64,000 nt of DNA from the NCBI RefSeq assembly GCF_033547095.1, contig NZ_CP137852.1:1233501-1297500 (forward strand), in the 5' to 3' direction. The position numbers were made by a program, and so were the translations under genes. Source of the DNA: Sediminicoccus rosea (GTDB taxonomy: Bacteria > Pseudomonadota > Alphaproteobacteria > Acetobacterales > Acetobacteraceae). Each line of letters opens with the position of its first letter. Within the stretch, counting starts at the first letter, position 1. The notes below the pieces were generated by a model. The model made no database searches and was not told the DNA's origin. It saw only the letters and a program-made list of their open reading frames with translations. Below are positions 1-64,000 of this stretch, in pieces.

Positions 1-39
1 CGCCTTGCGCAGGTCGCCCACGACGGCAGAGAGGCGCAT
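1..39 (-). CDS. start of a late prophage gene, cut by window edge
   Basis: Only the first 13 codons are inside the window; they read MRLSAVVGDLRKA on the minus strand, starting three bases after the stop of the head-tail joining gene. Position in the operon suggests another head-completion or tail protein. Nothing more can be said from 13 residues. Confidence 0.4.
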   Translation of the reverse strand, partial: MRLSAVVGDLRKA

Positions 40-42
40 CGC

Positions 43-351
43 CTACCGCCGGCAGAGCACGCGCCAAGCAACGCCGGCCGCGTCCCGCTCGGCGCTGTCC
101 ACCGTCAGCAGGTCCGCGCCGATGGCGAAGGTGTCGCCCGCGTCGATCGCTGGCAGCAGGGCGATGCCGACCGTCACCACATCTGTCGCGCGCAGCACCG
201 CCGTATCGAAGGCGTCCGCCACGCGATCGGGGCTTGAGCGCAGGATGCGGAGGGGCACAGGCGCACCAGTGCCTGCCGCCCGGTAGGTCGCCTCGACGCC
301 GATGTTAGGGTCGGCCGCGAGCACCGCCAGCGCCTCGTCGAACACGCCCAT
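43..351 (-). CDS. phage head-tail joining protein
   Basis: This 102-residue soluble protein is the last complete gene of the leftward head operon of prophage A. Its length, its place after the capsid genes, and its all-beta look (short VTVGIAL, GDTFAIGADLLTV and AGVAWRVL strands) match the small head-tail joining/adaptor proteins that plug the portal and receive the tail. The core statement DTAVLRATDVVTVG resembles the middle of those proteins. It follows the 91-residue gene by only six bases, so it is co-transcribed with it. The family assignment rests on context and general resemblance rather than on a diagnostic motif. Confidence 0.6.
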   Translation of the reverse strand: MGVFDEALAVLAADPNIGVEATYRAAGTGAPVPLRILRSSPDRVADAFDTAVLRATDVVTVGIALLPAIDAGDTFAIGADLLTVDSAERDAAGVAWRVLCRR

Positions 352-357
352 GGCGGA

Positions 358-633
358 TCAGCCGAGCCCGAGCCAGGAGGCGAGCTTCGCGCCGACCGCG
401 GCGCCGACGATGCCGCCAGCCGCCGCCGCGCCCGTGGCCGGGATCGCCGGCGACGCGCTCGGCACGCCGCCCGCCGCCAGCGACAGCGGCGCCGTGAGGC
501 CGGCCATCGCCTTGACCAGCTCCGTGACGGTGCGGGTGAGCTCGCGCATGTCCTTGTCGCCCTCGGCGAGGCGCCTCTCGATCTCGGTCAGGCGGGTGAC
601 GATGGTGCCGAGTTCGCGATCATGGTCCGTCAT
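358..633 (-). CDS. small prophage protein with coiled coil and hydrophobic tail
   Basis: The 91-residue product has a charged N-terminal helix (residues 1-45, heptad-like TEIERRLAEGDKDMRELTRT) followed by a glycine/alanine-rich hydrophobic C-terminus (about 65-90) that could insert in a membrane. Its ATG overlaps the stop of the upstream lytic-type gene in an ATGA, implying translational coupling. Such a build beside a lytic protein would fit a holin- or spanin-like lysis accessory, but no family motif is visible, so the role is only a suggestion. A longer open frame exists upstream but is the shadow of the neighbouring gene. Confidence 0.5.
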   Translation of the reverse strand: MTDHDRELGTIVTRLTEIERRLAEGDKDMRELTRTVTELVKAMAGLTAPLSLAAGGVPSASPAIPATGAAAAGGIVGAAVGAKLASWLGLG

Positions 634-1280
634 CGAGCGACCTCCCGCTGCCGCTGCAGCCGCTGGTGGATGGTCCAGGCCGCGACGCCGATCACCGCGG
701 CGGCAACGCCCCAGGGGCCGAGCGCCCGCAGGACCGACGCCAAGCCCTCGGCATGCGGCGCGAGCGTCGTGACGGCATCGACCGCCGCTGCCGCCGTGAC
801 GCCGGCGACCACCGAGCCCGCGGCCGCGCGCACGGTGCCGCTGTGGGCGAGGCCGGGCGCAATCAGCCCCGCCATGCGCAGCCCCTCCGCGATCGTCTCC
901 GGCGCATAGGGCATGCCGCCGAGCTCGTGTCGGATGATCGCCTCGACCAGCCCGCGCATAGTGGCGGCATCGTGCAGGTCGATCGGATCGTCGAGCCCGA
1001 CCCCCAGCCGCGCAGCGACCGCCGCTTGGTAGGCGCGCGTGTCGTTCTCGTTGCTCGGGGCCCAGCGCGCCACGATGCCGCGGACCGTGCGCAGCCCGTG
1101 CCGGTCCTGGTAGCTCTGCAGCAGCAACGCCAGCGCGCGGATGCCGTGCTGGTGCGAACGGAAGCGGCAGAAGCGCCCGTCCGAAGGCGGATCGACGAGC
1201 CCGAGCCATTTGTTTGTGGCGACGTGCTCGATGTTCCCGGGATTGCGGTTGCGGTAGCCCCGGCTGGCCTTGGGATCCAT
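630..1280 (-). CDS. virion lytic-type protein, structural protein P5-like
   Basis: The 216-residue protein begins with RGYRNRNPGNIEHVATNKWLGL, a stretch typical of phage proteins annotated as structural protein P5 or virion muramidase-like proteins. The conserved block continues through FCRFRSHQHGIRALALLLQSYQ. Residues 150-216 are alanine-rich with a likely transmembrane helix (WGVAAAVIGVAAWTIH). It probably attacks peptidoglycan during entry or release. It lies directly after the DUF2190 gene with a short gap and overlaps the next gene by four bases. Catalytic residues cannot be assigned with confidence, and a purely structural role remains possible. Confidence 0.65.
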   Translation of the reverse strand: MDPKASRGYRNRNPGNIEHVATNKWLGLVDPPSDGRFCRFRSHQHGIRALALLLQSYQDRHGLRTVRGIVARWAPSNENDTRAYQAAVAARLGVGLDDPIDLHDAATMRGLVEAIIRHELGGMPYAPETIAEGLRMAGLIAPGLAHSGTVRAAAGSVVAGVTAAAAVDAVTTLAPHAEGLASVLRALGPWGVAAAVIGVAAWTIHQRLQRQREVAR

Positions 1281-1282
1281 GG

Positions 1283-1633
1283 TCACGCCCCCGAGGCCGG
1301 CACGCGGGCCAGCATGACGCGCACCGTGGTGTCGGCCGCGAGGGCGGCGACGGTGACGACGCCGACCTGGAAGTTCCCCGTCGCGGTGGTGGTCAGGCGC
1401 CGGTTGGTGTTGTCCCAGAAAACGCGCGTGCCGGCCGCCATGGCCTGGGTCGGGTCCTTGGCGAGCTCGAACTCGCCGCGGGTCTCGCACTCGACGGTGG
1501 CGTTCTGCGCAGCGTCGGCGGCGGCCACGCCGAAGAAGGCGCCGACCAGCATGCCTTGGCCAGAGAGGATGCCGCCGGCGTAGGGCACGACCATGGGGAC
1601 GGAGCGGGCGTCGGGACGGATGCAGTTGCGCAT
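1283..1633 (-). CDS. DUF2190 family capsid-associated protein
   Basis: At 116 residues this has the normal length and look of DUF2190 proteins, which are found beside phage major capsid genes and are thought to decorate or cement the capsid. Typical features are the N-terminal small-domain start (RNCIRPDARSVPMVVPYAGG), the glycine-rich GMLVGAFFGVAAADA segment, and the ending FQVGVVTVAALAADTTVRVMLA. The expected position next to the capsid gene is kept except that two oppositely oriented genes (1814-3834) separate them. An ATG with GGAGACC upstream supports the start. Confidence 0.82.
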   Translation of the reverse strand: MRNCIRPDARSVPMVVPYAGGILSGQGMLVGAFFGVAAADAAQNATVECETRGEFELAKDPTQAMAAGTRVFWDNTNRRLTTTATGNFQVGVVTVAALAADTTVRVMLARVPASGA

Positions 1634-1709
1634 GGAGGGTCTCCTGTGGATGACGTTGAGAAGGCTCGACTTCCAGCGAGCAGGCCTTGGTGGGAATCCG
1701 TCACCTAGA

Positions 1710-1745
1710 CTTCCAAAAAAGCTTCCGAAAATTCTTCCAAAGAAA
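1710..1745. repeat. three tandem 12-bp repeats before the moron pair
   Basis: Three consecutive 12-base units begin CTTCC at exactly 1710, 1722 and 1734: CTTCCAAAAAAG, CTTCCGAAAATT and CTTCCAAAGAAA. A palindromic TTCCGGAA follows at 1757-1764, with a further inverted GGAAAG. The stretch is strikingly AT-rich for this genome and lies in the gap between the DUF2190 gene and the rightward gene at 1814. A regulatory role, such as repeated operator sites for the moron promoter, is inferred. Confidence 0.6.
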
Positions 1746-1813
1746 TCTTGCGTTGGTTCCGGAAACTGGAAAGATCAATGGTCTAGGACGGCGTATTTCC
1801 CGGCTCGAACCTG

Positions 1814-2179
1814 ATGGGACGGGCCAACATGCAGACCACCGCAGCGGATGAAATCAGCTTCACCCACCACGCCTTGGCTCGGATCAGACAGCGCGGGGTG
1901 CGCGCCGAGGCGCTCTCGCTCGTGCTCGCCGAGGCCGACCAGGGGCATCACGTCGGCGGCGGCGCCGTCGCCGAGCATATCTCGCGCGAGAAGCGCAAGC
2001 GGCTGGAACGAGGCGGAATCCCCGTCGCCGTCCTTGAGGCGGCCTGTCAGCTGGTTGTCGTGTTTGCAGAGAACGGATCTGTAATGACTGTCATCTCGCA
2101 CCCAAGCCATCGAGGTCGGGTGTACCTCGGCGCCGATCGTACCAACCCGCGGCGGCATGCGGCTCGGACGCGCCGGTGA
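1814..2179 (+). CDS. DUF4258-like small protein, moron gene 1
   Basis: The gene runs against the surrounding late operon. The product (121 residues from the first ATG; a second ATG at 1829 is also possible) contains ISFTHHALARIRQRGV near its start and VVVFAENGSVMTVISHP toward its end. This pattern of an HALxRxxxRG helix followed by strands ending in a vital histidine/proline resembles DUF4258 proteins, small BrnT/RelE-fold-like proteins of unknown function that are sometimes toxin components. Its stop overlaps the possible GTG start of the 2194-3834 gene, so the two are coupled. Family assignment is moderate; function is unknown. Confidence 0.55.
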   Translation: MGRANMQTTAADEISFTHHALARIRQRGVRAEALSLVLAEADQGHHVGGGAVAEHISREKRKRLERGGIPVAVLEAACQLVVVFAENGSVMTVISHPSHRGRVYLGADRTNPRRHAARTRR

Positions 2180-2193
2180 AGGGAGCTACGCGC

Positions 2194-3834
2194 ATGGGAG
2201 ACAAGACGCCTAACGTGCCGGGTCACGATCTATCGCAGCAAGCGGAACGCGACCGGCAAGTCCGCGCCGCTCGCGTTGCGCGGATCAACCAGGATTTGCT
2301 TGACCGGCCTCGCGAGATGAAGCGGCAGATGGGCGCGCAACCGAGCCTGCGCCTGCGCATCGCCGAGAACCTCTGGAACATCATGGAAGATGCGCAGAGC
2401 CGATCGCCTGCCGTCACGCGAGCGACGATTCTGCACGAGGCGGGGATGGGCAGAGCTAGTGAGTCGACCAAGCGAGCTCCGTACTTCCTTTGTGATCCGA
2501 CTTGGCCGCCGGCGAAGAAGGCTGAGCGCGCCAAACAGTTGACGCACGATCCTTCAGGGTACGTCAGGCTCGCGCGCGCCGCGGCCAAGCTGCTTGGTCT
2601 CGACGACAGGGACTTCTATCTGGTTGATCTGTTCGCCGGCACTCGCTTCGCCGCAGAGATCGAGAGCGAACTGCCGCCCGAGGATCCTCAGCGGGAGGCA
2701 TGGGCCACCCTACTCGCCCTATTGCAGCATCAGGCACGGAAGATCTCCCAGGAATTCGACCTGCCGCGGTATTTCGCCAGACAGACGGGTTGGGGCCTCG
2801 GCTATCGGGACGGCAAGTTCCAACCGGGATCGGGCGGAGCCAAGGAGCCATCGGCGTTCCTGGGGTGGGTTGAAGCAGGCTCTCCCCGATCCGGCGTGTT
2901 TCGCTTTCGGCTTCTAGATCCCAAGGAACTCTACGGACCGGACTGCACACCTGATGATGTGGCCAACTACGAAGATCTTCTCCGGCGCGGAGCTGATGAG
3001 CTTCCCGTCACCGTCCATACGGTCCTGGTCCTGCATCTCGTCCTAGCGCCGCAAGGCCCGGGAAGCGCAGTCGCCCCGTGTCTGCGCGCCCGGTGCGTCA
3101 GCTACATCCTGTCGGCTGACTACTCGAACGTCTTTGAGCCTTACACCGGAAAGCAGATGCAGCGGGGCGACGTAATCGCTGTCTGCCATAGAGCGATTGC
3201 CACCAGAGCCGAAAGCCCCCTAACGCGACTGCCTGAATCTCTGGCTGCGGGCCTGGTGAGGAGCGTGAGTCAGCAGCCTGCCCCAAAGCGGGAATTCGAG
3301 ATCGGTGAGCGTGAAATGGTTTACACGCACATGAGCGATTGCAGCGGCTACGGCTTCGATATGGGCGATGTCGTGCTTCGGGACGAACTGCATGGCATTC
3401 CGCCGTCGCTCGCATCAGTCGAACCTGACGACAGTCCGAGGATCATTGTGCCTCTTGGTGAGGAGGCCCTGGTTATACTCGGCTTACGGATCAGCGGCTT
3501 CATGGCAGAGCGGAACTGGACGGAAGCGCAGCCGTCCAAGCCTGTGTCGGCCGCGCCCGCGATCCTGACGGCATCGACAGTGCCCCTCGCGGACGAGTGG
3601 CTCGCTCAGGACGAAGCTGGGCGCGCCCGCATTGCCGCGATCGCCGCCAATCCGACGCCATTCGCGGCGGGCACGATGCTCGCGGCTCTGGATCGCGCCT
3701 GCCAAGCGCCGGACCACGAGCAGACGCCAATCAATCAGCTGCGAGGCTCGGCGCGAGAGTTGACCGCGGCTTTGGCCACAGCGATCGCCGAAATGGAAGC
3801 GACGCGTGACGCGAACCTCAGAAAATCACTCTGA
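2194..3834 (+). CDS. unrecognised 546-residue protein, moron gene 2
   Basis: I do not recognise a family. The ATG at 2194 is preceded by GGGAG at good spacing and is preferred over a GTG at 2176 that overlaps the previous stop. The protein is soluble, with no signal peptide or membrane helix. An arginine-rich N-terminal helix region comes first, then a helical segment containing DLPRYFARQTGWGLGY, a mixed middle, and an alanine-rich helical C-terminus. Codon use is less GC-biased than in the flanking head genes. Transcribed opposite to the late operon, it fits a lysogenic-conversion or phage-exclusion gene carried as cargo; that is inference. Confidence 0.6.
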   Translation: MGDKTPNVPGHDLSQQAERDRQVRAARVARINQDLLDRPREMKRQMGAQPSLRLRIAENLWNIMEDAQSRSPAVTRATILHEAGMGRASESTKRAPYFLCDPTWPPAKKAERAKQLTHDPSGYVRLARAAAKLLGLDDRDFYLVDLFAGTRFAAEIESELPPEDPQREAWATLLALLQHQARKISQEFDLPRYFARQTGWGLGYRDGKFQPGSGGAKEPSAFLGWVEAGSPRSGVFRFRLLDPKELYGPDCTPDDVANYEDLLRRGADELPVTVHTVLVLHLVLAPQGPGSAVAPCLRARCVSYILSADYSNVFEPYTGKQMQRGDVIAVCHRAIATRAESPLTRLPESLAAGLVRSVSQQPAPKREFEIGEREMVYTHMSDCSGYGFDMGDVVLRDELHGIPPSLASVEPDDSPRIIVPLGEEALVILGLRISGFMAERNWTEAQPSKPVSAAPAILTASTVPLADEWLAQDEAGRARIAAIAANPTPFAAGTMLAALDRACQAPDHEQTPINQLRGSARELTAALATAIAEMEATRDANLRKSL

Positions 3835-3873
3835 GGTCCGCACCAGCGTTGAGGCTTGAGGCAAGCTGCAACA

Positions 3874-5994
3874 TCACGTCCCAGGGTTAAACCAGGCGCC
3901 GCGCCAGTCGATGGCGCCGACGCCGAAGTCGAAGATCACGCTGACCTCGATGCCATCCGCGCCCTGCACCGGGCCGGTGGCGACCTGCGGCCCCTCCGCC
4001 CCGTTCAGGTAGCCGTAGACATAGACCGGCGCCGAGAGCGGGTCGGAGAAGAGGTACCAGCGGTTCGCTCCGATCAGCGGCTCGACCAGCGGCTGCACGA
4101 AGCCCGCGAAGACCTTCGCGTTGCCGATCTGGTTGGCGGCGACGCTGACGGTGAGCTGCCGGGCCGCCAGCTCCTGGCTCGGGCCGACCAGCAGCCGCAT
4201 GCTGCTGCCGATCGAGATGGGGAGGCCGTCCAGCGTCTTCTGGCGCATGATGGCCGCGCGGCCGACGGCGAGGTTCGGCAGGTCGAGAGCAGAGCCCGCG
4301 CCGGCCTTGTTCGCGCGCCCCGCGCCGGTGCCGAACACCGTGGCGTTGCCGGTGGTGAGCGTCGGGCCATCGCCATCGCCATTGCCGCTGTTCAGCAGCT
4401 GGTAGGCCGTCGCGTTCTCGAACTCGGCGACGCGGCGGCCGATCGCCGCGGCGAAGTCGGTGAAGGCGCCGAGGTCGTCGTTGACCAGCATCGGTCGCGT
4501 GACGCGGATGCGCCGCGCGAAGGTCTGCAGGACGACGATCTCCTGGCTCTCGGACATGGTGCCGACCTGGATCTCGCCGTTCTCCAGCAGCGGCAGGAGC
4601 GTCGGGAAGTCGCCGATGCGCAGATGGCGATGCGGCTTGAAATCCCGGAAATCGCGGCGGAGGAAGATCTGTCGGTAGGTCGGCTGCGCCGGGGCATAGG
4701 CCGCGAGCAGCATCTTGTTGGCGGCGGCAGAGAGCAGCGCCGGGAAGTCGGAGCTGGTGTGGAAGGCGCGCTCGGCGAGCAGCGTCGGGTTGCGCGGCGG
4801 GTTGCGATCGCCGCGGCGCGCGAGGAGCTCGCGCAGCATGTCGGAGGGGCGCCAGCCCATGAACTCGGCGTGGCGGCCAGCGCCGGGGCCCCTGCTGGGC
4901 GGCTGGTAGCCCGGCATGGAGCGGGCGGCGAGCGCCTCGGCCATGGCGTCGAGCAGCTGCGCGGGATAATCGTGGCCGGGGCCGCTCTCCGGGCGGGCCG
5001 GGAGCGTCGGGCGGGTCGTCTGCGCCTGGGTTAAGGCCTCCCACAGCCGGGCGCGCAGCACCTCGGGGCTGGCGCGATCGCGCATCGCGGCCTGGCGCAG
5101 CGCGTCGATGGTGTCGGCGGGGAGCAGGCCGCGCGCGGCGGCGAGCACCGGCTCGTAGCTGGCGATGCGCTCGGCGACGGCGCGCTCGGCCTCGGCGCGG
5201 ATCGCGTCGAGGTCGATCGGCGAGGTGGCCGGCACCGGCGCGGCGCGGGTGGGCTCGGGCGGTGCGGCCGGCGCAGGGGTGGGCGTGGTGGTCACGGAGG
5301 TCTCCTGGGGTGGGATGGACGGCGCGGCGGAGGGCGGCGCCGCGGGCGGGGCAGCCGGCTCAGCCGGCGTCGTCTCGGGCATGATGGGGTCCTCGTCAGA
5401 CAGGGCAGGCTCGATTGCCGGCGCCGGGAGGCCCTGCTCTCCCTGCGCACGGACTGCGGCGTCCCGGTCCACCGGGACCGGCACGACGGAGATCTCGAAG
5501 GGCTCCCAATCCACGGCGCGGTGGACGGTCTCGCCCGTGGCGGCGTCCGGCCGCGGCTCGTAGCGGTGAACGCGATAGCCGACGCTGACCGCCCGCAGCG
5601 TGCCGTCGGCGATGCGCTGCCAGACGGGCTCCACATCGGCGGCGGTGCTGAACTGCAGCGTGGCGTAACCGCGGCCGCGCTCGAGGCGGGCAGCGGTGAC
5701 GCGGCCGAGCACGTCGCGGGCATCGCCGCGGCGGTGGGTGTTCAGCACCGGGGCCTGGCCAGATCGCAGCGCGTCCATGCGCACCGCATTCGGCGACATC
5801 TCCAACTCCTCGGTGATGAGGCCGAGGGCGGGGACGAAGTTGCGGGCGCGGGCGCCGGTGGACCAAACCACCTCGACGGTGCGCGCGGCACGATCGACGG
5901 TGGCCGGGGCCGCCAGCGCGCGCTGCGCCACGATCGGCATGGCAGGGGCATCCGGCGCGGGGTCGCCCCCGCCCGGCTCGGTCGTCGCGGTCAT
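3874..5994 (-). CDS. fused prohead protease and major capsid protein
   Basis: The 706-residue product joins two head functions. Residues about 35-180 form an HK97-type (U35) prohead protease: the catalytic pair is visible as His87 in LNTHRRGD and Ser137 in RAVSVGYRV. A proline/alanine-rich linker (about 195-265) leads to a helical scaffold-like segment. The major capsid domain follows (about 330-706), with NPTLLAERAFHTSSDFPALL, the RPMLVNDDLGAFTD block and the C-terminal SDPLSAPVYVYGYL. After self-assembly the protease should release the capsid domain. The ATG at 5994 is preferred to a TTG 42 bases upstream. Fusions of this kind are known in several tailed phages. Confidence 0.88.
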   Translation of the reverse strand: MTATTEPGGGDPAPDAPAMPIVAQRALAAPATVDRAARTVEVVWSTGARARNFVPALGLITEELEMSPNAVRMDALRSGQAPVLNTHRRGDARDVLGRVTAARLERGRGYATLQFSTAADVEPVWQRIADGTLRAVSVGYRVHRYEPRPDAATGETVHRAVDWEPFEISVVPVPVDRDAAVRAQGEQGLPAPAIEPALSDEDPIMPETTPAEPAAPPAAPPSAAPSIPPQETSVTTTPTPAPAAPPEPTRAAPVPATSPIDLDAIRAEAERAVAERIASYEPVLAAARGLLPADTIDALRQAAMRDRASPEVLRARLWEALTQAQTTRPTLPARPESGPGHDYPAQLLDAMAEALAARSMPGYQPPSRGPGAGRHAEFMGWRPSDMLRELLARRGDRNPPRNPTLLAERAFHTSSDFPALLSAAANKMLLAAYAPAQPTYRQIFLRRDFRDFKPHRHLRIGDFPTLLPLLENGEIQVGTMSESQEIVVLQTFARRIRVTRPMLVNDDLGAFTDFAAAIGRRVAEFENATAYQLLNSGNGDGDGPTLTTGNATVFGTGAGRANKAGAGSALDLPNLAVGRAAIMRQKTLDGLPISIGSSMRLLVGPSQELAARQLTVSVAANQIGNAKVFAGFVQPLVEPLIGANRWYLFSDPLSAPVYVYGYLNGAEGPQVATGPVQGADGIEVSVIFDFGVGAIDWRGAWFNPGT

Positions 5995-6042
5995 GTGGAT
6001 AAGCCTGTGGCTAAGCGCGGGAAAAGCTGTGGACAACGGCCG

Positions 6043-7533
6043 TCACGGCGCGGCGTAGCCCTGCGCGTTGACGTAGACCTGCGCGCCGGTGGTCAGGCAG
6101 GCGAAGTTCACCGCCGTGGCCGCCGTCCCGCGCAGCGGCGTCGGGAAGGCGATGTCCACCGGCGTCGCCATCGCCGCCGGCAGCAGCTGCCGCCAGATCA
6201 CCGTCGCCCCGTCCTTGATCACCACCTCGGTCGCCACCGTCGCATGCGCGTTCCGCACATCGATCGACGTGACGTAATTCCGGATGCCGGCGGCTGCCGC
6301 TTTCAGCACCACGTCGGTCGTGCCGGTAATCCCGCCCGCGGCGCCGGCGTACTGCCAGTCGGCCTCCGGGATCGAGAAGGGCTTGTTCACCAGCGCGCCG
6401 ATCAGCGTCGCGAGCAGGTCGATGCCGCGGCCGGTGGTCACCGCCGTGGGGTTCGCCGAGAGGCCCGTGGCCACCAGCACCGGCAGAGCGCCAGAGGTGT
6501 TGCGCGGCTGGCCGCCCACCGCCGTCAGCGTCGGGGCGATGGTGCTCAGCACGTTCACCCCGAGCCCCTGGCCCGCGACCGACTGGCCGCGGCCGGCGGT
6601 GATCTCGGTGGTGAGCTCGGCGTAGTCGGCGATCGTGACGAACTGCACCTTCACATCTGTGCTGGAGGCCGGCGCCAGGTTCCGCGAGACCGAGGCCCAG
6701 CCGGTGTTCAGGTAGGCGCCGGAGAAGGTCGAGCCGACCAGATCGAAGCTATTCGCGTCGATGACCGTGATCGTGAAGGTGCCGTTCGCCCCCGGCACGC
6801 CGGAGACGTCCGCCACCGTCACCACGTCGTTCGTCGCGAAGCCATGCGCTGCGCGGGTGATCCGAACCAGACCGGAGCCGTTGTTGGCGACCGCCGAGAT
6901 GCCGTTGACGAACTGCCGGTTCCGCACCCGGATCCGGAATCGGTAGAGCGCATTCGGCTCCGGGATCTGCTGGTGGCGGACGTAGGAGTTCGATCGCGCC
7001 GCCGTGGTGTCGATCTGCCGGCCGTGGAACCAGCACTCGTCGTTGGTCGGTTCGATCTCCAGCACCGACCAACCCGCCGGGGCCGTGGTCGGGATGGTCG
7101 AGGCGGAGGCGGTGACGAGGCGGGGAGCGCCCTCGCTCTGCACCTCGTAGTTCGCGAGCGTCGGGCTGGTGCCGTCCAGCCGCCAGGCGGCGGCGCTGCG
7201 GCCGTCCGGCTGGGCGGAGGTTGGGTCGACGGAGACCAGCTCGAGCCAGACCGACTGACCGGCGATGCGCTGGCTGAGGTTCACCGCGACCATGACCCGG
7301 AGCGGGATGGTAAAGGCGGTGCGGCTGGTCAGCACGACCTCGTCGTCGAGCACGGTGCCGGTCGAGATGGTGACGGTGCCGTCGGCGACGGCGAGCGCCA
7401 TGCCGCTGCCGCTGGCCGCGACGTCCCAGCGGGCCGGGTTGATCTCGGTTCCGTTGAAGCTGTCGCGGAACTTCTTCTGCATGCTCTTGATCTTGAGCAT
7501 GTCGTCCGTCCAGTCGTAGGCGCCGGCGATCAT
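6043..7533 (-). CDS. virion protein with E1-FCCH-like domain
   Basis: This 496-residue protein starts four bases before the portal stop (ATGA overlap), so it is translated with the portal gene. The middle segment RAAHGFATNDVVTVADVSGV followed by NGTFTITVIDANSFDLVGST is the hallmark of the ubiquitin-activating E1 FCCH-like domain that recurs in phage tail and surface proteins. The N-terminal half looks like a jelly-roll or lectin-like beta domain. The C-terminal half has repeated beta strands (TGTTDVVLKAAAAGIRNYVTSIDVRNAHA). A decoration, fibre or baseplate role is likely. Its place between portal and capsid is unusual for such a protein. Confidence 0.6.
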   Translation of the reverse strand: MIAGAYDWTDDMLKIKSMQKKFRDSFNGTEINPARWDVAASGSGMALAVADGTVTISTGTVLDDEVVLTSRTAFTIPLRVMVAVNLSQRIAGQSVWLELVSVDPTSAQPDGRSAAAWRLDGTSPTLANYEVQSEGAPRLVTASASTIPTTAPAGWSVLEIEPTNDECWFHGRQIDTTAARSNSYVRHQQIPEPNALYRFRIRVRNRQFVNGISAVANNGSGLVRITRAAHGFATNDVVTVADVSGVPGANGTFTITVIDANSFDLVGSTFSGAYLNTGWASVSRNLAPASSTDVKVQFVTIADYAELTTEITAGRGQSVAGQGLGVNVLSTIAPTLTAVGGQPRNTSGALPVLVATGLSANPTAVTTGRGIDLLATLIGALVNKPFSIPEADWQYAGAAGGITGTTDVVLKAAAAGIRNYVTSIDVRNAHATVATEVVIKDGATVIWRQLLPAAMATPVDIAFPTPLRGTAATAVNFACLTTGAQVYVNAQGYAAP

Positions 7534-9014
7534 GCGGGGGCTCCTGGGGTTGGCTCGGCGCGGGGCGGTGCCGCGGCGCCGGTAGCGGCGATCTCGACGG
7601 CGGCCATCTGCGCGGCGTCCTGTGCGGCGCCGGACTTCGCGACGCGGCGCGGATCGGTGTCGAGGGCGAGGCCGGCCTCGTCCAGCAGCGCGTTGGCCTC
7701 GCGGATCATCTCGACGACCTGGCGGAAGTCGTAGCCGAAGGCGCCCACCGCCTCGGGCTGCGGCACAAAGCCGGCGCGGACCTGCGCGATCAGAGCGGTG
7801 GTGTCCTTGAGCGGGTCGATCATCTCGTGCGCGGGGGGGACGTGGGAGAGACCGTCCGGCACCTCGGCGCCCCACAACCCGAGCAGCGCACCCTGCGCAT
7901 GGAAGCGGTCGGCGATGGGGCGCACCAGCATCGGGATCAACATCCCGTACTGCACCTGCTCGCAGAGGCGGCGGAACTCGATCTTGCCGGCGCGGAGCGA
8001 GGAGTAGTTCGCCTGCGTCAAGTCACCGGCGACCTGGTCGTAGGTCAGGCCCGTGCCGACTGCAGAGGCTTCCAGCGCCCGGCGCGCGAAGGCGGCATGC
8101 GATCCACCACCGGAGGGATTCACCACCTCCACGGACCCAATGCCGCGGCGATACAGGATCATGCCCGGCTCGAAGCTCTCCACCGTGCGGCCCTGTGCAT
8201 CCCGCAGCAGGCCCGACGCCGGGCCGGTCATGGCGTCGTCGCCATCCTCGGAGACGACCGCCGCCAGGCAGGCTTCGATCTTGGCTTTCATCAGCAGCGC
8301 CGCCTCGTAGTCGCCGAGGTCGCGCAGGCGGGTCAGCACGGGCGCCAGCCAGGAGACGTCGCGCAGCTGTCCCGGCCGGCGCTTGCGATAGATGTGCAGC
8401 ACATCGCGGGCGGGCACGCGCTGGCTGCTGAGCCAGGTGGCGCCGCCCGGCAGCACCCAGGAGGCACCGGGATGCACGCGGTGCAGCCAATAGCCGACCG
8501 GCTCGCCGGTCTCGCCGAGGCCGATGCCCTGCAGCGTAGGGACACCCTCGATGACGCCCTGCCGTGCCGTGTCGAGGTGGTCGCTTTCCAGCACCTGCAG
8601 GCGGAGCCCGATCGGATTGGCCGGCGTGATGTCGGCCGGCAGCAGGCGGACGAAGCATTCCCCGCTCTCGACCACGGCGCGCATGACCAGGGCCTGCAGG
8701 CCATAGAGATCGAGCCGCCCCTCGGCGTCGCAGGCGGTGCTGTCGGACCAGCGGCGCCAGGCCTCGGCGTGCGCCTTGTCTGGCCAGCGGGTGGTGATGC
8801 CGGCGCCGACGGCATTGCCGGTCCAGAGGTCGACGATACGGGCGGCGTAGGGGTCGTTGCGGACAGCATCCCGGGCACGGCGCGCCACAGTGGGGGCCGC
8901 AGCACCAACCTCGGCCGTGGCGCTGGTGCCGGACGCAGCCCAGCTCGACGCGCGGTTGTCCTGCGCCGCGGCATAGCCGCGCAGGGCGTTCCAGGCATCA
9001 CGAAGACGCCCCAT
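7530..9014 (-). CDS. phage portal protein, lambda GpB type
   Basis: The 494-residue protein builds the dodecameric ring through which DNA enters the capsid. Family signs are the N-terminal basic segment, ARDAVRNDPYAARIVDLWTGNAVG, the LYGLQALVMRAVVESGECFVRLL block, DVLHIYRKRRPGQLRDVSWLAPVL, and the late YSSLRAGKIEFRRLCEQVQY helix. Size and order after a gpW-like gene agree with the lambda family. The ATG at 9014 shares one base with the preceding stop; a GTG one codon earlier is possible. A fragment of the sister copy survives at 53345-53452. Confidence 0.9.
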   Translation of the reverse strand: MGRLRDAWNALRGYAAAQDNRASSWAASGTSATAEVGAAAPTVARRARDAVRNDPYAARIVDLWTGNAVGAGITTRWPDKAHAEAWRRWSDSTACDAEGRLDLYGLQALVMRAVVESGECFVRLLPADITPANPIGLRLQVLESDHLDTARQGVIEGVPTLQGIGLGETGEPVGYWLHRVHPGASWVLPGGATWLSSQRVPARDVLHIYRKRRPGQLRDVSWLAPVLTRLRDLGDYEAALLMKAKIEACLAAVVSEDGDDAMTGPASGLLRDAQGRTVESFEPGMILYRRGIGSVEVVNPSGGGSHAAFARRALEASAVGTGLTYDQVAGDLTQANYSSLRAGKIEFRRLCEQVQYGMLIPMLVRPIADRFHAQGALLGLWGAEVPDGLSHVPPAHEMIDPLKDTTALIAQVRAGFVPQPEAVGAFGYDFRQVVEMIREANALLDEAGLALDTDPRRVAKSGAAQDAAQMAAVEIAATGAAAPPRAEPTPGAPA

Positions 9015-9250
9015 CACTTGGTTCCCTCGCGGGAGAAGCTGGCGAACGTCACGTTGGGGCGGCGCGCGGCGGCGTTCTCCGCTGCATGGAGCACCGATAG
9101 GGCGCGGCCGAGTTCATCGAGCGACCGGTATTCCACGGTGCGACCGTCGAAGGTCACGCGCGTGGTGCCGCCGGTGAAGGCCGCCGCCAGGACGGCAGCA
9201 CGGGTACCAGCGGGCTGTGCCAGCGCCCAGGCGAGGACGGTCGCGTCCAT
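9014..9250 (-). CDS. gpW-like head-tail joining protein
   Basis: The 78-residue product shows the gpW-type pattern: an N-terminal alanine-rich helix, a beta hairpin (TRVTFDGRTVEYRS), then a helix (LDELGRALSVLHAAE). It lies between the terminase large subunit and the portal gene, the classic place of lambda gpW. gpW stabilises packaged DNA below the portal and helps tail joining. An almost identical copy is at 53452-53688. Confidence 0.75.
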   Translation of the reverse strand: MDATVLAWALAQPAGTRAAVLAAAFTGGTTRVTFDGRTVEYRSLDELGRALSVLHAAENAAARRPNVTFASFSREGTK

Positions 9251-9263
9251 GATCGTCCTCCTG

Positions 9264-11198
9264 TCAGCGAAGCCAGCCGCTGCGTGGCGCGAGCCAGCCT
9301 CGCGGGCGCTGGCTGTCGGATGGCGGCACCGCCGCGGCCTGCGACGCCGGCGATGGAGGAGCGACATTCCCAGCGGCGGGAACCTCGCTCGGCCGAAGCG
9401 GCGCATCCGCCGCCTCATCCCGCAGCCGCGCCCAGAACTGCTCGCCATAACGATCGGCGCCGAGCAGCCACAGCGCGGCGCGGGCCAGAACAGCGCAGTC
9501 CAGCGCCTCGTTCCGCTCGCGCAGCTTGGCCCATTCCTGCCGCGCAAAGCCGCGGCGATCATTGGTGGTGCGCAGCTGCTCGGCGACCAGCTGCTTGACC
9601 CATTCGACGTCGATCGCGCGCGGCAGATGCACCCAGCCGGGCGGCAACTCCTCCGCGTCGCCGCGGCCGAGCCAGAGCCGGCGATAGAGATCGGCTTTCC
9701 AGGTCGAGACGGACACGGTCCAGAGCTTGAGGCCGCGGCGCAGCTTCTGGCCGTTGACCAGCGCGTCCACCGGCGTCGGGCCCTGGACGGGCTGCGCCCG
9801 GTTCCAGCCGTCAATGCCCTTGGTCGGCGCGATGCGCGGATCCCGCAGGCGCCGCAGATGGCCATAGACGGCGGCGGTGTCCCGGCCGCCGGTGTCGACG
9901 CAGAGCCGGGCGATGCGCATGGCGCCGCCACCGTGGCGCGGCCAGTCGCGCGCCAGCGCCCGGGCCAACTCGTCCCAGGGCTCGCGGTCCCGCGGGCTGC
10001 CGGGGATCACGACGTGATCGACGAGCCAGGACGAGAAGCCCTCCGCCCAGCCCCAGACGTCGCATTCCAGGCGGTCGTCCTGCACGTCTACGCCGGCGGT
10101 CAGCACCAGCGCGCCGGGCGGCACCACGCCCATCGGAAAGTCCTCGCGGCGTTCGACCAGCCGCTCCCAATCCGGCGCCTCGCCCTGCTCCTGCCAGGTC
10201 TCGCCCAGGACCGTGTTCTTGAAAGTCTTGATGTCCTCGGACTTGCCCTGGGCGGCCTCCCAGTCCCGGGCGATCTGCTCCCAGGAGAGCCAGCCCACGG
10301 GCGAGTACAGCGCCGAGATGTGAAAGCCGATAGTGTGGGGATCCTGGCCTTCCGCCGTCGCGCGCCATTCCCCGCCGCCGAGCATGGCGGTCTTGTCGTG
10401 CTCCTGCATGGGATGGTCGCAGGCAGTGCAGTGATACCGCGCCGTCTCGGGCGCACCCTTCTCCCAGAGCAGCCGCTCGAAGCGCAGCCACTGCATCTCG
10501 CCGCAAGCCGTGCACGGCACGAAGAACCGCCGCTGGTCGCTGGCCAGGTACTCGCGCTCGATGCGGCTGCGGCCCGCGATGGTGGGCGTGCTGACCAGGA
10601 AGGCCTTGCGCCGCCAGCCGAAGGTGCGGGCGCGCGCTTCGGCCAGCGCGATCGGATCACCCTCGCCGGCGACGTCGCCCGGATAGGCGTCCACCTCGTC
10701 GAGGAACAGGAACCGCGCCGTCATCGATCGCAGCCCCACCGCGCTGTTCGCGCCCGTCAGCACCAGGATGCCGCCGGGGAATTCCTTCGACAGCATGGTG
10801 TTGCCGCTGTCGCGGGCCCGGGCCGGCGCAACCCGCTCCCGCAGTGCGGGTGTTTCCTCCAGCAGCGGGTCTATGCGCTGGCGCGAGAAGCGCTTGGCCA
10901 GTTCCACGGTCGGCTGCACCGCCAGCGCGGGTGCTGGCACGTGGTGCATGATGTAGCCGAGCCAGTTGTTACCGCTCTCCGTCGCGCCGACCTGCGCCCC
11001 CTTCATGAAGACGACGCGCCGGGCGGGATACACCGCCGACAGCGCGTCCATCACGTCCTTGAGGTACGGCGTGCGGCTGGTGCGCCACGGGCCAGGTTCC
11101 GCCGAGGCGCGGCTGCCGAGCATGCGATGGCGCTCGGCCCATTCCGAGACGGTGAGCTGCGGCGGCGGGCGGAGCATCGCGCCGACGCGCCGGCGCAC
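9264..11198 (-). CDS. phage terminase large subunit, GpA family
   Basis: This 644-residue motor and nuclease cuts and packages phage DNA. The ATPase has a Walker A-like KGAQVGATES (about 66-75) and Walker B FLFLDEVDAYP (about 163-173). Two CxxC knuckles follow (Cys229/232 and Cys257/260), a zinc-ribbon insert common in GpA-type terminases. The nuclease domain includes LTAGVDVQDDRLECDVWGW (about 365-385) and the late RLCVDTGGRDT motif. Start is a GTG at 11198; an ATG seven codons inside is an alternative. It directly follows the small subunit. The copy at 53702-55636 has the same length and differs at few residues. Confidence 0.95.
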   Translation of the reverse strand: MRRRVGAMLRPPPQLTVSEWAERHRMLGSRASAEPGPWRTSRTPYLKDVMDALSAVYPARRVVFMKGAQVGATESGNNWLGYIMHHVPAPALAVQPTVELAKRFSRQRIDPLLEETPALRERVAPARARDSGNTMLSKEFPGGILVLTGANSAVGLRSMTARFLFLDEVDAYPGDVAGEGDPIALAEARARTFGWRRKAFLVSTPTIAGRSRIEREYLASDQRRFFVPCTACGEMQWLRFERLLWEKGAPETARYHCTACDHPMQEHDKTAMLGGGEWRATAEGQDPHTIGFHISALYSPVGWLSWEQIARDWEAAQGKSEDIKTFKNTVLGETWQEQGEAPDWERLVERREDFPMGVVPPGALVLTAGVDVQDDRLECDVWGWAEGFSSWLVDHVVIPGSPRDREPWDELARALARDWPRHGGGAMRIARLCVDTGGRDTAAVYGHLRRLRDPRIAPTKGIDGWNRAQPVQGPTPVDALVNGQKLRRGLKLWTVSVSTWKADLYRRLWLGRGDAEELPPGWVHLPRAIDVEWVKQLVAEQLRTTNDRRGFARQEWAKLRERNEALDCAVLARAALWLLGADRYGEQFWARLRDEAADAPLRPSEVPAAGNVAPPSPASQAAAVPPSDSQRPRGWLAPRSGWLR

Positions 11199-11202
11199 AT
11201 GC

Positions 11203-11715
11203 TCACGGCTGCGGAGACCGGTCGCCTCCGAGGCCTGCTGGATCGAAGCGATCGGCCGCCTCCGTCAGCAGGTCGTTGATGTGGCTCTGCAGGATGGTCT
11301 GCAGCAGATGCGGATCGACGCTGATCTCGGCGGCGATCAGGCCGGAGACGCGGGCGGGCCAGTTCAGCAGCGCGTCACGCATCGTGCTGCCGATCTCGTC
11401 GAGCGCGGCATTCGCCTCGGTGACATCGAGCAGGCGGCGCTTGGTCTCATCCAGCGAGAGGCGCTGCGCCTCCACTTTCAGCGCGAGCTGCGCGACCTTC
11501 AGCCGGGCGAAGGGCGTGCCCTCAGCGCCGATGCTGGCCAGGGGCGAGCGGGCGGGATCAGCGGTCTCCGTCAGGCGGCGTCGGGTCTTGTCGATGTCCC
11601 AGCTACCGTCGGGCTCGCGGGCGATGCGACCCGCGCGCTCGGCCTTGTGGATGGCGGTGTCGCTGACGCCGAGGCGCCGTGCGGCCTCGCGCGTGGAGGC
11701 GGTGAGTTCCGGCAT
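11203..11715 (-). CDS. terminase small subunit, Nu1-like
   Basis: The 170-residue DNA-recognition subunit carries a winged-helix HTH near its N-terminus (STREAARRLGVSDTAIHKAE) and a C-terminal helical oligomerisation/TerL-binding part (ALLNWPARVSGLIAAEISVD). This is the layout of lambda Nu1, which binds cos. The ATG at 11715 is preceded by GGGAGGT. The stop is four bases before the GTG of the large subunit. A longer upstream frame is not conserved with the sister copy at 55641, which supports this start. Confidence 0.85.
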   Translation of the reverse strand: MPELTASTREAARRLGVSDTAIHKAERAGRIAREPDGSWDIDKTRRRLTETADPARSPLASIGAEGTPFARLKVAQLALKVEAQRLSLDETKRRLLDVTEANAALDEIGSTMRDALLNWPARVSGLIAAEISVDPHLLQTILQSHINDLLTEAADRFDPAGLGGDRSPQP

Positions 11716-11805
11716 GGCGGCGACCTCCCGCCGCACGTGATGGTCATCACGAGCAAGGGCCCGCTACCTGCCGGCGGCGGGCCCTCGACGTGTCCGGCTC
11801 CGTGG

Positions 11806-12663
11806 TCAGGCCGGCAGGTGGTAGATGGTGAAGGAGCCCTTCGCGCCCGTCTTGTTCGGGCCGACCATCCGCTCGCGCGACTTCACCTCGACCGCGTGGC
11901 CCTTATTCTTCAGCCCGGCGAAGAAACCTCGGACCGTGTGCTGCGCCCAGCCCGTGGCCTCCGCGATCTGCGCGACGGTGGCGCCCTCGGGCCGGCGGAG
12001 CATTGCCAACACCTGCTCCTGTTTCGTGCCCTCGCGCGGCTTGCGCGGCGCTCCGACCTCGCGCGGGGCGCGGGGCGGCTTGCCAGCGAGCAGGGTGCGC
12101 AGCGCCTCCATCGGGGCATCGAGCGCGGCGATCATGTCCGTGGCGCGGTTGGCCTCGTCGTCCCAGGCCGCGAGGATCGCCGCGGCGGCGTCGCGCAGGC
12201 TGGTCCGCGGCGCGGCGGCGCGTGCCGCGAGGGCCTGGTCGAGCAGGGCGATTTCCTCCACCAGGGGCGCGGCCTGGGCGGCTTCGGCGACCGTAGCGTC
12301 CTGTGCGGCGGGCTGCGCGGCCGGCGCCACCGTGGGCGCCGTGTCGGGCACGCTGCCCTCGATGCCCGAGCAGTCGGGCTCGCCGGCCACCGCGTCGCCC
12401 TCATTCGGGTCGATGCCGATGGCGCGCAGCCCCTCGTCGGTGATGCGCGCCACAATCCAGGTGCCGTCGTCATCCTGGCGCCAGCCCAGCCCGACATGCT
12501 CCCGCGGGGCGTTGATCTCGGTGAGCAGGTCGTTCTTGATCAGGCTGCGGAACACCGCGTTGCGCGCGGCGGCCGGCAGGGTCTTGGGCGCGCGGGCGAG
12601 GCCGATCTCGTGCTGCGCGGCGGCGCTGAGGATCACGCGCTGGGTGTCGGAAAGCTTCGTCAT
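11806..12663 (-). CDS. DUF3489 domain protein
   Basis: The 285-residue protein has an N-terminal MTKLSDTQRVILSAAA winged-helix-like part and an acidic/alanine-rich middle. Its C-terminal DUF3489 helix-turn-helix (REGTKQEQVLAMLRRPEGAT, then AQIAEATGWAQHTVRGFF) ends in a strand-rich tail. DUF3489 proteins are common in alphaproteobacterial prophages and are probably DNA-binding. It lies between the methyltransferases and the terminase, and an equally long copy is at 56864-57721. No direct function is established. Confidence 0.8.
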   Translation of the reverse strand: MTKLSDTQRVILSAAAQHEIGLARAPKTLPAAARNAVFRSLIKNDLLTEINAPREHVGLGWRQDDDGTWIVARITDEGLRAIGIDPNEGDAVAGEPDCSGIEGSVPDTAPTVAPAAQPAAQDATVAEAAQAAPLVEEIALLDQALAARAAAPRTSLRDAAAAILAAWDDEANRATDMIAALDAPMEALRTLLAGKPPRAPREVGAPRKPREGTKQEQVLAMLRRPEGATVAQIAEATGWAQHTVRGFFAGLKNKGHAVEVKSRERMVGPNKTGAKGSFTIYHLPA

Positions 12664-12794
12664 CGTGGTGGTCTCCGGTTCCGGGTGCCGGTCATCGGCC
12701 CCTACTGCCGGGAGCCCCGCCGGCCTGGGTTCCCATCGCAGCTTGCTGCGATGGGGTCCCGTTGCCGGTCGGGGCGGTGCGGGAGTGGCCCGCG

Positions 12795-13031
12795 TCAGAC
12801 TTCGTATTCACCGCGGCGGAAATGCTGATCCGCGATGTCCTTCAGCTTCGCGGTGGCATCGGAAAGCCAGGCCGCTTCGCCCCAGAGCACCGTCTCCGGA
12901 TCCGCGCCGAAATGGTCTGCGCTGGCCTGGGTGAGTTCCGCGAGGAGGGCGTCGAATTCGGCCTTCTTCGCCAGGAAGGCGGCCAGGCTGCGTTCCTGGT
13001 TGCGGGCGGCGCGGGCTTCGCGGTCGGTCAT
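12795..13031 (-). CDS. conserved small prophage protein
   Basis: The 78-residue acidic helical protein begins MTDREARAARNQERSL and contains KAEFDALLAELTQASADHFG and KLKDIADQHFRRGEYE. An ATG preceded by GGAGACCA marks the start. The same gene, 75 residues, is found at 57817-58044 at the same place, and the conservation shows it is a real protein. Family and function are not recognised. Confidence 0.65.
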   Translation of the reverse strand: MTDREARAARNQERSLAAFLAKKAEFDALLAELTQASADHFGADPETVLWGEAAWLSDATAKLKDIADQHFRRGEYEV

Positions 13032-13131
13032 CTTGGTCTCCGTCGTGGTGCAGGGCGGGGTGCTCTGCGTGTGACGGACCATTCGCGCTGTGCCGCGCAC
13101 GAGCCAAGCAAGATGCAGCGGCGCGGAATTG

Positions 13132-14400
13132 CTATGTTTCGGCGGTCTGGATCACATCATGATCGACGATGCCGCGCGCCGCGGCGACATCGGCGAAGAT
13201 GCGATCATCGCCTTCCAGCACGGCCGCTTCGCCAGTCGTCTCCTGCCAGCGCCGTACTATGACGTCGGCATAGGCGGGATCGATCTCCAGCAGCACGGCG
13301 CGCCGCCCAGTGCGCTCCGCCGCGATCATCGTCGTGCCCGAGCCGCCGAAGCAGTCCAGCACCGTGTCGCGCGGCTTGCTGCTGTTGCGGATTGCGCGCT
13401 CGACCAGCGCCACGGGCTTCATCGTGGGGTGCAGGTCGTTCCTGGCCGGCTTGTCGAAGTGCCAGACGTTCCCCTGGTCGCGCGCGCCGCACCAGTAGTG
13501 CTGCGCGCCGGCCTTCCATCCGTAGAGCATCGCCTCGAACTGCTGGTGGTAGTCGGCGCGGCCGAGGGCGAAGGTGTTCTTCGCCCAGATGATGGTGCTG
13601 GACCACTTGCCGCCCGCCTCCTGCCAGACGCGATGCAGCGTCGGCCATTCGGAAGAGGACATGCAGACGTAGCAGGCGCCCTTGGTCACGGAGAGCAGAT
13701 TGGCCAGCGCGGGGCGCAGGAACTCCGGAAAGCCGCCGCCGAGCGCGTCATTGGCGATGGTCATCTTCGCCGCCGTGCCGCCCTCGTAGGCGACATTGTA
13801 GGGCGGATCCACGAAGCCCATGTCGGCCAGGTGACCGGCACCGAGGGCGCGCTGCACGTCCTGGATCTTGGTGGCATCGCCACAGAGCAGCCGGTGCTCG
13901 CCGCAGCGCCACAGATCACCGGTCCGGCTGACGGGCAACACGGGCGGTGGCGGGGCGTCATCGGCATCATCGTCGAGACCGGCATCGGCCGCGGCCAACA
14001 GCCGGTCGAGCTCCATGCCGGAGAAACCGAGCACCTCCAGGTCGACCACCGCCTCGTCGCGGATGCGGGCGATCTCGGCGGCGAGCAGCGCCTCGTCCCA
14101 GCCCGAGTTCAGCGCAATCTGGTTGTCCGCGAGCCGCAGCGCCCGCGCCTGGGCCGGGGAGAGATGGCCAAGCCGAAGCACCGGCACCGAGGCGAGGCCC
14201 AGCTGCTTGGCCGCCATGACGCGACCGTGGCCGGCAATGAGCACGCCCTCGGCGTCGACCAGCACCGGGTTCACGAAGCCGAACTCGGCGATGGAGGCGG
14301 CGATCTGTGCCACCTGCGACGGCGAATGCGTGCGCGCGTTCTCGGCGTAGGGGACCAGCGCTGCGACCGGCAGAGCACAGACAACGAGGTCAGGCTGCAT
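13132..14400 (-). CDS. DNA methyltransferase with ParB-like N-terminus (DPPY type)
   Basis: The 422-residue protein combines a ParB/Srx-like nuclease-fold domain (residues about 5-130; GHGRVMAAKQLG at 58-69 is the ParB box) with a beta-class methyltransferase. Motif IV DPPY is at 198-201, and the AdoMet-binding motif I FGGSGTT comes later, at 351-357, which is the beta-class order. DPPY favours N6-adenine methylation. Phage enzymes like this usually protect phage DNA from host restriction, and no cognate nuclease is nearby. The ATG follows GGAGGT and overlaps the end of the second methyltransferase by 11 bases. The copy at 58142-59410 has identical length. Confidence 0.9.
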   Translation of the reverse strand: MQPDLVVCALPVAALVPYAENARTHSPSQVAQIAASIAEFGFVNPVLVDAEGVLIAGHGRVMAAKQLGLASVPVLRLGHLSPAQARALRLADNQIALNSGWDEALLAAEIARIRDEAVVDLEVLGFSGMELDRLLAAADAGLDDDADDAPPPPVLPVSRTGDLWRCGEHRLLCGDATKIQDVQRALGAGHLADMGFVDPPYNVAYEGGTAAKMTIANDALGGGFPEFLRPALANLLSVTKGACYVCMSSSEWPTLHRVWQEAGGKWSSTIIWAKNTFALGRADYHQQFEAMLYGWKAGAQHYWCGARDQGNVWHFDKPARNDLHPTMKPVALVERAIRNSSKPRDTVLDCFGGSGTTMIAAERTGRRAVLLEIDPAYADVIVRRWQETTGEAAVLEGDDRIFADVAAARGIVDHDVIQTAET

Positions 14401-15868
14401 CGGCGGTGACCTCCTGCCTTGCTGCAGCGACCGCGTCGTAATCGCGCCCGTCATCGGCCAGCGTCACCGGCATGTCCGGGTGCAGCATCCGCCACCGCGC
14501 CACGGCCAGGTCGACATAGGCCGGCGCCAGCTCGATCGCCCGCACGCGGCGACCGGTGCGCTGGCCGGCGATGACGGTGGTGCCAGCGCCAGCGAAGGGC
14601 TCGAACACCACGTCGCCCTCATCGGCATAGGCACGCATCACGAAGTCAGGCAGCGCGACCGGAAACACCGCGGGATGCTCTGTCTCGATACCGCGGGCCT
14701 TGTGCCGCGTGATGCGCAGCACGTTGTCCGGGATCCGGGTTTCCTGGACGCCTTGGCCGGCGTGCTGCCATTCGCCGACGGTGCCGTCCTTCGCGCGCAA
14801 CCCACCCTTCTCCGAGTTGACGTGCCCTGCCCAGCGGCAGGGGATGATCTTGTTGGGGCGCCGGGCCTCGCGATTGAAGTGGAACAGGAGCTCGAAGGCG
14901 GGCGACAGCCGCCCGTTCCAGTCGCCCGGCAGGCCCGGCCCCTGGTCCCAGGTGTAGAGCCCGAAGCGGCGCCAACCGCGGGCGCGCATCCAGTCGAGCC
15001 AGCCGGACCAATAGGGCTGCCACTCATTGTCGCGATGGATCAGCCCAAGGTTCACCAGCACCTGGCCATCGGGTCGCATGGCCGCGTCGAGATGCTGGAA
15101 CACAGCCTGCATCAGCGCATCCCAATCCGTGACGCCGCCGGTGGTGTAGTCCCGCTGGTTCCCATAGGGCGGGGAGGTGAAGAGCAGCGCCGCGCGGTCG
15201 TCGCCCATGACGCGAGCGACCGAGGCAGCATCGGTGCTGTCGCCGCAGAGCAGGCGGTGGTCGCCCAGCAGCCAGAGATCGCCGGGGCGGGTGACGGCCT
15301 GGCGCGGCAACTCGGGTTCGGCGTCGGCGGGATCCTCCGTCGTCTCCTCCGCATCCGCCGCGCCAGTCGCGCCGTCCCCCTCGGCTGGATCCGCGGACAG
15401 AGCCTCGGGCGCGTCGCCGTCGGACACGGCATCTCCAGCCGCCGCGAGGATGTCCGCGAGCTCATCCGCCGAGAAGCCGAGCGCGCCGAGGTCGATGTCC
15501 TGCGCAGCCTGTACCGCGGCGAGCGCATCCCGCAGCAGCGCCTGGTCCCAGGACGCATTCTCCGCGATGCGATTGTCGGCGAGGCGCAGCGCCTCCTTCT
15601 GCGCGGCGGACAGGTGCCGCAGCACGATGGTCGGCACCTTGATCATGCCGAGTGCGGACGCCGCCTCGAGACGACCATGGCCCGCGATCAGCACACCGTC
15701 CTCATCCACCAGCAGCGGGTTGGTGAAGCCGAAGGCCCGCATGCTGGCCTTGATCTGCTCCAACTGCTCGGCGCTGTGCACGCGCGCGTTACCGACGTGC
15801 GGGCGTGACCTGCCCCCTACCTGATCCCTTGATTTGGGTGAGAGTCCGTCCCCAACAGGAGATGGACG

Positions 15869-16132
15869 ATGAAGAAGAGCAGGTTCAGCGAAGCGCAGAT
15901 GATTGGTGTGCTGCGGGAGCAGGAGGCCGGTGCGACGACGGAGGACGTCTGTCGGCGGCACGGCATCAGCCAGCAGACGTTCTACCGTTGGAAATCGAAG
16001 TACGGCGGCATGGAAGTCTCGGACGCGCAGAAGCTGAAGGCGCTGGAGGACGAGAACCGGCGTCTGAAGAAGCTGCTGGCGGAATCGATGCTGGATGTCT
16101 CGGCGTTGAAGGACCTGCTGGGAAAAAACTGA
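15869..16132 (+). CDS. IS3-family OrfA
   Basis: The 87-residue OrfA holds an HTH that recognises the IS ends ([20 protein letters not shown]) and a leucine-zipper-like coiled coil ([20 protein letters not shown]) ending in ALKDLLGKN, almost a consensus for the IS407 group. Its last codons contain the slippery heptamer A AAA AAC at 16123-16129, immediately before the TGA. Ribosomes that slip back one base continue into orfB. Confidence 0.92.
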
Positions 16133-17043
16133 GGACGCCCGCGGCACGCCGGGCTGCGGCGCTGCGCCTGATGGCGGAGCGTGGATATTCGCAGCGGCGT
16201 GCCTGCGGGCTGCTCGAGGTAGATCCCAAGACGGTGCGGCGGGAGCCGGTGCCGGGCGATGGCGAAGTGCGTGCTCGTCTGCGCGAACTGGCGGCAGAGC
16301 GCCGGCGGTTCGGCTATCGGCGGCTGGGCATTCTGCTGCGGCGGGAAGGCGTGGCGATGAACAAGAAGAAGCTCTACCGCCTCTACCGGGAAGAGGGGCT
16401 GTCGGTGCGTCGCCGGCGTGGCCGCAAGCGGGCGACCGGCACCCGTGCGCCGCTGGCCTTGCCGCAGGGGCCGAACCAGCGCTGGTCGCTGGACTTCGTC
16501 TCCGACGCGCTGAGCTGGGGGCGACGGATCCGCATTCTGTGCATCGTCGACGATTTCACCCGCGAGGGCCTGGCGCTGGTGGTGGACACCTCGATCGGCG
16601 GGCGACGCCTGGTGCGCGAGTTGGAAGCGTTGATCGCCCGCCGTGGCCGCCCCGCGGTGATCGTCAGCGACAACGGCACGGAGATGACCTGCCGCGCCGT
16701 GCTCGAATGGTGCAACCGCAGCGGCGTGGCGTGGCACTACATCGCGCCTGGCAAGCCGCAGCAGAACGGGTTCGTGGAATCCTTCAACGGGAAGCTGCGG
16801 GACGAGTGCTTGAACGAGGAGGTCTTCGCCAACCTGGCCGAGGCCCGCGCTGTCATCGAACGCTGGCGGCTCGACTACAATCTGAACAGGCCGCACTCGG
16901 CGCATGGCGGGCTGACCCCGGATGCCGCACGCCGTCGCCACGCGGACGCGGCCGGGCGGCTGCGCTACCTCGAAGGCTCCGCCGCCCGGCCGCTCCAGCC
17001 ACCACAGGATTTCGGCTACAACCCCGGCGGGCTCTCACAATGA
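15869..17043 (+). CDS. IS3-family transposase OrfAB (frameshift product)
   Basis: OrfB continues in the -1 frame from about 16129 to 17043 and supplies the catalytic integrase core. The DDE triad is visible: Asp in SLDFVSDAL, Asp in VSDNGTEM, and Glu in [17 protein letters not shown], with 35 residues between the last two. An HTH_21 segment ([28 protein letters not shown]) precedes it. The fused OrfAB is the active transposase; OrfA alone normally represses. Both frames are intact, so the element may be active. Confidence 0.9.
16123..16129 (+). other. programmed -1 frameshift site
   Basis: A AAA AAC in the orfA frame lies directly before the orfA stop at 16130-16132. It fits the X XXY YYZ rule, and the orfB frame is -1 relative to orfA. 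This matches the established expression mechanism of IS3-family elements. Confidence 0.85.
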
Positions 17044-17151
17044 ACGCGGGACCAACGGGGAGCAGGTCAGGCGCACCTCCGCCACCGGACGCAGCAGGAT
17101 CTTCGCCGCCATCCAGGGGAGCGTCATTGGGCCATCCGGATCTGGGAGTGG

Positions 17152-17406
17152 GTGCAAACCATGCGGCCCGTGAGAGCAAACCTGGCACGGTATGGTTTGC
17201 GGGTTATCTGGCTGATCGCACGGGGAAAGGGCTGCAAACCGCAACCCTGTTTTATGGCCTGGCGCTAGCGACCTTGCGCGCTTCCGCCCCCCGCATACAG
17301 CAGGGCCGGGAAGGAACCATCGGCTCGAGAGCCACAGTGGCTGATCAGCTGGCGAGTGGCTCGGGAGCCACTCGCCTCAGCCGCAATTCAACGACTGTCG
17401 AGAGAT
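17152..17406. promoter_or_regulatory. prophage A operator/promoter array
   Basis: The intergenic stretch upstream of the leftward operon contains four GCAAACC/GGTTTGC sites (17154-17160, 17176-17182, inverted at 17194-17200, 17234-17240). It also has palindromes built from GAGCCAC/GTGGCTC: AGCCACAGTGGCT at 17330-17342 and a perfect inverted repeat with 12-base arms at 17351-17362 and 17365-17376. The same two site types recur in prophage B at 60883-61096 although the DNA between them has diverged. A repressor/early-promoter region is inferred. No coding frame is convincing between 17128 and 17506. Confidence 0.6.
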
Positions 17407-17506
17407 TAGCCGATGTGAGTTTCAGGCATCAACGCGACATTCTTTCGCTGCTCTACGTTTGTCTTCGCTCTCCGAAACTGGTGTCGGTACGGTTTGTGCT
17501 TGACTG

Positions 17507-19090
17507 TCACCGCTTCCAATCATCGCTCCAAAGAGAAAGCGGCATAGAAACCAAGCCAACTGAGCGTTCCCGAGACCGCCGTTCCTCCTCTCGCCTCACC
17601 GCGAGCGAGAGGTAGACCACGGCGCTGCGCGTGAGCTGCAACAAGCGAATTGCCTTTGCCTCAAATACAGCTCGATCGACACTCATAGATGGCTGATCGT
17701 CAGTCTCCTTCTCAATAGCAGATAATGGGAAGGCGAGTGTCCCATCGTGAATGCGCAGAAAGCGATGCTCGAGGTGGTTTCTGATGGCGCGGACTCCGCG
17801 AGCATCTGGGTCGGTGACATCGCTGAAGTCCGGCTCGTATAGGTCCTTCGCCAGCCAAAACAGGCCCCGCAGTGGCCAGTTATCCAGGCGAGCGAACTCA
17901 GGCCGAATCACCCAGTCCCTACCCGTTTTCTCAAGCCAGATGCTGCGGAAGCTCACGCGCGCAGTCGGTACGGCCAGACCAAGGTAAACGTTGATAAAAA
18001 TTGCTATCTTGTCCAGCAGCGAATAAGCAGAACGGTAAGCTATTTTTACTTGCTCTATAGCCAGACCATGGATCGGATAGTCGAGAGTGTTGAAAAGGAC
18101 AACACCACGATCCGAGTTATGCGGTCCGTCGGCGGCAAGTCCACTGAACAGGAGCCAGCGAGCCGACGCGTATTCCTGCTTGATTTGATTGTAGAATGCG
18201 ATGATTCGAGGAGGCTCCGGGCCGTCAGTCAGCGGTGTGGTCAGGTCCGGCAGAGTCAGCACGTCGCGAGCAACGATAGGGCGACGCCACAGATCGTTCA
18301 GCGGGTTCAGGAAAAGACGCCTCTGCATGCACCACCGGCGATATTCCCGCTCACCTAAATCGGCACCCAAGTGCTCCACATTGTCGGGATCGAGTTCGAC
18401 GTCTTCAAATCCGTCTAGGCGTGACGTCAGATCATCACGAAGGCGCGCGAATACCTGATGTGGGCCTTTGGCGGCCTCTTCGCCGCCTTCCCAAATGGCG
18501 TCTTTTGCAAGTGCGGCGTGAAGACCAGACAGTGCGCCTCTCAGAAAGAGGATTTGGTGGCCTGGATCGTAGAGAGCTCGTGCGTAATGCATCAGGCCAG
18601 CACCACGATTCCCAAGTGCCATTGCGAAGTTTTGATTCAAAGCCAGCGCTTGATCCCAAAGTTGAATGGCGTCGACGAAGCGGCCAGCCGCGTTCATCTG
18701 ATTGGCAAGGTTCGTGAGGATCTGGCACTTCCGGACTGAAGGGAGTGCCGCAAAACCTGGGTGTGCCCAGGCTCTGCGTAGGTGGAGGATCTGCTTGGAA
18801 AGCTCGGGGTGTTCCCAAAGCCACGCGTCGGCAGGTTCGCTCTGCCGAATCTCCTGTAGAGCGGCCCAGGCATTGGCTTTAAAATACTCAACAGTTACCT
18901 TGAGCGCGTCTGACAGTTGGCGCTTCTCGATCTGGTCACAAAGAGCAAGCGCCCCGAGTACTGTAGCCTCATGACCGAAATCATGCGCGGCATCGATCAC
19001 CAAACCAATTTGGAAGACAGCATCTTCCGGATCTAAGTCGGGCCTTGATGCTTCTGCTAGAAGCTGGCCGAGGTTGGGTTGGTCCGACAT
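17507..19090 (-). CDS. LA2681-type HEPN domain protein, putative RNase
   Basis: The 527-residue protein has TPR-like helices (about 125-190; NLANQMNAAGRFVDAIQLWD) and a C-terminal HEPN domain of the LA2681 type. Supporting stretches are VLFNTLDYPIHGLAIEQVKI, AYSLLDKIAIFINVYLGLA, WPLRGLFWLAKDLYE, and the HEPN active motif RxxxxH as Arg437-Asn-His-Leu-Glu-His442. HEPN proteins with this motif are often metal-independent RNases in toxin or anti-phage systems. No partner nucleotidyltransferase is seen next to it. Lower GC than the phage genes and its position in the variable slot mark it as acquired cargo. Confidence 0.75.
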   Translation of the reverse strand: MSDQPNLGQLLAEASRPDLDPEDAVFQIGLVIDAAHDFGHEATVLGALALCDQIEKRQLSDALKVTVEYFKANAWAALQEIRQSEPADAWLWEHPELSKQILHLRRAWAHPGFAALPSVRKCQILTNLANQMNAAGRFVDAIQLWDQALALNQNFAMALGNRGAGLMHYARALYDPGHQILFLRGALSGLHAALAKDAIWEGGEEAAKGPHQVFARLRDDLTSRLDGFEDVELDPDNVEHLGADLGEREYRRWCMQRRLFLNPLNDLWRRPIVARDVLTLPDLTTPLTDGPEPPRIIAFYNQIKQEYASARWLLFSGLAADGPHNSDRGVVLFNTLDYPIHGLAIEQVKIAYRSAYSLLDKIAIFINVYLGLAVPTARVSFRSIWLEKTGRDWVIRPEFARLDNWPLRGLFWLAKDLYEPDFSDVTDPDARGVRAIRNHLEHRFLRIHDGTLAFPLSAIEKETDDQPSMSVDRAVFEAKAIRLLQLTRSAVVYLSLAVRREEERRSRERSVGLVSMPLSLWSDDWKR

Positions 19091-19142
19091 TGTTGCTCCA
19101 GAAATGGGGGCTTTGTTCTAGTGCCCCCAGGCCTCCCACAGT

Positions 19143-19540
19143 TTATAGCCGGTAGTGGGCTGCCAGTACGCTCAGCGCCGCGACCAGCATCCCCTGCGCC
19201 TGGGTCGCCGGCACCGTTCGGCCACCCCAGCCCTGCCGCATCGCCCATTCCCGGACTGAGCATTCCAGGCCGATAACATGCCAGACGCAGCTTCCGGCGG
19301 CGCTTTCGGAGCCGCCAAGAACCTCCATGGCGGATGCCACCCTGTCCCTGGCTGCGATCTGCTGTTCCGTAATGCAGTCGCCTCCGCCACCCACGATCCG
19401 GATCATCGGCATGGCACGCAGGCCGTCCAGCATCGCGGCGCGGAACTGACGCCGGAAGATCCCGCCTGCCTCGAACATTTCGGCCGTGATGGTCCCGTTG
19501 GCCTGCATGGCGCCCAGCGTATCCACGGCACGGCGATGCT
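19143..19540 (-). pseudogene. DUF6456 gene remnant (C-terminal part)
   Basis: From HRRAVDTLGAMQANGTIT to the stop, the sequence aligns with the intact DUF6456 protein at 62061-62615, including SAAGSCVWHVIGLECSVREW and the ending QAQGMLVAALSVLAAHYRL. The first roughly 50 residues are missing. They are replaced upstream by the N-terminal part of an unrelated QueC-like gene. The junction is near 19540-19548. Expression would need a fortuitous start. Confidence 0.75.
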
Positions 19541-19926
19541 GGACCGGCACCCGAAAACAGAACGACGCGGTCTGGGGCAAAGGCTGGCGGTGGTCCAGCG
19601 CCGCTTAGGGCCAGGTACTCTTGCGGCGGTGAAACGCGGCGCGTCGCCTTGAACGCGAAGGCAAATCTATCGTCTGACAGAAAGGTCAGCGTTGACTCGA
19701 GTTGGCTGAGGACCTGCCGGTCGCTCCAGAAGGCGAAGTCACGGACGGCAATGGTGAAGCGGAAATCTCGCTGCCAATCGCCGCCGAGACGAGCCATAAG
19801 CTTTGTGTCGCGGCGCGTGAGCTGATCCGCGCAATAGACGTAACAGGCGATGTCCAACAGATCGGCGAGGCGGTCGGGAATCTTCCCGAGCATCTTGCGT
19901 GTGACCTCTGCGGCGCTGAGCCGCAC
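19541..19926 (-). pseudogene. truncated QueC-like (QatC-type) gene, N-terminal part
   Basis: About 126 codons from a GTG at 19926 read as the N-terminal domain of QueC-like proteins of the Qat anti-phage system: LADLLDIACYVYCADQLTRR, GGDWQRDFRFTIAVRDFAFW and the lead-in DRVVLFSG. The homology stops exactly inside the PP-loop signature, which should read SGGLDS. After that the frame passes into the back-to-back DUF6456 remnant in the wrong frame. Without the ATP-binding half the protein cannot be an active synthetase-like enzyme. No QatA, QatB or QatD gene is present in the window. Confidence 0.6.
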
Positions 19927-20406
19927 CCGTGAGGATGCACGTTCTCGCGCGTTTCATCGAGTGGACCGTCGAACCACTACAAGCCAGGTCTCCGCCTCGC
20001 CGAGGGTTCCGTACCAAAGTGTTCGCTCTCGAAGTACGGATTTCGGGCAAGTGGGGTTCGAACCAGGGCAAGCGTCCGCCGCGCGGGAACCGGCCTTTTA
20101 CCTAGGTTTTTGAGTTCCGTACTGAAACGCCCAAGTCAGGAGGTCCGGAGAGAAAGGGCCTCCGGAGAGCGATTTTCGCCCGTCTCCGCGCCGGGCCAGT
20201 CAACAGGTCTGCCCTGAAAACCCCAGGAAACCTGCCACTCAGCGCGGCCCTCGGTCGGGGGGAGAGTGCGGCTCGTATTGGAACTGGCGGAGAGGGTGTC
20301 TGCCAAAAGACTGTCCCGGGCTGAACCGCATTGCCTCATAACTAAGGCCTTAGGCCGATAAATCACAAATCCATCATCCCCTGCTGTTTCACCTTGAACC
20401 GGGGTA
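19927..20406. other. non-coding stretch before satellite S1
   Basis: I see no convincing gene here. A duplicated TCCGGAGAG (near 20142 and 20162) and a 12-base palindrome CTAAGGCCTTAG near 20341 are the only structures noted. A GGTTCGAACC at 20056-20065 looks like a tRNA T-loop, but the flanking bases do not pair. Confidence 0.5.
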
Positions 20407-20440
20407 GTCCACAAATTATTTGTGGACGACCTTGTGGACG
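20407..20440. repeat. palindrome and TTGTGGAC repeats at the integrase promoter
   Basis: A perfect inverted repeat has 10-base arms GTCCACAAAT and ATTTGTGGAC around one central base (20407-20427). It is followed by a second half-site in CTTGTGGACG (20431-20440), just before the integrase ATG at 20453. The half-sites recur at the far end of satellite S1 (29309-29328). Integrase arm sites, an attachment-site repeat or an autoregulatory operator are possible. Confidence 0.5.
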
Positions 20441-20452
20441 GGATTGTGTGGC

Positions 20453-21754
20453 ATGGCGGGTAAGCTGACGGCGGCGGCGGTGAAAAGTTTGGTGGCGAAG
20501 GGCAAGCCTGGCGCCACGGCGGATGGTGGCGGGCTGTATCTCCGCGTGACCGCACCCGGCATGGGGAAGTGGACGCTGCGCTACATGCTCGGCGGCAAGG
20601 CCCGGGAGATGGGCCTGGGCTCATTGGCGGACGTGTCGTTGGCGGAGGCGCGCATCAAGGCGGAGGAGCAGCGCCCGCTTCTTCGCGCGGGAACCGACCC
20701 GATCAAGGCGAAGGCGGAGGCGGCGGAACAGGCCGCGCGGGAAGCCGCCTTGGCAACAACCTTCGAGGAAGCCGCCCGCATGGTGGTCAAGGAGCGCCAG
20801 CCCGGCTGGCGCAATCCGAAGCACGGCACGCAATGGCTTGCGACCCTCTCCGCCTATGCCTTCCCGGTGATCGGCAAGCGCCCGGTGGCGGCCGTGAATA
20901 CGGATGACGTTCTGGCGGTGCTGCGCCCGATCTGGCAGCGCGTGCCGGAAACTGCGTCACGGGTGCGGGGGCGTATCGAGGCGGTGCTTGATGCCTCCCG
21001 CGCGAAGGGGTGGCGGACTGGTGAGAACCCCGCGCGGTGGAAAGGCCACATGGCCGAGTTGCTGCCGCCGCCTCGGAAGGTGCGGGCGGTGGCGCATCAT
21101 CCGGCTTTGCCCTTCGAGCGCGTGCCCGCCTTCCTCAAGGCACTCGGCAAGCATGAAGGAGCCGGCGCCCTTGCGCTGCGCTTCGCCATCCTCACGGCGG
21201 CCCGGACGGGTGAAGTCCGCAAGGCGACGTGGCGGGAAGTGGACTTGGACAACGCCATCTGGACGGTGCCGGGCAACCGCATGAAGGCCGGCAAGCTGCA
21301 TCGCGTGCCGCTGGCGCCGGAGGTTGTGGCCCTGCTGAAAGCGCACAAGCCGAAGGAGGTTGAGCCCGGCGCCTTTGTCTTTCCGACCGTGACCGGGAAG
21401 GCCCCTTCCGACATGACGCTTTCGGCGGTGGTGCGGCGGATGAATGAACCGGCCGAGGGCGCCAGCCCGGATGCGCCCCCCGCGTGGTGTGACTTGGAGT
21501 GCCGCGCGGTGGTGCCGCACGGCTTCCGATCCACCTTCAAGGCTTGGACGCTCGCCCGCGCTTTCCCGGACCATCTGAGCGAGCGGGCTTTGGCCCATAC
21601 CGACAAAGACAAGGTGCGGGCCGCCTATGCGCGCGGTGATCTGTTGGAGGAGCGCCGGCCGATGATGGAGGCATGGGCGAAGTATTGCCTTGCCGCCGCC
21701 GCCAGCGTGGCCGACCTCGCCACGGAAAAGGCGAAGCGGAAGGCGAGCGCGTGA
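20453..21754 (+). CDS. tyrosine integrase of satellite S1 (P4 type)
   Basis: The 433-residue protein has the DUF4102-like N-terminal DNA-binding domain (ADGGGLYLRVTAPGMGKWTLRY), a core-binding domain (about 100-205) and a catalytic domain. Visible catalytic residues are Arg251 in AARTGEV, His356 and Arg359 in PHGFRSTF, and Tyr392 in AAYARGDL. It inserts and, with an excisionase, excises the element. The ATG at 20453 gives the family-typical MAGKLTAAAVKSL start; an upstream TTG in frame lies in the palindrome. It is related to the second integrase at 31175. Confidence 0.92.
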   Translation: MAGKLTAAAVKSLVAKGKPGATADGGGLYLRVTAPGMGKWTLRYMLGGKAREMGLGSLADVSLAEARIKAEEQRPLLRAGTDPIKAKAEAAEQAAREAALATTFEEAARMVVKERQPGWRNPKHGTQWLATLSAYAFPVIGKRPVAAVNTDDVLAVLRPIWQRVPETASRVRGRIEAVLDASRAKGWRTGENPARWKGHMAELLPPPRKVRAVAHHPALPFERVPAFLKALGKHEGAGALALRFAILTAARTGEVRKATWREVDLDNAIWTVPGNRMKAGKLHRVPLAPEVVALLKAHKPKEVEPGAFVFPTVTGKAPSDMTLSAVVRRMNEPAEGASPDAPPAWCDLECRAVVPHGFRSTFKAWTLARAFPDHLSERALAHTDKDKVRAAYARGDLLEERRPMMEAWAKYCLAAAASVADLATEKAKRKASA

Positions 21755-21905
21755 TGCCTCGCCTGTGCCCACCCTCCGGCGATGGAAGCGGGGCCGCGTG
21801 ATCCTGTAGTGTGACTACGGCGGGGCAGGGCCGGCCAGCCCGCGCGGAACCTCTGCCCGCGCAGCCCCGCCGCTTCATCGCAGAGGCGCGAAGTAGAGGC
21901 GCGGC

Positions 21906-22694
21906 ATGTCGGTATTGACCCCGGAGGGATACCTTCCGCTTAGTGATGCCATATCGGAGCTTGCTCGTCAGATTGGCGGCGATGTGATGTCCGAGCGTAA
22001 GCCGGAGGCTCTTATCCGGCTTGAAGCTGCGACCACTGCCGCCATTGCCAGAAGCAAGGCAGTCTCAGTTGCTCCGATGGGCTCACTCCGAGCGCCGCGT
22101 CAAGGCGCCATTATTCCGGTGGGGCCGCCGCCGACCACAGAGCAAATCGCTTCCCTTGTGGCGGAGCTTGCCAAGGCGCGGGCTCAATGGCTTCCGATTG
22201 CTGAACGGCAGCAGCGCGCCTTGGCAGAGGCGCGGCGCCGACTTCGAATTGAGTTGGCGGAGGGCCGCTTGATGGCGGTTGCGATTACTGACAACGGCCA
22301 CTTCAAGAACGTCGCATCCGCGCCATGGCGGGTAGCGGATGGGGAAAAGGCCATGGCTACAGGGCGACTTGTCGCGCCTGCTTTCAGCAACGTGCCCGAT
22401 TGGCCGGTGTTCCTCCCTGAGCAGGCTTTTCGAGCGTGGCTTAGGCCTCCAACGAAGGAGCGCGTCTCGGATGAAGTCCTGGCGCCAATCGTTGCTGGTA
22501 TGGCCGAGAAGATTGCCCACGAAACGGGGCAGAAGGTGACCCAAGGAAAGATAGAGGCTGAGCTACTGGCGGCGGATTTCACTGAGGCTGAGGCTAGGCG
22601 AGGGGCAAAGATGATACCGCCCCATCTCGCGCGGGGCCGAGGAGATCATGATCGCGCGCCATTGAGCCGGGTGGCAGTCAAAAAGAGCCCTTAG
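21906..22694 (+). CDS. unrecognised satellite S1 protein
   Basis: The 262-residue soluble protein begins MSVLTPEGYLPLSDAISEL and contains a charged coiled-coil-like stretch (ASLVAELAKARAQWLPIAER) and the segment WPVFLPEQAFRAWLRPPTKE. GC content is lower than in neighbouring genes. It is the first gene after the integrase on the same strand, a place often taken by element-specific regulators or DNA-binding adaptors. No known family is recognised. Confidence 0.6.
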   Translation: MSVLTPEGYLPLSDAISELARQIGGDVMSERKPEALIRLEAATTAAIARSKAVSVAPMGSLRAPRQGAIIPVGPPPTTEQIASLVAELAKARAQWLPIAERQQRALAEARRRLRIELAEGRLMAVAITDNGHFKNVASAPWRVADGEKAMATGRLVAPAFSNVPDWPVFLPEQAFRAWLRPPTKERVSDEVLAPIVAGMAEKIAHETGQKVTQGKIEAELLAADFTEAEARRGAKMIPPHLARGRGDHDRAPLSRVAVKKSP

Positions 22695-22706
22695 CGGGTG
22701 ATCCGA

Positions 22707-22761
22707 TAATCGCAGGATAATTGCGGGGTAATCGCAAGGCCAAAGGAGCCGGTTGCGATTA
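22707..22761. promoter_or_regulatory. 11-bp iterons upstream of the S1 HTH gene
   Basis: Three direct repeats start TAAT at 22707, 22718 and 22729, exactly one helical turn apart (TAATCGCAGGA, TAATTGCGGGG, TAATCGCAAGG). A perfect inverted copy TTGCGATTA is at 22753-22761. The array lies about 90 bases before the HTH gene at 22852. It has the look of an operator or of replication iterons. Confidence 0.6.
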
Positions 22762-22851
22762 TGCGATATCGCGATGAAGCGGCTTGGGTGTGCTCTGGAT
22801 GCCCCCGGATCAGCGGGAAATTGTTCCCCTGCACCATGGGAGCGACGGTTC

Positions 22852-23082
22852 ATGCCGAACCTCAATTTCACCACCCGCCAGCCGCCCGCGCTGGTGCCGC
22901 TGCCGCAAGGGCAAGCGGTGTTTGGCCTGTCTCGCAGCACGACCTACCGCGCTGCCGCTGAGGGCCTGATTACGCTCCGCAAGATCGGATCGCGGACCTA
23001 CATCGTCACGGAAAGCGCGCTGGCTTACATCGCGGCGCTGCCGGTGATGACCCCGCGCGGCGCCGCGAAGGAGGCCGCGTGA
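22852..23082 (+). CDS. HTH excisionase/AlpA-like protein
   Basis: The 76-residue protein contains a MerR/excisionase-type winged HTH: PLPQGQAVFGLSRSTTYRAA, then AAEGLITLRKIGSRTYIVT. Small proteins of this kind in P4-like elements act as excisionases or as regulators of integrase. The ATG at 22852 is chosen because the longer upstream frame runs through the iteron region. Its stop overlaps the next start (TGATG). Confidence 0.75.
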   Translation: MPNLNFTTRQPPALVPLPQGQAVFGLSRSTTYRAAAEGLITLRKIGSRTYIVTESALAYIAALPVMTPRGAAKEAA

Positions 23083-23285
23083 TGGCCGCCCGCATGACGC
23101 CCGGCCCGATGGAGGCGGAGGCCATCGTTGCCCTGGACGTGCTGGCATCCAGCCGCGCCACGGGCGCGCATGAGTTGGCCGACATGATCGCGCTTGATCT
23201 GCATGCGACGATCCGGCGGCTTCAAGCAACGCTCGGCGGCCCCAAGCCGCCCGGCAGCGCTCATCTCGACAACCGCCAGAAATAG
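23082..23285 (+). CDS. small satellite protein
   Basis: The 67-residue product (MAARMTPGPMEAEAIVALDV) is predicted helical, with a winged-helix-like run ATGAHELADMIALDLHATIR. It is translationally coupled to the HTH gene by a one-base overlap. Possibly DNA-binding; no family is recognised. Confidence 0.5.
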   Translation: MAARMTPGPMEAEAIVALDVLASSRATGAHELADMIALDLHATIRRLQATLGGPKPPGSAHLDNRQK

Positions 23286-23408
23286 AAACGCGCCCGACCC
23301 GTTAAGGCCGGAGCGCGCGAAACGTGTTGGACCAGCAACCGACACATACTCATTTCGCGGCAGTTTTCCAAGGTCTTTCGGGCGGCACACATCGCAAAGG
23401 AAAGCGAT

Positions 23409-24005
23409 ATGCCCGACGATATCCGCCCCATCATGGGGGCCTTTGAACACAACCACGGGGTGGCGGGGGAAGGCCCGCTGCCGGTGCTGGCCACGCGGCC
23501 GGATGGCTTTCTGGATGCCCTGCATCACGACTTCGATAGCCTGGCGGACGCGCCCGGCGCCTATGGCTTCGAGGGCGCCGAGCCGCTGTTGGAGGCGGTG
23601 GACGGGGGCCAGCTGCAAGCCGCCTTCATCACGCCGGGCGAGATGCGCCCGGGCCTGAAAGCGACCTATCAGGACCGCCGCCCGCATGTGGTGCTGTTCC
23701 GCGATACCGGCGCGGATGGTGACGGCCCCGCCGGCTTCCCGCTGGCCGGCGCCGCGATCCGGTGGGGCTATGGCGTGGCGATCTGCACCGCGCCCATGGA
23801 TGAGGAACGCGCGGGCTTCATCCTGGCCTTCGCGGAACGGCTTCAACGCGCTGTGGCGGTGATGACCACACCGGAGTGGGCGGCAGATTGGGCCAGCTTC
23901 GCAGCTGCCTCCGCCGCGCCCCGCGCGCTGCGTTGCGTCACGCTCCGGGAGGGCGAGGCCCTGCCAGCGATCAAGGCGCCTTCGCCCAAGCGGGGGCGCC
24001 GATGA
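23409..24005 (+). CDS. hypothetical satellite protein
   Basis: The 198-residue acidic soluble protein (MPDDIRPIMGAFEHNHGVAG) has mixed alpha/beta character, with HVVLFRDTGADGDGPAGFPL and AAIRWGYGVAICTAPMDEER as the most strand-rich parts. Its end overlaps the following ATG by four bases, so it belongs to the replication operon 23409-26992. AAAGGAAAGCGAT upstream gives a fair ribosome site. No known family is recognised. Confidence 0.65.
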   Translation: MPDDIRPIMGAFEHNHGVAGEGPLPVLATRPDGFLDALHHDFDSLADAPGAYGFEGAEPLLEAVDGGQLQAAFITPGEMRPGLKATYQDRRPHVVLFRDTGADGDGPAGFPLAGAAIRWGYGVAICTAPMDEERAGFILAFAERLQRAVAVMTTPEWAADWASFAAASAAPRALRCVTLREGEALPAIKAPSPKRGRR

Positions 24006-24415
24006 GCGGCGGCACCAATCTTCCTCCGGCCGCGCGGCAGCGGCTTGTCCGCTTCTGTGGGATGCTTGGCAGCGACCATGACGGCGAGCGGGCCAATGCA
24101 GCGCGCATGGCGGATCGGTTGATCCGTGAAGCCGGGCTGACCTGGGATCACGTTATCGCGGTTCCGGCAGCGATGCGGCAGGACGTGCCGAAGCGACCGG
24201 CCCCGCCGCCTGAATGGTCCGCCTCTGAGTTTCGGACGCCGGGCATGCAGCGCATAGCGGAGGTGGAAACGATCCTCCGCCAGCACCGCCCGCTGCTGAC
24301 GCAATGGGAGGTGGATTTCCTCGGCAGCATCGCTTCCCGGGGCCATCTTACGATCCGGCAGCTTGAAGTGCTTGAGCGCATCCGGCGGAAGGTCAAAGCG
24401 CGAGGTGCGGCATGA
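24002..24415 (+). CDS. conserved mobile-element protein
   Basis: The 137-residue protein has the recurring segment RLVRFCGMLGSDHDGERANA followed by ADRLIREAGLTWDHVI, which is widespread in alphaproteobacterial phages and integrated elements, often near primases. The C-terminal half (LLTQWEVDFLGSIASRGHLT, LEVLERIRRKV) looks helical. It is coupled on both sides by four-base overlaps. The function is unknown, but the context points to replication. Confidence 0.65.
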   Translation: MSGGTNLPPAARQRLVRFCGMLGSDHDGERANAARMADRLIREAGLTWDHVIAVPAAMRQDVPKRPAPPPEWSASEFRTPGMQRIAEVETILRQHRPLLTQWEVDFLGSIASRGHLTIRQLEVLERIRRKVKARGAA

Positions 24416-24627
24416 CGCGCCGAGGCAACCGCCCCGACAAGCCCGCCACGGCGCCGCATGGGCCTCTGCACGACGCGGCGCGGCTGGTGATCGTCCCAGG
24501 GCTGCAAAACGCCCTGGGCGGCCCTGTGCTGGCCTGGGCGGGCGGATCGGCACGCCGGCCGGTGCTGAAGGCCCTGGCGACCTTCGCGGCCCTGGCAGCC
24601 GCCCGGGATGATGGGGGCGCCGCGTGA
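24412..24627 (+). CDS. small satellite protein between replication genes
   Basis: The 71-residue basic, alanine-rich protein (MTRRGNRPDKPATAPHGPLH) overlaps both neighbours by four bases, so translation is coupled through the whole run. No motif is recognised. Conservation of the overlap pattern supports it being coding. Confidence 0.5.
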   Translation: MTRRGNRPDKPATAPHGPLHDAARLVIVPGLQNALGGPVLAWAGGSARRPVLKALATFAALAAARDDGGAA

Positions 24628-25574
24628 AGGAACGCCCGGACATTCCCGAAGTGGTGGCCATGCTCTCGGCCCGCATGTCGGAACTCGCCATGCAGTTGTG
24701 CGGCGAGCCGACCGAACGCGGCCGGGATACCTGGCGCTACCGCCGCAAGGGCAGTCTCGCGGTGGTGGTGCAGGGCGCCAAGCGTGGCAGCTGGTTTGAC
24801 CATGAGGCCGGGCAGGGCGGCGATGCGCTGGGCTTCATCGCCCATCTGAACGGGAAGCCCATGCGGGAGGCTTACAGATGGGCGCTGGGCTGGCTGGGCG
24901 TTGAGGTAGGGCAGCGACGCCCGGAAGCGCCACAACGCCCTGTAGCGCCTCCTGAGGGGCAAATAGAGGCATCCCGGACGCTGGACCTCGCCCGCCTGAT
25001 CTGGATGCAGGCTGCGCCCGCCGCCGGGACGGTGGTTGAAGCCTATCTCGCATCGCGCGGGCTGGCGCTGCCGGATGCGGCGCCGATCCGGTTTCACGGT
25101 TCCTGCCCGCGCGGCCCGGAGCGGCTGCCCGCGATGGTGACGCTGATGGTCTCGCCATCAACCGGCGAGGCGGCGGGCGTGCATCGCACCTTCCTCAAGC
25201 CGGACGGCACCGGGAAGGCCGAAGGCAAAGCCAAGATGATGGCAGGCCATGCGGGCGTGATCTGCCTTTCACCACGGCGCGACGTGGGCGACGCGCTGGG
25301 CCTGGTGGAAGGCATCGAGACGGGCCTTGCGGTGATGCAGCGCGGGGGATGGCGGCCGGTGTGGGCGGCGACCTCGGCGGGAAGCATCGCGGCGTTTCCG
25401 GTGCTGCCGCCCATCGGGACGCTTCACCTCTTTGCGGATGCGGACACGGCAGGACTGAGCGCGGCGCGGCAATGCGCGGGGGCGTGGGCAGCGGCGGGCC
25501 GGAGGGCGCGGGTGATCTGGCCGCCGGCTGGTGATTGGGACGATGCGCTACGGCGCGGAAGGGGGATCAATTGA
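24624..25574 (+). CDS. Toprim-domain primase-like protein
   Basis: The 316-residue protein has an N-terminal CHC2/DUF7146-like part (VVVQGAKRGSWFDHEAGQGG) and a C-terminal Toprim domain. The Toprim acidic residues are visible in LVEGIETGLA (about 227-236) and FADADTAGL (about 270-278). Such proteins synthesise primers, or act with the P4-type helicase encoded directly downstream. The stop is overlapped by the TTG start of the next gene (TTGA). A zinc-binding Cys cluster is not obvious, as in many phage forms. Confidence 0.82.
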   Translation: MKERPDIPEVVAMLSARMSELAMQLCGEPTERGRDTWRYRRKGSLAVVVQGAKRGSWFDHEAGQGGDALGFIAHLNGKPMREAYRWALGWLGVEVGQRRPEAPQRPVAPPEGQIEASRTLDLARLIWMQAAPAAGTVVEAYLASRGLALPDAAPIRFHGSCPRGPERLPAMVTLMVSPSTGEAAGVHRTFLKPDGTGKAEGKAKMMAGHAGVICLSPRRDVGDALGLVEGIETGLAVMQRGGWRPVWAATSAGSIAAFPVLPPIGTLHLFADADTAGLSAARQCAGAWAAAGRRARVIWPPAGDWDDALRRGRGIN

Positions 25575-26992
25575 GCGATAGGGACGAAGCCGAGCGGATC
25601 TTCCGTGAGGCAGGCGCACAAGAGGAATGGTTCACGCCGAGCGGCGCGAAGCCGGAGCCTCCGGCGGAAGGGGAACCGCCTGAGCATTCGGACGACGCGC
25701 TGGCGCTGGCCTTCTCGGATCGGCACGCGGGGCAATTGCTGCATGTGCCGGAGTGGGGCGCATGGCTGCGCTGGGATGGCTGCCGGTGGGCCTTCGACAA
25801 GACGCTGGCGGTTTACGATCTGGCGCGGCTGATCTGCCGGGAGGCAGCGATTGCGGCGGAGGAGGGCGGGCGGCGCGATGAACAGGCCGCCGCCGCCAAG
25901 CTGGCCAGCGCGCAAAAGGTCTCGGCGGTTGAACGACTGGCCCGCGCGGATCGGCGCCATGCACGCCCGGCCGATGCGTTTGACGCCGATCCTTGGGCGC
26001 TGAACACGCCGGGCGGTGTTGTGGACCTCAGGACCGGCGGCATGCGCCAGCACGGCACGGCGGACTTGTTCACCAAGGTCACGGCGGTTGCGCCTGGTGG
26101 TGACTGCCCGCGCTGGCGGCGCTTCCTGAATGAGATCATGCAGGGCGACGCCGAGGCCATCGCCTACGCGCAGCGGTGGTGCGGATACGCCCTGACAGGC
26201 AGCACGCGGGAGCATGCCTTCCTGTTCCTCTATGGGCCGGGCGGCAACGGTAAATCCGTCCTGCTGAACACGCTGGCGCACGTCATGGGGGACTACGCCA
26301 CCACGGCCGATATGGAGCTGTTCACGGTGGGCGGCGGGAACAGTCATCCGACCGGCCTTGCGGACCTACGCGGCGCGCGGCTGGTGCTGGCGCAAGAGAC
26401 GGAACAGGGCCGCGCGCTCGCGGAAGCGAAGATCAAGGCCATGACGGGCGGCGACCGCATCAAGGCCCGCTTCATGCGGCAAGACTTCTTCGAGTTTCAG
26501 CCGGTCTTCAAGCTGGTGATGACAGGCAATCACCGGCCTGTGATCCGCAACCCGGATGAGGCGATGCGGCGCCGGCTGCATCTGCTGCCGCTGACCTACA
26601 AGCCGCCGGCACCGGACCGCGATCTGGCCGAGGCGTTGCAGCGCGAAGCGCCCGGCATCCTGGCCTGGGCCATCGAGGGCTGCATGGCCTGGCAGAGCGA
26701 AAGGCTCGGCAGCTGCCCGACCATGTTGGAGGCAACGGCCGAATACTTCGCGGAACAGGACTTGATCGCGCAATGGCTGGCCGAGCGATGCGAGGCGGTG
26801 CGGCACGGCGAAGCGCCATCCTCGGCGCTGTTCCGGGACTGGCAGGCATACGCGAAGGATCGCGGCGAGGAGGCCGGGACAAGCAAGACGTTCTCCGCCG
26901 CGCTGGAGCGGCACCACGCGAAGAAGCGGAAACCGAGCGGGGTTGTCTTCCTGGGGCTGCGTTTGCGGCCGAGCGATACGGGGGTTTTCTGA
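25571..26992 (+). CDS. P4-family primase/helicase
   Basis: The 473-residue protein is a superfamily-3/D5 helicase of phage P4-alpha type. Walker A GPGGNGKS is at about 222-229, the B' region AQETEQGRALAEAKIKAMTG follows, and a sensor segment FKLVMTGNHRPVIRNPDEAM comes next, ending with RRRLHLLPL. The D5_N domain precedes. The TTG at 25571 has GGAAGGGGG upstream and overlaps the previous stop. It should unwind the satellite origin, and the iteron structure just downstream (27012-27105) is its likely target. Confidence 0.88.
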   Translation: MSDRDEAERIFREAGAQEEWFTPSGAKPEPPAEGEPPEHSDDALALAFSDRHAGQLLHVPEWGAWLRWDGCRWAFDKTLAVYDLARLICREAAIAAEEGGRRDEQAAAAKLASAQKVSAVERLARADRRHARPADAFDADPWALNTPGGVVDLRTGGMRQHGTADLFTKVTAVAPGGDCPRWRRFLNEIMQGDAEAIAYAQRWCGYALTGSTREHAFLFLYGPGGNGKSVLLNTLAHVMGDYATTADMELFTVGGGNSHPTGLADLRGARLVLAQETEQGRALAEAKIKAMTGGDRIKARFMRQDFFEFQPVFKLVMTGNHRPVIRNPDEAMRRRLHLLPLTYKPPAPDRDLAEALQREAPGILAWAIEGCMAWQSERLGSCPTMLEATAEYFAEQDLIAQWLAERCEAVRHGEAPSSALFRDWQAYAKDRGEEAGTSKTFSAALERHHAKKRKPSGVVFLGLRLRPSDTGVF

Positions 26993-27011
26993 TGGCGCAG
27001 CACATGGCCGA

Positions 27012-27105
27012 TGTAGGGTTGTGTAGGGTTTTTCGTTGTCTCTCGTGTGTGACGCGCGAGCGCACGCGCGAACGGGTATTACGAGAAACCATACACAACC
27101 CTACA
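27012..27105. repeat. candidate replication origin of satellite S1
   Basis: A 25-base arm at 27012-27036 is repeated inverted at 27081-27105 with only two mismatches. Each arm is itself two tandem TGTAGGGTT-like iterons. The 44-base spacer has an alternating CGCGCG/GCGCAC tract and a GAACGGGT next to the right arm. It lies 20 bases after the primase-helicase stop. The same plan with a different iteron occurs after the second primase at 33514-33602. Origin function is inferred from position and structure. Confidence 0.6.
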
Positions 27106-27179
27106 TGCTTTTGCGGGAAAGCGGCGGGTAACTGCGGATTTTGGCCAAATGGCCCTATCCTGCCGAAAGGGCGCCTTTC

Positions 27180-27743
27180 GTGACCGGCGCGGCGAGGAAA
27201 TCGGGCCGCGTGGCGGTGCCGGAGAAGCCCGCCGGGAAGGGCAACGTGGCGCGCATCGCTTCCCCTGAGGAGGCGGCCCATCACCGCAGAGAGGGCCACC
27301 TTGCCCGCATCACGGGCGGCAAGACGGACCGCTTCAACAACCACGCCATCCGCCAGCTGGTGGACACGCTTTGGCTGCCCGGGTGGGCGGACCGGGATCA
27401 AGTCATCGGCGCGGCGGTGGACGCGGTGGCAGGCTTCGAGCCGACCGACCCGGTTGAGGGGATGATGGCAACCTTGGCCGTGGCGCAGCACGCGGCGGCG
27501 ATGGAATGCCTCCGGCGCGCGATGCTGGCCGAACAACCTTTCGAGATCACGACGCGGCTTCGCCATGACGCGGCAAAATGCACCCGGGCCTTTGCCGAGA
27601 TGGCCGAGGCGATTGATCGGCGCCGGGGCAAGGGCCAGCAAACCGTCCGGGTTGAGCATGTCACGGTGCAGGCCGGAGGGCAGGCCATCGTTGGGGCTGT
27701 CGCGGCGCCGAGCGGCAAGGCCCGGGGGGTGGGGCATGAATGA
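27180..27743 (+). CDS. hypothetical satellite protein, possibly packaging-related
   Basis: The 187-residue helical protein contains HLARITGGKTDRFNNHAIRQ, DQVIGAAVDAVAGFEPTDPV and a C-terminal RVEHVTVQAGGQAIVGAV. This last pattern, a strand around VEHVxVQxGGQAIVG, is common in small genes next to mobile-element primases in alphaproteobacteria. The GTG at 27180 sits at the end of a hairpin (CGAAAGG, GCG, CCTTTCG at 27164-27180); a TTG at 27141 is an alternative. It overlaps the next gene by eight bases. No function is established. Confidence 0.6.
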   Translation: MTGAARKSGRVAVPEKPAGKGNVARIASPEEAAHHRREGHLARITGGKTDRFNNHAIRQLVDTLWLPGWADRDQVIGAAVDAVAGFEPTDPVEGMMATLAVAQHAAAMECLRRAMLAEQPFEITTRLRHDAAKCTRAFAEMAEAIDRRRGKGQQTVRVEHVTVQAGGQAIVGAVAAPSGKARGVGHE

Positions 27744-28062
27744 AGAACCGCCCGACAAGGCGATGCGGCGCGGCCGGTTGAAGAACGGCAATCCGGGCGG
27801 CGATCTCAGCAAGGCGCCCCGGTGCGGCGCGAAGACGCGGGCCGGAACGCCCTGCCAGCAAGCCGCGATGCGCGGGAAGCGGCGGTGCCGGATGCACGGC
27901 GGCGGCAGCACCGGACCCAGGACGCCGGAGGGCATGGCGCGGATGCGCGCCAGCAAAATCAAGCACGGGTTGAAGACGAAGGAGGCGAAGGAGCTTCGCA
28001 AGCTGATCCGGGAATTGGACCGGCTTTGCAAGCCGATGGCGCGGGAGGAGCGGGACAGTTGA
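27736..28062 (+). CDS. small HGG-GPRTPEG motif protein
   Basis: The 108-residue basic protein has CGAKTRAGTPCQQAAMRGKR followed by RCRMHGGGSTGPRTPEGMAR. The paired cysteines and histidine suggest a small zinc-binding module, and the GPRTPEG motif is widespread in phage and element proteins paired with the previous gene. The C-terminus is a lysine/arginine-rich helix. A nucleic-acid-binding role is likely by composition only. Confidence 0.65.
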   Translation: MNEEPPDKAMRRGRLKNGNPGGDLSKAPRCGAKTRAGTPCQQAAMRGKRRCRMHGGGSTGPRTPEGMARMRASKIKHGLKTKEAKELRKLIRELDRLCKPMAREERDS

Positions 28063-28193
28063 GTTTCGGGGGTTCGACTGGGCGGCCGGGACGAGATGCA
28101 GATGTCTAGGCTCCCTTGATCCAGCGCGCTTTCTCCTATTGCCGCAGAAAATTATGTATCTCAGAGTGGGGTAGGAACCCTTTGGAGCACCTT

Positions 28194-28757
28194 ATGAGTG
28201 TCTGGCATTGGCTTATATTAATTCTCGTTTTTGCTCCGTTTGCCGGTATCATTTACGTGGCAGTTTCGAGGGCAAAACTAGAAAAGATGCAAGGTTTAGG
28301 AATTACGGCCGGACTGAAGGGGTGGCTATTTATATTTGCTGCATCATTGTGGATCGGTGTCTTAAAGGCGTTGGGCGAAATCGCTAAATTTTTAGAAAAC
28401 AGAGACCCGCAAATATCGGCGCAGTTTCCTTTGCTCGATCACATTGATTTAATGGCTCTGATTGTGCAGTTGTCTTTAATTGGTTTGTGTATTTTTGGTT
28501 TGATGAGGGGGAAAATATACTTTAAGAAGTGCTGGGTTGCGTTGGTGGGGTTTGTGGTTGTTTCGCCGTTTCTTACATCGGCTTTGGCTGTTTTGGCGTT
28601 AAGCTTAAAGTATGGGGTTTCTGTCGGTTTTGGGGCAGTTCTTGACGAAATTCCGGGTGAAGCCTGGGGCTCGTGGTTTGGCGCCCTGGTGGGGCTGGGG
28701 GTGTGGTCCATCTATGTTTTCCGGTCGCGTCGTGTGGCCGTGACTTGCGTCGCGTGA
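28194..28757 (+). CDS. DUF2569-like membrane protein, AT-rich cargo
   Basis: The 187-residue protein has four predicted membrane helices: LILILVFAPFAGIIYVAV, WLFIFAASLWIGVLKALG, LIVQLSLIGLCIFGLM, and VVVSPFLTSALAVLAL with a following segment. The ending VWSIYVFRSRRVAVTCV resembles the C-terminal signature of DUF2569 proteins. GGAGCACCTT precedes the ATG at 28194. Base composition is far lower in GC than anything else in the window, so it was acquired recently from a different donor. Located at the 3' end of the satellite, it is probably accessory cargo. Confidence 0.65.
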   Translation: MSVWHWLILILVFAPFAGIIYVAVSRAKLEKMQGLGITAGLKGWLFIFAASLWIGVLKALGEIAKFLENRDPQISAQFPLLDHIDLMALIVQLSLIGLCIFGLMRGKIYFKKCWVALVGFVVVSPFLTSALAVLALSLKYGVSVGFGAVLDEIPGEAWGSWFGALVGLGVWSIYVFRSRRVAVTCVA

Positions 28758-28861
28758 TCTGCCGCGAGGCTGAGCGCAGTTAGGGAAATCGAGGCGCTCG
28801 ATATCGGAGGCGGAGAGGTCCGCGCTTGTGTCCCGGCTTTTGTTCGCTTTATGTTCTCGAC

Positions 28862-29068
28862 ATGCCGCAGCCCTACCGCACGCCCCCTTGGCTTACGGCC
28901 CAAACTGCTGACGCCATGCGGCGAGCGGCGGCCCTGGCCCTTAGCCGCCGCCTGGATGCGGCCGAGGAAGCCCGCCGGGTGGCGTGGGCGCTGCATCCGG
29001 CGCTACCGGCGAAGATGATCGGGGAGGCGGTTCAGGCGGTGCTACAGCACGGCGAGGGCGAGGAGTGA
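28862..29068 (+). CDS. small satellite protein
   Basis: The 68-residue protein (MPQPYRTPPWLTAQTADAMR) is an alanine-rich helical product in normal high-GC codon use, unlike the AT-rich gene before it. The next start overlaps its stop (GTGA). No function is recognised. Confidence 0.5.
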   Translation: MPQPYRTPPWLTAQTADAMRRAAALALSRRLDAAEEARRVAWALHPALPAKMIGEAVQAVLQHGEGEE

Positions 29069-29274
29069 CCGCACCGGACCTGACGCCCGCCGAGCCGGAT
29101 GATCTGGCCGAGACCATCGCCTACGCCCTGAGGTTCAACGACCGGGGCAAGCCTCTGGGCATGCGGACCCGGGATGATCCGGCGGCGGTGGCACGGGGCG
29201 TGGTGGCACACTTGGCCCGGTGCGGGTTTGTGGTGCTGAAAAAGCCACCGATGGAGGCACACTCAACCGGGTAG
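29065..29274 (+). CDS. small satellite protein, last gene of S1
   Basis: The 69-residue protein starts with a GTG overlapping the previous stop. It contains LAETIAYALRFNDRGKPLGM and VARGVVAHLARCGFVVLKKP, a pattern seen in small element proteins of alphaproteobacteria. Function unknown. Confidence 0.55.
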   Translation: MTAPDLTPAEPDDLAETIAYALRFNDRGKPLGMRTRDDPAAVARGVVAHLARCGFVVLKKPPMEAHSTG

Positions 29275-29308
29275 GCCAGCGCGCACGTGGGGGGGTATCT
29301 GGCAACCC

Positions 29309-29330
29309 CTTGTGGACGCATTTGTGGATC
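29309..29330. repeat. right-end copy of the integrase-side repeats
   Basis: CTTGTGGACG (29309-29318) is identical to 20431-20440, and TTTGTGGA (29321-29328) also occurs at 20419-20426. They lie just after the last S1 gene. The pair may mark the right end or integrase-binding region of satellite S1. Confidence 0.4.
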
Positions 29331-29401
29331 GCCTAAAGCGACAACAGAAAAAACAAAATCCAATCAGTGTCTTGTATGGAAATGCTGGCGGGGCGTAGTT
29401 C

Positions 29402-29580
29402 ACTGGGAATGAACGGTCTCTGCGATCGCGGGTCGCCGGATGGTCACGCCGCGCGCGCTCTGGGCGAAAATCGTGCGCCAGGCCAGCGCGGCCACGCTCG
29501 ACGCCATCCGCTGCGGCTGTGGTGCCGCCTCTACCGTGCGCGAATAGCTGCCACCGTCGAGAACCACATCGCCGTACGAG
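29402..29580 (-). pseudogene. short coding remnant
   Basis: A minus-strand frame without an obvious start reads SYGDVVLDGGSYSRTVEAAP and TIRRPAIAETVHSQ before a TGA. It begins right after an in-frame stop shared with the end of the 29590 gene. Codon bias looks genuine, and it may be the C-terminal remnant of a phage-type protein. Otherwise 29331-29589 holds nothing I can name. Confidence 0.25.
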
Positions 29581-29589
29581 ACGCTTGGA

Positions 29590-30255
29590 TTAGTTCACAG
29601 GGCTCGAACGCGTGTGCCCGGATACTGGATGACCATCACGAGTATGAGGGCGGACCTGCACGGCGCCACCTGTTGTGTTGCTCTCGCGCTCCGGTCTGCC
29701 GCCGCCATCGATCCGACGACGATACGTCCTGAAATGCTCTGCCTCGTCGATCTTGGACCAGTTGTTCGGCGACCAGTTGGCCAACGTCGAGCCCTCCGAC
29801 CAATATCTCGCCTCACGCCAGTACGGACTGTTCCCACGTCCGGACCCGCCTGTGGTCTCGATGGCACGCTCCATCATAGAGCGGACGCGCATGACAACAT
29901 CTTCGGTAGAACGCGCCCGAGCACCTATTCCAACCGCGAGAAGGTTGTTGTGACGATCCATCCTGCGCGCCACAGGCATGTTGCTTGGAGCAATAGGTCT
30001 GCCGCCGAGAATTGAGCGCAGCATCGCTTCGGTGCTGGCCCACTCATTCCGCTCAGCCATCGCTGCGGCAAGCAGTGGACCCGCGCGGCGTGACAGTTCC
30101 GCAACTCCAACGAGATGGCGGTAGGCATCTGCTGGTCCTTGGTCCTGCCCGGGCAGCCGCGACGCCTCGGCTTCGTCGTTAGCAAAGTCGCGCACTTGCG
30201 CAGCGATCGCGCGCAGACGCGCAATCCTGCCCAAGCTTGGGCTGGGATCATCCAT
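29590..30255 (-). CDS. DUF6973-like protein, possible toxin
   Basis: The 221-residue protein has DAYRHLVGVAELSRRAGPLL, a glutamate-containing helix, and MDRHNNLLAVGIGARA. The DAxRH...MDxHNN arrangement resembles the DUF6973 domain found in polymorphic-toxin and phage contexts, where conserved His/Asp residues suggest an enzyme. The tail VQVRPHTRDGHPVSGHTRSS resembles a repeated VRxHTR motif seen at the ends of many secreted or phage-linked proteins. It follows the membrane-anchored gene 30311-30802 on the same strand. Toxin activity is inferred. Confidence 0.45.
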   Translation of the reverse strand: MDDPSPSLGRIARLRAIAAQVRDFANDEAEASRLPGQDQGPADAYRHLVGVAELSRRAGPLLAAAMAERNEWASTEAMLRSILGGRPIAPSNMPVARRMDRHNNLLAVGIGARARSTEDVVMRVRSMMERAIETTGGSGRGNSPYWREARYWSEGSTLANWSPNNWSKIDEAEHFRTYRRRIDGGGRPERESNTTGGAVQVRPHTRDGHPVSGHTRSSPVN

Positions 30256-30310
30256 AGTTTCATCCTTTCAGGGGGTAGGTTGCAATCGCCGGCGCCAGCC
30301 GATCTCGGCC

Positions 30311-30802
30311 TCAGTGTCGCCAAGTACCGCCGTAGGAGGCAGGTCGATGGTTGGTGCAGGCGCTGGCGCGCGGCCCTTCCTCAGCAAAGCGGACCGCCAC
30401 GTCGCACTGACTTTGCGCGATGAGATCGACGTCGAACTGGAAAACCTTCGTCTCAGCACTGTGACCGACGCGGTAGCGGATTTCGGCTTGTTGGCGGCCT
30501 TCACGTGCCGACACCGTCGCCCAGGACATTGTCCCGCGGCTCGATGGGCTAGGGATCGTGTAGCTCCTGTCGGAAGCTTCCTCGCTCAGGCGCGCGTTTT
30601 CACCGAGACGAAAAGCGACGATCCGGACCTCATCCGGCCGCTCTCCAACAAAGGAGAAAACCGCGGCCCCATGGTCGGAGAGGGGATCCTCGAAAATCAA
30701 AACTAGGATGTCCCAGGCAGGGCGCGCGGCGATGGCCAGGAGCCCGGCGACGCAGAGGCCGATCAGCAATGGCTTCTGCACCTTCAAAAGGCATGGCTCC
30801 AC
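30311..30802 (-). CDS. membrane-anchored hypothetical protein
   Basis: The roughly 163-residue protein has one N-terminal membrane helix (LLIGLCVAGLLAIAARPAWD) and a periplasmic part rich in strands. Start is uncertain (GTG at 30802, with other non-ATG choices within 15 codons). It is upstream of the DUF6973-like gene with a 55-base gap, so the two may form a toxin and immunity/anchor pair. No family is recognised. Confidence 0.4.
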   Translation of the reverse strand: MEPCLLKVQKPLLIGLCVAGLLAIAARPAWDILVLIFEDPLSDHGAAVFSFVGERPDEVRIVAFRLGENARLSEEASDRSYTIPSPSSRGTMSWATVSAREGRQQAEIRYRVGHSAETKVFQFDVDLIAQSQCDVAVRFAEEGPRASACTNHRPASYGGTWRH

Positions 30803-31174
30803 GCATAAGAGCTAAGGATATTCCTATTTTGTTCTTCGTGTCAAGACGTTTATGAGATCCATTTTGTGTGCCGCTTGCACATTGTGCTGCGGTCGTCGCG
30901 GCTGGGCTTCTACACGCGGTCCCTCGCAGATTTTCGCGCGTAATTGATGGTTTCCTGAGTGACACCGCGAACCGGAGCGAAAAGCAGCGTAGCCGAGCGA
31001 AATTCTGCGAACTGGCGGATGAGGTGTCCGCCTGTATGGTGCCCCTGACCGTCCCGGACTGTGCCAAAACTGACGTTTAAGCTGGGCACGATCGAATGGG
31101 AGTGTGCCCCTCTGGTTTCCCTTGCCTCCCTCCGTTCCCACGCTAATGTGGGAACCAGTGTGGGAAGCGAAATC
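30803..31174. other. intergenic region before integrase 2
   Basis: Divergent spacer with an AT-rich part (30812-30850) that could hold promoters for both directions, and two GTGGGAA direct repeats (near 31147 and 31160) just before the integrase start. No gene is seen. Confidence 0.4.
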
Positions 31175-32521
31175 ATGGCGGACATATCAGCGAAGGCGTT
31201 GAAGGCGCGGCTTTCAGCCCTGGCAGAGAACCCACCCGGCAAGGTGGTACGGATCATGGCCGGCGCTGGCCTGCATCTGCTGGTGAAGCCCACCCATGAG
31301 GCCGGCGCGGGCGTATGGGTGTTGCGCGTCACGGTGGCCGGCAAGCGCAGGGACATGAGCCTGGGGGCCTTCCCCCTGGTGGGGCTGGCAGATGCCCGCA
31401 TGGCTGCCGAGGATGCCCGGAGGCTGGCAACCAAGGGGGCGGACCCTATCGCCGCCCGTGCCGAGAAGAAGGCCGCTGCTGCCCCCGCCGTCACCACCAC
31501 CTTCAAGGCCGCTGCCGAGGCCCTGCACCGCGCCAAGGCCCCGGAGTGGAAGAACCCCAAGCATGGCGCCCAATGGCTCGCCACCTTGAAGGCCCATGTG
31601 TTCCCCAAGATCGGGGCGCGGCCTGTCGCCAAGGTGGACACGGATGACGTGCTGCGCGTGCTGCAACCCATCTGGACGAAGACGCCTGAGACTGCCTCGC
31701 GCGTGCGGGGCCGTATCGAGGCGGTGCTGAACTACGCCGCCGCGACCGGCAGCCGCCCGCGCGGCCCGAACCCTGCCACATGGCGCGGGCATCTGTCGGA
31801 AGCCTTGGGCGCCCCGTCCAGGCTCAAGGCGGTGGTGCGGCGGGAGAAGGGGAAGGGCGAGAACCATCCCTCCCTGCCGTGGCAGGAGATGCCCGCCTTC
31901 ATGGAGGCGCTGGAAGGCCGGAAGGGCATGGCGGCCCTGGCGCTGCGCTTCTCCATCCTGACCGGCGCCCGCACGGGCGAGGTCCGCGGGATGACGTGGG
32001 GCGAGGTGAATGAAGCTGATGCCGTATGGATTGTTCCCGCTGCCCGCATGAAGGCTGGCAAGGTTCATTTCGTGCCGCTCTCCCCTGCCGCGCTGGCGGT
32101 GCTGGAGGAGGTGAAGAAGCTGGCGGAGGGGCGGGATAGCCTGGTGTTCCCCGGCCAGCGCAGCGGCAAGGCCCTCTCCGACATGACGCTCTCCATGCTG
32201 GTGCGGGGCATGGCAACCGATGGCCTGGCCGAGGGCGAGCTACCCCGCTGGCGCGATCCCGAGGGCCGGGTGGTGGTGCCGCATGGCTTCCGCGCCAGCT
32301 TCAAGGCGTGGTCCCTGGCCCAAGGCTGGGGCGACCATCTGAGCGAGAAGGCCCTCGCCCATACCGACAAGGACAAGGTGCGGGCCGCCTATGCGCGCGA
32401 GCCGCTGACGGAAGAACGCCGGCCGATGATGGAGGCGTGGGCAGCTTGGCGCGCGAAGTCGGCACCGGCTGTCGTGGCATCGCTGGCCGCCGAGAAGGCG
32501 AAGCGGCAGGCTTCGGCCTGA
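31175..32521 (+). CDS. tyrosine integrase of satellite S2
   Basis: The 448-residue P4-type recombinase is a paralogue of the S1 integrase. The N-terminal DUF4102-like domain reads GLHLLVKPTHEAGAGVWVLR. The catalytic residues appear in GARTGEVRGMTW (Arg), PHGFRASF (His, Arg), LAHTDKDKVRAAYARE (His, Tyr). The ATG at 31175 has GGGAAG seven bases before it and gives the usual length; a longer upstream frame lacks support. The closely similar C-terminus ending in EKAKRQASA shows common descent with 20453-21754. Confidence 0.92.
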   Translation: MADISAKALKARLSALAENPPGKVVRIMAGAGLHLLVKPTHEAGAGVWVLRVTVAGKRRDMSLGAFPLVGLADARMAAEDARRLATKGADPIAARAEKKAAAAPAVTTTFKAAAEALHRAKAPEWKNPKHGAQWLATLKAHVFPKIGARPVAKVDTDDVLRVLQPIWTKTPETASRVRGRIEAVLNYAAATGSRPRGPNPATWRGHLSEALGAPSRLKAVVRREKGKGENHPSLPWQEMPAFMEALEGRKGMAALALRFSILTGARTGEVRGMTWGEVNEADAVWIVPAARMKAGKVHFVPLSPAALAVLEEVKKLAEGRDSLVFPGQRSGKALSDMTLSMLVRGMATDGLAEGELPRWRDPEGRVVVPHGFRASFKAWSLAQGWGDHLSEKALAHTDKDKVRAAYAREPLTEERRPMMEAWAAWRAKSAPAVVASLAAEKAKRQASA

Positions 32522-32616
32522 GTGATCCGCGCCCGGCGGTTCCGGGCAACGAGGGCGGCCGGAGGAGTGGTTGTGACACCCTTCCGGCCTGACCCCACAA
32601 CGGGAGAGGTATTCCC

Positions 32617-32697
32617 ATGAGTGAGGCTGATAGAACGATGCCCATGCGAGCGATGGCCGGCAATTGCGCTGACACAGCCTGGAGGACGAGCGCATGA
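32617..32697 (+). CDS. very short ORF after integrase 2
   Basis: A 26-codon frame (MSEADRTMPMRAMAGNCADT...) has a good GGGAGAGG ribosome site, and its stop overlaps another ATG at 32694. That second frame runs only into the primase remnant in a wrong frame. These are probably the surviving leader of a deleted replication operon rather than functional genes. Confidence 0.3.
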   Translation: MSEADRTMPMRAMAGNCADTAWRTSA

Positions 32698-32754
32698 ACC
32701 ACGTGGATCAGGTGGCGGCCGCGAACTGCGGCGGGCCTGGGAGCGCGCTGACCG

Positions 32755-33546
32755 GGCGGCAACGGAAAGAGCGTCTTCCTGAACACCCTCGCCGGCATCC
32801 TGGCTGACTACATCGCATCGGCAGCGATGGACACCTTCACCAGTTCGCCCAACGACAAGCATCCTACTGACCTCGCCATGCTGCGCGGCGCGCGTTTGGT
32901 GACAGCGACCGAGACCGAGGAGGGCCGGACATGGGCTGAAGCCCGCATCAAGCAGATGACCGGTGGCGACCCCATCTCAGCTCGCTTCATGCGCCAGGAT
33001 TTCTTCACCTACACGCCTCAGTTCAAGCTCACCATTGCAGGCAACCACAAGCCTGCCCTCCGGAATGTGGACGATGCTGCGAGGCGGCGGTTCAATATCG
33101 TGCCGTTTCTCCACAAACCTGAGACGCCCGACCGTCACCTTGAGCAAAAGCTAAAGGCCGAATGGCCCGGCATCTTGCGATGGATGATCGAGGGTTGCCT
33201 CGATTGGCAGGAGAACGGCCTCGTTCGCCCGGCAATCGTGACCGGCGCGACTGAGGAATACTTCGAGGCCCAGGACGTCATTGGGCGCTGGCTGGCTGAG
33301 CGCTGCATCCTAGCGTCACATCTGGAGATAAAGCCGGGCGTGCTGCTTGCGGATTGCCGCACCTGGGCCGCGGAGAGCGGCGAGGCCCCGCCCACCCCGC
33401 AGCAATTCCGCAGCGCGTTGGAGAAGGTGAAGGGCGTCCGATACGCCACAGTGAAGGGCGTGCAGTGGATTAAGGGCATCGGCCGCCAGGCCCAGCCGGA
33501 CGCCCGGGGGGAGAGGGTGGAGGAGGGTGGAAGTGAGGAACGTTAA
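32755..33546 (+). pseudogene. 5'-truncated P4-family primase/helicase of S2
   Basis: The frame enters abruptly at GGNGKSVFLNTLAGILADYI, the Walker A loop, with an in-frame stop two codons upstream. The N-terminal half is therefore deleted. The rest is intact: RLVTATETEEGRTWAEARIK, FKLTIAGNHKPALRNVDDAA, RRRFNIVPF and a winged-helix-like C-terminus. The S1 homologue is complete. The helicase cannot be functional without its N-terminus. An ATG at 32827 opens a 239-residue frame that lacks the P-loop. Confidence 0.8.
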
Positions 33547-33602
33547 TCTCCCACGTGCGCGCGTGCGTTGAAACGGGTCAGTCCTCCACCCTCCTCCACC
33601 CT
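33514..33602. repeat. candidate replication origin of satellite S2
   Basis: A perfect 18-base inverted repeat (33514-33531 and 33585-33602) is made of two tandem GGGTGGA units per arm. The 53-base spacer contains CACGTGCGCGCGTGCG and GAAACGGGT close to the right arm. The left arm overlaps the last codons of the primase frame. The plan equals that at 27012-27105 although the iteron sequence differs. Confidence 0.6.
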
Positions 33603-33932
33603 GGCCAGCCGGCCGCTCGCCTATGAGGGGCGGCTGAACGCCCACTGGCGCTGCCGGCGCCGCCTGAGCGCGACCGCACCTGCCTCACCGGATGGCGCGG
33701 GAAGCCCCCTGGCGGGCGTTGTGGGCAATCCTGACGCTTTTGGTAGACGGCCTGTCGTGAAACCATATACCGAGGAGGGTGCGTCCCCAGCCTTCCAAGC
33801 AGGACCGTTGAGGATGGCGCCCGGCACTCTCGCGGTCCTGATACCGTGGATTGCCGCTACGCTGCCGTGTTAAACGAGCGTCTCACGGCCGCGCATGAGT
33901 GCGATCCAGTCCGATCAACGCGGAGGGACCTC
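33603..33932. other. gap between S2 origin and terminase gene
   Basis: No convincing gene. GC-rich with scattered small inverted repeats; an AT-richer TGAAACCATATACCGAGG near 33757 could be promoter sequence for the terminase gene. Confidence 0.35.
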
Positions 33933-34445
33933 ATGACAAAGCGAAAAACTGATAGCCCGACCAAGGGGCAGGCGAAGCAGCGTGGAGCGCCCGCGCGCCG
34001 CCCGATTGGCCGCCCTCCGATCAAGCCATCACCTGATGATCCCCAGGCCATCGATCGGCTGTGCCAGCTTCTCATTGGCGGGATGAGCATGAGCGAGGCC
34101 TGTGCACAGGATGATTGCCCCGCCCGCACGGCGGTCTATGCGAAGATGGCCGTGGACGGGGATTTTCGGAACGCTATCGCGCGTGCGCGCGAGGCGCAGC
34201 AGCATGCGATGATTGATGAGACAATCGAATTGGCCGATGCCGCCACGCCGGAGAACTGGCAGGTGGTGAAGCTCCGCATCTGGGCGCGGCAATGGCGAGC
34301 TGCGAAGCTGGCGCCGAGGACCTATGGAGAGAAGGTTGAGGTCGCCGGGAGCGCAGAGAACCCGTTGACCCTGCTGATCCAGGAAGTGCAGGGGCGCGCC
34401 TTCAAGCCCGTGCAAATCGTGGATGGGGAGGCGGAGGAAACGTGA
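33933..34445 (+). CDS. terminase small subunit, Sf6 type
   Basis: The 170-residue protein fits the Sf6 gp1-like terminase small subunits: a basic N-terminus, a helical DNA-binding part (CQLLIGGMSMSEACAQDDCP), VYAKMAVDGDFRNAIARARE, HAMIDETIELADAAT, and the characteristic LRIWARQWRAAKLAPRTYGE. GGAGGGACC precedes the ATG. It recognises phage packaging sites, and with no large subunit nearby it would have to work with a helper phage terminase, a known strategy of phage-inducible satellites. That role here is inference. Confidence 0.8.
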   Translation: MTKRKTDSPTKGQAKQRGAPARRPIGRPPIKPSPDDPQAIDRLCQLLIGGMSMSEACAQDDCPARTAVYAKMAVDGDFRNAIARAREAQQHAMIDETIELADAATPENWQVVKLRIWARQWRAAKLAPRTYGEKVEVAGSAENPLTLLIQEVQGRAFKPVQIVDGEAEET

Positions 34446-35174
34446 TGGAGGCGGGCGCGGCGCATCGGACTGATCGCCAGGCAGATGCCGCGGCGTATCC
34501 ACTGCCTCCCCCATGCCAATGATGGCTAAGTAGTCCGGCGCGGGACGGGCCGACTTCACAACACGGCAACGTCAACCGCACCGTGCTCGCATTTTTCCGC
34601 CTCGCATCCATTCGTCTCATGATGCGAAGACTATGCAAGCATTAAAAATGTTCGCGGACAGACACTCAGGCGTTGCGCTATCTAGAAACACGGAGCAAGG
34701 CGGCCGGTAATCGCCGCAGGAGATACGCATCCCTGCAACCCTCCCCAAGTCTCGCATTCGGCAGATAAGCGGGGCTCTCAAAGCTAGGAAGTGCCAAAGG
34801 ACGCCCCAGGCATCCGCCCCGATCCCCCCCGCTTGGAAGGCGGGCGATGAGGGCGGCGCCGAGGGCGCGAGTGTCAAGCTGGATGAAGTGCCCACCGAAA
34901 TCAAGGTAGCTCTCCGGCTGGGGCTCGATCGAGACAGCCAACGAGGAGCCCCGCTGACACCCGAGGGCGAAGCGATCTTGCGCGAAATCCTGAAGCGCAT
35001 CGCAGGTCCGGAGCCGTGCTGGAGGCCGGCCGCACGGGCGCCGAGAATGGCATTGCCGCCCGGCAACACGATGCTGCACGAGCCCGTCCATCCCCCACCC
35101 ATCCTGCGCCTAATTGGCGCGCGGGAATGGGCGGTGCTGGAGCTTCCCCTCACACGGCAAATGTGCTGGCATGA
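34446..35174. other. long stretch with no clear gene
   Basis: About 730 bases at the right end of the mobile region. A plus-strand frame from a GTG at 34888 to 35178 reads PTEIKVALRLGLDRDSQRGA and PEGEAILREILKRIAG, plausible but unsupported. The opposite frame looks random. The area probably marks decayed element DNA at the junction to chromosomal genes. Confidence 0.35.
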
Positions 35175-35627
35175 ATGATGCCCCTCCGTCGAAAGACCCT
35201 CACCGTTCTAGCCTCGGCAGCAATCGCGTTGGTTGCTGGCAGCGCGGGCGCAATGGAATTCACTTCGGCCCCTCTCGCGAGTGACACGATGGCGATCCGG
35301 GCGCAGGGGAACATCGTACGGGGAGACGCAGAGCGCCTGCGGCGTGCGATCCGCGCGCATCCGGGACAGGAGGTTGTGCTTCACATCTCCAGCGAGGGCG
35401 GTTTGCTGGGCGAAGCCTCCGATATGGCGAGCATGATTGCTCGATATCGCATCCCCGTCTTTCTTCCACACAATGCCATCTGCGCTTCCGCCTGCTTTCT
35501 TCTCCTGGCGGCCTCGCCGGACCGGATGATGAGCGAGACGGCGCGGGTGGGCGGCGTCGGCGCCGCAGTCAACGGCGCCAATACCCGTCCTGAAGCTCGG
35601 CGCCAGGATCTGATGCATCCGAGGTAA
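35175..35627 (+). CDS. exported ClpP/crotonase-fold protein, shortened
   Basis: The 150-residue product starts with a signal peptide (LRRKTLTVLASAAIALVAGS, cleavage after AGA). It continues with a ClpP-like fold: VVLHISSEGGLLGEASDMAS and AICASACFLLLAASPDRMM, where the CASACF serine is the usual nucleophile position. The homology ends after TARVGGVGAAVNG, where related proteins continue with a GVH block and further helices, so it may be truncated at the mobile-element boundary. Periplasmic, function unknown. Confidence 0.55.
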   Translation: MMPLRRKTLTVLASAAIALVAGSAGAMEFTSAPLASDTMAIRAQGNIVRGDAERLRRAIRAHPGQEVVLHISSEGGLLGEASDMASMIARYRIPVFLPHNAICASACFLLLAASPDRMMSETARVGGVGAAVNGANTRPEARRQDLMHPR

Positions 35628-35679
35628 CCTCCTCGGTCTCGTGAACGTATGGCCGGTTCAACAATGTGAGTGAGGAGCG

Positions 35680-36483
35680 ATGGGTCCGGGGGCTGCGATT
35701 TCGATTGTCTGCAAGACGCCGGGCGTCGGCGGGGGCAAATCGCGCCTTCGGCCTCTGCTCGGGGCGGAAATGGTCGCACGACTGTCCGGCTGTTTCATTC
35801 GTGACGTTGCTGCTGCGCTGGAAGCCGTGCCCAGCCCTCTCGGCCGGCAACTTTACGCGCTCTACAGTCCAGCCGGGTCGGACGTATTGCTGCGGGCGCT
35901 GCTGCCACCGCCCTGGACGCTGGTGTTGAGCCACGCGCAGAGCGTCGGCGCAGTTCTGGACATGAGCATGGCGGCCTTTCTTGGCGACGGTCACGACTGC
36001 GCCATTATGGTAAACGGCGACAGCCCGACCCTGCCGACGGATTTCATCGTCGAGGCCATCGCTGCACTCCGTGCGCCCGGTGACCGGGTCGTTCTCGGTC
36101 CCGCTCTCGACGGTGGCTACTACCTGGTCGGGCTGAAGCGGCCCCATCCGCGACTTTTCGAGGACATCGCCTGGAGCACGCCGGATGTGCTCGCGTGCAC
36201 GGTCGAACGCGCGCGGGAACTCGGCCTGCCCGTCATGCTGTTGCCGCGTTGGTATGATGTCGACGAGCCTCAAGACGTCCTTCGATTGCAGAGGGAATTC
36301 GCCGGGCAAGCGCCATGCCTCAATTCGGGGATGACGGGCGGCCCGGCGCCGCACACGCGCGCTCTGCTGGCCGAGTGGGCCGGCGGTGAGAGGTCTGCCT
36401 TTTCGGGAGGTCTCGAGACGAAATGCTTGGCTCCGCCTGTAACCCCCACGAGTTGCCCGCCGATCTGTGGCGCGAACCAGTGA
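35680..36483 (+). CDS. TIGR04282/DUF2064 transferase
   Basis: The 267-residue protein belongs to the DUF2064 nucleotidyl/glycosyltransferase-like family first noted beside radical SAM/selenodomain proteins and later linked to arsenosugar biosynthesis. Supporting blocks are SIVCKTPGVGGGKSRLRPLL, CAIMVNGDSPTLPTDFI, RVVLGPALDGGYYLVGLK and LPRWYDVDEPQDVLRLQREF. The last 40 residues (after about 225) extend beyond the usual end and are of poor character, so the true end may have shifted by a frameshift. The partner family TIGR04283 is encoded at 51516-52208. Confidence 0.8.
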   Translation: MGPGAAISIVCKTPGVGGGKSRLRPLLGAEMVARLSGCFIRDVAAALEAVPSPLGRQLYALYSPAGSDVLLRALLPPPWTLVLSHAQSVGAVLDMSMAAFLGDGHDCAIMVNGDSPTLPTDFIVEAIAALRAPGDRVVLGPALDGGYYLVGLKRPHPRLFEDIAWSTPDVLACTVERARELGLPVMLLPRWYDVDEPQDVLRLQREFAGQAPCLNSGMTGGPAPHTRALLAEWAGGERSAFSGGLETKCLAPPVTPTSCPPICGANQ

Positions 36484-36667
36484 GGCTCAACCCCGATGGA
36501 TGCGATGCTGCCAGCCCCCGGCGTTCCGGCGCGCTGCCCTCGACCTCCGCCTGATCGGCGTGGGCTTTGGTGGCATCTCGGTCGCGGCCGGCACTTCCGT
36601 TGTCCCGATCAAGACGCACCGGTTGGTCGGCCTTATCCAGCGCCTGTTGCGCTGAGGAGAGCACGTC

Positions 36668-37378
36668 ATGATCTTTCCCCTTTTGCTGCGCGACCGCCGG
36701 GTCTGGATCAGCCTCGGTATGGTCGGACTGCTCGTCGCTCTACGCGCGACGGGGCTTTCGGAGCACCTTTCCCTTGCCACGCTGGCAGCACACCGTGAGG
36801 CGCTGAACGCCTTCGTCGCGGCGAACCTGGTGCTGGCCGCGCTCGGCTATGTCGGGGTCTATGTCGTGGCCGTCGCCTTCTCGGTGCCTGGCGCCGTGTT
36901 CCTCACCCTGTCGGGCGGGCTGCTGTTCGGTACGCTCGGTGGAACGGCACTGACGGTGGTGGGTGCGACGGTCGGCGCGACGCTGATCTTCCTGCTCGCG
37001 CAGCGCCTGTTCGGCGCGGATGCGCTGGACCGGCTGGGACCGAAGGCGCGCACGCTGGGCGATGGCATCCGGCGCAACGCCGCGTCATATCTGCTGGTGC
37101 TACGCTTGGTCCCGCTATTCCCCTTCTTCCTGGTCAACCTTGTCCCGGCTTTCGTCGGCGTGCGGCTGACGACCTACATCGTCACCACCGCGCTCGGCAT
37201 CCTGCCAGGGACGATGGTGTTCAGCCTCGCGGGCGCCGGGCTCGGCGATGTGCTGGCGATGGGGGGCGACTTCGATCCGCGCGCGGTGCTGACGCCGCAG
37301 ATCCTGGGTGCGCTGCTGGGCCTCGCGGCCCTTTCACTGGCCGCTATCCCGATCAAGGCGCGGTTCGCGCGCAACTGA
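36668..37378 (+). CDS. TVP38/TMEM64 (VTT-domain) membrane protein
   Basis: The 236-residue inner-membrane protein has about six helices and the VTT signature: SVPGAVFLTLSGGLLFGTLG, then GATVGATLIFLLAQRLFG, and LRLVPLFPFFLVNLVPAFVG. DedA/VTT proteins act in lipid transport across the bilayer. In this type of cluster it regularly accompanies DUF547 and DUF2064 proteins. Its stop overlaps the ATG of the DUF547 gene. The 184 bases before it hold no gene I can name. Confidence 0.88.
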   Translation: MIFPLLLRDRRVWISLGMVGLLVALRATGLSEHLSLATLAAHREALNAFVAANLVLAALGYVGVYVVAVAFSVPGAVFLTLSGGLLFGTLGGTALTVVGATVGATLIFLLAQRLFGADALDRLGPKARTLGDGIRRNAASYLLVLRLVPLFPFFLVNLVPAFVGVRLTTYIVTTALGILPGTMVFSLAGAGLGDVLAMGGDFDPRAVLTPQILGALLGLAALSLAAIPIKARFARN

Positions 37379-38190
37379 TGGAGCCGAACATGACACCTCG
37401 CCGAACATTCCTGGCACTCCCCCTCGTCGCGCTGCTGCCGCGCGCCTCGCATGCGCAGGCTGATGCCGATGATGTGCTGGACGCACTGCTGGCCCGCCAT
37501 GTCGTCCCGCATGCGGATGGCGTGATGCGCGTTCGCTACGCCGCCTGGAAGGCCTCCGCCGCCGACATGGGCGCGCTGCATGGCTGGATCGCCTTAGCCG
37601 CGACGCGCCGCCCAGCGGCGATGCCGCGCAACGAAGCCTTCGCCTTTTGGTCCAATCTATACAATGCGCTGACCCTGAAGGTCGTGTTGGACCGCTACCC
37701 GGTGCGTTCCATTCGCGACATCCGATCAACCGGCGTTCCCTTCGACCCGCGCCAGTTCATCGGGCCGTGGCGCACGCGCCTCGTGACCATCGAGGGCCGG
37801 CGGATGTCGCTAGATGACATCGAGCACGAGACCATGCGCCCGACCTTTCGCGACCCGCGCGTGCACTACGCCGTCAACTGCGCTTCGATCGGCTGCCCGA
37901 ACATCTGGCCACGTGCCTGGCGAGCGGCGACGCTGCGGGCGGAGCTGGACGCGGCCGCGGCCGCCTTCGTCAACCATCCCCGCGGTGCTACGGTGCTGCC
38001 GGACGGACGGCTGCGCGTCAACTCCATCTACCACTGGTTCAAGGAGGATTTCGGGGGCAATGATGCGGGCGTGCTCACCCACCTGCGCCTGTACGCTGCG
38101 CCGGCGCTCGCGGCGCAACTCGCTGCCGTCGCCACCGTTGCCGACCATGTCTATGACTGGACGCTGAACGACGTCGCGCCTAGCGGATGA
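37378..38190 (+). CDS. DUF547 exported protein
   Basis: The 270-residue protein has a twin-arginine-like signal (TPRRTFLALPLVALLPRASH, cleavage after HAQA) and the DUF547 core. FAFWSNLYNALTLKVVLDRY and VHYAVNCASIGCPNIWPRAW contain the conserved Asn/His/Cys residues of this papain-like fold family. Its function is not established. Start may be the ATG at 37378 or the MTPRR ATG at 37390. It is coupled to the VTT gene. Confidence 0.85.
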   Translation: MEPNMTPRRTFLALPLVALLPRASHAQADADDVLDALLARHVVPHADGVMRVRYAAWKASAADMGALHGWIALAATRRPAAMPRNEAFAFWSNLYNALTLKVVLDRYPVRSIRDIRSTGVPFDPRQFIGPWRTRLVTIEGRRMSLDDIEHETMRPTFRDPRVHYAVNCASIGCPNIWPRAWRAATLRAELDAAAAAFVNHPRGATVLPDGRLRVNSIYHWFKEDFGGNDAGVLTHLRLYAAPALAAQLAAVATVADHVYDWTLNDVAPSG

Positions 38191-38201
38191 GGCTTCATCG
38201 C

Positions 38202-38783
38202 TCAGCTGCCTGTGAGCCTCTGCAGCAGCAGCCCCCAGGCGGCGTTGAACTGGTGCACGCCCTCTGCGCCGGCCGCGAGTTCGAGGGGACGGTGCTCCGC
38301 GTGCCAGCGGAAGATGCCACCGCGAAGGTTCAGCAGCGCCGCCGCAGGCGCCTCTGCCGCTGCCTGCCTGATACCCTTCAGCATCAGGCCGGAACGCCAG
38401 CCAACGGCGCAGTAAAGCACCACGGTGGTGCCGGCCATCCGCGTGCCGAGCTCCGCCAGGACCGCGCCGGCCGGGGCGTCGGGCGGGACGCGCAGCGCGC
38501 CAGGGATCCGGCTCTGCGCGTATTCGGCTGGCTCGCGCACGTCGAGCAGCAGGATGCGTTCACCCGTCCCGATCCGCCGGGCGAGCTCCGCGGAGGTGAT
38601 CTCCGGCACCGGGAGCAGTCGGGCTACGGCCGCTTCGACATCGCGCATCGTCGTGCGCGGGTTGGCGGGGTCGGGCAGGCCGCGCGGCCAGGACAATGCC
38701 AAGGCCGTGCCGCCCGTGACGGCCAGCGCCCCGGCGCCGGCAAACAGAAGGCTCCGTCGTGTGGGTCGAGAGAAAGGCGCCAT
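38202..38783 (-). CDS. exported rhodanese-domain protein
   Basis: The 193-residue protein has a Tat-type signal (RPTRRSLLFAGAGALAV) followed by a single rhodanese domain: ERILLLDVREPAEYAQSRIP, then VVLYCAVGWRSG with the catalytic Cys125. Rhodaneses transfer sulfane sulfur or bind oxyanions. It is convergent with the DUF547 gene, separated by 12 bases. The ATG at 38783 is chosen because it begins at the signal peptide. Confidence 0.85.
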   Translation of the reverse strand: MAPFSRPTRRSLLFAGAGALAVTGGTALALSWPRGLPDPANPRTTMRDVEAAVARLLPVPEITSAELARRIGTGERILLLDVREPAEYAQSRIPGALRVPPDAPAGAVLAELGTRMAGTTVVLYCAVGWRSGLMLKGIRQAAAEAPAAALLNLRGGIFRWHAEHRPLELAAGAEGVHQFNAAWGLLLQRLTGS

Positions 38784-38862
38784 GGCGTTGGGTCCTTCGG
38801 TTGGGTCTGGGCCTGGTATACCCCAGCGATGATTCGTCGCAGGCCGCACCTGGGTTACACAG

Positions 38863-40209
38863 ATGGGGCATAGCGCCGCCCCGCGCGAGGGTCAGCGCCT
38901 GCTGGCGATGGCTGCTGTGCTCGCAGGCGCCCATGCCGGCATGATCGCCCTGGCTCCCGCGCTGGTTGAGCAGGATAGCCCGGGCGCGCCGCAGATCGCG
39001 GCCTTTGTCGGCCTCGCGCTGCTTGGCGGCGCGGCCTGGTTCGCGGCGATCGGCCCGCTGGAGCGGCTGCCGCCGGCTCGGGTGGCGGTCGGCGCCATAT
39101 TCATCCTTGGCGCCGCCATGCGCCTGGGTTGGCTTGCAACCCCGCTGGTCCTCGACACCGACGCGCTGCGCTATCTATGGGACGGGGCGCTGGTGGCGCA
39201 TGGCATCTGGCCATGGGGCGCGCCGCCAGGCGCAGGGCTCCCCCCCGGGCTTGGCGAGGCCGGATCGGCACTGCATGCCATCCTGCCCTTTGCGGCGCTG
39301 CGGACCATCTACCCAGGCACCGCCCAGCTCGCTTTCCTACTCGCGCATTGGGTTGCGCCGTGGGAGCTCCTGGGTCTGCGGGTCATCATGCTCGCGGCGG
39401 AACTGGCGACGCTCGGGCTGCTCGCGGCGATGCTGCGGCGGTCGGGCCAACCCGTGATGCGCGTGGCGGTGTGGTGGCTTTGCCCGCTGCTGCCTCTGGT
39501 GCTGACGAACGCCGCGCATGTGGACGCGCTCCTGCAGCCACTCCTGCTCGGCGTTCTGCTGGCGACGCTGAGTGGGCGCGGCTGGTTGGCCGGCGCCTTG
39601 CTCGGCCTGGCGGCTGGCGTGAAGGTCTGGCCGCTGCTGCTTGCGCCGCTCATCGCGCGCTGGCTGCCACCTGGGGCGAGGGTAGCGGCGGCGGTTGCCT
39701 TCGTCACGGTCGCCGCGGCCACGCTCCTGCCACTGGCAACGACCTTGGCGGCGCCAGATGCCGGCCTCAGCGCCTTCGCCGTCAAATGGGTCGTCAACAA
39801 TGCCCCGGTGTCTTGGATCGTGGCTCTGCTCGGGCGGGATGCCGGCCAGGTCCTGCGGCCGCTTCTTGCCCTGGCCGCGGGCGCGGTGGCACTGGCGGTG
39901 GCGTTCCGCCCGCCGGGCGGCCCAGTGGAACTGGTCCGCGCCGCACTCGTCGTGTCGGCGGCAACCTTCTACCTCTCGCCGGCACAATACCCCTGGTATG
40001 CGGTGTGGTTCCTGCCCTTCGCAGCGATGCTCGGGTGTCGGGCGCTGCTGCTGCCGGCGGTCCTGCTGCCGCTGTACTACCTGTTCTTCGCCTTGCTGTC
40101 TGAGCCCGGCCACCGGGCCTTCTTTGCCAACGGGATCGCCGCCGTGCACGTGCTTGGAGTTCTTGTCATGTTAATCTGGTCAAGACGGCGCAGGGAGTTC
40201 CGACCATGA
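38863..40209 (+). CDS. GT87-like polyprenol-phosphate mannosyltransferase
   Basis: The 448-residue integral membrane protein has about eleven helices. The luminal-loop DTDALRYLWDGALVAHGIWPWG after the second to third helix is a GT-C type acceptor/metal loop. It also has PLLPLVLTNAAHVDALLQPL and SPAQYPWYAVWFLPF, typical of mannosyltransferases using lipid-linked sugars. Its stop overlaps the start of the GT2 gene that likely makes the lipid-linked donor. Confidence 0.78.
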   Translation: MGHSAAPREGQRLLAMAAVLAGAHAGMIALAPALVEQDSPGAPQIAAFVGLALLGGAAWFAAIGPLERLPPARVAVGAIFILGAAMRLGWLATPLVLDTDALRYLWDGALVAHGIWPWGAPPGAGLPPGLGEAGSALHAILPFAALRTIYPGTAQLAFLLAHWVAPWELLGLRVIMLAAELATLGLLAAMLRRSGQPVMRVAVWWLCPLLPLVLTNAAHVDALLQPLLLGVLLATLSGRGWLAGALLGLAAGVKVWPLLLAPLIARWLPPGARVAAAVAFVTVAAATLLPLATTLAAPDAGLSAFAVKWVVNNAPVSWIVALLGRDAGQVLRPLLALAAGAVALAVAFRPPGGPVELVRAALVVSAATFYLSPAQYPWYAVWFLPFAAMLGCRALLLPAVLLPLYYLFFALLSEPGHRAFFANGIAAVHVLGVLVMLIWSRRRREFRP

Positions 40210-40922
40210 CCGCGCCGGCGGGATTGCGGGTCGGTGTGATCATCCCGACCCGCAACGAGGCACTGGCACTGCCGAGCGTCCTGCCGGCGATCCCGCCTTG
40301 GGTCGCCGAGGTGATCGTGGTGGACAATGCCAGCAACGACGGTACGCCCGAAATTGCTCGCCGCTACGGGGCGCGCGTCGTCTCGGAGCCACGCCGCGGC
40401 TATGGCCGCGCCTGCCTCGCCGGCATTGCTGCTCTTTCGCCTGACGTGGATACGGTGATCTTCATGGATGGTGACGCCTCCGATCGGCCGGAGGACATGT
40501 TGCGGCTCCTCGCCCCGATCGCGGCGGGGGAAGCGGAACTGGTCATCGGCGCGCGCACGCTCGGCGTCGAGACCGGTGCGCTGACGCCCCAGCAGCGCTT
40601 CGGCAATGCACTGGCGTGCCTGCTGATCCGCCTGGTCTGGGGCGTGCGCTACACCGATCTCGGCCCGTTCCGCGTGATCCGCCGGGAGGCGCTGGCGCGG
40701 CTTGCCATGCGCGACGAGACCTGGGGCTGGACGGTGGAAATGCAGGTCCGGGCGGCCCGTCTCGGCCTGCGCGTGCAGGAACTGCCCGTAGGCTATCGGC
40801 GTCGCATCGGGATATCGAAGATCTCCGGGACACTGTCGGGCACCATCCGGGCGGGGTGGAAGATTATTTGGGTGATCGGGGCGGAAGCGCTTGATGGCCT
40901 GCGAGCCCGGCGCCGATCGTGA
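40206..40922 (+). CDS. family 2 glycosyltransferase, DPM-like
   Basis: The 238-residue enzyme is soluble with a GT-A fold: VGVIIPTRNEALALPSVLPA, VIVVDNASNDGTPEIARRYG, and the metal-binding DxD as FMDGDASDRPED. ARTLGVETGALTPQQRFGNA and RYTDLGPFRVIRREALARLA are typical of dolichol-phosphate-mannose synthase-like enzymes. It probably charges a polyprenyl phosphate for the upstream GT87-like enzyme. Confidence 0.87.
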   Translation: MTAPAGLRVGVIIPTRNEALALPSVLPAIPPWVAEVIVVDNASNDGTPEIARRYGARVVSEPRRGYGRACLAGIAALSPDVDTVIFMDGDASDRPEDMLRLLAPIAAGEAELVIGARTLGVETGALTPQQRFGNALACLLIRLVWGVRYTDLGPFRVIRREALARLAMRDETWGWTVEMQVRAARLGLRVQELPVGYRRRIGISKISGTLSGTIRAGWKIIWVIGAEALDGLRARRRS

Positions 40923-40997
40923 TTGGGCGGGTAACCTCGCCGTTGCCTCCGGCGTAATGGCAGCCTGACCATCCGATCTGCCAGGAGGAACGCTGCC

Positions 40998-41960
40998 TTG
41001 TCCGTCCGCATCATCGTGCCGCATGCGCCGAGCCCCGCGAAGTTTCAGGATCCGGTCCGGACGGCCAAGGGGCAGCCACGCGCGCAGGTGGCGCCGCAGG
41101 GTCTCCAGACCCTGTGGATCAATACCGGCACGCTGTGCAACATCACCTGCGCCGGCTGTTACATCGAGAGCAGTCCGCGCAACGACGCGCTGGCCTACAT
41201 CTCGCCCGCCGAAGTGGCTGGTTTTCTCGACGAGGCGACCTTTCGCGGTGAGCCGCTGGAGGAGGTCGGCTTCACCGGCGGCGAGCCCTTCATGAATCCT
41301 GGACTGCTGGCGATGCTGGCGGATGTCCTCGCCAGGCCGGGCCTCTCCGCCTTGGTGCTGACCAACGCGATGCAGCCGATGCGGCGATACGCCGACGGGC
41401 TGATGAAATTGCAGGCCCGCTTCGGATCAGCCCGGCTGGTGCTGCGCGTCAGCCTCGATCACCACGATGCCGCCATCCACGATCTGGAGCGCGGCGAGGG
41501 CAGCTTCGCGAAGGCGTTGGATGGATTGGTCTGGCTCGCCCGGCAGGGCTTCACGGTGCATGTCGCCGGTCGGCTCGGCTTCGGCCGCGAGGGCGAGGCG
41601 GCGATGCGCGCCGGCTACGCCGCGCTCTTCGCGGAACACAGCATCGCGGTGGAGGCACAGGACCCGGTTGCGCTGATGCTCTTCCCCGAAATGGACGAAG
41701 GCGCCGAGGTGCCGGAGATCAGTGAGGCCTGCTGGGGCATCCTGGGCAAGGCGCCAGGCAGCGTGATGTGCGCCTCCTCCCGCATGGTGGTGAAGCGCAG
41801 GGGCGCGGCGCGGCCTGCCGTCATCGCCTGTACGCTGCTGCCCTACGACACGCGCTTCGAACTCGGCGCGACGCTCGCCGAAGCCGCGCGCCCGGTCGCG
41901 CTCAACCATCCGCATTGCGCGCGCTTCTGCGTGCTCGGTGGCGCCGCGTGCTCGCGATAA
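40998..41960 (+). CDS. radical SAM protein
   Basis: The 320-residue enzyme binds a 4Fe-4S cluster through Cys47, Cys51 and Cys54 (TLCNITCAGC) and AdoMet near EVGFTGGEPFMNP. Extra cysteines at the C-terminus (IACTLLPYD, HCARFCVLGGAACSR) may bind an auxiliary cluster. It starts with a TTG preceded by AGGAGGA. The place between glycosyltransferases and a PhnD-like gene suggests modification of a small organo-oxyanion or sugar, but it does not look like ArsS itself. Substrate unknown. Confidence 0.85.
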   Translation: MSVRIIVPHAPSPAKFQDPVRTAKGQPRAQVAPQGLQTLWINTGTLCNITCAGCYIESSPRNDALAYISPAEVAGFLDEATFRGEPLEEVGFTGGEPFMNPGLLAMLADVLARPGLSALVLTNAMQPMRRYADGLMKLQARFGSARLVLRVSLDHHDAAIHDLERGEGSFAKALDGLVWLARQGFTVHVAGRLGFGREGEAAMRAGYAALFAEHSIAVEAQDPVALMLFPEMDEGAEVPEISEACWGILGKAPGSVMCASSRMVVKRRGAARPAVIACTLLPYDTRFELGATLAEAARPVALNHPHCARFCVLGGAACSR

Positions 41961-41971
41961 GGTCCAAGCCC

Positions 41972-42823
41972 ATGCATCGCCGTTCCCTGCTGACCCTGCC
42001 GCTTGTTGCGTTGGCCACACCCGCCATCGCCCAGGCTGCGCCGCTGCGCTTCGCCGTCGGTCCCTTCCAGCCGACCGCCGGCGACACGCGCCGCGCCTTC
42101 GCGCCCTTCTTCGCCCATGTCGCCGCTGCACTCGGCCGCCCGCACGAACTGGCGGTGACCACGGATTGGGCCGGCATCGCGGTGGCGCTCGGAAGCGGCC
42201 AGACCGACTGCGCCTGGATGGGCCCATGGGGCTACGTGCTTGCCCGAGCGCGCGCGCGGGCGGAGGCGCTGGCCACTGTGCTGTACGAAGGCCGGCCGAC
42301 CTATCACGCCATCATCATCGGCCGACCCGATCTGCCCATCGCACGCTTCCCGGAGGATGCGCGGGGGATGTCGATCTCCTTCGCCGATGCGGGCTCCACC
42401 AGCGGCTGGCTGATCCCGCACCACTGGTTCCTGACGCGCGGCATCGAGCCGCGGAGCTTCTTCCGCTACCGCGACGGCGCGAGCCATGCGGCGAACGTCA
42501 TCTCCGTTGCCTCGGGACAGGTGGACCTCGCGACCGATTTCGACCGCAACCTCGCCGCCATGATGGCGGCGGGGCGCGTGCGCGAGGGGCAGGTGAAGGT
42601 GGTCTGGCGCAGCGATCCGTTGCCCAATGACGCGCTGGCCGTGCGCCGCGATCTCGACCCCGGCCTCAAGGCCGCCATCGCGCAGGCGGCGCTGGCGATC
42701 GGGGATGCCGATGCGCCGCGGATCATGCCACCGAACTACACCGGCTGGCTGCCCGCCACCGCGGAAACCTACGCGCCGATCGAGGCGGCGGGCCGCGCAC
42801 TCGGCCGGCTCTCCACGACCTGA
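41972..42823 (+). CDS. PhnD-like ABC transporter binding protein
   Basis: The 283-residue periplasmic protein has a signal peptide (MHRRSLLTLPLVALATPAIA) and a type II binding fold of the PhnD/phosphite class: PLRFAVGPFQPTAGDTRRAF, WAGIAVALGSGQTDCAWMGP, FADAGSTSGWLIPHHWF, and VASGQVDLATDFDRNLAAMM. This class binds phosphonates, phosphite or related oxyanions. It is the first gene of a three-gene operon with TGATG-type overlaps. Confidence 0.85.
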   Translation: MHRRSLLTLPLVALATPAIAQAAPLRFAVGPFQPTAGDTRRAFAPFFAHVAAALGRPHELAVTTDWAGIAVALGSGQTDCAWMGPWGYVLARARARAEALATVLYEGRPTYHAIIIGRPDLPIARFPEDARGMSISFADAGSTSGWLIPHHWFLTRGIEPRSFFRYRDGASHAANVISVASGQVDLATDFDRNLAAMMAAGRVREGQVKVVWRSDPLPNDALAVRRDLDPGLKAAIAQAALAIGDADAPRIMPPNYTGWLPATAETYAPIEAAGRALGRLSTT

Positions 42824-43569
42824 TGCGGCGCACGGCCTGGATCGCCGCCTTCTTCGCGCTGCAGGCGGCGTGCATCTGGGTGGTGGAGCCCGATCTGGCG
42901 CGCCTCTGGGCCGGCTTGCCGCGGCTCGCGGGCTGGATCGCCGGCGGCTTCCCGCCAGATTTCTCGGGTTTCGGCGACCTGATGGCTCGCGCGGCAGAGA
43001 CCGTGGCGCTCGCCACCCTCGGCACCACGCTCGCCGCGGTTCTGGCGCTGCCGCTGGCTCTGGCCGCTGCACGGCCGTCGAACCCCATCCCGGCGCTCTA
43101 TCATCCAGTCCGCACGCTGCTCGATGCGCTGCGCGGCATCGACAGCTTCGTCTTCGCGCTGATCTTCGTCGCCGCGGTCGGCCTCGGCCCGTTCGCGGGC
43201 ATGCTTGGCGTCGCGCTGCATTCCGCCGGCAGCCTCGGCAAGCTGTGGTCCGAGGCGCTGGAGGCGGCTGACCCGGCGCCAATGGAGGCCGCCCGCAGCG
43301 CCGGTGCCGGCCGCGCCCAGGCTGCCGCCGTGGTGCTGCTGCCGGAGACGTTGCCGCAGACCGCCTCCGCCACGCTTTATGTCTGGGAGTTCAACATCCG
43401 CGCCTCCACCGTGCTCGGCCTCGTCGGTGCGGGCGGCATAGGGCAGGAGTTGAAGAACGCCGTGGACCTGCTCGACTTCGGCCGCTTGCTGGCCATCCTC
43501 ACGCTCATCGTCGCGATGACGCTCGCAGCCGACCGTCTCTCCGCCATGCTCAGGGCGCGGCTTCTGTGA
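42823..43569 (+). CDS. PhnE-like ABC transporter permease
   Basis: The 248-residue inner-membrane protein has about six helices. The conserved permease loop MEAARSAGAGRAQAAAVVLL is an EAA-type motif that contacts the ATPase, and EFNIRASTVLGLVGAGGIGQ is the hallmark of phosphonate/phosphite permeases. The start shares one base with the PhnD-like stop. It likely forms a homodimeric channel. Confidence 0.87.
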   Translation: MRRTAWIAAFFALQAACIWVVEPDLARLWAGLPRLAGWIAGGFPPDFSGFGDLMARAAETVALATLGTTLAAVLALPLALAAARPSNPIPALYHPVRTLLDALRGIDSFVFALIFVAAVGLGPFAGMLGVALHSAGSLGKLWSEALEAADPAPMEAARSAGAGRAQAAAVVLLPETLPQTASATLYVWEFNIRASTVLGLVGAGGIGQELKNAVDLLDFGRLLAILTLIVAMTLAADRLSAMLRARLL

Positions 43570-44216
43570 TGCTGCGGGCCGATCCGGGGCTGGTGGTGCG
43601 CGGGCTCAGCGCGACGCTCGGCGGGCGCGCGGTGCTGCGCGACGTCGCGCTCGATGTCTCCCCCGGCGAGCTGGTGGCGCTGACGGGCGCCTCCGGCGCG
43701 GGCAAGACGACGCTGCTGCGCGCCATCGCGGGGCTGCTGGTCGCGCGCGGCACGATCCTTGTGGCCGGCCCGCCGGCGCTGGTCTTCCAGCAGCACGCGC
43801 TGGCGAACCGGCTGAGCGCGCGCGACAACGTGCTGGTCGGTGGGCTCGGCCGTATCGGCTTCTGGCGCGCAGCCTTCAGGCTCTGGCCGCGCGCGGATAT
43901 TGCGGCGGCCGAGGCCTGCCTTGACCGTGTCGGCCTCGGTGGGCTCGGCGCGCGGCGGGCCGACCGGCTGTCCGGCGGGCAACGCCAGCGCGTCGCCATC
44001 GCTCGCGCGCTGCACCAGCGCGCCCGCATCCTGCTGGCCGACGAGCCGGTGGCAAGTCTCGATCCCGCGCTGGCGGAGGAGGTGGTCGCCCTGTTGCGGG
44101 ACCTCGCTCGCCGGGACGGGCTCGCGGTGCTCGTTTCGCTGCATCAGCACGATCTCGCCCGCCGCTTCGCCGACCGCCTGCTGCATCTGGAGAATGGGTG
44201 TCTGAAAATCAGTTGA
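43569..44216 (+). CDS. PhnC-like ABC transporter ATPase
   Basis: The 215-residue ATPase shows Walker A TGASGAGKTT (39-48), Q-loop VFQQH, signature LSGGQRQR (134-141), Walker B LLADEP (155-160), and H-loop VSLHQHD. It is a little shorter than typical PhnC (about 260), ending soon after the H-loop. The ATG shares a base with the permease stop; a GTG one codon upstream is possible. It powers uptake through the PhnE-like channel. Confidence 0.88.
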   Translation: MLRADPGLVVRGLSATLGGRAVLRDVALDVSPGELVALTGASGAGKTTLLRAIAGLLVARGTILVAGPPALVFQQHALANRLSARDNVLVGGLGRIGFWRAAFRLWPRADIAAAEACLDRVGLGGLGARRADRLSGGQRQRVAIARALHQRARILLADEPVASLDPALAEEVVALLRDLARRDGLAVLVSLHQHDLARRFADRLLHLENGCLKIS

Positions 44217-44239
44217 CGCGCCTGGCCGCCGACGGGCCG

Positions 44240-44860
44240 ATGCGCGTCTTCGGCGGCCCTATTCGAACCTGCGGGCGACACGGGCCGTGCTGACCGAGGC
44301 GGCGCGGCATCCCGCCCCAGCGCGTGGTGTTCACCTGCGACGTCGTCGCCTATGGAGCCCATGCCTCCGACTGCTTTCACCCGCCTGGTACGCGCATGCC
44401 GATCGCGAAGTGACGGCGGCCCACCGCGCCGGGATGGCAGCGCTGCCACGGCGGATGGTGCTGGACCTGCCGGACGGGCGCAGCCTGGCCGTGTCGCGTG
44501 GGGGCTTTGGTGACATCAGCCAGTTCATCTTCGCCTCCACGCCCGAAGCGCAACTGGCCGAGTAACTTGCCGCGATCGGCTGCGATGGCGGCTGGATGAA
44601 TGTGGGCGCCATCGGCATGCCGGCGGATGACGGTACGCCGCGCGTCTGGCTCGCGGTGCTGACGCCCGTGGCAAGCGAACTTCAGGTCTAGATCCTGCCG
44701 CTCGACTACGAGCATGCCGCAGCGGCCGGGGCGATGCGCGCGGCACGGCTGCCGGAGTGCTACGCCGCCGCACCCGGCAGCGGCATTTGGCCAAGCTCCG
44801 ACGTCCTGCCCCCGGCAGGGCGGGCCCGGCGCGGCGTGCGGCGCGACCCCGCCATCCTCG
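44240..44860 (+). pseudogene. broken metallophosphoesterase gene
   Basis: Spread over three frames are pieces of a calcineurin-type phosphoesterase: MRVFGGP, SNLRATRAVLTEAARHPAPA, VVFTCDVVAYGAHASDC, REVTAAHRAGMAALPRRMVL, DISQFIFASTPEAQLAE, then MNVGAIGMPADDGTPRVWLA. Frameshifts occur near 44265, 44325 and 44380, and in-frame TAA and TAG interrupt at about 44563 and 44689. Several metal ligands are lost (the GD motif reads TCD; the GH motif is missing). Such genes normally accompany DUF2064/rSAM clusters, so a partner function was recently lost. Confidence 0.8.
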
Positions 44861-44880
44861 ACCGGGAGCGCCGCGCTCGG

Positions 44881-45534
44881 TCAGCCCAGCGGGCGCGCGC
44901 GGCGCATCAGTCGCGGCCCGAGCAGCGCGGCAAGCAAGGTGACGACCAGCATCGACAGGCCGTGCCACGCGAGCACCATCGCAGCGCCGTCCAGGTGGTG
45001 AATGAAGCTCAGCCCGACGCTGGCAAACGCCGCCGCGGATAGTCCGCCAAGTGCCGCGACGGGGCCTGCGCGCAGCCGTGCGGCGTGGCGTGCAAGCCAC
45101 AGCATCGCGACGGTGAGCGGCACGCTGAGACCGGCGATGAACACCATGCAAGACACGCTTACGCCGATCCGCAATCCGTCCGGCCCAAGACGCGCCAGGT
45201 CCTGCAGGCACCCCCAGCCCATGGTCGCGAGCCATGCGACAGCGGCTGGAAGTGGCAGCAATGCCCAGCGCCTGCTCCGCTCAGGCAGGGCGAGCTCGAA
45301 GGCTGCGAAAGCAGCCAGAACCCCGGTGACCGAGGCTGTCACGATTTGCGGCAGGTCGAAACCGTCGGTGAGGCGTTCCGCGAGGTCATGCCGCGGTCCG
45401 GAGACGAGCACCGCCAAGCCGATGACGGCCGCAACGATGGTGAGCCAGACAGCGGTGGCGAGCGCAGGGTGCGATGCCGGCCGGACCGGGCGCAGATTGA
45501 TGGCAAGGCGATGGATCAAGTCTTCGCTGCGCAT
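44881..45534 (-). CDS. NrsF-family anti-sigma factor
   Basis: The 217-residue protein has six predicted helices and the DUF1109/NrsF layout: a short cytosolic N-terminus (MRSEDLIHRLAINLRPVRPA), membrane segments, and the internal LPAAVAWLATMGWGCLQDLA. Members hold ECF sigma factors at the membrane. It starts seven bases after the sigma gene, the standard arrangement. Its 3' end abuts the phosphoesterase pseudogene. Confidence 0.85.
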   Translation of the reverse strand: MRSEDLIHRLAINLRPVRPASHPALATAVWLTIVAAVIGLAVLVSGPRHDLAERLTDGFDLPQIVTASVTGVLAAFAAFELALPERSRRWALLPLPAAVAWLATMGWGCLQDLARLGPDGLRIGVSVSCMVFIAGLSVPLTVAMLWLARHAARLRAGPVAALGGLSAAAFASVGLSFIHHLDGAAMVLAWHGLSMLVVTLLAALLGPRLMRRARPLG

Positions 45535-45541
45535 GGTTGCG

Positions 45542-46186
45542 TCACTCTTTCGTGTCGAAGCGGCGCCGCAATGCATGCAGCGCGCGATGGGTGGCCACCT
45601 TGAGCGCGCTCACGCTCATCCCCGAACGCTGGCTGGCTTCAAGCAGCGTCAACTCCTGGATCTTTGTCAGTCCGAGCGCCGTACGCTGCGCCGGCGGTAG
45701 GTCCTCGATCGCCTGCCGCAGGTTCGCTGCGGCACGCCGTGCGTCCAGCCCAGCTTCCGCGCCAGCATCGCCTGAAGCGATTTCTCCCGCTGCATCCACC
45801 GACACCTCGCGGCGGACCCTGCGCCCGCGTGATCGAACCCGGTCCAGTGCGCGCCGCTCGGCGATGGCGACCAGCCAGGGACGGAAGGGACGCGCGGCAT
45901 TGTAGCTGTCCCGCGCCCGGTGGATCGTGAGCAGCGTGTCCTGCACAGCGTCCTCCGCCTCGGTCGCGTCGCGCAGGCGCGCCCGGCATATTGCCCGCAG
46001 AAGCGGCAGGCACTCGCGGAGGAGCGCCTCATAGGCTCCGGCGTCGCCGGCCTGCGCGGCGGCCATCATTCGCGACCAGCGCAGGTCGCGCGTAACCCGC
46101 TCGGCGATCGCGGCCGTCTCACTGACGTCGCCCAAGGTCACCTGGAATGCACCCGTTGGGGATGCTGACGCTCTGGCATGGGACAT
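45542..46186 (-). CDS. ECF sigma-70 factor
   Basis: The 214-residue factor has sigma2 (YEALLRECLPLLRAICRARL, DATEAEDAVQDTLLTIHRAR, FRPWLVAIAERRALDRVRSR) and sigma4 (QAIEDLPPAQRTALGLTKIQ, LEASQRSGMSVSALKVATHR). It carries an N-terminal extension of about 35 residues. With NrsF it forms a signal-responsive switch, typically for metal or oxidative stress in related bacteria. The start is an ATG at 46186. Confidence 0.9.
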   Translation of the reverse strand: MSHARASASPTGAFQVTLGDVSETAAIAERVTRDLRWSRMMAAAQAGDAGAYEALLRECLPLLRAICRARLRDATEAEDAVQDTLLTIHRARDSYNAARPFRPWLVAIAERRALDRVRSRGRRVRREVSVDAAGEIASGDAGAEAGLDARRAAANLRQAIEDLPPAQRTALGLTKIQELTLLEASQRSGMSVSALKVATHRALHALRRRFDTKE

Positions 46187-46250
46187 CCGGATTGAACCCC
46201 GTGAAGGATGGTCGGCGTGCGTTCATGGCGGGGGACGTCGCAGAACTGCC

Positions 46251-46777
46251 CTACCCATACGCCTGAGCGGCCGCAGAGGTTACGCGGGGCGCTCCACCCG
46301 CCAATTGGCCTCCCAGCACACCACGGAGACAGACAATCGGTTGCGCCATCCACATCCGGTGCAATCGCTGGCGGGCCGCAACCAAGGTGGCGCATCCGAT
46401 GCCATGGGTGATCTGCGTGCCGACGCCGAAGATCCCAGCGTTGGCCAGCAGCGGCAGCCCGATCGGGGGCGACGAACCGCCCATAGCCCTCCACCAGCAT
46501 CTCGACGGGCAGCACGACCCACGCGACCACCGCGGGCACGGCGAAGGCAGCGCCAGGCGCACAGCCACCTCGCTCCACGAGGAACGCGCGGAAAACGGCT
46601 GTAAACAGATAGTCGAGCCAGACGAACACTGCGCCGAGCACCATTAATGTCGCCAGCACAAACGCAAGTGTTGCATCGCCGATGCCGGAGACGTCCGCAA
46701 CGGCCAGAACGGCGCCGGCAGCCCAAGCAGGAGGACCGTCACATGGACAGGCGGTGGCGCGGCCGAGAGCACGCCCG
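46251..46777 (-). pseudogene. degraded membrane-protein gene after DUF302
   Basis: Piecing frames together gives VLSAAPPPVHVTVLLLGLPA, then DATLAFVLATLMVLGAVFVW and PAVVAWVVLPVEMLVEGYGR, then IGLPLLANAGIFGVGTQITH up to AAAQAYG and a TAG. Two frameshifts (near 46715 and 46470) separate the parts. The hydrophobic stretches suggest a multi-helix membrane protein that was translated after DUF302. Family not recognised. Confidence 0.45.
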
Positions 46778-46782
46778 CCACG

Positions 46783-47265
46783 CTATTCGGCGGCGTTGCG
46801 AACCAGTGTCTCGATAAAGGCTTCGGTGTTGCGCTGGCCTTCGGGCGGGATGGACACGCCGTGGCGGGCAAAGACCCGCTCCGCGACATCCGCCCCGTTG
46901 CTCCTGGTGACGAAGGTCCGGCCCTGGTCATCTTCCCACACCAGGACACGCATCGGCAGGTCGATGGCGAGCGTGGGGTTGGCGGCCATGCCCGGCGTGC
47001 CAGCGCGTGGATTGCCGAACAGCACCACCGTGCGCGCCCGCAGCGTCATGCCGACATCGCGTGCCGCGGCGGCGTGGTCCACCTCTGTGAAGACGATCCA
47101 ACCGGCCTCCCGCACAGCGGCGGTGAAACGATCAAGCGTTGCGCGCGTCGGATGCGCGCTTGGCCTCGTCACGAGGCTAGCCTGCTGCGCATGGACGGTG
47201 GAGGTGGCCGCGACCCAGCTGAAAGCCAGTGCCATGAGCAGCGGGCGGCGGGGCAGGTTTGGCAT
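46783..47265 (-). CDS. DUF302 exported protein
   Basis: The 160-residue protein has a signal peptide (RRPLLMALAFSWVAATSTVH, cleavage after AQ) and a DUF302 domain: LDRFTAAVREAGWIVFTEVD, VVLFGNPRAGTPGMAANPTL and DLPMRVLVWEDDQGRTFVTR. DUF302 proteins are small periplasmic or cytosolic proteins linked with redox stress. It is divergent from the TetR gene, so the shared 156-base promoter region may be controlled by that regulator. Confidence 0.85.
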   Translation of the reverse strand: MPNLPRRPLLMALAFSWVAATSTVHAQQASLVTRPSAHPTRATLDRFTAAVREAGWIVFTEVDHAAAARDVGMTLRARTVVLFGNPRAGTPGMAANPTLAIDLPMRVLVWEDDQGRTFVTRSNGADVAERVFARHGVSIPPEGQRNTEAFIETLVRNAAE

Positions 47266-47421
47266 GGCGGTCTGTCTCCTCAGTGGGACGGGCGGGCCCG
47301 CTTGTGTCGGCTTCGACGGGCTTCGATGGAAGGTTACGTCGGCCGGGCAGAAATTTGGATCTTGCCGGCAGTCGCAAACATTCTAAACCGGGCGCTCTAG
47401 AATTAGGGATCCCATCTCCTG

Positions 47422-48021
47422 ATGGCACGCGCCCGTGAGTTCAATGACAATGCAGTCCTCGACGCTGCAACCGACCGCTTCTGGCGACAGGGCTACGTCG
47501 CAACCTCGGTGCGCGACCTCGGTGAGGCGATGGGGCTTGTGCCGGCGAGCCTCTACAACGCCTTCGGCAGCAAGCACGCGCTGTTCGCGTTGTGTCTCGA
47601 CCGTTACCTTGACCGCAACATGCGCGAACGGATCGAGCGTCTGGAAGCGAGCCATCCACCCCGCGCGGCCATCGAGACCTTCCTGAAAGAGATCGTGGCG
47701 CGCTCCCTTGCCGATCCGCGCGGCTGCCTGCTGGTCAATTCAGCGCTAGAAGTGGCGCCGCATGATGTGGAGATCGGTTCCGTCATCGCCGCCCGGCTTG
47801 GTGAGTTGGAGGCATTCTTCCACCGTTGTGTCCTCGCGGGGCAGCGCGATGGGAGCATTGCCGCGGCGTCGCGCGCGCGCGACCTCGCGCGGCTGCTGTT
47901 GACCACGGTGATGGGTTTGCGCGTTCTGGCGCGCAGCAAGCCGGAACCAGCCCTGCTGCGGGGCGCCGCGCGCCAGGCGTTGGCCCTGCTCGATCCCCCC
48001 TTTAAGGAGCAATCCACATGA
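47422..48021 (+). CDS. TetR-family regulator
   Basis: The 199-residue repressor has the N-terminal HTH (NAVLDAATDRFWRQGYVATS, LGEAMGLVPASLYNAFGSKH) and a ligand-binding C-terminal helical domain containing DPRGCLLVNSALEVAPHD, typical of the AcrR/TetR_C_33 type. It overlaps the first GST gene by four bases, so it is autoregulated with the detoxification operon if the usual TetR scheme applies. Confidence 0.88.
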   Translation: MARAREFNDNAVLDAATDRFWRQGYVATSVRDLGEAMGLVPASLYNAFGSKHALFALCLDRYLDRNMRERIERLEASHPPRAAIETFLKEIVARSLADPRGCLLVNSALEVAPHDVEIGSVIAARLGELEAFFHRCVLAGQRDGSIAAASRARDLARLLLTTVMGLRVLARSKPEPALLRGAARQALALLDPPFKEQST

Positions 48022-48728
48022 TCGACCTGCACTACTGGACCACGCCGAACGGACACAAGATCACGATGTTTTTGGAGGAGGCAGGCCTGGCCTACCGCAT
48101 CGTCCCAGTGAACATCTCGGCCGGCGACCAGCTCAAGCCAGAGTTCCTGGCGATCGCGCCGAACAACCGCATTCCCGCGATCGTGGACCATGCGCCCGAG
48201 GGTGGTGGCGCGCCGGTGTCGCTGTTCGAAAGCGGCGCCATCCTCCTGTATCTGGCGGACAAGATCGGCCGCTTCGTGCCGCCCGCCAGCGATGTTCGCG
48301 GCCGGGCCGAGGTGCTGCAATGGCTGTTCTGGCAGATGGGCGGGCTTGGCCCGATGGCCGGTCAGAACCATCACTTCAGCCAATACGCGCCGGAGAAGAT
48401 CCCCTACGCCATCAATCGCTACGTCAACGAGACGGGGCGGCTTTATGGCGTCCTGAACAAGCGGTTGGCCGATCGTGAATTCATGGCCGGTGCCGACTAC
48501 TCCATCGCCGACATGGCAAGCTACCCCTGGATCGTACCGCATGCGCGGCAGGGCCAGAACCTTGACGACTTTCCGCATCTCGCGCGCTGGTTCGGCGCCA
48601 TCAAGGCGCGGCCCGCGACCGAGCGCGCCTATGCCCGCGCGGCCGAGGTGAACACCGCACCCACGGTCAGCGCAGCCTCGGCCGCGCTGCTGTTCGGCCA
48701 GACCGCCGCAACCGTCGCCAAGACCTGA
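48018..48728 (+). CDS. glutathione S-transferase, YfcG/Nu-like
   Basis: The 236-residue enzyme has a thioredoxin-like N-terminal domain (YWTTPNGHKITMFLEEAGLA, NRIPAIVDHAPEGGG, LFESGAILLYLADKIGRF) and a helical C-terminal domain (WLFWQMGGLGPMAGQNHHFS, YSIADMASYPWIV). The TTPN segment replaces a catalytic Tyr/Ser/Cys and is typical of disulfide-reductase-active Nu-class enzymes. AAGGAG precedes the ATG. Confidence 0.9.
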   Translation: MIDLHYWTTPNGHKITMFLEEAGLAYRIVPVNISAGDQLKPEFLAIAPNNRIPAIVDHAPEGGGAPVSLFESGAILLYLADKIGRFVPPASDVRGRAEVLQWLFWQMGGLGPMAGQNHHFSQYAPEKIPYAINRYVNETGRLYGVLNKRLADREFMAGADYSIADMASYPWIVPHARQGQNLDDFPHLARWFGAIKARPATERAYARAAEVNTAPTVSAASAALLFGQTAATVAKT

Positions 48729-48742
48729 CACCGGAGAGCCCC

Positions 48743-49444
48743 GTGATCCGCTTCTATTTCCACCCGACGCCGAACCCCGCGAAGATCGCCCTGTTCCTGG
48801 AAGAGGCCGGCCTCGCTTACGAGACCGTGCCGGTGGACACGATGAAGGGCGAGCAGCATGAGCCGGCGTTCCGCGCCATCAACCCCAATGGCAAGGTGCC
48901 GGCCATCGTCGATACCGAGGGCCCGGGCGGGTCCGAGGCGCGTATCTTCGACAGCAGCGCCATCCTGCTCTACCTCGGCGACAAGACGGGGCAATTCCTG
49001 GGCACGCCCGCGGACCGGCCGGAGCTGCTCTCCTGGCTGTTCTTCATCGCCTCAGGCCTCGGTCCCTTCTCCGGCCAGGCGGTGCATTTCCAATGGGCCG
49101 CGCCCGAGGGGCTCGACTATGCGCGCAACCGCTACCGGCGCGAGGCGGAGCGGCACTACGAAGTGCTGGAGGGTCACCTTGCCGGACGCGATTTCGTCGT
49201 CGGGAACGGCTACACCATCGCCGACATGTCGGCCTGGGGCTGGATCGATCGCGCAGCCCGCGTGATGAAGGGCGAGGCCGATCCGCTTTCTGCCTTCCCG
49301 AACATCAAGCGTTGGTTTCATGGCATCGATACGCGGCCCGCGGTGGCCCGCGCGCGCGCCGTGGGGAAGGACCACGCCTTCAAGAAGGATGCGGATGAGC
49401 AGACTCGCCGCGCGATGTTCCCGTCCAACTATCCCCGTGCCTGA
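48743..49444 (+). CDS. glutathione S-transferase
   Basis: The 233-residue paralogue of the previous gene starts with GTG after GGAGAG. It has HPTPNPAKIALFLEEAGLAY, NGKVPAIVDTEG, IFDSSAILLYLGDKTGQF and the C-terminal YTIADMSAWGWIDRAARVMK. The two GST genes are a tandem duplication within the TetR operon. It conjugates or reduces electrophiles using glutathione; the substrate is unknown. Confidence 0.9.
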   Translation: MIRFYFHPTPNPAKIALFLEEAGLAYETVPVDTMKGEQHEPAFRAINPNGKVPAIVDTEGPGGSEARIFDSSAILLYLGDKTGQFLGTPADRPELLSWLFFIASGLGPFSGQAVHFQWAAPEGLDYARNRYRREAERHYEVLEGHLAGRDFVVGNGYTIADMSAWGWIDRAARVMKGEADPLSAFPNIKRWFHGIDTRPAVARARAVGKDHAFKKDADEQTRRAMFPSNYPRA

Positions 49445-49472
49445 CGCAACCCATATCTCGGAGATTTCGACG

Positions 49473-49994
49473 ATGAGCCAGACCGTGAAACTCGCCGCCG
49501 GCGCGGCCTTTCCCGCCATCACCGTGCCGCGCCTCGGCGGCGGTGAAATCGCGCCCGCTGCGATGGAAGGTTGGCGCCTGCTGGTCGTCTATCGCGGCAA
49601 GCACTGCCCGCTGTGCAAGCCCTATCTGGGCACGCTCGATAAGCTGCTGGAGGAGTTCGAGGCGGCCGGCGTCGCGGTGGTGGCGGTATCCGCCGACCCG
49701 GAGGAGAAGGCGGCGGCAGATCATGCCGAGTTCGGCTGGCGCTTCCCGCTTGGCTTCGGGCTGACCATCCCGCAGATGCAGGAATTGGGGCTGTATGTCT
49801 CTAACCCGCGCTCGCCGCAGGAGACCGACCGACCCTTCTCGGAGCCTGGCTTGTTCCTGATCAACCCCGCCGGACAGGTGCAACTGATCGACATATCCAA
49901 CGCGCCCTTCGCCCGTCCCGACCTGGCCGGCATCGCTCGCGGCGCGAAGCGCATCCAGGAGATGAACTATCCGATCCGTGGCACGCTGGTCTGA
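49473..49994 (+). CDS. AhpC/TSA-type peroxiredoxin-like protein
   Basis: The 173-residue protein has a thioredoxin fold with a CPLC motif (Cys45 and Cys48, in YRGKHCPLCKPYLG), VAVVAVSADPEEKAAADHAE, and PGLFLINPAGQVQLIDISNA. The CxxC rather than a single peroxidatic Cys places it among atypical redoxins. It is third in the detoxification operon and likely uses the same thiol pool as the GSTs. Confidence 0.82.
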   Translation: MSQTVKLAAGAAFPAITVPRLGGGEIAPAAMEGWRLLVVYRGKHCPLCKPYLGTLDKLLEEFEAAGVAVVAVSADPEEKAAADHAEFGWRFPLGFGLTIPQMQELGLYVSNPRSPQETDRPFSEPGLFLINPAGQVQLIDISNAPFARPDLAGIARGAKRIQEMNYPIRGTLV

Positions 49995-50001
49995 TCGCGC
50001 C

Positions 50002-50685
50002 ATGCTGACCGGGATCCGCGCCTGCGTCTTCGACGCCTATGGGACACTTTTCGACTTTGCCTCGGCGGCAGCCGGCTGCGCCGACGTCCTAGGTGACAAG
50101 GCTGGTCCTTTGACCGCCCTTTGGCGAGACAAGCAGCTTCAGTACTCCTGGCTGCGCGGGCTGCAGGGCCGTTACGTGCCGTTCTGGCAGGTCACGGGCG
50201 ACGCCCTCGACTTCGCGTTGGAGACACTCGGCCTGCCGACGGATGGGCCGCTGCGCAAGCGTCTGATGAACCTGTATCTCACGCTGGGCACCTTCCCCGA
50301 AGTGCCCAGGGTGCTGGGCGCGCTGCGCGAGGCGGGCTACGCCACCGCCATCCTGTCCAACGGCTCGCCGGATATGCTGGCGAGCGCGGTGGAGGGGGCT
50401 GGGCTCGCCGGGGCCTTCGATGCGGTGATCTCGGTCGAGGAGGTCGGCAACTTCAAGCCGGATCCGCGTGTCTATCAGCGCGCGGTCGACCGGCTCGGTG
50501 TGCCCGCGGAGGCGATTGCCTTCCAGTCCTCGAATGCCTGGGATGCGCATGCTGCCTCAGCCTTCGGCATGCGCGTGGTGTGGTGCAACCGCTACGGCCA
50601 AAGGCGCGAGAGGCTGCCCGGCGCTCCGGACCACGAAATCCACAGCCTTGCAGATCTGCCGGGCTTACTCGCAGCGTCCGCATAG
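50002..50685 (+). CDS. haloacid dehalogenase type II
   Basis: The 227-residue HAD enzyme has nucleophile Asp11 in VFDAYGTLFD, LSNGSPDMLASAVEGAGLAG, Lys in NFKPDPRVYQ and the acidic/Asn loop FQSSNAWDAHAASAFGMRVV. SSNAWD is specific for L-2-haloacid dehalogenases. It follows the redoxin gene by eight bases. The operon as a whole looks suited to haloorganic or electrophile stress. The following 138 bases hold no gene. Confidence 0.9.
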   Translation: MLTGIRACVFDAYGTLFDFASAAAGCADVLGDKAGPLTALWRDKQLQYSWLRGLQGRYVPFWQVTGDALDFALETLGLPTDGPLRKRLMNLYLTLGTFPEVPRVLGALREAGYATAILSNGSPDMLASAVEGAGLAGAFDAVISVEEVGNFKPDPRVYQRAVDRLGVPAEAIAFQSSNAWDAHAASAFGMRVVWCNRYGQRRERLPGAPDHEIHSLADLPGLLAASA

Positions 50686-50823
50686 CCAAAAGAGGGCGAC
50701 TGCAACGAAGACCTGGTTGCGCATGCCGCGCTCCTGCGGGCGCATTCCGGCGCGATCCTCGGCGTGGCGACGCGGTGAGCCGGGGCAGCGGCGGCGTGAC
50801 CCGATGACGGTGCGATGCGAATG

Positions 50824-51519
50824 TCAGAGCGGCAGGAAGCGCGGCGCCTGAACCTCCGCCACCGCGACACCGCCCAGGTCGTCGGTGTCGGCGGACAGCG
50901 CGAGATGCGTGGGGGGCGGTGCCACCTCGCCGAACGCCGCGCGGTAGTCGGCTGCCGGATCGACTTTTTCGTCGTGCCAGGCGCGGAGAGGCGCCTCCGG
51001 TCCGCGCAACACGATCAGCGCGCCGTCCGGCGCGATGTGCGGGTTGGCGCTGACGGTGCCCGGCGGGGCTCGTCCGCCCCACACGTAGGTGAGTACGCGC
51101 CCCGAGAAGGCACTGCCCAGGAGTCCTGCGCGCAGCCGCCGACGGAGCGCGGCGCCGAGCCCGCCACCGCGCCCCGCACCGGCAAACAGCAGATGCACGC
51201 TGGCCGGCCGGTCATCGGCGCCGATCGTCGCTGCATCGCTAGGCGCCGGCGCCGCGAGCACACGCCAGCGCCAGGCCAGGCGATAGTCGCCACCCAGGAG
51301 CTCGTCAGGCCGGGTCGGGCGCAGGAGAAAGCCCACCGCGCTTTCGGCGGTCATGACGACCGTCCCCTGCGGGCGCCCTACGAAACGCGTCGGGGTCCGC
51401 CCTGGCACATCGAGGCAACTCCATCCCTCGGCCATGAGTGACGCATCGGCACCTGCAGCCGGCCGGGCCGCAAGGGAGGACAGGAGGATCAGCGGCAGAG
51501 TGCGACGCGGCGTCGTCAT
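50824..51519 (-). CDS. DUF3047 exported protein
   Basis: The 231-residue protein has a signal peptide (RRTLPLILLSSLAARPAAGA) and DUF3047 blocks: GDYRLAWRWRVLAAP, DRPASVHLLFAG, RVLTYVWGGRAPPGT, VDPAADYRAAFGEVAPPPTH, and LSADTDDLGGVAVAEV. Periplasmic, unknown function. Its ATG overlaps the stop of the TIGR04283 transferase by four bases; it is third in the operon 53014 to 50824. Confidence 0.82.
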   Translation of the reverse strand: MTTPRRTLPLILLSSLAARPAAGADASLMAEGWSCLDVPGRTPTRFVGRPQGTVVMTAESAVGFLLRPTRPDELLGGDYRLAWRWRVLAAPAPSDAATIGADDRPASVHLLFAGAGRGGGLGAALRRRLRAGLLGSAFSGRVLTYVWGGRAPPGTVSANPHIAPDGALIVLRGPEAPLRAWHDEKVDPAADYRAAFGEVAPPPTHLALSADTDDLGGVAVAEVQAPRFLPL

Positions 51520-52208
51520 CGCGCGCGGCTTCGAGCGGAATTGTACAGCGCGGCCAGTCGATCCGGAGCGACACCCAGCGCATGCAGCAGGTGCACGCGC
51601 AGCCAGCCCGCGATGATCGCAACCCGCCCCCGCCCGGCGAACCGCCGTGACGAAGTGATCAGCGCCGGTGTCTCGATGTGGAGGGTGGGCCCCGCGCGCT
51701 CCAGCCGCCGGACCAGATCGAAATCCTCCATCAGCGCGATTGGACGGATGCCGCCGATTGCGTCGAGGGCCGTGCGGCGGATGAAGATGCCACTGTCGCC
51801 GTAATAGACGCCATGCTGCCGCAAGCGGGCATAGAAGCCCTCAAGCCAGCGGGAGAACGCTTCCTCCCCGTCGAACAACAGTCTGAAATTGCCGCCTGGC
51901 GCTTCCGCCCGGCAAGCGAGCGCAGCCTCGATCGCCGCCAGCCCGCCGGACGGGAAGGTGGTGTCGGCATGCAGCATCAGCAGCACGCTGCCCCGCGATG
52001 CGGCAATGCCACGGGCCAACTGGCCGCCACGCCCGGGCGGGCCGCAAATCCATCGCGCGCCACCCGCGAGGGCTGCCGATCGGGTGTCATCCGTGCTGCC
52101 ACCGTCGCTAACGACGATCTCGCCAAGCGAGACCTCGGCGCGCAGTTGCGCTAGCAGCACCGGCAGGCATAGCGCCTCATTGAGCGTCGGGATGATGACT
52201 GAAATCAC
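51516..52208 (-). CDS. TIGR04283-type glycosyltransferase
   Basis: The 230-residue GT2 enzyme begins with a GTG overlapping the previous stop (GTGA): VISVIIPTLNEALCLPVLLA, GEIVVSDGGSTDDTRSAALA, RGGQLARGIAASRGSVLLML with HADTTFP, and IALMEDFDLVRRLERAG. This is the rSAM/selenodomain-associated transferase 2 family, linked to arsenosugar-type pathways. Its usual partner family is encoded at 35680-36483. Confidence 0.88.
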   Translation of the reverse strand: MISVIIPTLNEALCLPVLLAQLRAEVSLGEIVVSDGGSTDDTRSAALAGGARWICGPPGRGGQLARGIAASRGSVLLMLHADTTFPSGGLAAIEAALACRAEAPGGNFRLLFDGEEAFSRWLEGFYARLRQHGVYYGDSGIFIRRTALDAIGGIRPIALMEDFDLVRRLERAGPTLHIETPALITSSRRFAGRGRVAIIAGWLRVHLLHALGVAPDRLAALYNSARSRAR

Positions 52209-53014
52209 GCACTCGTCTCGGCGAAGAGGCTGTCTTCCCCGGCGCCGATCAGGCCCACCCGCCGAAATCGGGCCTGAAGCCGGCGCCAACCCGTCTCCAG
52301 GCGGCCCTCCGGAGCAGCGCGAGCGAAGGCCCATCCGTGATCAGCCTTGGCGGCAGCTGCACAATCTCGCCATAACCGCCGCAATTGGCGATGGAGCTTA
52401 AGCCTCACCTCGAACGGTTGGGCAGGCAGGGCCGCCGCGCGCAGCAATACGCGGCCGAGCGCGATGTGTCGGCTCTCGTCACGCGCCGAGAATCGCGAAA
52501 TCTGATGCATGATCGGGCAGGGGAAGTCGCGTGCCAATTCCTGCTGAATGGCCAATGCCTCGCTTTCCAGCACAACATGCGTGGCCAGTACCAGACCGAT
52601 GGCGCAACCCTGCCAATCCTGGATATGGCCCAAGGCCTGAACCAGCAGCGGGCGCGGTGGCGCAATGTCGCCGATGCGGGAGAGATAGCGCGCATGGGCT
52701 TCGACGTGGCGTGCCTCATCGGCGATCTGCGTCTCCAGGGCCTGGCGGAACGGGCCCTCGGGCAGCAGCGGTAACAACGTCTCGCACGCGGATCTTGCGA
52801 CCTGTTCGCCATGCAGGAACTGGCTGGTCAGAATCACATGGTTGCGACGCGGAAGCCACCAGGGGCGTTGCGGTGGCACGTGCCAATCGATATCCCGCGT
52901 AGCCGACCATGCCTGTTTGGCCGCCTTGTCCACCAGCATACCGCAATACCTTTCCGTATGGCCGGAGGCGGCGAAGCCCTCATTAGGCGGATCTGCGGAT
53001 TTGGACGGCTGCAT
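52205..53014 (-). CDS. ferritin-like diiron protein
   Basis: The 269-residue helical protein has paired EXXH motifs in four-helix-bundle spacing: IADEARHVEAHARYL and RDESRHIALGRVLL, with HGEQVARSACETLL and LESEALAIQQELARDF supplying further ligands. This is the pattern of AurF/ferritin-like diiron oxygenases. GGGAGC precedes the ATG at 53014; in-frame starts further upstream lack a ribosome site. First gene of the operon with a TIGR04283 transferase and DUF3047. Substrate unknown. Confidence 0.72.
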   Translation of the reverse strand: MQPSKSADPPNEGFAASGHTERYCGMLVDKAAKQAWSATRDIDWHVPPQRPWWLPRRNHVILTSQFLHGEQVARSACETLLPLLPEGPFRQALETQIADEARHVEAHARYLSRIGDIAPPRPLLVQALGHIQDWQGCAIGLVLATHVVLESEALAIQQELARDFPCPIMHQISRFSARDESRHIALGRVLLRAAALPAQPFEVRLKLHRQLRRLWRDCAAAAKADHGWAFARAAPEGRLETGWRRLQARFRRVGLIGAGEDSLFAETSA

Positions 53015-53149
53015 GGTTGCGCTCCCAAGCCAATGGAACGCCTTCGCCATGGTTGCGCCCGAGGTTACGGTGCATCGCGCGGCGTTCCGCACGAACGCCG
53101 GACTCACGACTGCCAGCGATGACCAGCGGCGGTGGACCGGGACGATGAA

Positions 53150-53452
53150 TTAGCGTGTCGCGAGTTCCTGGTTCAGTCTGACCAGCAGACGCATCGAGGC
53201 GCCGATGGCAATGGGCAGCCCTGGATCTTTTGGCACATGACCTTGGCGTGGCCGGCGGCGAGTAGCGGCTCGTAGCCCGCGATGCGCTCAGCCAGGGCGC
53301 GCTCGGCTTCGGCGCGAATTGCGACGAAGTCGGGGGGTGGCACCGACCTCGGCCGTGGCGCTGCTGCCCGAGGCCGCCCAGCTCGAGGCGCGGCTGTCCT
53401 GCGCGGCGGCATAGCCGCGCAGGGCGTGCCAGGCATCGCGAAGGCGGCCCAT
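53150..53452 (-). pseudogene. deletion scar of prophage B head genes
   Basis: Three head-gene fragments are fused. First come about 36 codons of the portal N-terminus (MGRLRDAWHALRGYAAAQDS). Next is a piece of the capsid fusion gene in another frame (FVAIRAEAERALAERIAGYE). Last is a piece near the capsid C-terminus reading LPIAIGASMRLLVRLNQELA before a TAA at 53150. In prophage A these parts are spread over about 5 kb. The rest of the head operon is absent, so prophage B cannot make its own capsid. Confidence 0.82.
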
Positions 53453-53688
53453 CACCTGGTTCCCTCGCGGGAGAAGCTGGCGAAGGTGACGCTGGGCCGG
53501 CGCGCGGCGCTGTTTTCCGCGGCGTGGAGTACCGACAGCGCGCGGCTAAGCTCGTCGAGGGAGCGGTATTCCACGGTGCGGCCATCGAAGGTGACGCGCG
53601 TGGTGCCGCCGGTGAAGGCGGCGGCGAGTACGGCTGCGCGGGTGCCGGCAGGCTGCGCCAGCGCCCAGGCGAGGACGGTCGGGTCCAT
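53452..53688 (-). CDS. gpW-like head-tail joining protein, prophage B
   Basis: The 78-residue sister of 9014-9250 differs at only a few positions (start MDPTVLAWALAQPAGTRAAV, end SFSREGTR). It is still intact, but its partner portal is destroyed directly downstream, so it is probably no longer used except by helper capsids. Confidence 0.75.
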   Translation of the reverse strand: MDPTVLAWALAQPAGTRAAVLAAAFTGGTTRVTFDGRTVEYRSLDELSRALSVLHAAENSAARRPSVTFASFSREGTR

Positions 53689-53701
53689 GATCGTCCTCCT
53701 C

Positions 53702-55636
53702 TCAGCGCAGCCAGCCGCTGCGCGGCGCCAGCCAGCCGCGCGGGCGCTGGGTGTCGGGCCCCGATGCCGGGGCAGCCAGGGACGGCGGTGATGGGGGAGC
53801 GATGTTCCCGGCGACGGGAAGCTCGCTTGGCCGCAGCGGCGCGTCCGCCGCCTCATCCCGCAGCCGTGCCCAGAACTGCTCGCCGTAGCGATCAGCGCCG
53901 AGCAGCCAGAGCGCCGCCCGCGCGAGGACCGCGCAGTCCAGCGCCTCGTTCCGCTCGCGCAGCTTGGCCCATTCCTGCCGGGCAAACCCACGGCGGTCCT
54001 TGGTCGTGCGCAGCTGCTCGGCGACCAACTGCTTGACCCATTCGACATCGATCATGCGCGGCAGATGCACCCAGCCGGGTGGCAGCTCCTCTGCATCGCC
54101 GCGGCCGAGCCAGAGCCGGCGGTAGAGATCGGCCTTCCAGGTCGAGACCGACACGGTCCAGAGCTTCAGGCCACGACGGAGCTTCTGGCCATTGACCAGG
54201 GCGTCCACCGCCGTCGGGCCCTGGACGGGCTGCGCCCGGTTCCAGCCATCGATGCCCTTGGTCGGAGCGATGCGTGGATCCCGCAGCCGCCGCAGGTGGC
54301 CATAGACGGCCGCCGTATCCCGGCCGCCGGTGTCGACGCAGAGCCGGGCGATGCGCATCGCGCCGCCGCCCTGGCGCGGCCAGTCGCGCGCCAGCACGCG
54401 GGCCAGTTCGTCCCACGGCTCGCGGTCCCGCGGGCTGCCGGGGATCACCACGTGATCGACGAGCCAGGAGGAGAAGCCCTCCGCCCAGCCCCAGACGTCG
54501 CACTCGAGGCGATCGTCCTGCACGTCGACGCCGGCCGTCAGCACCAATGCGCCGGTGGGCACCACGCCCATGGCGAAGTCCTCGCGGCGCTCTACCAGGC
54601 GCTCCCAATCCGGCGCCTCGCCCTGCTCCTGCCAGGTCTCGCCCAGGACCGTGTTCCGAAACGTCTTGATGTCCTCGGGCTTGCCCTGCGCCACCTCCCA
54701 ATCCCGCGCGATCTGCTCCCAGGAGAGCCACCCCACCGGCGAGTAGAGCGCCGAGATGTGAAAGCCGACCGTGTGCGGATCCTGGCCCTCTGCCGTCGCG
54801 CGCCACTCGCCGCCGCTGAGCATCGCGGTCTTGTCGTGCTCCTGCATCGGGTGGTCGCAGGCGGTGCAGTGGTACCGCGCCGTCTCCGGCGCTCCCTTCT
54901 CCCAGATCAGCCGCTCGAAGCGTAGCCACTGCATCTCGCCGCACGCCGTGCATGGTACGAAGAAGCGCCGCTGGTCGGAGGCCAAATACTCCCGCTCGAT
55001 GCGGCTACGGCCGGCGATGGTCGGCGTGCTGACCAGGAAGGCCTTGCGTCGCCAGCCGAAGGTCCGCGCCCGGGCCTCGGCGAGTGCGATGGGGTCACCC
55101 TCGCCGGCGACATCGCCGGGATAGGCATCCACCTCGTCGAGAAACAGGAACCGCGCCGTCATCGAGCGCAGCCCAACCGCGCTGTTCGCCCCGGTCAGGA
55201 CCAGGATGCCGCCGGGGAATTCCTTCGACAGCATCGTGTTGCCGCTGTCGCGGGCGCGAGCCGGGGCGACGCGCTCCCGCAGCGCCGGCGTTTCCTCCAG
55301 CAGCGGGTCGATGCGCTGGCGCGAGAAGCGCTTGGCCAGTTCCACGGTTGGCTGCACCGCCAGCGCGGGCGCCGGCACGTGGTGCATGATGTAGCCGAGC
55401 CAGTTGTTGCCGCTCTCCGTCGCCCCGACCTGCGCGCCCTTCATGAACACGACGCGCCGTGCCGGATGCACCGCCGACAGCGCGTCCATCACGTCCTTGA
55501 GGTAGGGCGTGCGGCTGGTGCGCCAGGGGCCGGGTTCCGCGGAGGCACGGCTGCCGAGCATGCGGTGGCGCTCGGCCCATTCCGAGACGGTGAGCTGCGG
55601 CGGCGGGCGGAGCATGGCGCCGACACGCCGGCGCAC
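53702..55636 (-). CDS. terminase large subunit, GpA family, prophage B
   Basis: The 644-residue protein is nearly identical to 9264-11198, keeping KGAQVGATES, FLFLDEVDAYP and both CxxC pairs. Changes are mostly conservative and cluster at the C-terminal tail. It is complete and probably active. As no capsid genes remain nearby, it could package DNA only with components from prophage A or another phage. Confidence 0.94.
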   Translation of the reverse strand: MRRRVGAMLRPPPQLTVSEWAERHRMLGSRASAEPGPWRTSRTPYLKDVMDALSAVHPARRVVFMKGAQVGATESGNNWLGYIMHHVPAPALAVQPTVELAKRFSRQRIDPLLEETPALRERVAPARARDSGNTMLSKEFPGGILVLTGANSAVGLRSMTARFLFLDEVDAYPGDVAGEGDPIALAEARARTFGWRRKAFLVSTPTIAGRSRIEREYLASDQRRFFVPCTACGEMQWLRFERLIWEKGAPETARYHCTACDHPMQEHDKTAMLSGGEWRATAEGQDPHTVGFHISALYSPVGWLSWEQIARDWEVAQGKPEDIKTFRNTVLGETWQEQGEAPDWERLVERREDFAMGVVPTGALVLTAGVDVQDDRLECDVWGWAEGFSSWLVDHVVIPGSPRDREPWDELARVLARDWPRQGGGAMRIARLCVDTGGRDTAAVYGHLRRLRDPRIAPTKGIDGWNRAQPVQGPTAVDALVNGQKLRRGLKLWTVSVSTWKADLYRRLWLGRGDAEELPPGWVHLPRMIDVEWVKQLVAEQLRTTKDRRGFARQEWAKLRERNEALDCAVLARAALWLLGADRYGEQFWARLRDEAADAPLRPSELPVAGNIAPPSPPSLAAPASGPDTQRPRGWLAPRSGWLR

Positions 55637-55640
55637 ATGG

Positions 55641-56156
55641 TCACGGCTGCGAAGACCGGTCCCCTCCGAGGCCTGCTGGATCGAAGCGATCGGCCGCCTC
55701 CGTCAGCAGGTCGTTGATGTGGCTCTGCAGGATGGTCTGCAGCAGATGCGGGTCGACGCTGATCTCGGCGGCGATCAGGCCCGACACGCGGGCGGGCCAG
55801 TTCAGCAGCGCGTCGCGCATGGTGCTGCCGATCTCGTCGAGCGCGGCGTTTGCCTCGTTCACGTCGACCAGGCGACGCTTGGTCTCGTCCAGCGAAAGGC
55901 GCTGCGCCTCCACCTTCAGGGCAAGCTGCGCGACCTTCAGCCGGGCGAAGGGCGTGCCATCCGCGCCGGCGCTACTGGCCAGGGGCGAGCGGGCGGGATC
56001 GGCGGTTTCGGTCAGGCGGCGTCGGGTCTTGTCGATATCCCACTGGCCGTCCGGTTCACGGGCGATGCGGCCGGCGCGCTCGGCCTTGTGGATGGCGGTG
56101 TCGCTGACGCCGAGGCGCCGCGCAGCCTCGCGTGTGGAGGCGGTCAGTTCCGGCAT
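55641..56156 (-). CDS. terminase small subunit, Nu1-like, prophage B
   Basis: The 171-residue protein aligns through its length with 11203-11715; one residue is inserted in the linker (LASSAGADGTPF). The HTH is unchanged, so both prophages may recognise the same cos-like site. The ATG at 56156 is conserved between the copies. Confidence 0.85.
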   Translation of the reverse strand: MPELTASTREAARRLGVSDTAIHKAERAGRIAREPDGQWDIDKTRRRLTETADPARSPLASSAGADGTPFARLKVAQLALKVEAQRLSLDETKRRLVDVNEANAALDEIGSTMRDALLNWPARVSGLIAAEISVDPHLLQTILQSHINDLLTEAADRFDPAGLGGDRSSQP

Positions 56157-56234
56157 GGCGGCGACTCTGCCTCCCATCGCGGAGCCGCGATGGGGGCCCG
56201 CAAGCCGCCGCGCGTGATGGCGATGCCGGCCTTG

Positions 56235-56516
56235 TCAGAGGGGACGAAGGGCGCGCTGGCGGGCGGCTTCAAAGGCGGTGATGGCGGCGGACCAGTCCAG
56301 CGTGGCGCCGTCGCCGAGCATCTGCACCGGCGCGAGGGCCACGCGGCGGCGCGACCAGTAGTTCCCGTCGAGTGTGGCGAGCCAGCCTGCCAGCCCCTGT
56401 GCGGCAAGCGCCGCGGCGGCGGCCTCGACCTCGGCTTCGCTGGGCGGCGCGGCGCGGCCCATCGTCACGTGCCGGCCATCCTGCGCCAGGATGATCCAGC
56501 GGCGCTCGGAGGGCAT
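56235..56516 (-). CDS. small prophage B protein without counterpart in A
   Basis: The 93-residue protein (MPSERRWIILAQDGRHVTMG) has an alanine-rich helix and TLDGNYWSRRRVALAPVQML. It is coupled to the gene before it by ATGA. It is conserved in style with small phage early genes but not recognised. The corresponding gap in prophage A (11716-11805) lacks it. Confidence 0.55.
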   Translation of the reverse strand: MPSERRWIILAQDGRHVTMGRAAPPSEAEVEAAAAALAAQGLAGWLATLDGNYWSRRRVALAPVQMLGDGATLDWSAAITAFEAARQRALRPL

Positions 56517-56716
56517 CAGCCCTCCTCCTTCTCGGTCTGCCAGGTGGCGTAGTCCACCGTGGCAAAGATCCCGCGCCCGTCGCTGGCGGTGCAGACCTGA
56601 ATGGTGGCGCGGCCCACGCTGTCGGTGCTGCGCGGCGCGGTGGCAAGAAGCTGCTGCCAGGCAGCGCGGTCCTGCGGGCCTTCGGCAGTCTGGTGCGGGA
56701 GGATGGTGGTGCTCAT
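56516..56716 (-). CDS. small prophage B protein without counterpart in A
   Basis: The 66-residue protein (MSTTILPHQTAEGPQDRAAW) contains GRATIQVCTASDGRGIFATV. It overlaps the next gene by one codon. No family is recognised. It and 56235-56516 form a two-gene insertion relative to prophage A. Confidence 0.5.
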   Translation of the reverse strand: MSTTILPHQTAEGPQDRAAWQQLLATAPRSTDSVGRATIQVCTASDGRGIFATVDYATWQTEKEEG

Positions 56717-56863
56717 CGTCGTCTCCGTCTCGGCGGGGCGGGATGGCCCTGCGCGTGACGGACGATTCGCGCTGTGTCGGAGCGCAGCCAACTCGATAAG
56801 GCGCCGGGAATCTCGATGATCCCCGGCGCTCCCGATCATGTTCAGCGGCGTGGCTGAGATGCT

Positions 56864-57721
56864 TCACTCCGCCAATGCGTAGATGGTGAAGGACCCCTTC
56901 GCGCCGGTCTTGTTGGGGCCGACCATCCGCTCCCGCGACTTCACTTCGACCGCGTGGCCCTTCTTCTTCAGCCCGGCAAAGAAGCCGCGTACCGTGTGCT
57001 GCGCCCAGCCCGTTGCCTCGGCGATCTGCGCGACCGTGGCGCCCTCGGGGCGGCGCAGCATGGCCAGCACCTGCTCCTGCTTGGTGCCCTCGCGCGGCTT
57101 GCGCAGCGCGCCCGGCTCGCGGGCGATGCGGGCGGGCTTGCCGGCGAGCAGGGTGCGGAGCGCTTCCATCGGCGCGTCGAGTGCACCGATCATGTCGCCC
57201 TCGCGGTTGGCCTCGTCATCCCAGGTGGCGAGGATCGCCGCGGCGGCGTCGCGCAGGCTGGCGCGCGGCGTGGCGGCGCGCGCAGCGAGGGCCTGGTCGA
57301 GCAGGGCGATTTCCTCCGCCAGGGGCGCGACCTGGGCGGCTTCGGGCGGCGGGGCGTCCTCACCCTGCGGCGCCGGCTCCTCCGCGCCCGTGGGCGCCGT
57401 GTCGGGCACGCTGCCCTCGATGCCGGAGCAGTCGGGCTCGCCGGCCACCGCGTCGCCCTCGTTCGGGTCGATGCCGATGGCGCGCAGCCCCTCGTCGGTG
57501 ATACGCGCCACAATCCAGGTTCCGTCGTCATCCTGGCGCCAGCCCAGGCCCACGTAGTCCCGCGGGGCGTTGATCTCGGTCAGCAGGTTGTTCTTGATCA
57601 GGCTGCGGAACACCGCGTTGCGCGCGGCGGCCGGGAGCGTTTTCGGCGCGCGGGCGAGGCCCATCTCGTGCTGCGCGGCGGCGCTCAGGATCACGCGCTG
57701 GGTGTCGGAAAGCTTGGTCAT
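56864..57721 (-). CDS. DUF3489 domain protein, prophage B
   Basis: The 285-residue copy of 11806-12663 has the same N-terminus (MTKLSDTQRVILSAAAQHEM) and the C-terminal HTH. The acidic middle is the least conserved part. A longer frame fused to the next gene upstream is an artefact of the open GC-rich frame. Predicted DNA-binding prophage protein. Confidence 0.8.
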   Translation of the reverse strand: MTKLSDTQRVILSAAAQHEMGLARAPKTLPAAARNAVFRSLIKNNLLTEINAPRDYVGLGWRQDDDGTWIVARITDEGLRAIGIDPNEGDAVAGEPDCSGIEGSVPDTAPTGAEEPAPQGEDAPPPEAAQVAPLAEEIALLDQALAARAATPRASLRDAAAAILATWDDEANREGDMIGALDAPMEALRTLLAGKPARIAREPGALRKPREGTKQEQVLAMLRRPEGATVAQIAEATGWAQHTVRGFFAGLKKKGHAVEVKSRERMVGPNKTGAKGSFTIYALAE

Positions 57722-57816
57722 CGTGGTGGTCTCCGGTGTCGGGCGCCGACCATCGGCCCCTACTGCCCGGAGCCCCGCCGGCGTCGCCGGTCGGGGCGGT
57801 GCGGGAGTGACCCGCG

Positions 57817-58044
57817 TCAGGCTTCGTATTCGCCGCGGCGGAAATGCTGGTCCGCGATGTCCTTCAGCTTCGCGGTGGCATCCGAAAGCCAGGCCGCTTC
57901 GCCCCAGAGCACCGTCTCGGGGTCCGCGCCGAAATGGTCCGCGCTGGCCTGCGTGAGTTCCGCAAGGAGGGCGTCGAATTCGGCCTTTTTCGCCAGGAAG
58001 GCGGCCAGGCTGTTTTCCTGGTTGCGGGCGGTGCGGTCGGTCAT
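57817..58044 (-). CDS. conserved small prophage protein, copy B
   Basis: The 75-residue homologue of 12795-13031 lacks three N-terminal residues of the first (MTDRTARNQENSLAAFLAKK). The rest is identical apart from the last residue, showing purifying selection. Function unknown. Confidence 0.65.
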   Translation of the reverse strand: MTDRTARNQENSLAAFLAKKAEFDALLAELTQASADHFGADPETVLWGEAAWLSDATAKLKDIADQHFRRGEYEA

Positions 58045-58141
58045 GTTCGTCTCCGTCGTCGTGCAGGGCATTCCCTGCGTGTGACGGACCATTCGCGCTG
58101 TGGCGCGCACGAGCCAAGCAAGATGCAGCGGCGCGGAATTG

Positions 58142-59410
58142 CTATAATTCGGCGGTTTGGATCACATCATGATCAACGATGCCGCGTGCCGCGGCGACGT
58201 CGGCAAAGATGCGATCATCGCCTTCCAGAACCGCCACCTCGCCGGTCGTGTCCTGCCAACGCCGCACGATCACGTCGGCATAGGCCGGATCGATCTCCAG
58301 CAGCACGGCACGCCGCCCGGTGCGCTCCGCCGCGATCATCGTGGTGCCCGAGCCGCCGAAGCAGTCCAGCACCGTGTCGCGCGGCTTGCTGCTGTTGCGG
58401 ATGGCGCGCTCGACCAGCGCCACCGGCTTCATGGTCGGGTGCAGGTCGTTGCGTGCCGGCTTGTCGAAGTGCCAGACATTTCCCTGGTCGCGCGCGCCAC
58501 ACCAGTAGTGCTGCGCGCCGGCCTTCCACCCGTAGAGCATCGCCTCGAACTGCTGGTGGTAGTCGGCGCGACCGAGCGCGAAGGTGTTCTTCGCCCAGAT
58601 GATCGTGCTGGACCATTTGCCGCCGGCCTCCTGCCAGACGCGATGCAGCGTCGGCCATTCGGAGGAGGACATGCAGACGTAGCAGGCGCCCTTGGTCACC
58701 GAGAGCAGGTTGGCCAGCGCGGGCCGGAGGAATTCGGGAAAGCCGCCGCCAAGCGCGTCATTGGCGATGGTCATCTTGGCGGCGGTGCCGCCCTCGTAGG
58801 CCACATTATAGGGCGGATCGACGAAGCCCATGTCGGCCAGGTGGCCGGCGCCAAGCGCGCGCTGGACGTCGGCCAGCTTCGTCGCATCGCCGCAGAGCAG
58901 CCGGTGTTCCCCACAGCGCCAGAGATCGCCCGTGCGGGTGACGGGCACCGCGGGCGGCGGCGGCGCCTCGTCCACCTCATCGCCGAGCCCCGCGTCGGCA
59001 GCCGCCAGCAGCCGGTCCAGCTCCATCCCGGAGAAGCCGAGCACATCCAGGTCAACCACCGCCTCGTCGCGGATACGGGCGATCTCGGCGGCCAGCAGCG
59101 CCTCGTCCCAGCCCGAATTCAGCGCAATCTGGTTGTCGGCCAGGCGCAGCGCACGCGCCTGCGCGGGGGAGAGATGGCCGAGCCGCAGCACCGGCACCGA
59201 GGCGAGCCCGAGCTGCTTCGCCGCCATGACGCGACCATGGCCGGCGATCAGCACGCCCTCGGCGTCGACCAGGACCGGGTTCACGAAGCCGAACTCGGCG
59301 ATGGACGCCGCGATTTGGGCCACCTGCGTCGGCGAATGCGTACGCGCGTTCTCGGCGTAGGGGACCAGCGCCACCACCGGCAGCGCGGAGACGACGAGGT
59401 CAGGCTGCAT
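58142..59410 (-). CDS. DNA methyltransferase with ParB-like N-terminus, prophage B (DPPY type)
   Basis: The 422-residue copy of 13132-14400 has the ParB box GHGRVMAAKQLG, DPPY and FGGSGTT all intact. Divergence is concentrated in the acidic linker between the domains. Probably protects phage DNA by adenine-N6 methylation. Confidence 0.9.
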   Translation of the reverse strand: MQPDLVVSALPVVALVPYAENARTHSPTQVAQIAASIAEFGFVNPVLVDAEGVLIAGHGRVMAAKQLGLASVPVLRLGHLSPAQARALRLADNQIALNSGWDEALLAAEIARIRDEAVVDLDVLGFSGMELDRLLAAADAGLGDEVDEAPPPPAVPVTRTGDLWRCGEHRLLCGDATKLADVQRALGAGHLADMGFVDPPYNVAYEGGTAAKMTIANDALGGGFPEFLRPALANLLSVTKGACYVCMSSSEWPTLHRVWQEAGGKWSSTIIWAKNTFALGRADYHQQFEAMLYGWKAGAQHYWCGARDQGNVWHFDKPARNDLHPTMKPVALVERAIRNSSKPRDTVLDCFGGSGTTMIAAERTGRRAVLLEIDPAYADVIVRRWQDTTGEVAVLEGDDRIFADVAAARGIVDHDVIQTAEL

Positions 59411-60872
59411 CGGCAGTGACCTCCACCCGCGCCGCGGCCACGGTGTCGTAATCGCGCCCATCATCGGCCAGCGTCACCGGCAGGTCGGGATGCAGCATCC
59501 GCCACCGCGCCACCGCCAAGTCGACATAGGCAGGCGCGAGTTCGATCCCCCGCACGTGGCGGCCGGTGCGCTGGCCAGCGATAATGGTGGTGCCGGCGCC
59601 AGCGAAGGGCTCGAACACCACATCGTCCTCATCAGCATAAGCACGCATGAGGAAGTCCGGCAGCGCGACGGGGAACACCGCGGGATGCTCCGTCTCGATG
59701 CCGCGGGCCTTGTGCCGCGTGATGCGCAGCACGTTGTCCGGGATCCTGGTCTCCTGGACGCCCTGGCCGGCATGCTGCCATTCACCGACGGTGCCGTCCT
59801 TGGCGCGGAGGCCACCCTTCTCGGAGTTGACGTGCCCCGCCCAGCGGCAGGGGATGATCTTGTTGGGGCGCCGGGCCTCGCGATTGAAGTGGAAGAGCAG
59901 CTCGAAGGCGGGCGACAGCCGCCCGTTCCAGTCGCCCGGCAGGCCGGGCCCCTGGTCCCAGGTGTAGAGCCCGAAGCGCCGCCAGCTGCGGGCGCGCATC
60001 CAGTCGAGCCAGCCGGCCCAATAGGGCTGCCATTCATTGTCGCGATGGATCAGCCCGAGGTTCACCAGCACCTGGCCATCGGGCCGCATGGCCGCGTCGA
60101 GGTGCTGGAATACGCCCTGCATCAGGGCATCCCAATCCGTGACGCCACCGGTCGTGTAGTCCCGCTGGTTCCCATAAGGCGGGGACGTGAACAACAGCGC
60201 CGCACGATCATCGCCCATCACGCGCGCCACTGAGGCGGCGTCGGTGCTGTCGCCGCAGAGCAGGCGATGCTCGCCGAGCAGCCAGAGATCGCCGGGGCGC
60301 GTGACGGCTTGGCGCGGCGGCTCCGGATCGGCGTCGGCGGGATCGTCCGCCAGCGCATCCTCGGCGCCTGCCGCGCCTGCCGCACCGCCCCCCTCGACGG
60401 GATCCGCGGACAGCGCCTCGGGCGCGTCGCCGTCGGACACGGCATCTCCAGCCGCCGCGAGGATGTCCGCGAGCTCATCCGCCGAGAAGCCGAGCGCGCC
60501 GAGATCGATGTCCTGCGCCGCCTGCACCGCAGCCAGCGCATCGCGCAGCAGCGCCTGGTCCCAGGTCGCGTTCTCCGCGATGCGGTTGTCGGCGAGGCGC
60601 AGTGCCTCCTTCTGCGCCGCGGACAGGTGCCTCAGCACGATCACCGGCACCTTGGCCATGCCGAGCGCCGACGCAGCCTCCAGCCGACCGTGGCCGGCGA
60701 TCAGCACGCCGGCCTCATCGACCAGCAGCGGGTTGGTGAAGCCGAAGGCCAGCATGCTGGCCTTGATCTGCTCCAGCTGCGCGGCGCTGTGCACGCGGGC
60801 GTTGCCGGCATGCGGGCGAAGCTCCGCCACCGGACGCAGCAGGATCTTCGCCGCCATCCAGGGGAGCGTCAT
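59400..60872 (-). CDS. second ParB-domain DNA methyltransferase, intact (SPPY type)
   Basis: The 490-residue protein has a ParB-like domain (AGHGRLEAASALGM at about 59-72), an acidic linker (about 145-190), and a beta-class methyltransferase with SPPY at 230-233 and FAGAGTT at 423-429. SPPY is common in N4-cytosine methyltransferases, so its specificity should differ from the DPPY enzyme that follows in the operon. The ATG at 60872 is the only start conserved with the broken copy. It is the first gene downstream of the operator array. Confidence 0.88.
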   Translation of the reverse strand: MTLPWMAAKILLRPVAELRPHAGNARVHSAAQLEQIKASMLAFGFTNPLLVDEAGVLIAGHGRLEAASALGMAKVPVIVLRHLSAAQKEALRLADNRIAENATWDQALLRDALAAVQAAQDIDLGALGFSADELADILAAAGDAVSDGDAPEALSADPVEGGGAAGAAGAEDALADDPADADPEPPRQAVTRPGDLWLLGEHRLLCGDSTDAASVARVMGDDRAALLFTSPPYGNQRDYTTGGVTDWDALMQGVFQHLDAAMRPDGQVLVNLGLIHRDNEWQPYWAGWLDWMRARSWRRFGLYTWDQGPGLPGDWNGRLSPAFELLFHFNREARRPNKIIPCRWAGHVNSEKGGLRAKDGTVGEWQHAGQGVQETRIPDNVLRITRHKARGIETEHPAVFPVALPDFLMRAYADEDDVVFEPFAGAGTTIIAGQRTGRHVRGIELAPAYVDLAVARWRMLHPDLPVTLADDGRDYDTVAAARVEVTADAA

Positions 60873-60882
60873 GATGCCATCC

Positions 60883-61096
60883 GGTTTGCAGGTGGTTTGC
60901 AGGGCCGCGGCCCGGCGTTGGTTTGCAGCTAACGAGTTGAAGCCGCGGGCGAAGGCTGCAAACCGCAACCCATATTTTCGGCCTGGCGCTAGCGATGTTG
61001 CGCGCTTCCGCCCCCCGCATACAGCGGCGCCCGGAAGGAACCATCGGCTCGAGAGCCACTGTGGCTGAACAGCGGGTCAGTGGCTCGGGAGCCACT
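60883..61096. promoter_or_regulatory. prophage B operator/promoter array
   Basis: Four GGTTTGC sites (60883-60889, 60894-60900, 60920-60926 and inverted 60958-60964) precede GAGCCAC/GTGGCTC palindromes (AGCCACTGTGGCT at 61054-61066; AGTGGCTC with GAGCCACT at 61079-61096). The arrangement repeats that of 17152-17406. It separates the leftward methyltransferase operon from the rightward toxin-antitoxin genes. Confidence 0.6.
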
Positions 61097-61186
61097 CGGC
61101 TGCGGTCGCAATTCAACGACTGTCGAAACACTATCCCTTCTGGTTCCGGTGCCGCAATCGGGTTTCAGCAGCGCCGCGACTGCGTG

Positions 61187-61201
61187 GTGGACAATGTCCA
61201 C
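61187..61201. promoter_or_regulatory. palindrome before the antitoxin gene
   Basis: GTGGACAATGTCCAC is a perfect palindrome around one base, ending 33 bases before the TacA-like ATG. Antitoxins of this RHH family repress their own operon by binding such sites. Confidence 0.5.
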
Positions 61202-61233
61202 ACAAATCCGTAGAACCAGCCCCGGAGGCCACC

Positions 61234-61557
61234 ATGCCCACACCCGCCAAGCGCATCACCACCCCGACCCGACGCCCGGCGAAGGCCAAGCCCGCCATCA
61301 CCGTCGGCGCGATCAACATCCGCGTCCGGCCCGAGGAGCGGACCCTGATCGACCAGGCAGCGGTACTCTCGGGGAAGTCACGCTCCGAGTTTATGCTGGA
61401 GGCTGCTCGCCGCGCTGCGACCGACGCCATTCTCGACCGCACGCTGTTCCGCACCCAGCCGGCTGCGTACGCCAAGTTCCAGGCCCTACTCGACGCGCCG
61501 CCCAACCCGAACGGCCGGCTTCGCAAGCTGCTGGAGACCGCGCCTCCGTGGGAGTGA
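61234..61557 (+). CDS. DUF1778/TacA-type antitoxin
   Basis: The 107-residue protein has a ribbon-helix-helix domain (INIRVRPEERTLIDQAAVLS, GKSRSEFMLEAARRAATDAI) and a C-terminal toxin-binding tail (YAKFQALLDAPPNPNGRLRK). The N-terminal 25 residues are a lysine/proline-rich extension. GGAGG precedes the ATG. Its stop overlaps the toxin start by four bases (GTGA). Confidence 0.88.
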   Translation: MPTPAKRITTPTRRPAKAKPAITVGAINIRVRPEERTLIDQAAVLSGKSRSEFMLEAARRAATDAILDRTLFRTQPAAYAKFQALLDAPPNPNGRLRKLLETAPPWE

Positions 61558-62057
61558 GTGCCGAACGGCTCAGCGCCCCGGCGCCACTCGACGGCACGCA
61601 CGACCTGGCGTTGTTCGATAGCGGCGAGGCCTCGCTTGACGACTGGCTACGGCGGCGTGCGCGGGCGAATCAGGCGGCCGGCGCGTCACGGACCTTCGTG
61701 GTGTGCCGCGCCGGCTTCGTGGTGGGGTTCTACTGCCTGGCGGCGGGGGCTGTGGCCGTGACCGCCGCTCCAGGGCGTGTGAAGCGCAACATGCCCGACC
61801 CGATCCCGATGGCGATGCTGGGCCGACTGGCGGTGGACCGCAGCCTGCATGGCCAGGGCATCGGCCGGGCTTTACTGCGGGATGCGGTCTTGCGCGTGCT
61901 ACAGGCCAGCGAGGTGCTGGCGGTGCGCGGGGTGTTGGTGCAGGCCCTGAACGCCGACGCTCAGCGCTTCTACCAGGCCTGCGGCTTCACGCCGTCACCG
62001 ATCGACCCAATGACGCTGATGGCCACGATGACCGACCTGAAGGCCGCCCTGGGCTGA
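61554..62057 (+). CDS. GNAT-family toxin, TacT/AtaT-like
   Basis: The 167-residue N-acetyltransferase has the TacT pattern: FDSGEASLDDWLRRRARANQ, FVVCRAGFVVGFYCLAAGAV, and the acetyl-CoA loop LAVDRSLHGQGIGRALLRDA, then RFYQACGFTPSP. Such toxins acetylate aminoacyl-tRNA and block translation. The GTG at 61554 is chosen for its overlap with the antitoxin; a GTG two codons earlier is also in frame. Confidence 0.88.
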   Translation: MSAERLSAPAPLDGTHDLALFDSGEASLDDWLRRRARANQAAGASRTFVVCRAGFVVGFYCLAAGAVAVTAAPGRVKRNMPDPIPMAMLGRLAVDRSLHGQGIGRALLRDAVLRVLQASEVLAVRGVLVQALNADAQRFYQACGFTPSPIDPMTLMATMTDLKAALG

Positions 62058-62060
62058 GGC

Positions 62061-62615
62061 TTACGCGGCACGCTCCCGCGGTAGCAGGCCATAATGGGCG
62101 GCCAGGACGCCGAGCGCGGTGAGCAGGATGCCCTGCGCCTGGACGTGATGGACCGGACGGCCCGACCACCCCTGCCGCATCGCCCATTCCCGCAGGGAAC
62201 ACTCGAGGCCAAGCACGTGCCACAGGCAGCTTCCGCCGGCGCTGTCCGCGCCGCCGAACAGGTCCAGGGCCGCGGCCAACCGGCGGCGCGCAGCAGCCTG
62301 GCGTTCGCTCAGTAGGTCGCCGCCACCGCCCTGGATGCGGAGCAACTGCGTGGTGCGCATGCCGTCCAGCGCCGCGAGGCGGAAGGTCACCCGGAACATC
62401 GCCCCGGCCTCGTGCATCTGCGGCGTGATGCTGCCATTGGCGAGCATCAGCCCGAGCGTGTCGACGGCACGACGATTCGCGACGGGTGAGCCCGTGTCCG
62501 GATCCGTGTCGCGGACCGGCTCTGAGAAGCCGCCGTGTTGCAGGCGCCACTTCGACGGCTTCGTCAGATCGTCGTGCTTCGGCTTCGCCACCTTGGTCTT
62601 GCGCTTACCGGCCAT
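62061..62615 (-). CDS. DUF6456 domain protein
   Basis: The 184-residue protein has a basic N-terminus (MAGKRKTKVAKPKHDDLTKP), then RRAVDTLGLMLANGSITPQM and the signature SAGGSCLWHVLGLECSLREW with QAQGILLTALGVLAAHYGLL. DUF6456 domains are thought to be DNA-related and are frequent in alphaproteobacterial phages. It is convergent with the toxin gene. A 5'-truncated relative is at 19143-19540. Confidence 0.8.
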   Translation of the reverse strand: MAGKRKTKVAKPKHDDLTKPSKWRLQHGGFSEPVRDTDPDTGSPVANRRAVDTLGLMLANGSITPQMHEAGAMFRVTFRLAALDGMRTTQLLRIQGGGGDLLSERQAAARRRLAAALDLFGGADSAGGSCLWHVLGLECSLREWAMRQGWSGRPVHHVQAQGILLTALGVLAAHYGLLPRERAA

Positions 62616-62835
62616 GATGGTTCTCCGCGTTGCGACGCCCCCAGCGCCGGTTGGCCTCGTTGGTGATGGCCTGGCGCAGCCAGTCGTCGGTGATGTCGGC
62701 GACGGGCAGAGCGGCGACGCCATGCCGATGCCAGGCAGCCGCACGCATGGCGTTGACCTCGGTGTCGTTCGTCGGGCTGCGCGTGCCCCGGTCGAGGCAG
62801 GAGCGGGGCGGCAGCGGTGCGCCGTGCATGCTCAT
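62605..62835 (-). CDS. small prophage B protein
   Basis: The 76-residue protein (MSMHGAPLPPRSCLDRGTRS) contains DITDDWLRQAITNEANRRWG. Its 3' end overlaps the DUF6456 start by 11 bases and its ATG overlaps the preceding stop, so all three genes are translationally coupled. Function unknown. Confidence 0.6.
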   Translation of the reverse strand: MSMHGAPLPPRSCLDRGTRSPTNDTEVNAMRAAAWHRHGVAALPVADITDDWLRQAITNEANRRWGRRNAENHHGR

Positions 62836-63380
62836 GCGCGGCCTCCGCTGGGTTCAGTCGCCCAGAGCAGCAGGGCGATGGCATCGGCCTCGTTGTCGTC
62901 GGCCGGTGCAAAGCCGCGAGCCTCGATGGCGGCGACCATCTTCGCCTTGTCGGCATTACCCTTGCCGGTGGCGTAGCGCTTGATCGTGCCGACCGGGACG
63001 CCCTCATAGGGGATGTCGCGCTCCTCGCACCAGGCGGTCAGGGTGCCGAGGAAACCGCCATAGATGTGCGCCGCGTCCGTCCCGGCATGGGCGCGCACTT
63101 CCTCGAACACGATACGCGCCACACCGCCGGACAGGGCGGCGACCTCGGCTAGCCATCCGCGGAAGCGCAGGAAGCGCATCCCGCCGCCCTCGAAGCGGGT
63201 CGGCTTGAAGGTCATGGTGCCGGAGGTGATGCCGCCGTCACGTGACCGCAGGGCCCAGCCAGTGGTGGTGCCGAGATCCAAGGCGAGCACGGTGTGGTGC
63301 GCCAGGCTGATCGCGGGCAGGAGGGCGATGGGCGGGCTGCTTGCATGGGCGGCGGGCATGGTGAGAGTCGTGGGTGCCAT
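62832..63380 (-). CDS. RuvC-like Holliday-junction resolvase
   Basis: The 182-residue protein has the RNase-H-like RuvC fold with acidic residues in place: Asp35 in LALDLGTTTG, Glu93/Glu94 in IVFEEVRAH, and Asp161/162 with Asp166 in PADDNEADAIAL. KRYATGKGNADKAKMVAAIE is the typical RuvC C-terminal DNA-binding segment. GGAGACCACC precedes the ATG at 63380. In a phage it would resolve branched DNA before packaging. Confidence 0.82.
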   Translation of the reverse strand: MAPTTLTMPAAHASSPPIALLPAISLAHHTVLALDLGTTTGWALRSRDGGITSGTMTFKPTRFEGGGMRFLRFRGWLAEVAALSGGVARIVFEEVRAHAGTDAAHIYGGFLGTLTAWCEERDIPYEGVPVGTIKRYATGKGNADKAKMVAAIEARGFAPADDNEADAIALLLWATEPSGGRA

Positions 63381-63579
63381 GGTGGTCTCCGGAATGGGAT
63401 CGTCCTGGTGAGGGCGGCGACGGTGCGGTTCTTGGCGGAGCTCGCCGTCGCTGCCCGGCTTGGGGTGGATGGCCCTGGGAGGGGGGTGGCCCGCGCGCCG
63501 AACCCGGTCGCCCGAGGTGTGGTGTGCGCGCGCCGTTGAGGCGCGCACGCACACCCCCCGTAGGGGGGAGGCGAAAAAC

Positions 63580-63771
63580 CGAATCTGCCAATCTGCTCCA
63601 AGTCGCTGATTTCAAATCAGAAAAAGCAGATTCGGAGCAGTTTCGGACAGATTCGTTACGCGAAACTGCTTTCGGCCAGAAGCCGTTGATCTGATTGACG
63701 AAAAGCAGTTTCGCAGTTTTGGTAGGGGAGCAGATTCGGACCGAAACTGCGCAGTTTCGGGAGCAGTTTCG
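63580..63771. repeat. dense CAG(A/T)TTCG iteron cluster
   Basis: Ten exact copies of CAG(A/T)TTCG occur in both orientations: direct at 63627, 63638, 63648, 63706, 63731, 63752 and 63764; inverted at 63580, 63661 and 63742. A near copy CAGTTTTG is at 63714. The stretch is AT-rich and non-coding. It lies between the RuvC-like operon and the next leftward gene. A replication origin, partition site or cooperative operator is inferred. Confidence 0.65.
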
Positions 63772-63800
63772 GTCAGTGCGGAGGCGCATCGAGAGGGCCA

Positions 63801-64000
63801 TTAGACGGGCTCCTCGGGGTCGTGCAGCACCCACACCTCGGGGTTCTCGACCTCGAGCAGCGCCTCGCTCCGGGGGCACTGGAAGTGGCTCGGGAGCACC
63901 CGCACGGTGGCCGGGATGATCTCGCCGGTCTCCGGATCGATGGCCTCCTCGCCGGTGCCGAGGAGCATGTCCTGGACAACGAGATAGCCGTTCTTCGACT
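63801..64000 (-). CDS. partial prophage B protein, C-terminal end
   Basis: Only the last 66 codons are inside the window: NGYLVVQDMLLGTGEEAIDP, ATVRVLPSHFQCPRSEALLE, WVLHDPEEPV, then TAA. The strand-rich, acidic ending is not diagnostic. By position it is the first early gene beyond the iteron cluster. Confidence 0.5.
   Translation of the reverse strand, partial: SKNGYLVVQDMLLGTGEEAIDPETGEIIPATVRVLPSHFQCPRSEALLEVENPEVWVLHDPEEPV

Follow-up and report, generated by a model that had tools for sequence, protein, structure and literature searches.

What purpose is served by a pair of short tandem repeats which, directly behind a helicase gene, face their own inverted copies? The question is raised by a 64,000-nt stretch of the Sediminicoccus rosea contig NZ_CP137852.1, hereafter the window, in which two neighbouring integrase-bearing elements, S1 and S2, are found. 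The following features were assigned to S1:

20420–21754, + strand: tyrosine integrase (Pfam PF22022, PF13356, PF00589)
22753–23082, + strand: small ORF, AlpA/excisionase-like by weak inference
24624–25574, + strand: Toprim primase ORF (DUF7146 and Toprim_3; phrog_510 DNA primase)
25535–26992, + strand: D5_N and DUF5906 (D5/SF3-family) helicase, the proposed initiator (D5_N 5e-32, DUF5906 1.8e-13)
27011–27106, no strand: putative origin, two iterons facing two inverted iterons
27012–27030, + strand: left iteron pair, TGTAGGGTT twice, at 27012–27020 and 27022–27030 (9-nt iterons, 10-bp period)
27046–27070, no strand: core, CG-rich and largely alternating purine-pyrimidine (longest unbroken run 27060–27070, 11 nt)
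27070–27077, + strand: inner box GAACGGGT
27087–27105, − strand: right iteron pair, TGTAGGGTTGTGTATGGTT, one mismatch relative to the left pair

Integrase, primase, rep and putative ori are all present in S1, and no virion structural families were found among its scanned ORFs. The primase and helicase ORFs are separate, overlap by 40 nt and lie in different frames; helicase residues 419–477 are predicted to form a winged helix, and the predicted fold was also matched. Among relatives of the helicase, L171, L173, L175 and L176 have open frames of 458–477 aa, while those of L170, L172 and L178 are longer (655–822 aa) and may be fusions. For the small ORF at 22753–23082 no direct PHROGs match was found; it is 50% identical over 58 aa to a place in L252 that is occupied by an ORF giving sub-cutoff matches to HTH_17 and the phrog_66 excisionase. 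The ORF behind the S1 site (27141–27743) was unmatched in the family searches, and its positional counterparts in two close relatives, L250 (10765–11229) and L252 (8791–9363), match DUF5681.

The anatomy of the site is read directly from the DNA. The left arm begins 18 nt behind the helicase stop, and the arms (27011–27036 and 27081–27106) enclose a 44-nt spacer. Two tandem iterons facing two inverted ones across such a spacer had been described beforehand at 27012–27105; the plan stands, and the arms, then given as 23 of 25 matching, measure 26 nt with 24/26 complementary (92%). When up to three mismatches were allowed, the 19-nt iteron pair occurred within the window at the two arm sites only (shuffle mean 0.00), and with up to two mismatches and one base left free these were the only sites in the whole genome. 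The central 20 nt are 80% GC, the shoulders 54%, against 67% for the locus, and the uninterrupted alternating run of the core extends over 11 nt only, inside a longer broken tract. Since the primase and helicase ORFs are apparently complete and the site is unique in the genome, the S1 site may be active.

The second element follows the same plan:

31061–32521, + strand: tyrosine integrase, ~52% identical to that of S1
32827–33546, + strand: truncated D5-family helicase ORF, without the D5_N part
33514–33602, no strand: putative origin, same plan as S1, iteron AGGGTGGAGG
33552–33568, no strand: core, a 17-nt alternating purine-pyrimidine run
33846–34445, + strand: terminase small subunit (Sf6 type; PF20901, phrog_1482), downstream of the origin

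Here the arms (33514–33531 and 33585–33602) match at 18/18 positions around a 53-nt spacer, and the left arm lies inside the 3′ end of the helicase ORF (32827–33546). The iteron pair was again found at the two arm sites only within the window (shuffle mean 0.05; two matches in 1 of 100 shuffles), and the central 20 nt are likewise 80% GC, with shoulders of 46% against 66% for the locus. In a scan of the window for inverted repeats (360-nt pieces, spacer up to 140 nt), S1 (20) and S2 (18) were the best two, the next reaching 13. The preliminary description was accurate as to this second copy and as to the position of the CG/GC tract and of the boxes GAACGGGT and, related to it, GAAACGGGT in S2; its statement that the S2 iteron is completely different requires correction, as AGGGT at the same 10-bp period is common to both. 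The match of the S2 helicase ORF is restricted to positions 38–114 of the DUF5906 profile. Given an ORF without its N-terminal part and an iteron unlike that of S1, the S2 origin is probably a relic, or one that fires only in trans with a foreign initiator. The terminase small subunit has been kept behind it despite the truncated helicase ORF. A third copy (L082, G000:C1:2770330–2771631) lies on the same chromosome, with a helicase 66% identical, the same plan and TGTGACGGGT iterons; one genome thus houses three putative origins, each with an iteron type of its own. As candidate att sites, exact repeats of at least 14 nt shared among 19600–20500, 30000–31200 and 33600–35700 were sought and none was found, which leaves the element ends undefined.

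Is the plan found behind related helicases? By similarity to the S1 helicase we gathered 247 loci: the best 80 of at least 599 viral contigs, the best 80 of 304 genome contigs, 6 of 1027 matching phage records, 3 from the same genome, and 78 from searches at 1e-20 of 299 family, 289 class and 299 phylum genomes, which gave a match in 46, 20 and 25 genomes, respectively (own genome included). Eight loci, with no stop found or less than 200 nt of flank, were not counted, leaving 239 readable 3′ flanks. A plan was called strong if its inverted-repeat score was at least 14, or if four 7-mer iterons were present with at most one mismatch in all; strong and weak thresholds were chosen after inspection of the data. 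On this basis 182 flanks were strong, 23 weak and 34 without the plan, a proportion which is no estimate for the whole family, the sets being redundant, partly overlapping and chosen by similarity to the S1 helicase. Strong cases made up 70/76 of the viral, 3/3 of the own-genome, 64/77 of the genome-contig, 18/29 of the family, 13/24 of the class and 12/24 of the phylum sets. The six phage records examined comprised two strong, three weak (A2, TG1, Caron) and one without the plan; the TG1 repeat looks like an ordinary short hairpin. Dinucleotide shuffles yielded 0/478 strong and 10/478 weak, and other segments of the same loci 9/953 and 56/953. The inspection of homologous 3′ flanks that had been proposed as a check favours the reading as an origin. 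Near copies are common among the viral and genome loci, and at least four loci entered twice (L177 = L085, L182 = L144, L183 = L139, L184 = L142). From the nonredundant sets six loci (L166, L198, L207, L218, L227, L240) were dropped by hand for a simple-hairpin look or an odd place or spacing; some of these may be real, and all six were kept in the 239-flank count and in the count of alternation over 190 and 81 origins given below.

The arms of these relatives are more than complementary. An internal tandem repeat (score of at least 6) was present in 63/72 nonredundant left arms, a score reached by 200 of 20000 random 24-mers of equal composition. Among the 68 left arms scoring at least 5, the period was 9 in 43, 10 in 19 and 8 in 6. 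Pairing needs no tandem repeat and binding on one helix face does, which argues for iterons rather than a plain hairpin.

The centre also looks unusual. Over 190 origins, the longest alternating purine-pyrimidine run had a median of 21 nt, against 7 in letter shuffles; runs of at least 12 nt occurred in 65/81 nonredundant origins (shuffles 2.1%), and those of at least 10 nt (71 origins) were centred at 0.48 ± 0.05 of the length. Averaged over 72 origins, the central 20 nt are 74% GC, the shoulders 51% and the loci 64%. The two origins from loci below 50% GC have short, AT-rich runs (median 8), and a CG core may therefore be characteristic of GC-rich lineages. As for the inner box beside the right arm, which the preliminary description noted in related form in S1 and S2, both lie where it placed them: among relatives AACGGG occurs in 7/72 nonredundant right halves, against 1.0 expected in letter shuffles, and is thus enriched, though rare. 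None of the literature matches listed dealt with a CG-alternating centre in origins of this kind; with most subscription journals outside the search, this silence is weak evidence of novelty.

Well-paired arms could also belong to a cruciform or single-strand stem-loop origin recognised by its shape, as proposed for the archaeal plasmid pRN1. According to PMC4234260, pRN1 replication depends on a 100-bp stem-loop behind orf904, mutagenesis shows a requirement for both stem integrity and the loop, and the origin is stated to be without iteron structure. Yet the 21-nt arms in the pRN1 record (NC_001771), TTATGTCCATAGTGTCCAACT, contain, 53 nt behind the primase stop, a TGTCCA pair spaced 9 bp apart and opposed by a second such pair, and those of pHEN7 hold GTCACCACT and GTCACAACT, with ACACGCGTGT at the centre. 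Against an iteron reading, a short GGAC repeat is all that pRN2 shows, and in pDL10 no iteron repeat is clear; with two of four pRN-type plasmids in support, it is possible that the pRN1 stem-loop is a set of facing iteron pairs. In nine plasmid records scanned, clear facing pairs were seen in pRN1, pHEN7 and pM44601 (L268); L266 and pDL10 (L262) have good inverted repeats with the internal repeat weak or absent, L264 and L267 match the plan with inverted repeats at chance level, and no plan was found in L263 or L265. The pRN1 family resembles S1 in its ~100-bp structure behind a P4-family primase-helicase with a C-terminal winged helix, and differs in being published as a stem-loop, in its AT-rich surroundings and in an archaeo-eukaryal primase domain in place of Toprim. 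PMC4234260 also gives a published downstream stem-loop for BIP-1 and calls BPP-1 nearly identical; our scan of BPP-1 did not find the facing plan, only a 9-nt inverted repeat. Given the 8–10-nt internal periodicity of most arms, we consider recognition by shape improbable for S1.

Somewhat more improbable still is a transcription terminator or attenuator, an alternative named by the preliminary description itself, in which the arms would pair in the RNA as a hairpin downstream of the helicase gene. Inverted arms do stand right behind the stop codon, and one terminator-like match (27002–27024) overlaps the S1 left arm. However, the two arms are not partners in this match, and shuffles average 0.9 where one was found; the sole such match near S2 (33769–33791), likewise at or near the shuffle level, lies outside the S2 arms. 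Spacers of ~30–70 nt, common among these origins, are long for a terminator loop, and a hairpin has no need of the tandem repeats noted above.

If the site is instead bound as iterons, which protein reads it? Across 65 nonredundant loci, iteron difference correlated with difference in the helicase C-terminal region at 0.42 and in the core at 0.35. In partial Mantel tests, the iteron–C-terminal correlation stayed at 0.25 with the core removed (0/2000 permutations), while the iteron–core correlation fell to 0.08 with the C-terminus removed (87/2000 permutations). A correlation of domain and origin could partly be linkage. Block exchange is the stronger evidence, having flanks on both sides. Between Cupriavidus cauae (L158) and Luteimonas huabeiensis (L094), DNA identity in 75-nt bins counted from the stop is 92–100% at −825 to −525, 67–76% at −450 to −300 and 43–61% from −225 to +75, a stretch that takes in the final C-terminal codons together with the origin, and then 88–99% from +150 on; the iteron arms of the two are GGACTGACGCATCTGACGC and GGTGACCGAAGGTGACC. 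In L089/L059 and L111/L089 identity falls likewise and recovers less evenly (64–100%), and in L153/L108 and L127/L121 the drop is less sharp; as the same two or so cassette types recur throughout the exchange pairs, these do not count as independent events. Several relatives, L089, L150, L156 and L164 among them, have a small gene with a LALDLGTTTGWAL-like start directly behind the origin, where the exchanged block has its right border; the AcaML1 annotation makes it a putative polynucleotidyltransferase.

The scatter of C-terminal types was also viewed on a rapidly built tree of the N-terminal and ATPase regions, with no bootstrap, over nonredundant loci; the protein alignment comprised 246 rows (one of the 247 loci left out). 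Type C0 (25 rows) requires 4 changes, C1 (9 rows, with S1) likewise 4, and C3 (3 rows) 3, with C3 no more clustered than shuffled labels; at least 2 changes in each of C0, C1 and C3 are forced by starred branches. C-terminal region and origin tend, as far as these alignments indicate, to change jointly as one block. Joint change is no proof of recognition, since adjacency alone could carry domain and origin together. Biochemistry of related initiators bears on this point: according to PMC7581432, the D5_N relative Cch2 uses its C-terminal domain to bind a repeat region behind its own gene, SaPI Rep is cited for the same C-terminal binding, and in Cch2 the inverted repeats were dispensable for binding, which deletion of the direct repeats abolished. 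Conservation behind the helicase (182/239), the partial Mantel tests, the block exchanges and the Cch2 and SaPI Rep results support the earlier suggestion that the origin is read by the neighbouring helicase; the tests and exchanges also agree with its suggestion of coevolution, in the sense of linked change of initiator and origin. That the site is an operator for a transcriptional repressor is the least probable alternative of all: symmetrical intergenic repeats are typical of operators and the S1 site does lie between two genes, but it stands behind the helicase in most examined relatives though the next gene varies (in S1 an ORF with no family match, in S2 the terminase small subunit, in AcaML1 a putative polynucleotidyltransferase), the identity of its iterons goes with that of the helicase C-terminal region and shifts when that region does, and a scan limited to the sigma-70 type found no such promoter-like sequence in 26800–27400 or 33300–33900.

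We therefore favour 27011–27106 as the replication origin of S1, bound by the C-terminal winged helix of the adjacent D5-family helicase, and would assign the full model, read from sequence, a probability of roughly 0.85. Beyond the anatomy, we infer binding, double-ring assembly, melting, priming and replication as follows. The winged-helix domain would bind the iterons, each pair presenting them on one helix face by virtue of its 9–10-bp period and nucleating one helicase assembly; two assemblies of opposite polarity would thereby form over the centre and open the AT-richer shoulders on either side of the CG-alternating core, whereupon the neighbouring Toprim primase would prime bidirectional replication.

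Comparable layouts exist in several known systems. Ubeda, in 2012, is also said to have treated PICI/SaPI replication origins. In PICIs, two iteron sets flank an AT-rich region behind rep (PMC6092414, Fillol-Salom 2018). S1 agrees with PICI/SaPI in placing two iteron sets around a centre directly 3′ of a rep/primase gene, and in holding integrase, primase, rep and ori within one element; in S2 the iteron sets also flank the centre, and the origin overlaps the end of the initiator gene. The PICI/SaPI centre is described as AT-rich, whereas S1 and S2 exceed their loci in AT content at the shoulders only. The record of Streptococcus phage Sfi21 carries an annotated origin at the primase 3′ end in which TTAGTTAC pairs face each other with arms matching at 18/18; two tandem iterons thus face two inverted ones as in S1, with an AT-rich 71-nt spacer, another iteron and a Gram-positive phage as the differences. 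In the phage A2 record a rep_origin is likewise annotated at the primase 3′ end, with ACGGGAGGA repeats on both strands. P4 crr, directly behind the alpha gene, contains per 120-bp repeat two type-1 repeats on the plus strand, two on the minus and a third on the plus. It shares with S1 its place directly behind the initiator gene and repeats on both strands, and differs in being a duplicated 120-bp repeat with an AT-rich centre; P4 also has a separate, distant annotated ori, and no counterpart of this bipartite plan was seen in a search with the S1 iteron pair, which at up to two mismatches lies at one genome site. The iteron directions of P4 and S1 are comparable only with each domain's binding mode in hand. 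The facing arrangement had been presented as unfamiliar and as a new origin type; PICI, the annotated Sfi21 origin and P4 crr being alike in layout, that layout is already known and we regard the present finding as a variant.

What remains novel is possibly a CG-alternating centre set between AT-richer shoulders, the extent to which the relatives examined share it, and a possible unity with archaeal pRN1. A joint reading, which we offer tentatively and think more doubtful than probable, is that a single origin plan, in which two iteron pairs face each other downstream of the initiator gene, unites the D5/SF3 helicase replicons of bacteria with those of archaea and forms, with the C-terminal domain, an exchangeable cassette, and that GC-rich lineages would open the origin via a centred CG-alternating core and not an AT-rich region. 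In such a scheme, flexible pyrimidine-purine steps or B-Z junctions under supercoiling could provide the meeting point of the helicase rings and the place of strand parting.

The finding offers a rule by which the origins of many satellites, prophages and plasmids might be found straight from sequence, and the natural exchange pairs make initiator specificity mappable to a domain of ~60 residues. Two questions now become testable: why a CG-alternating centre should be found in origins that have to melt, and whether archaeal pRN1, published as having a stem-loop origin, in fact has an iteron origin.
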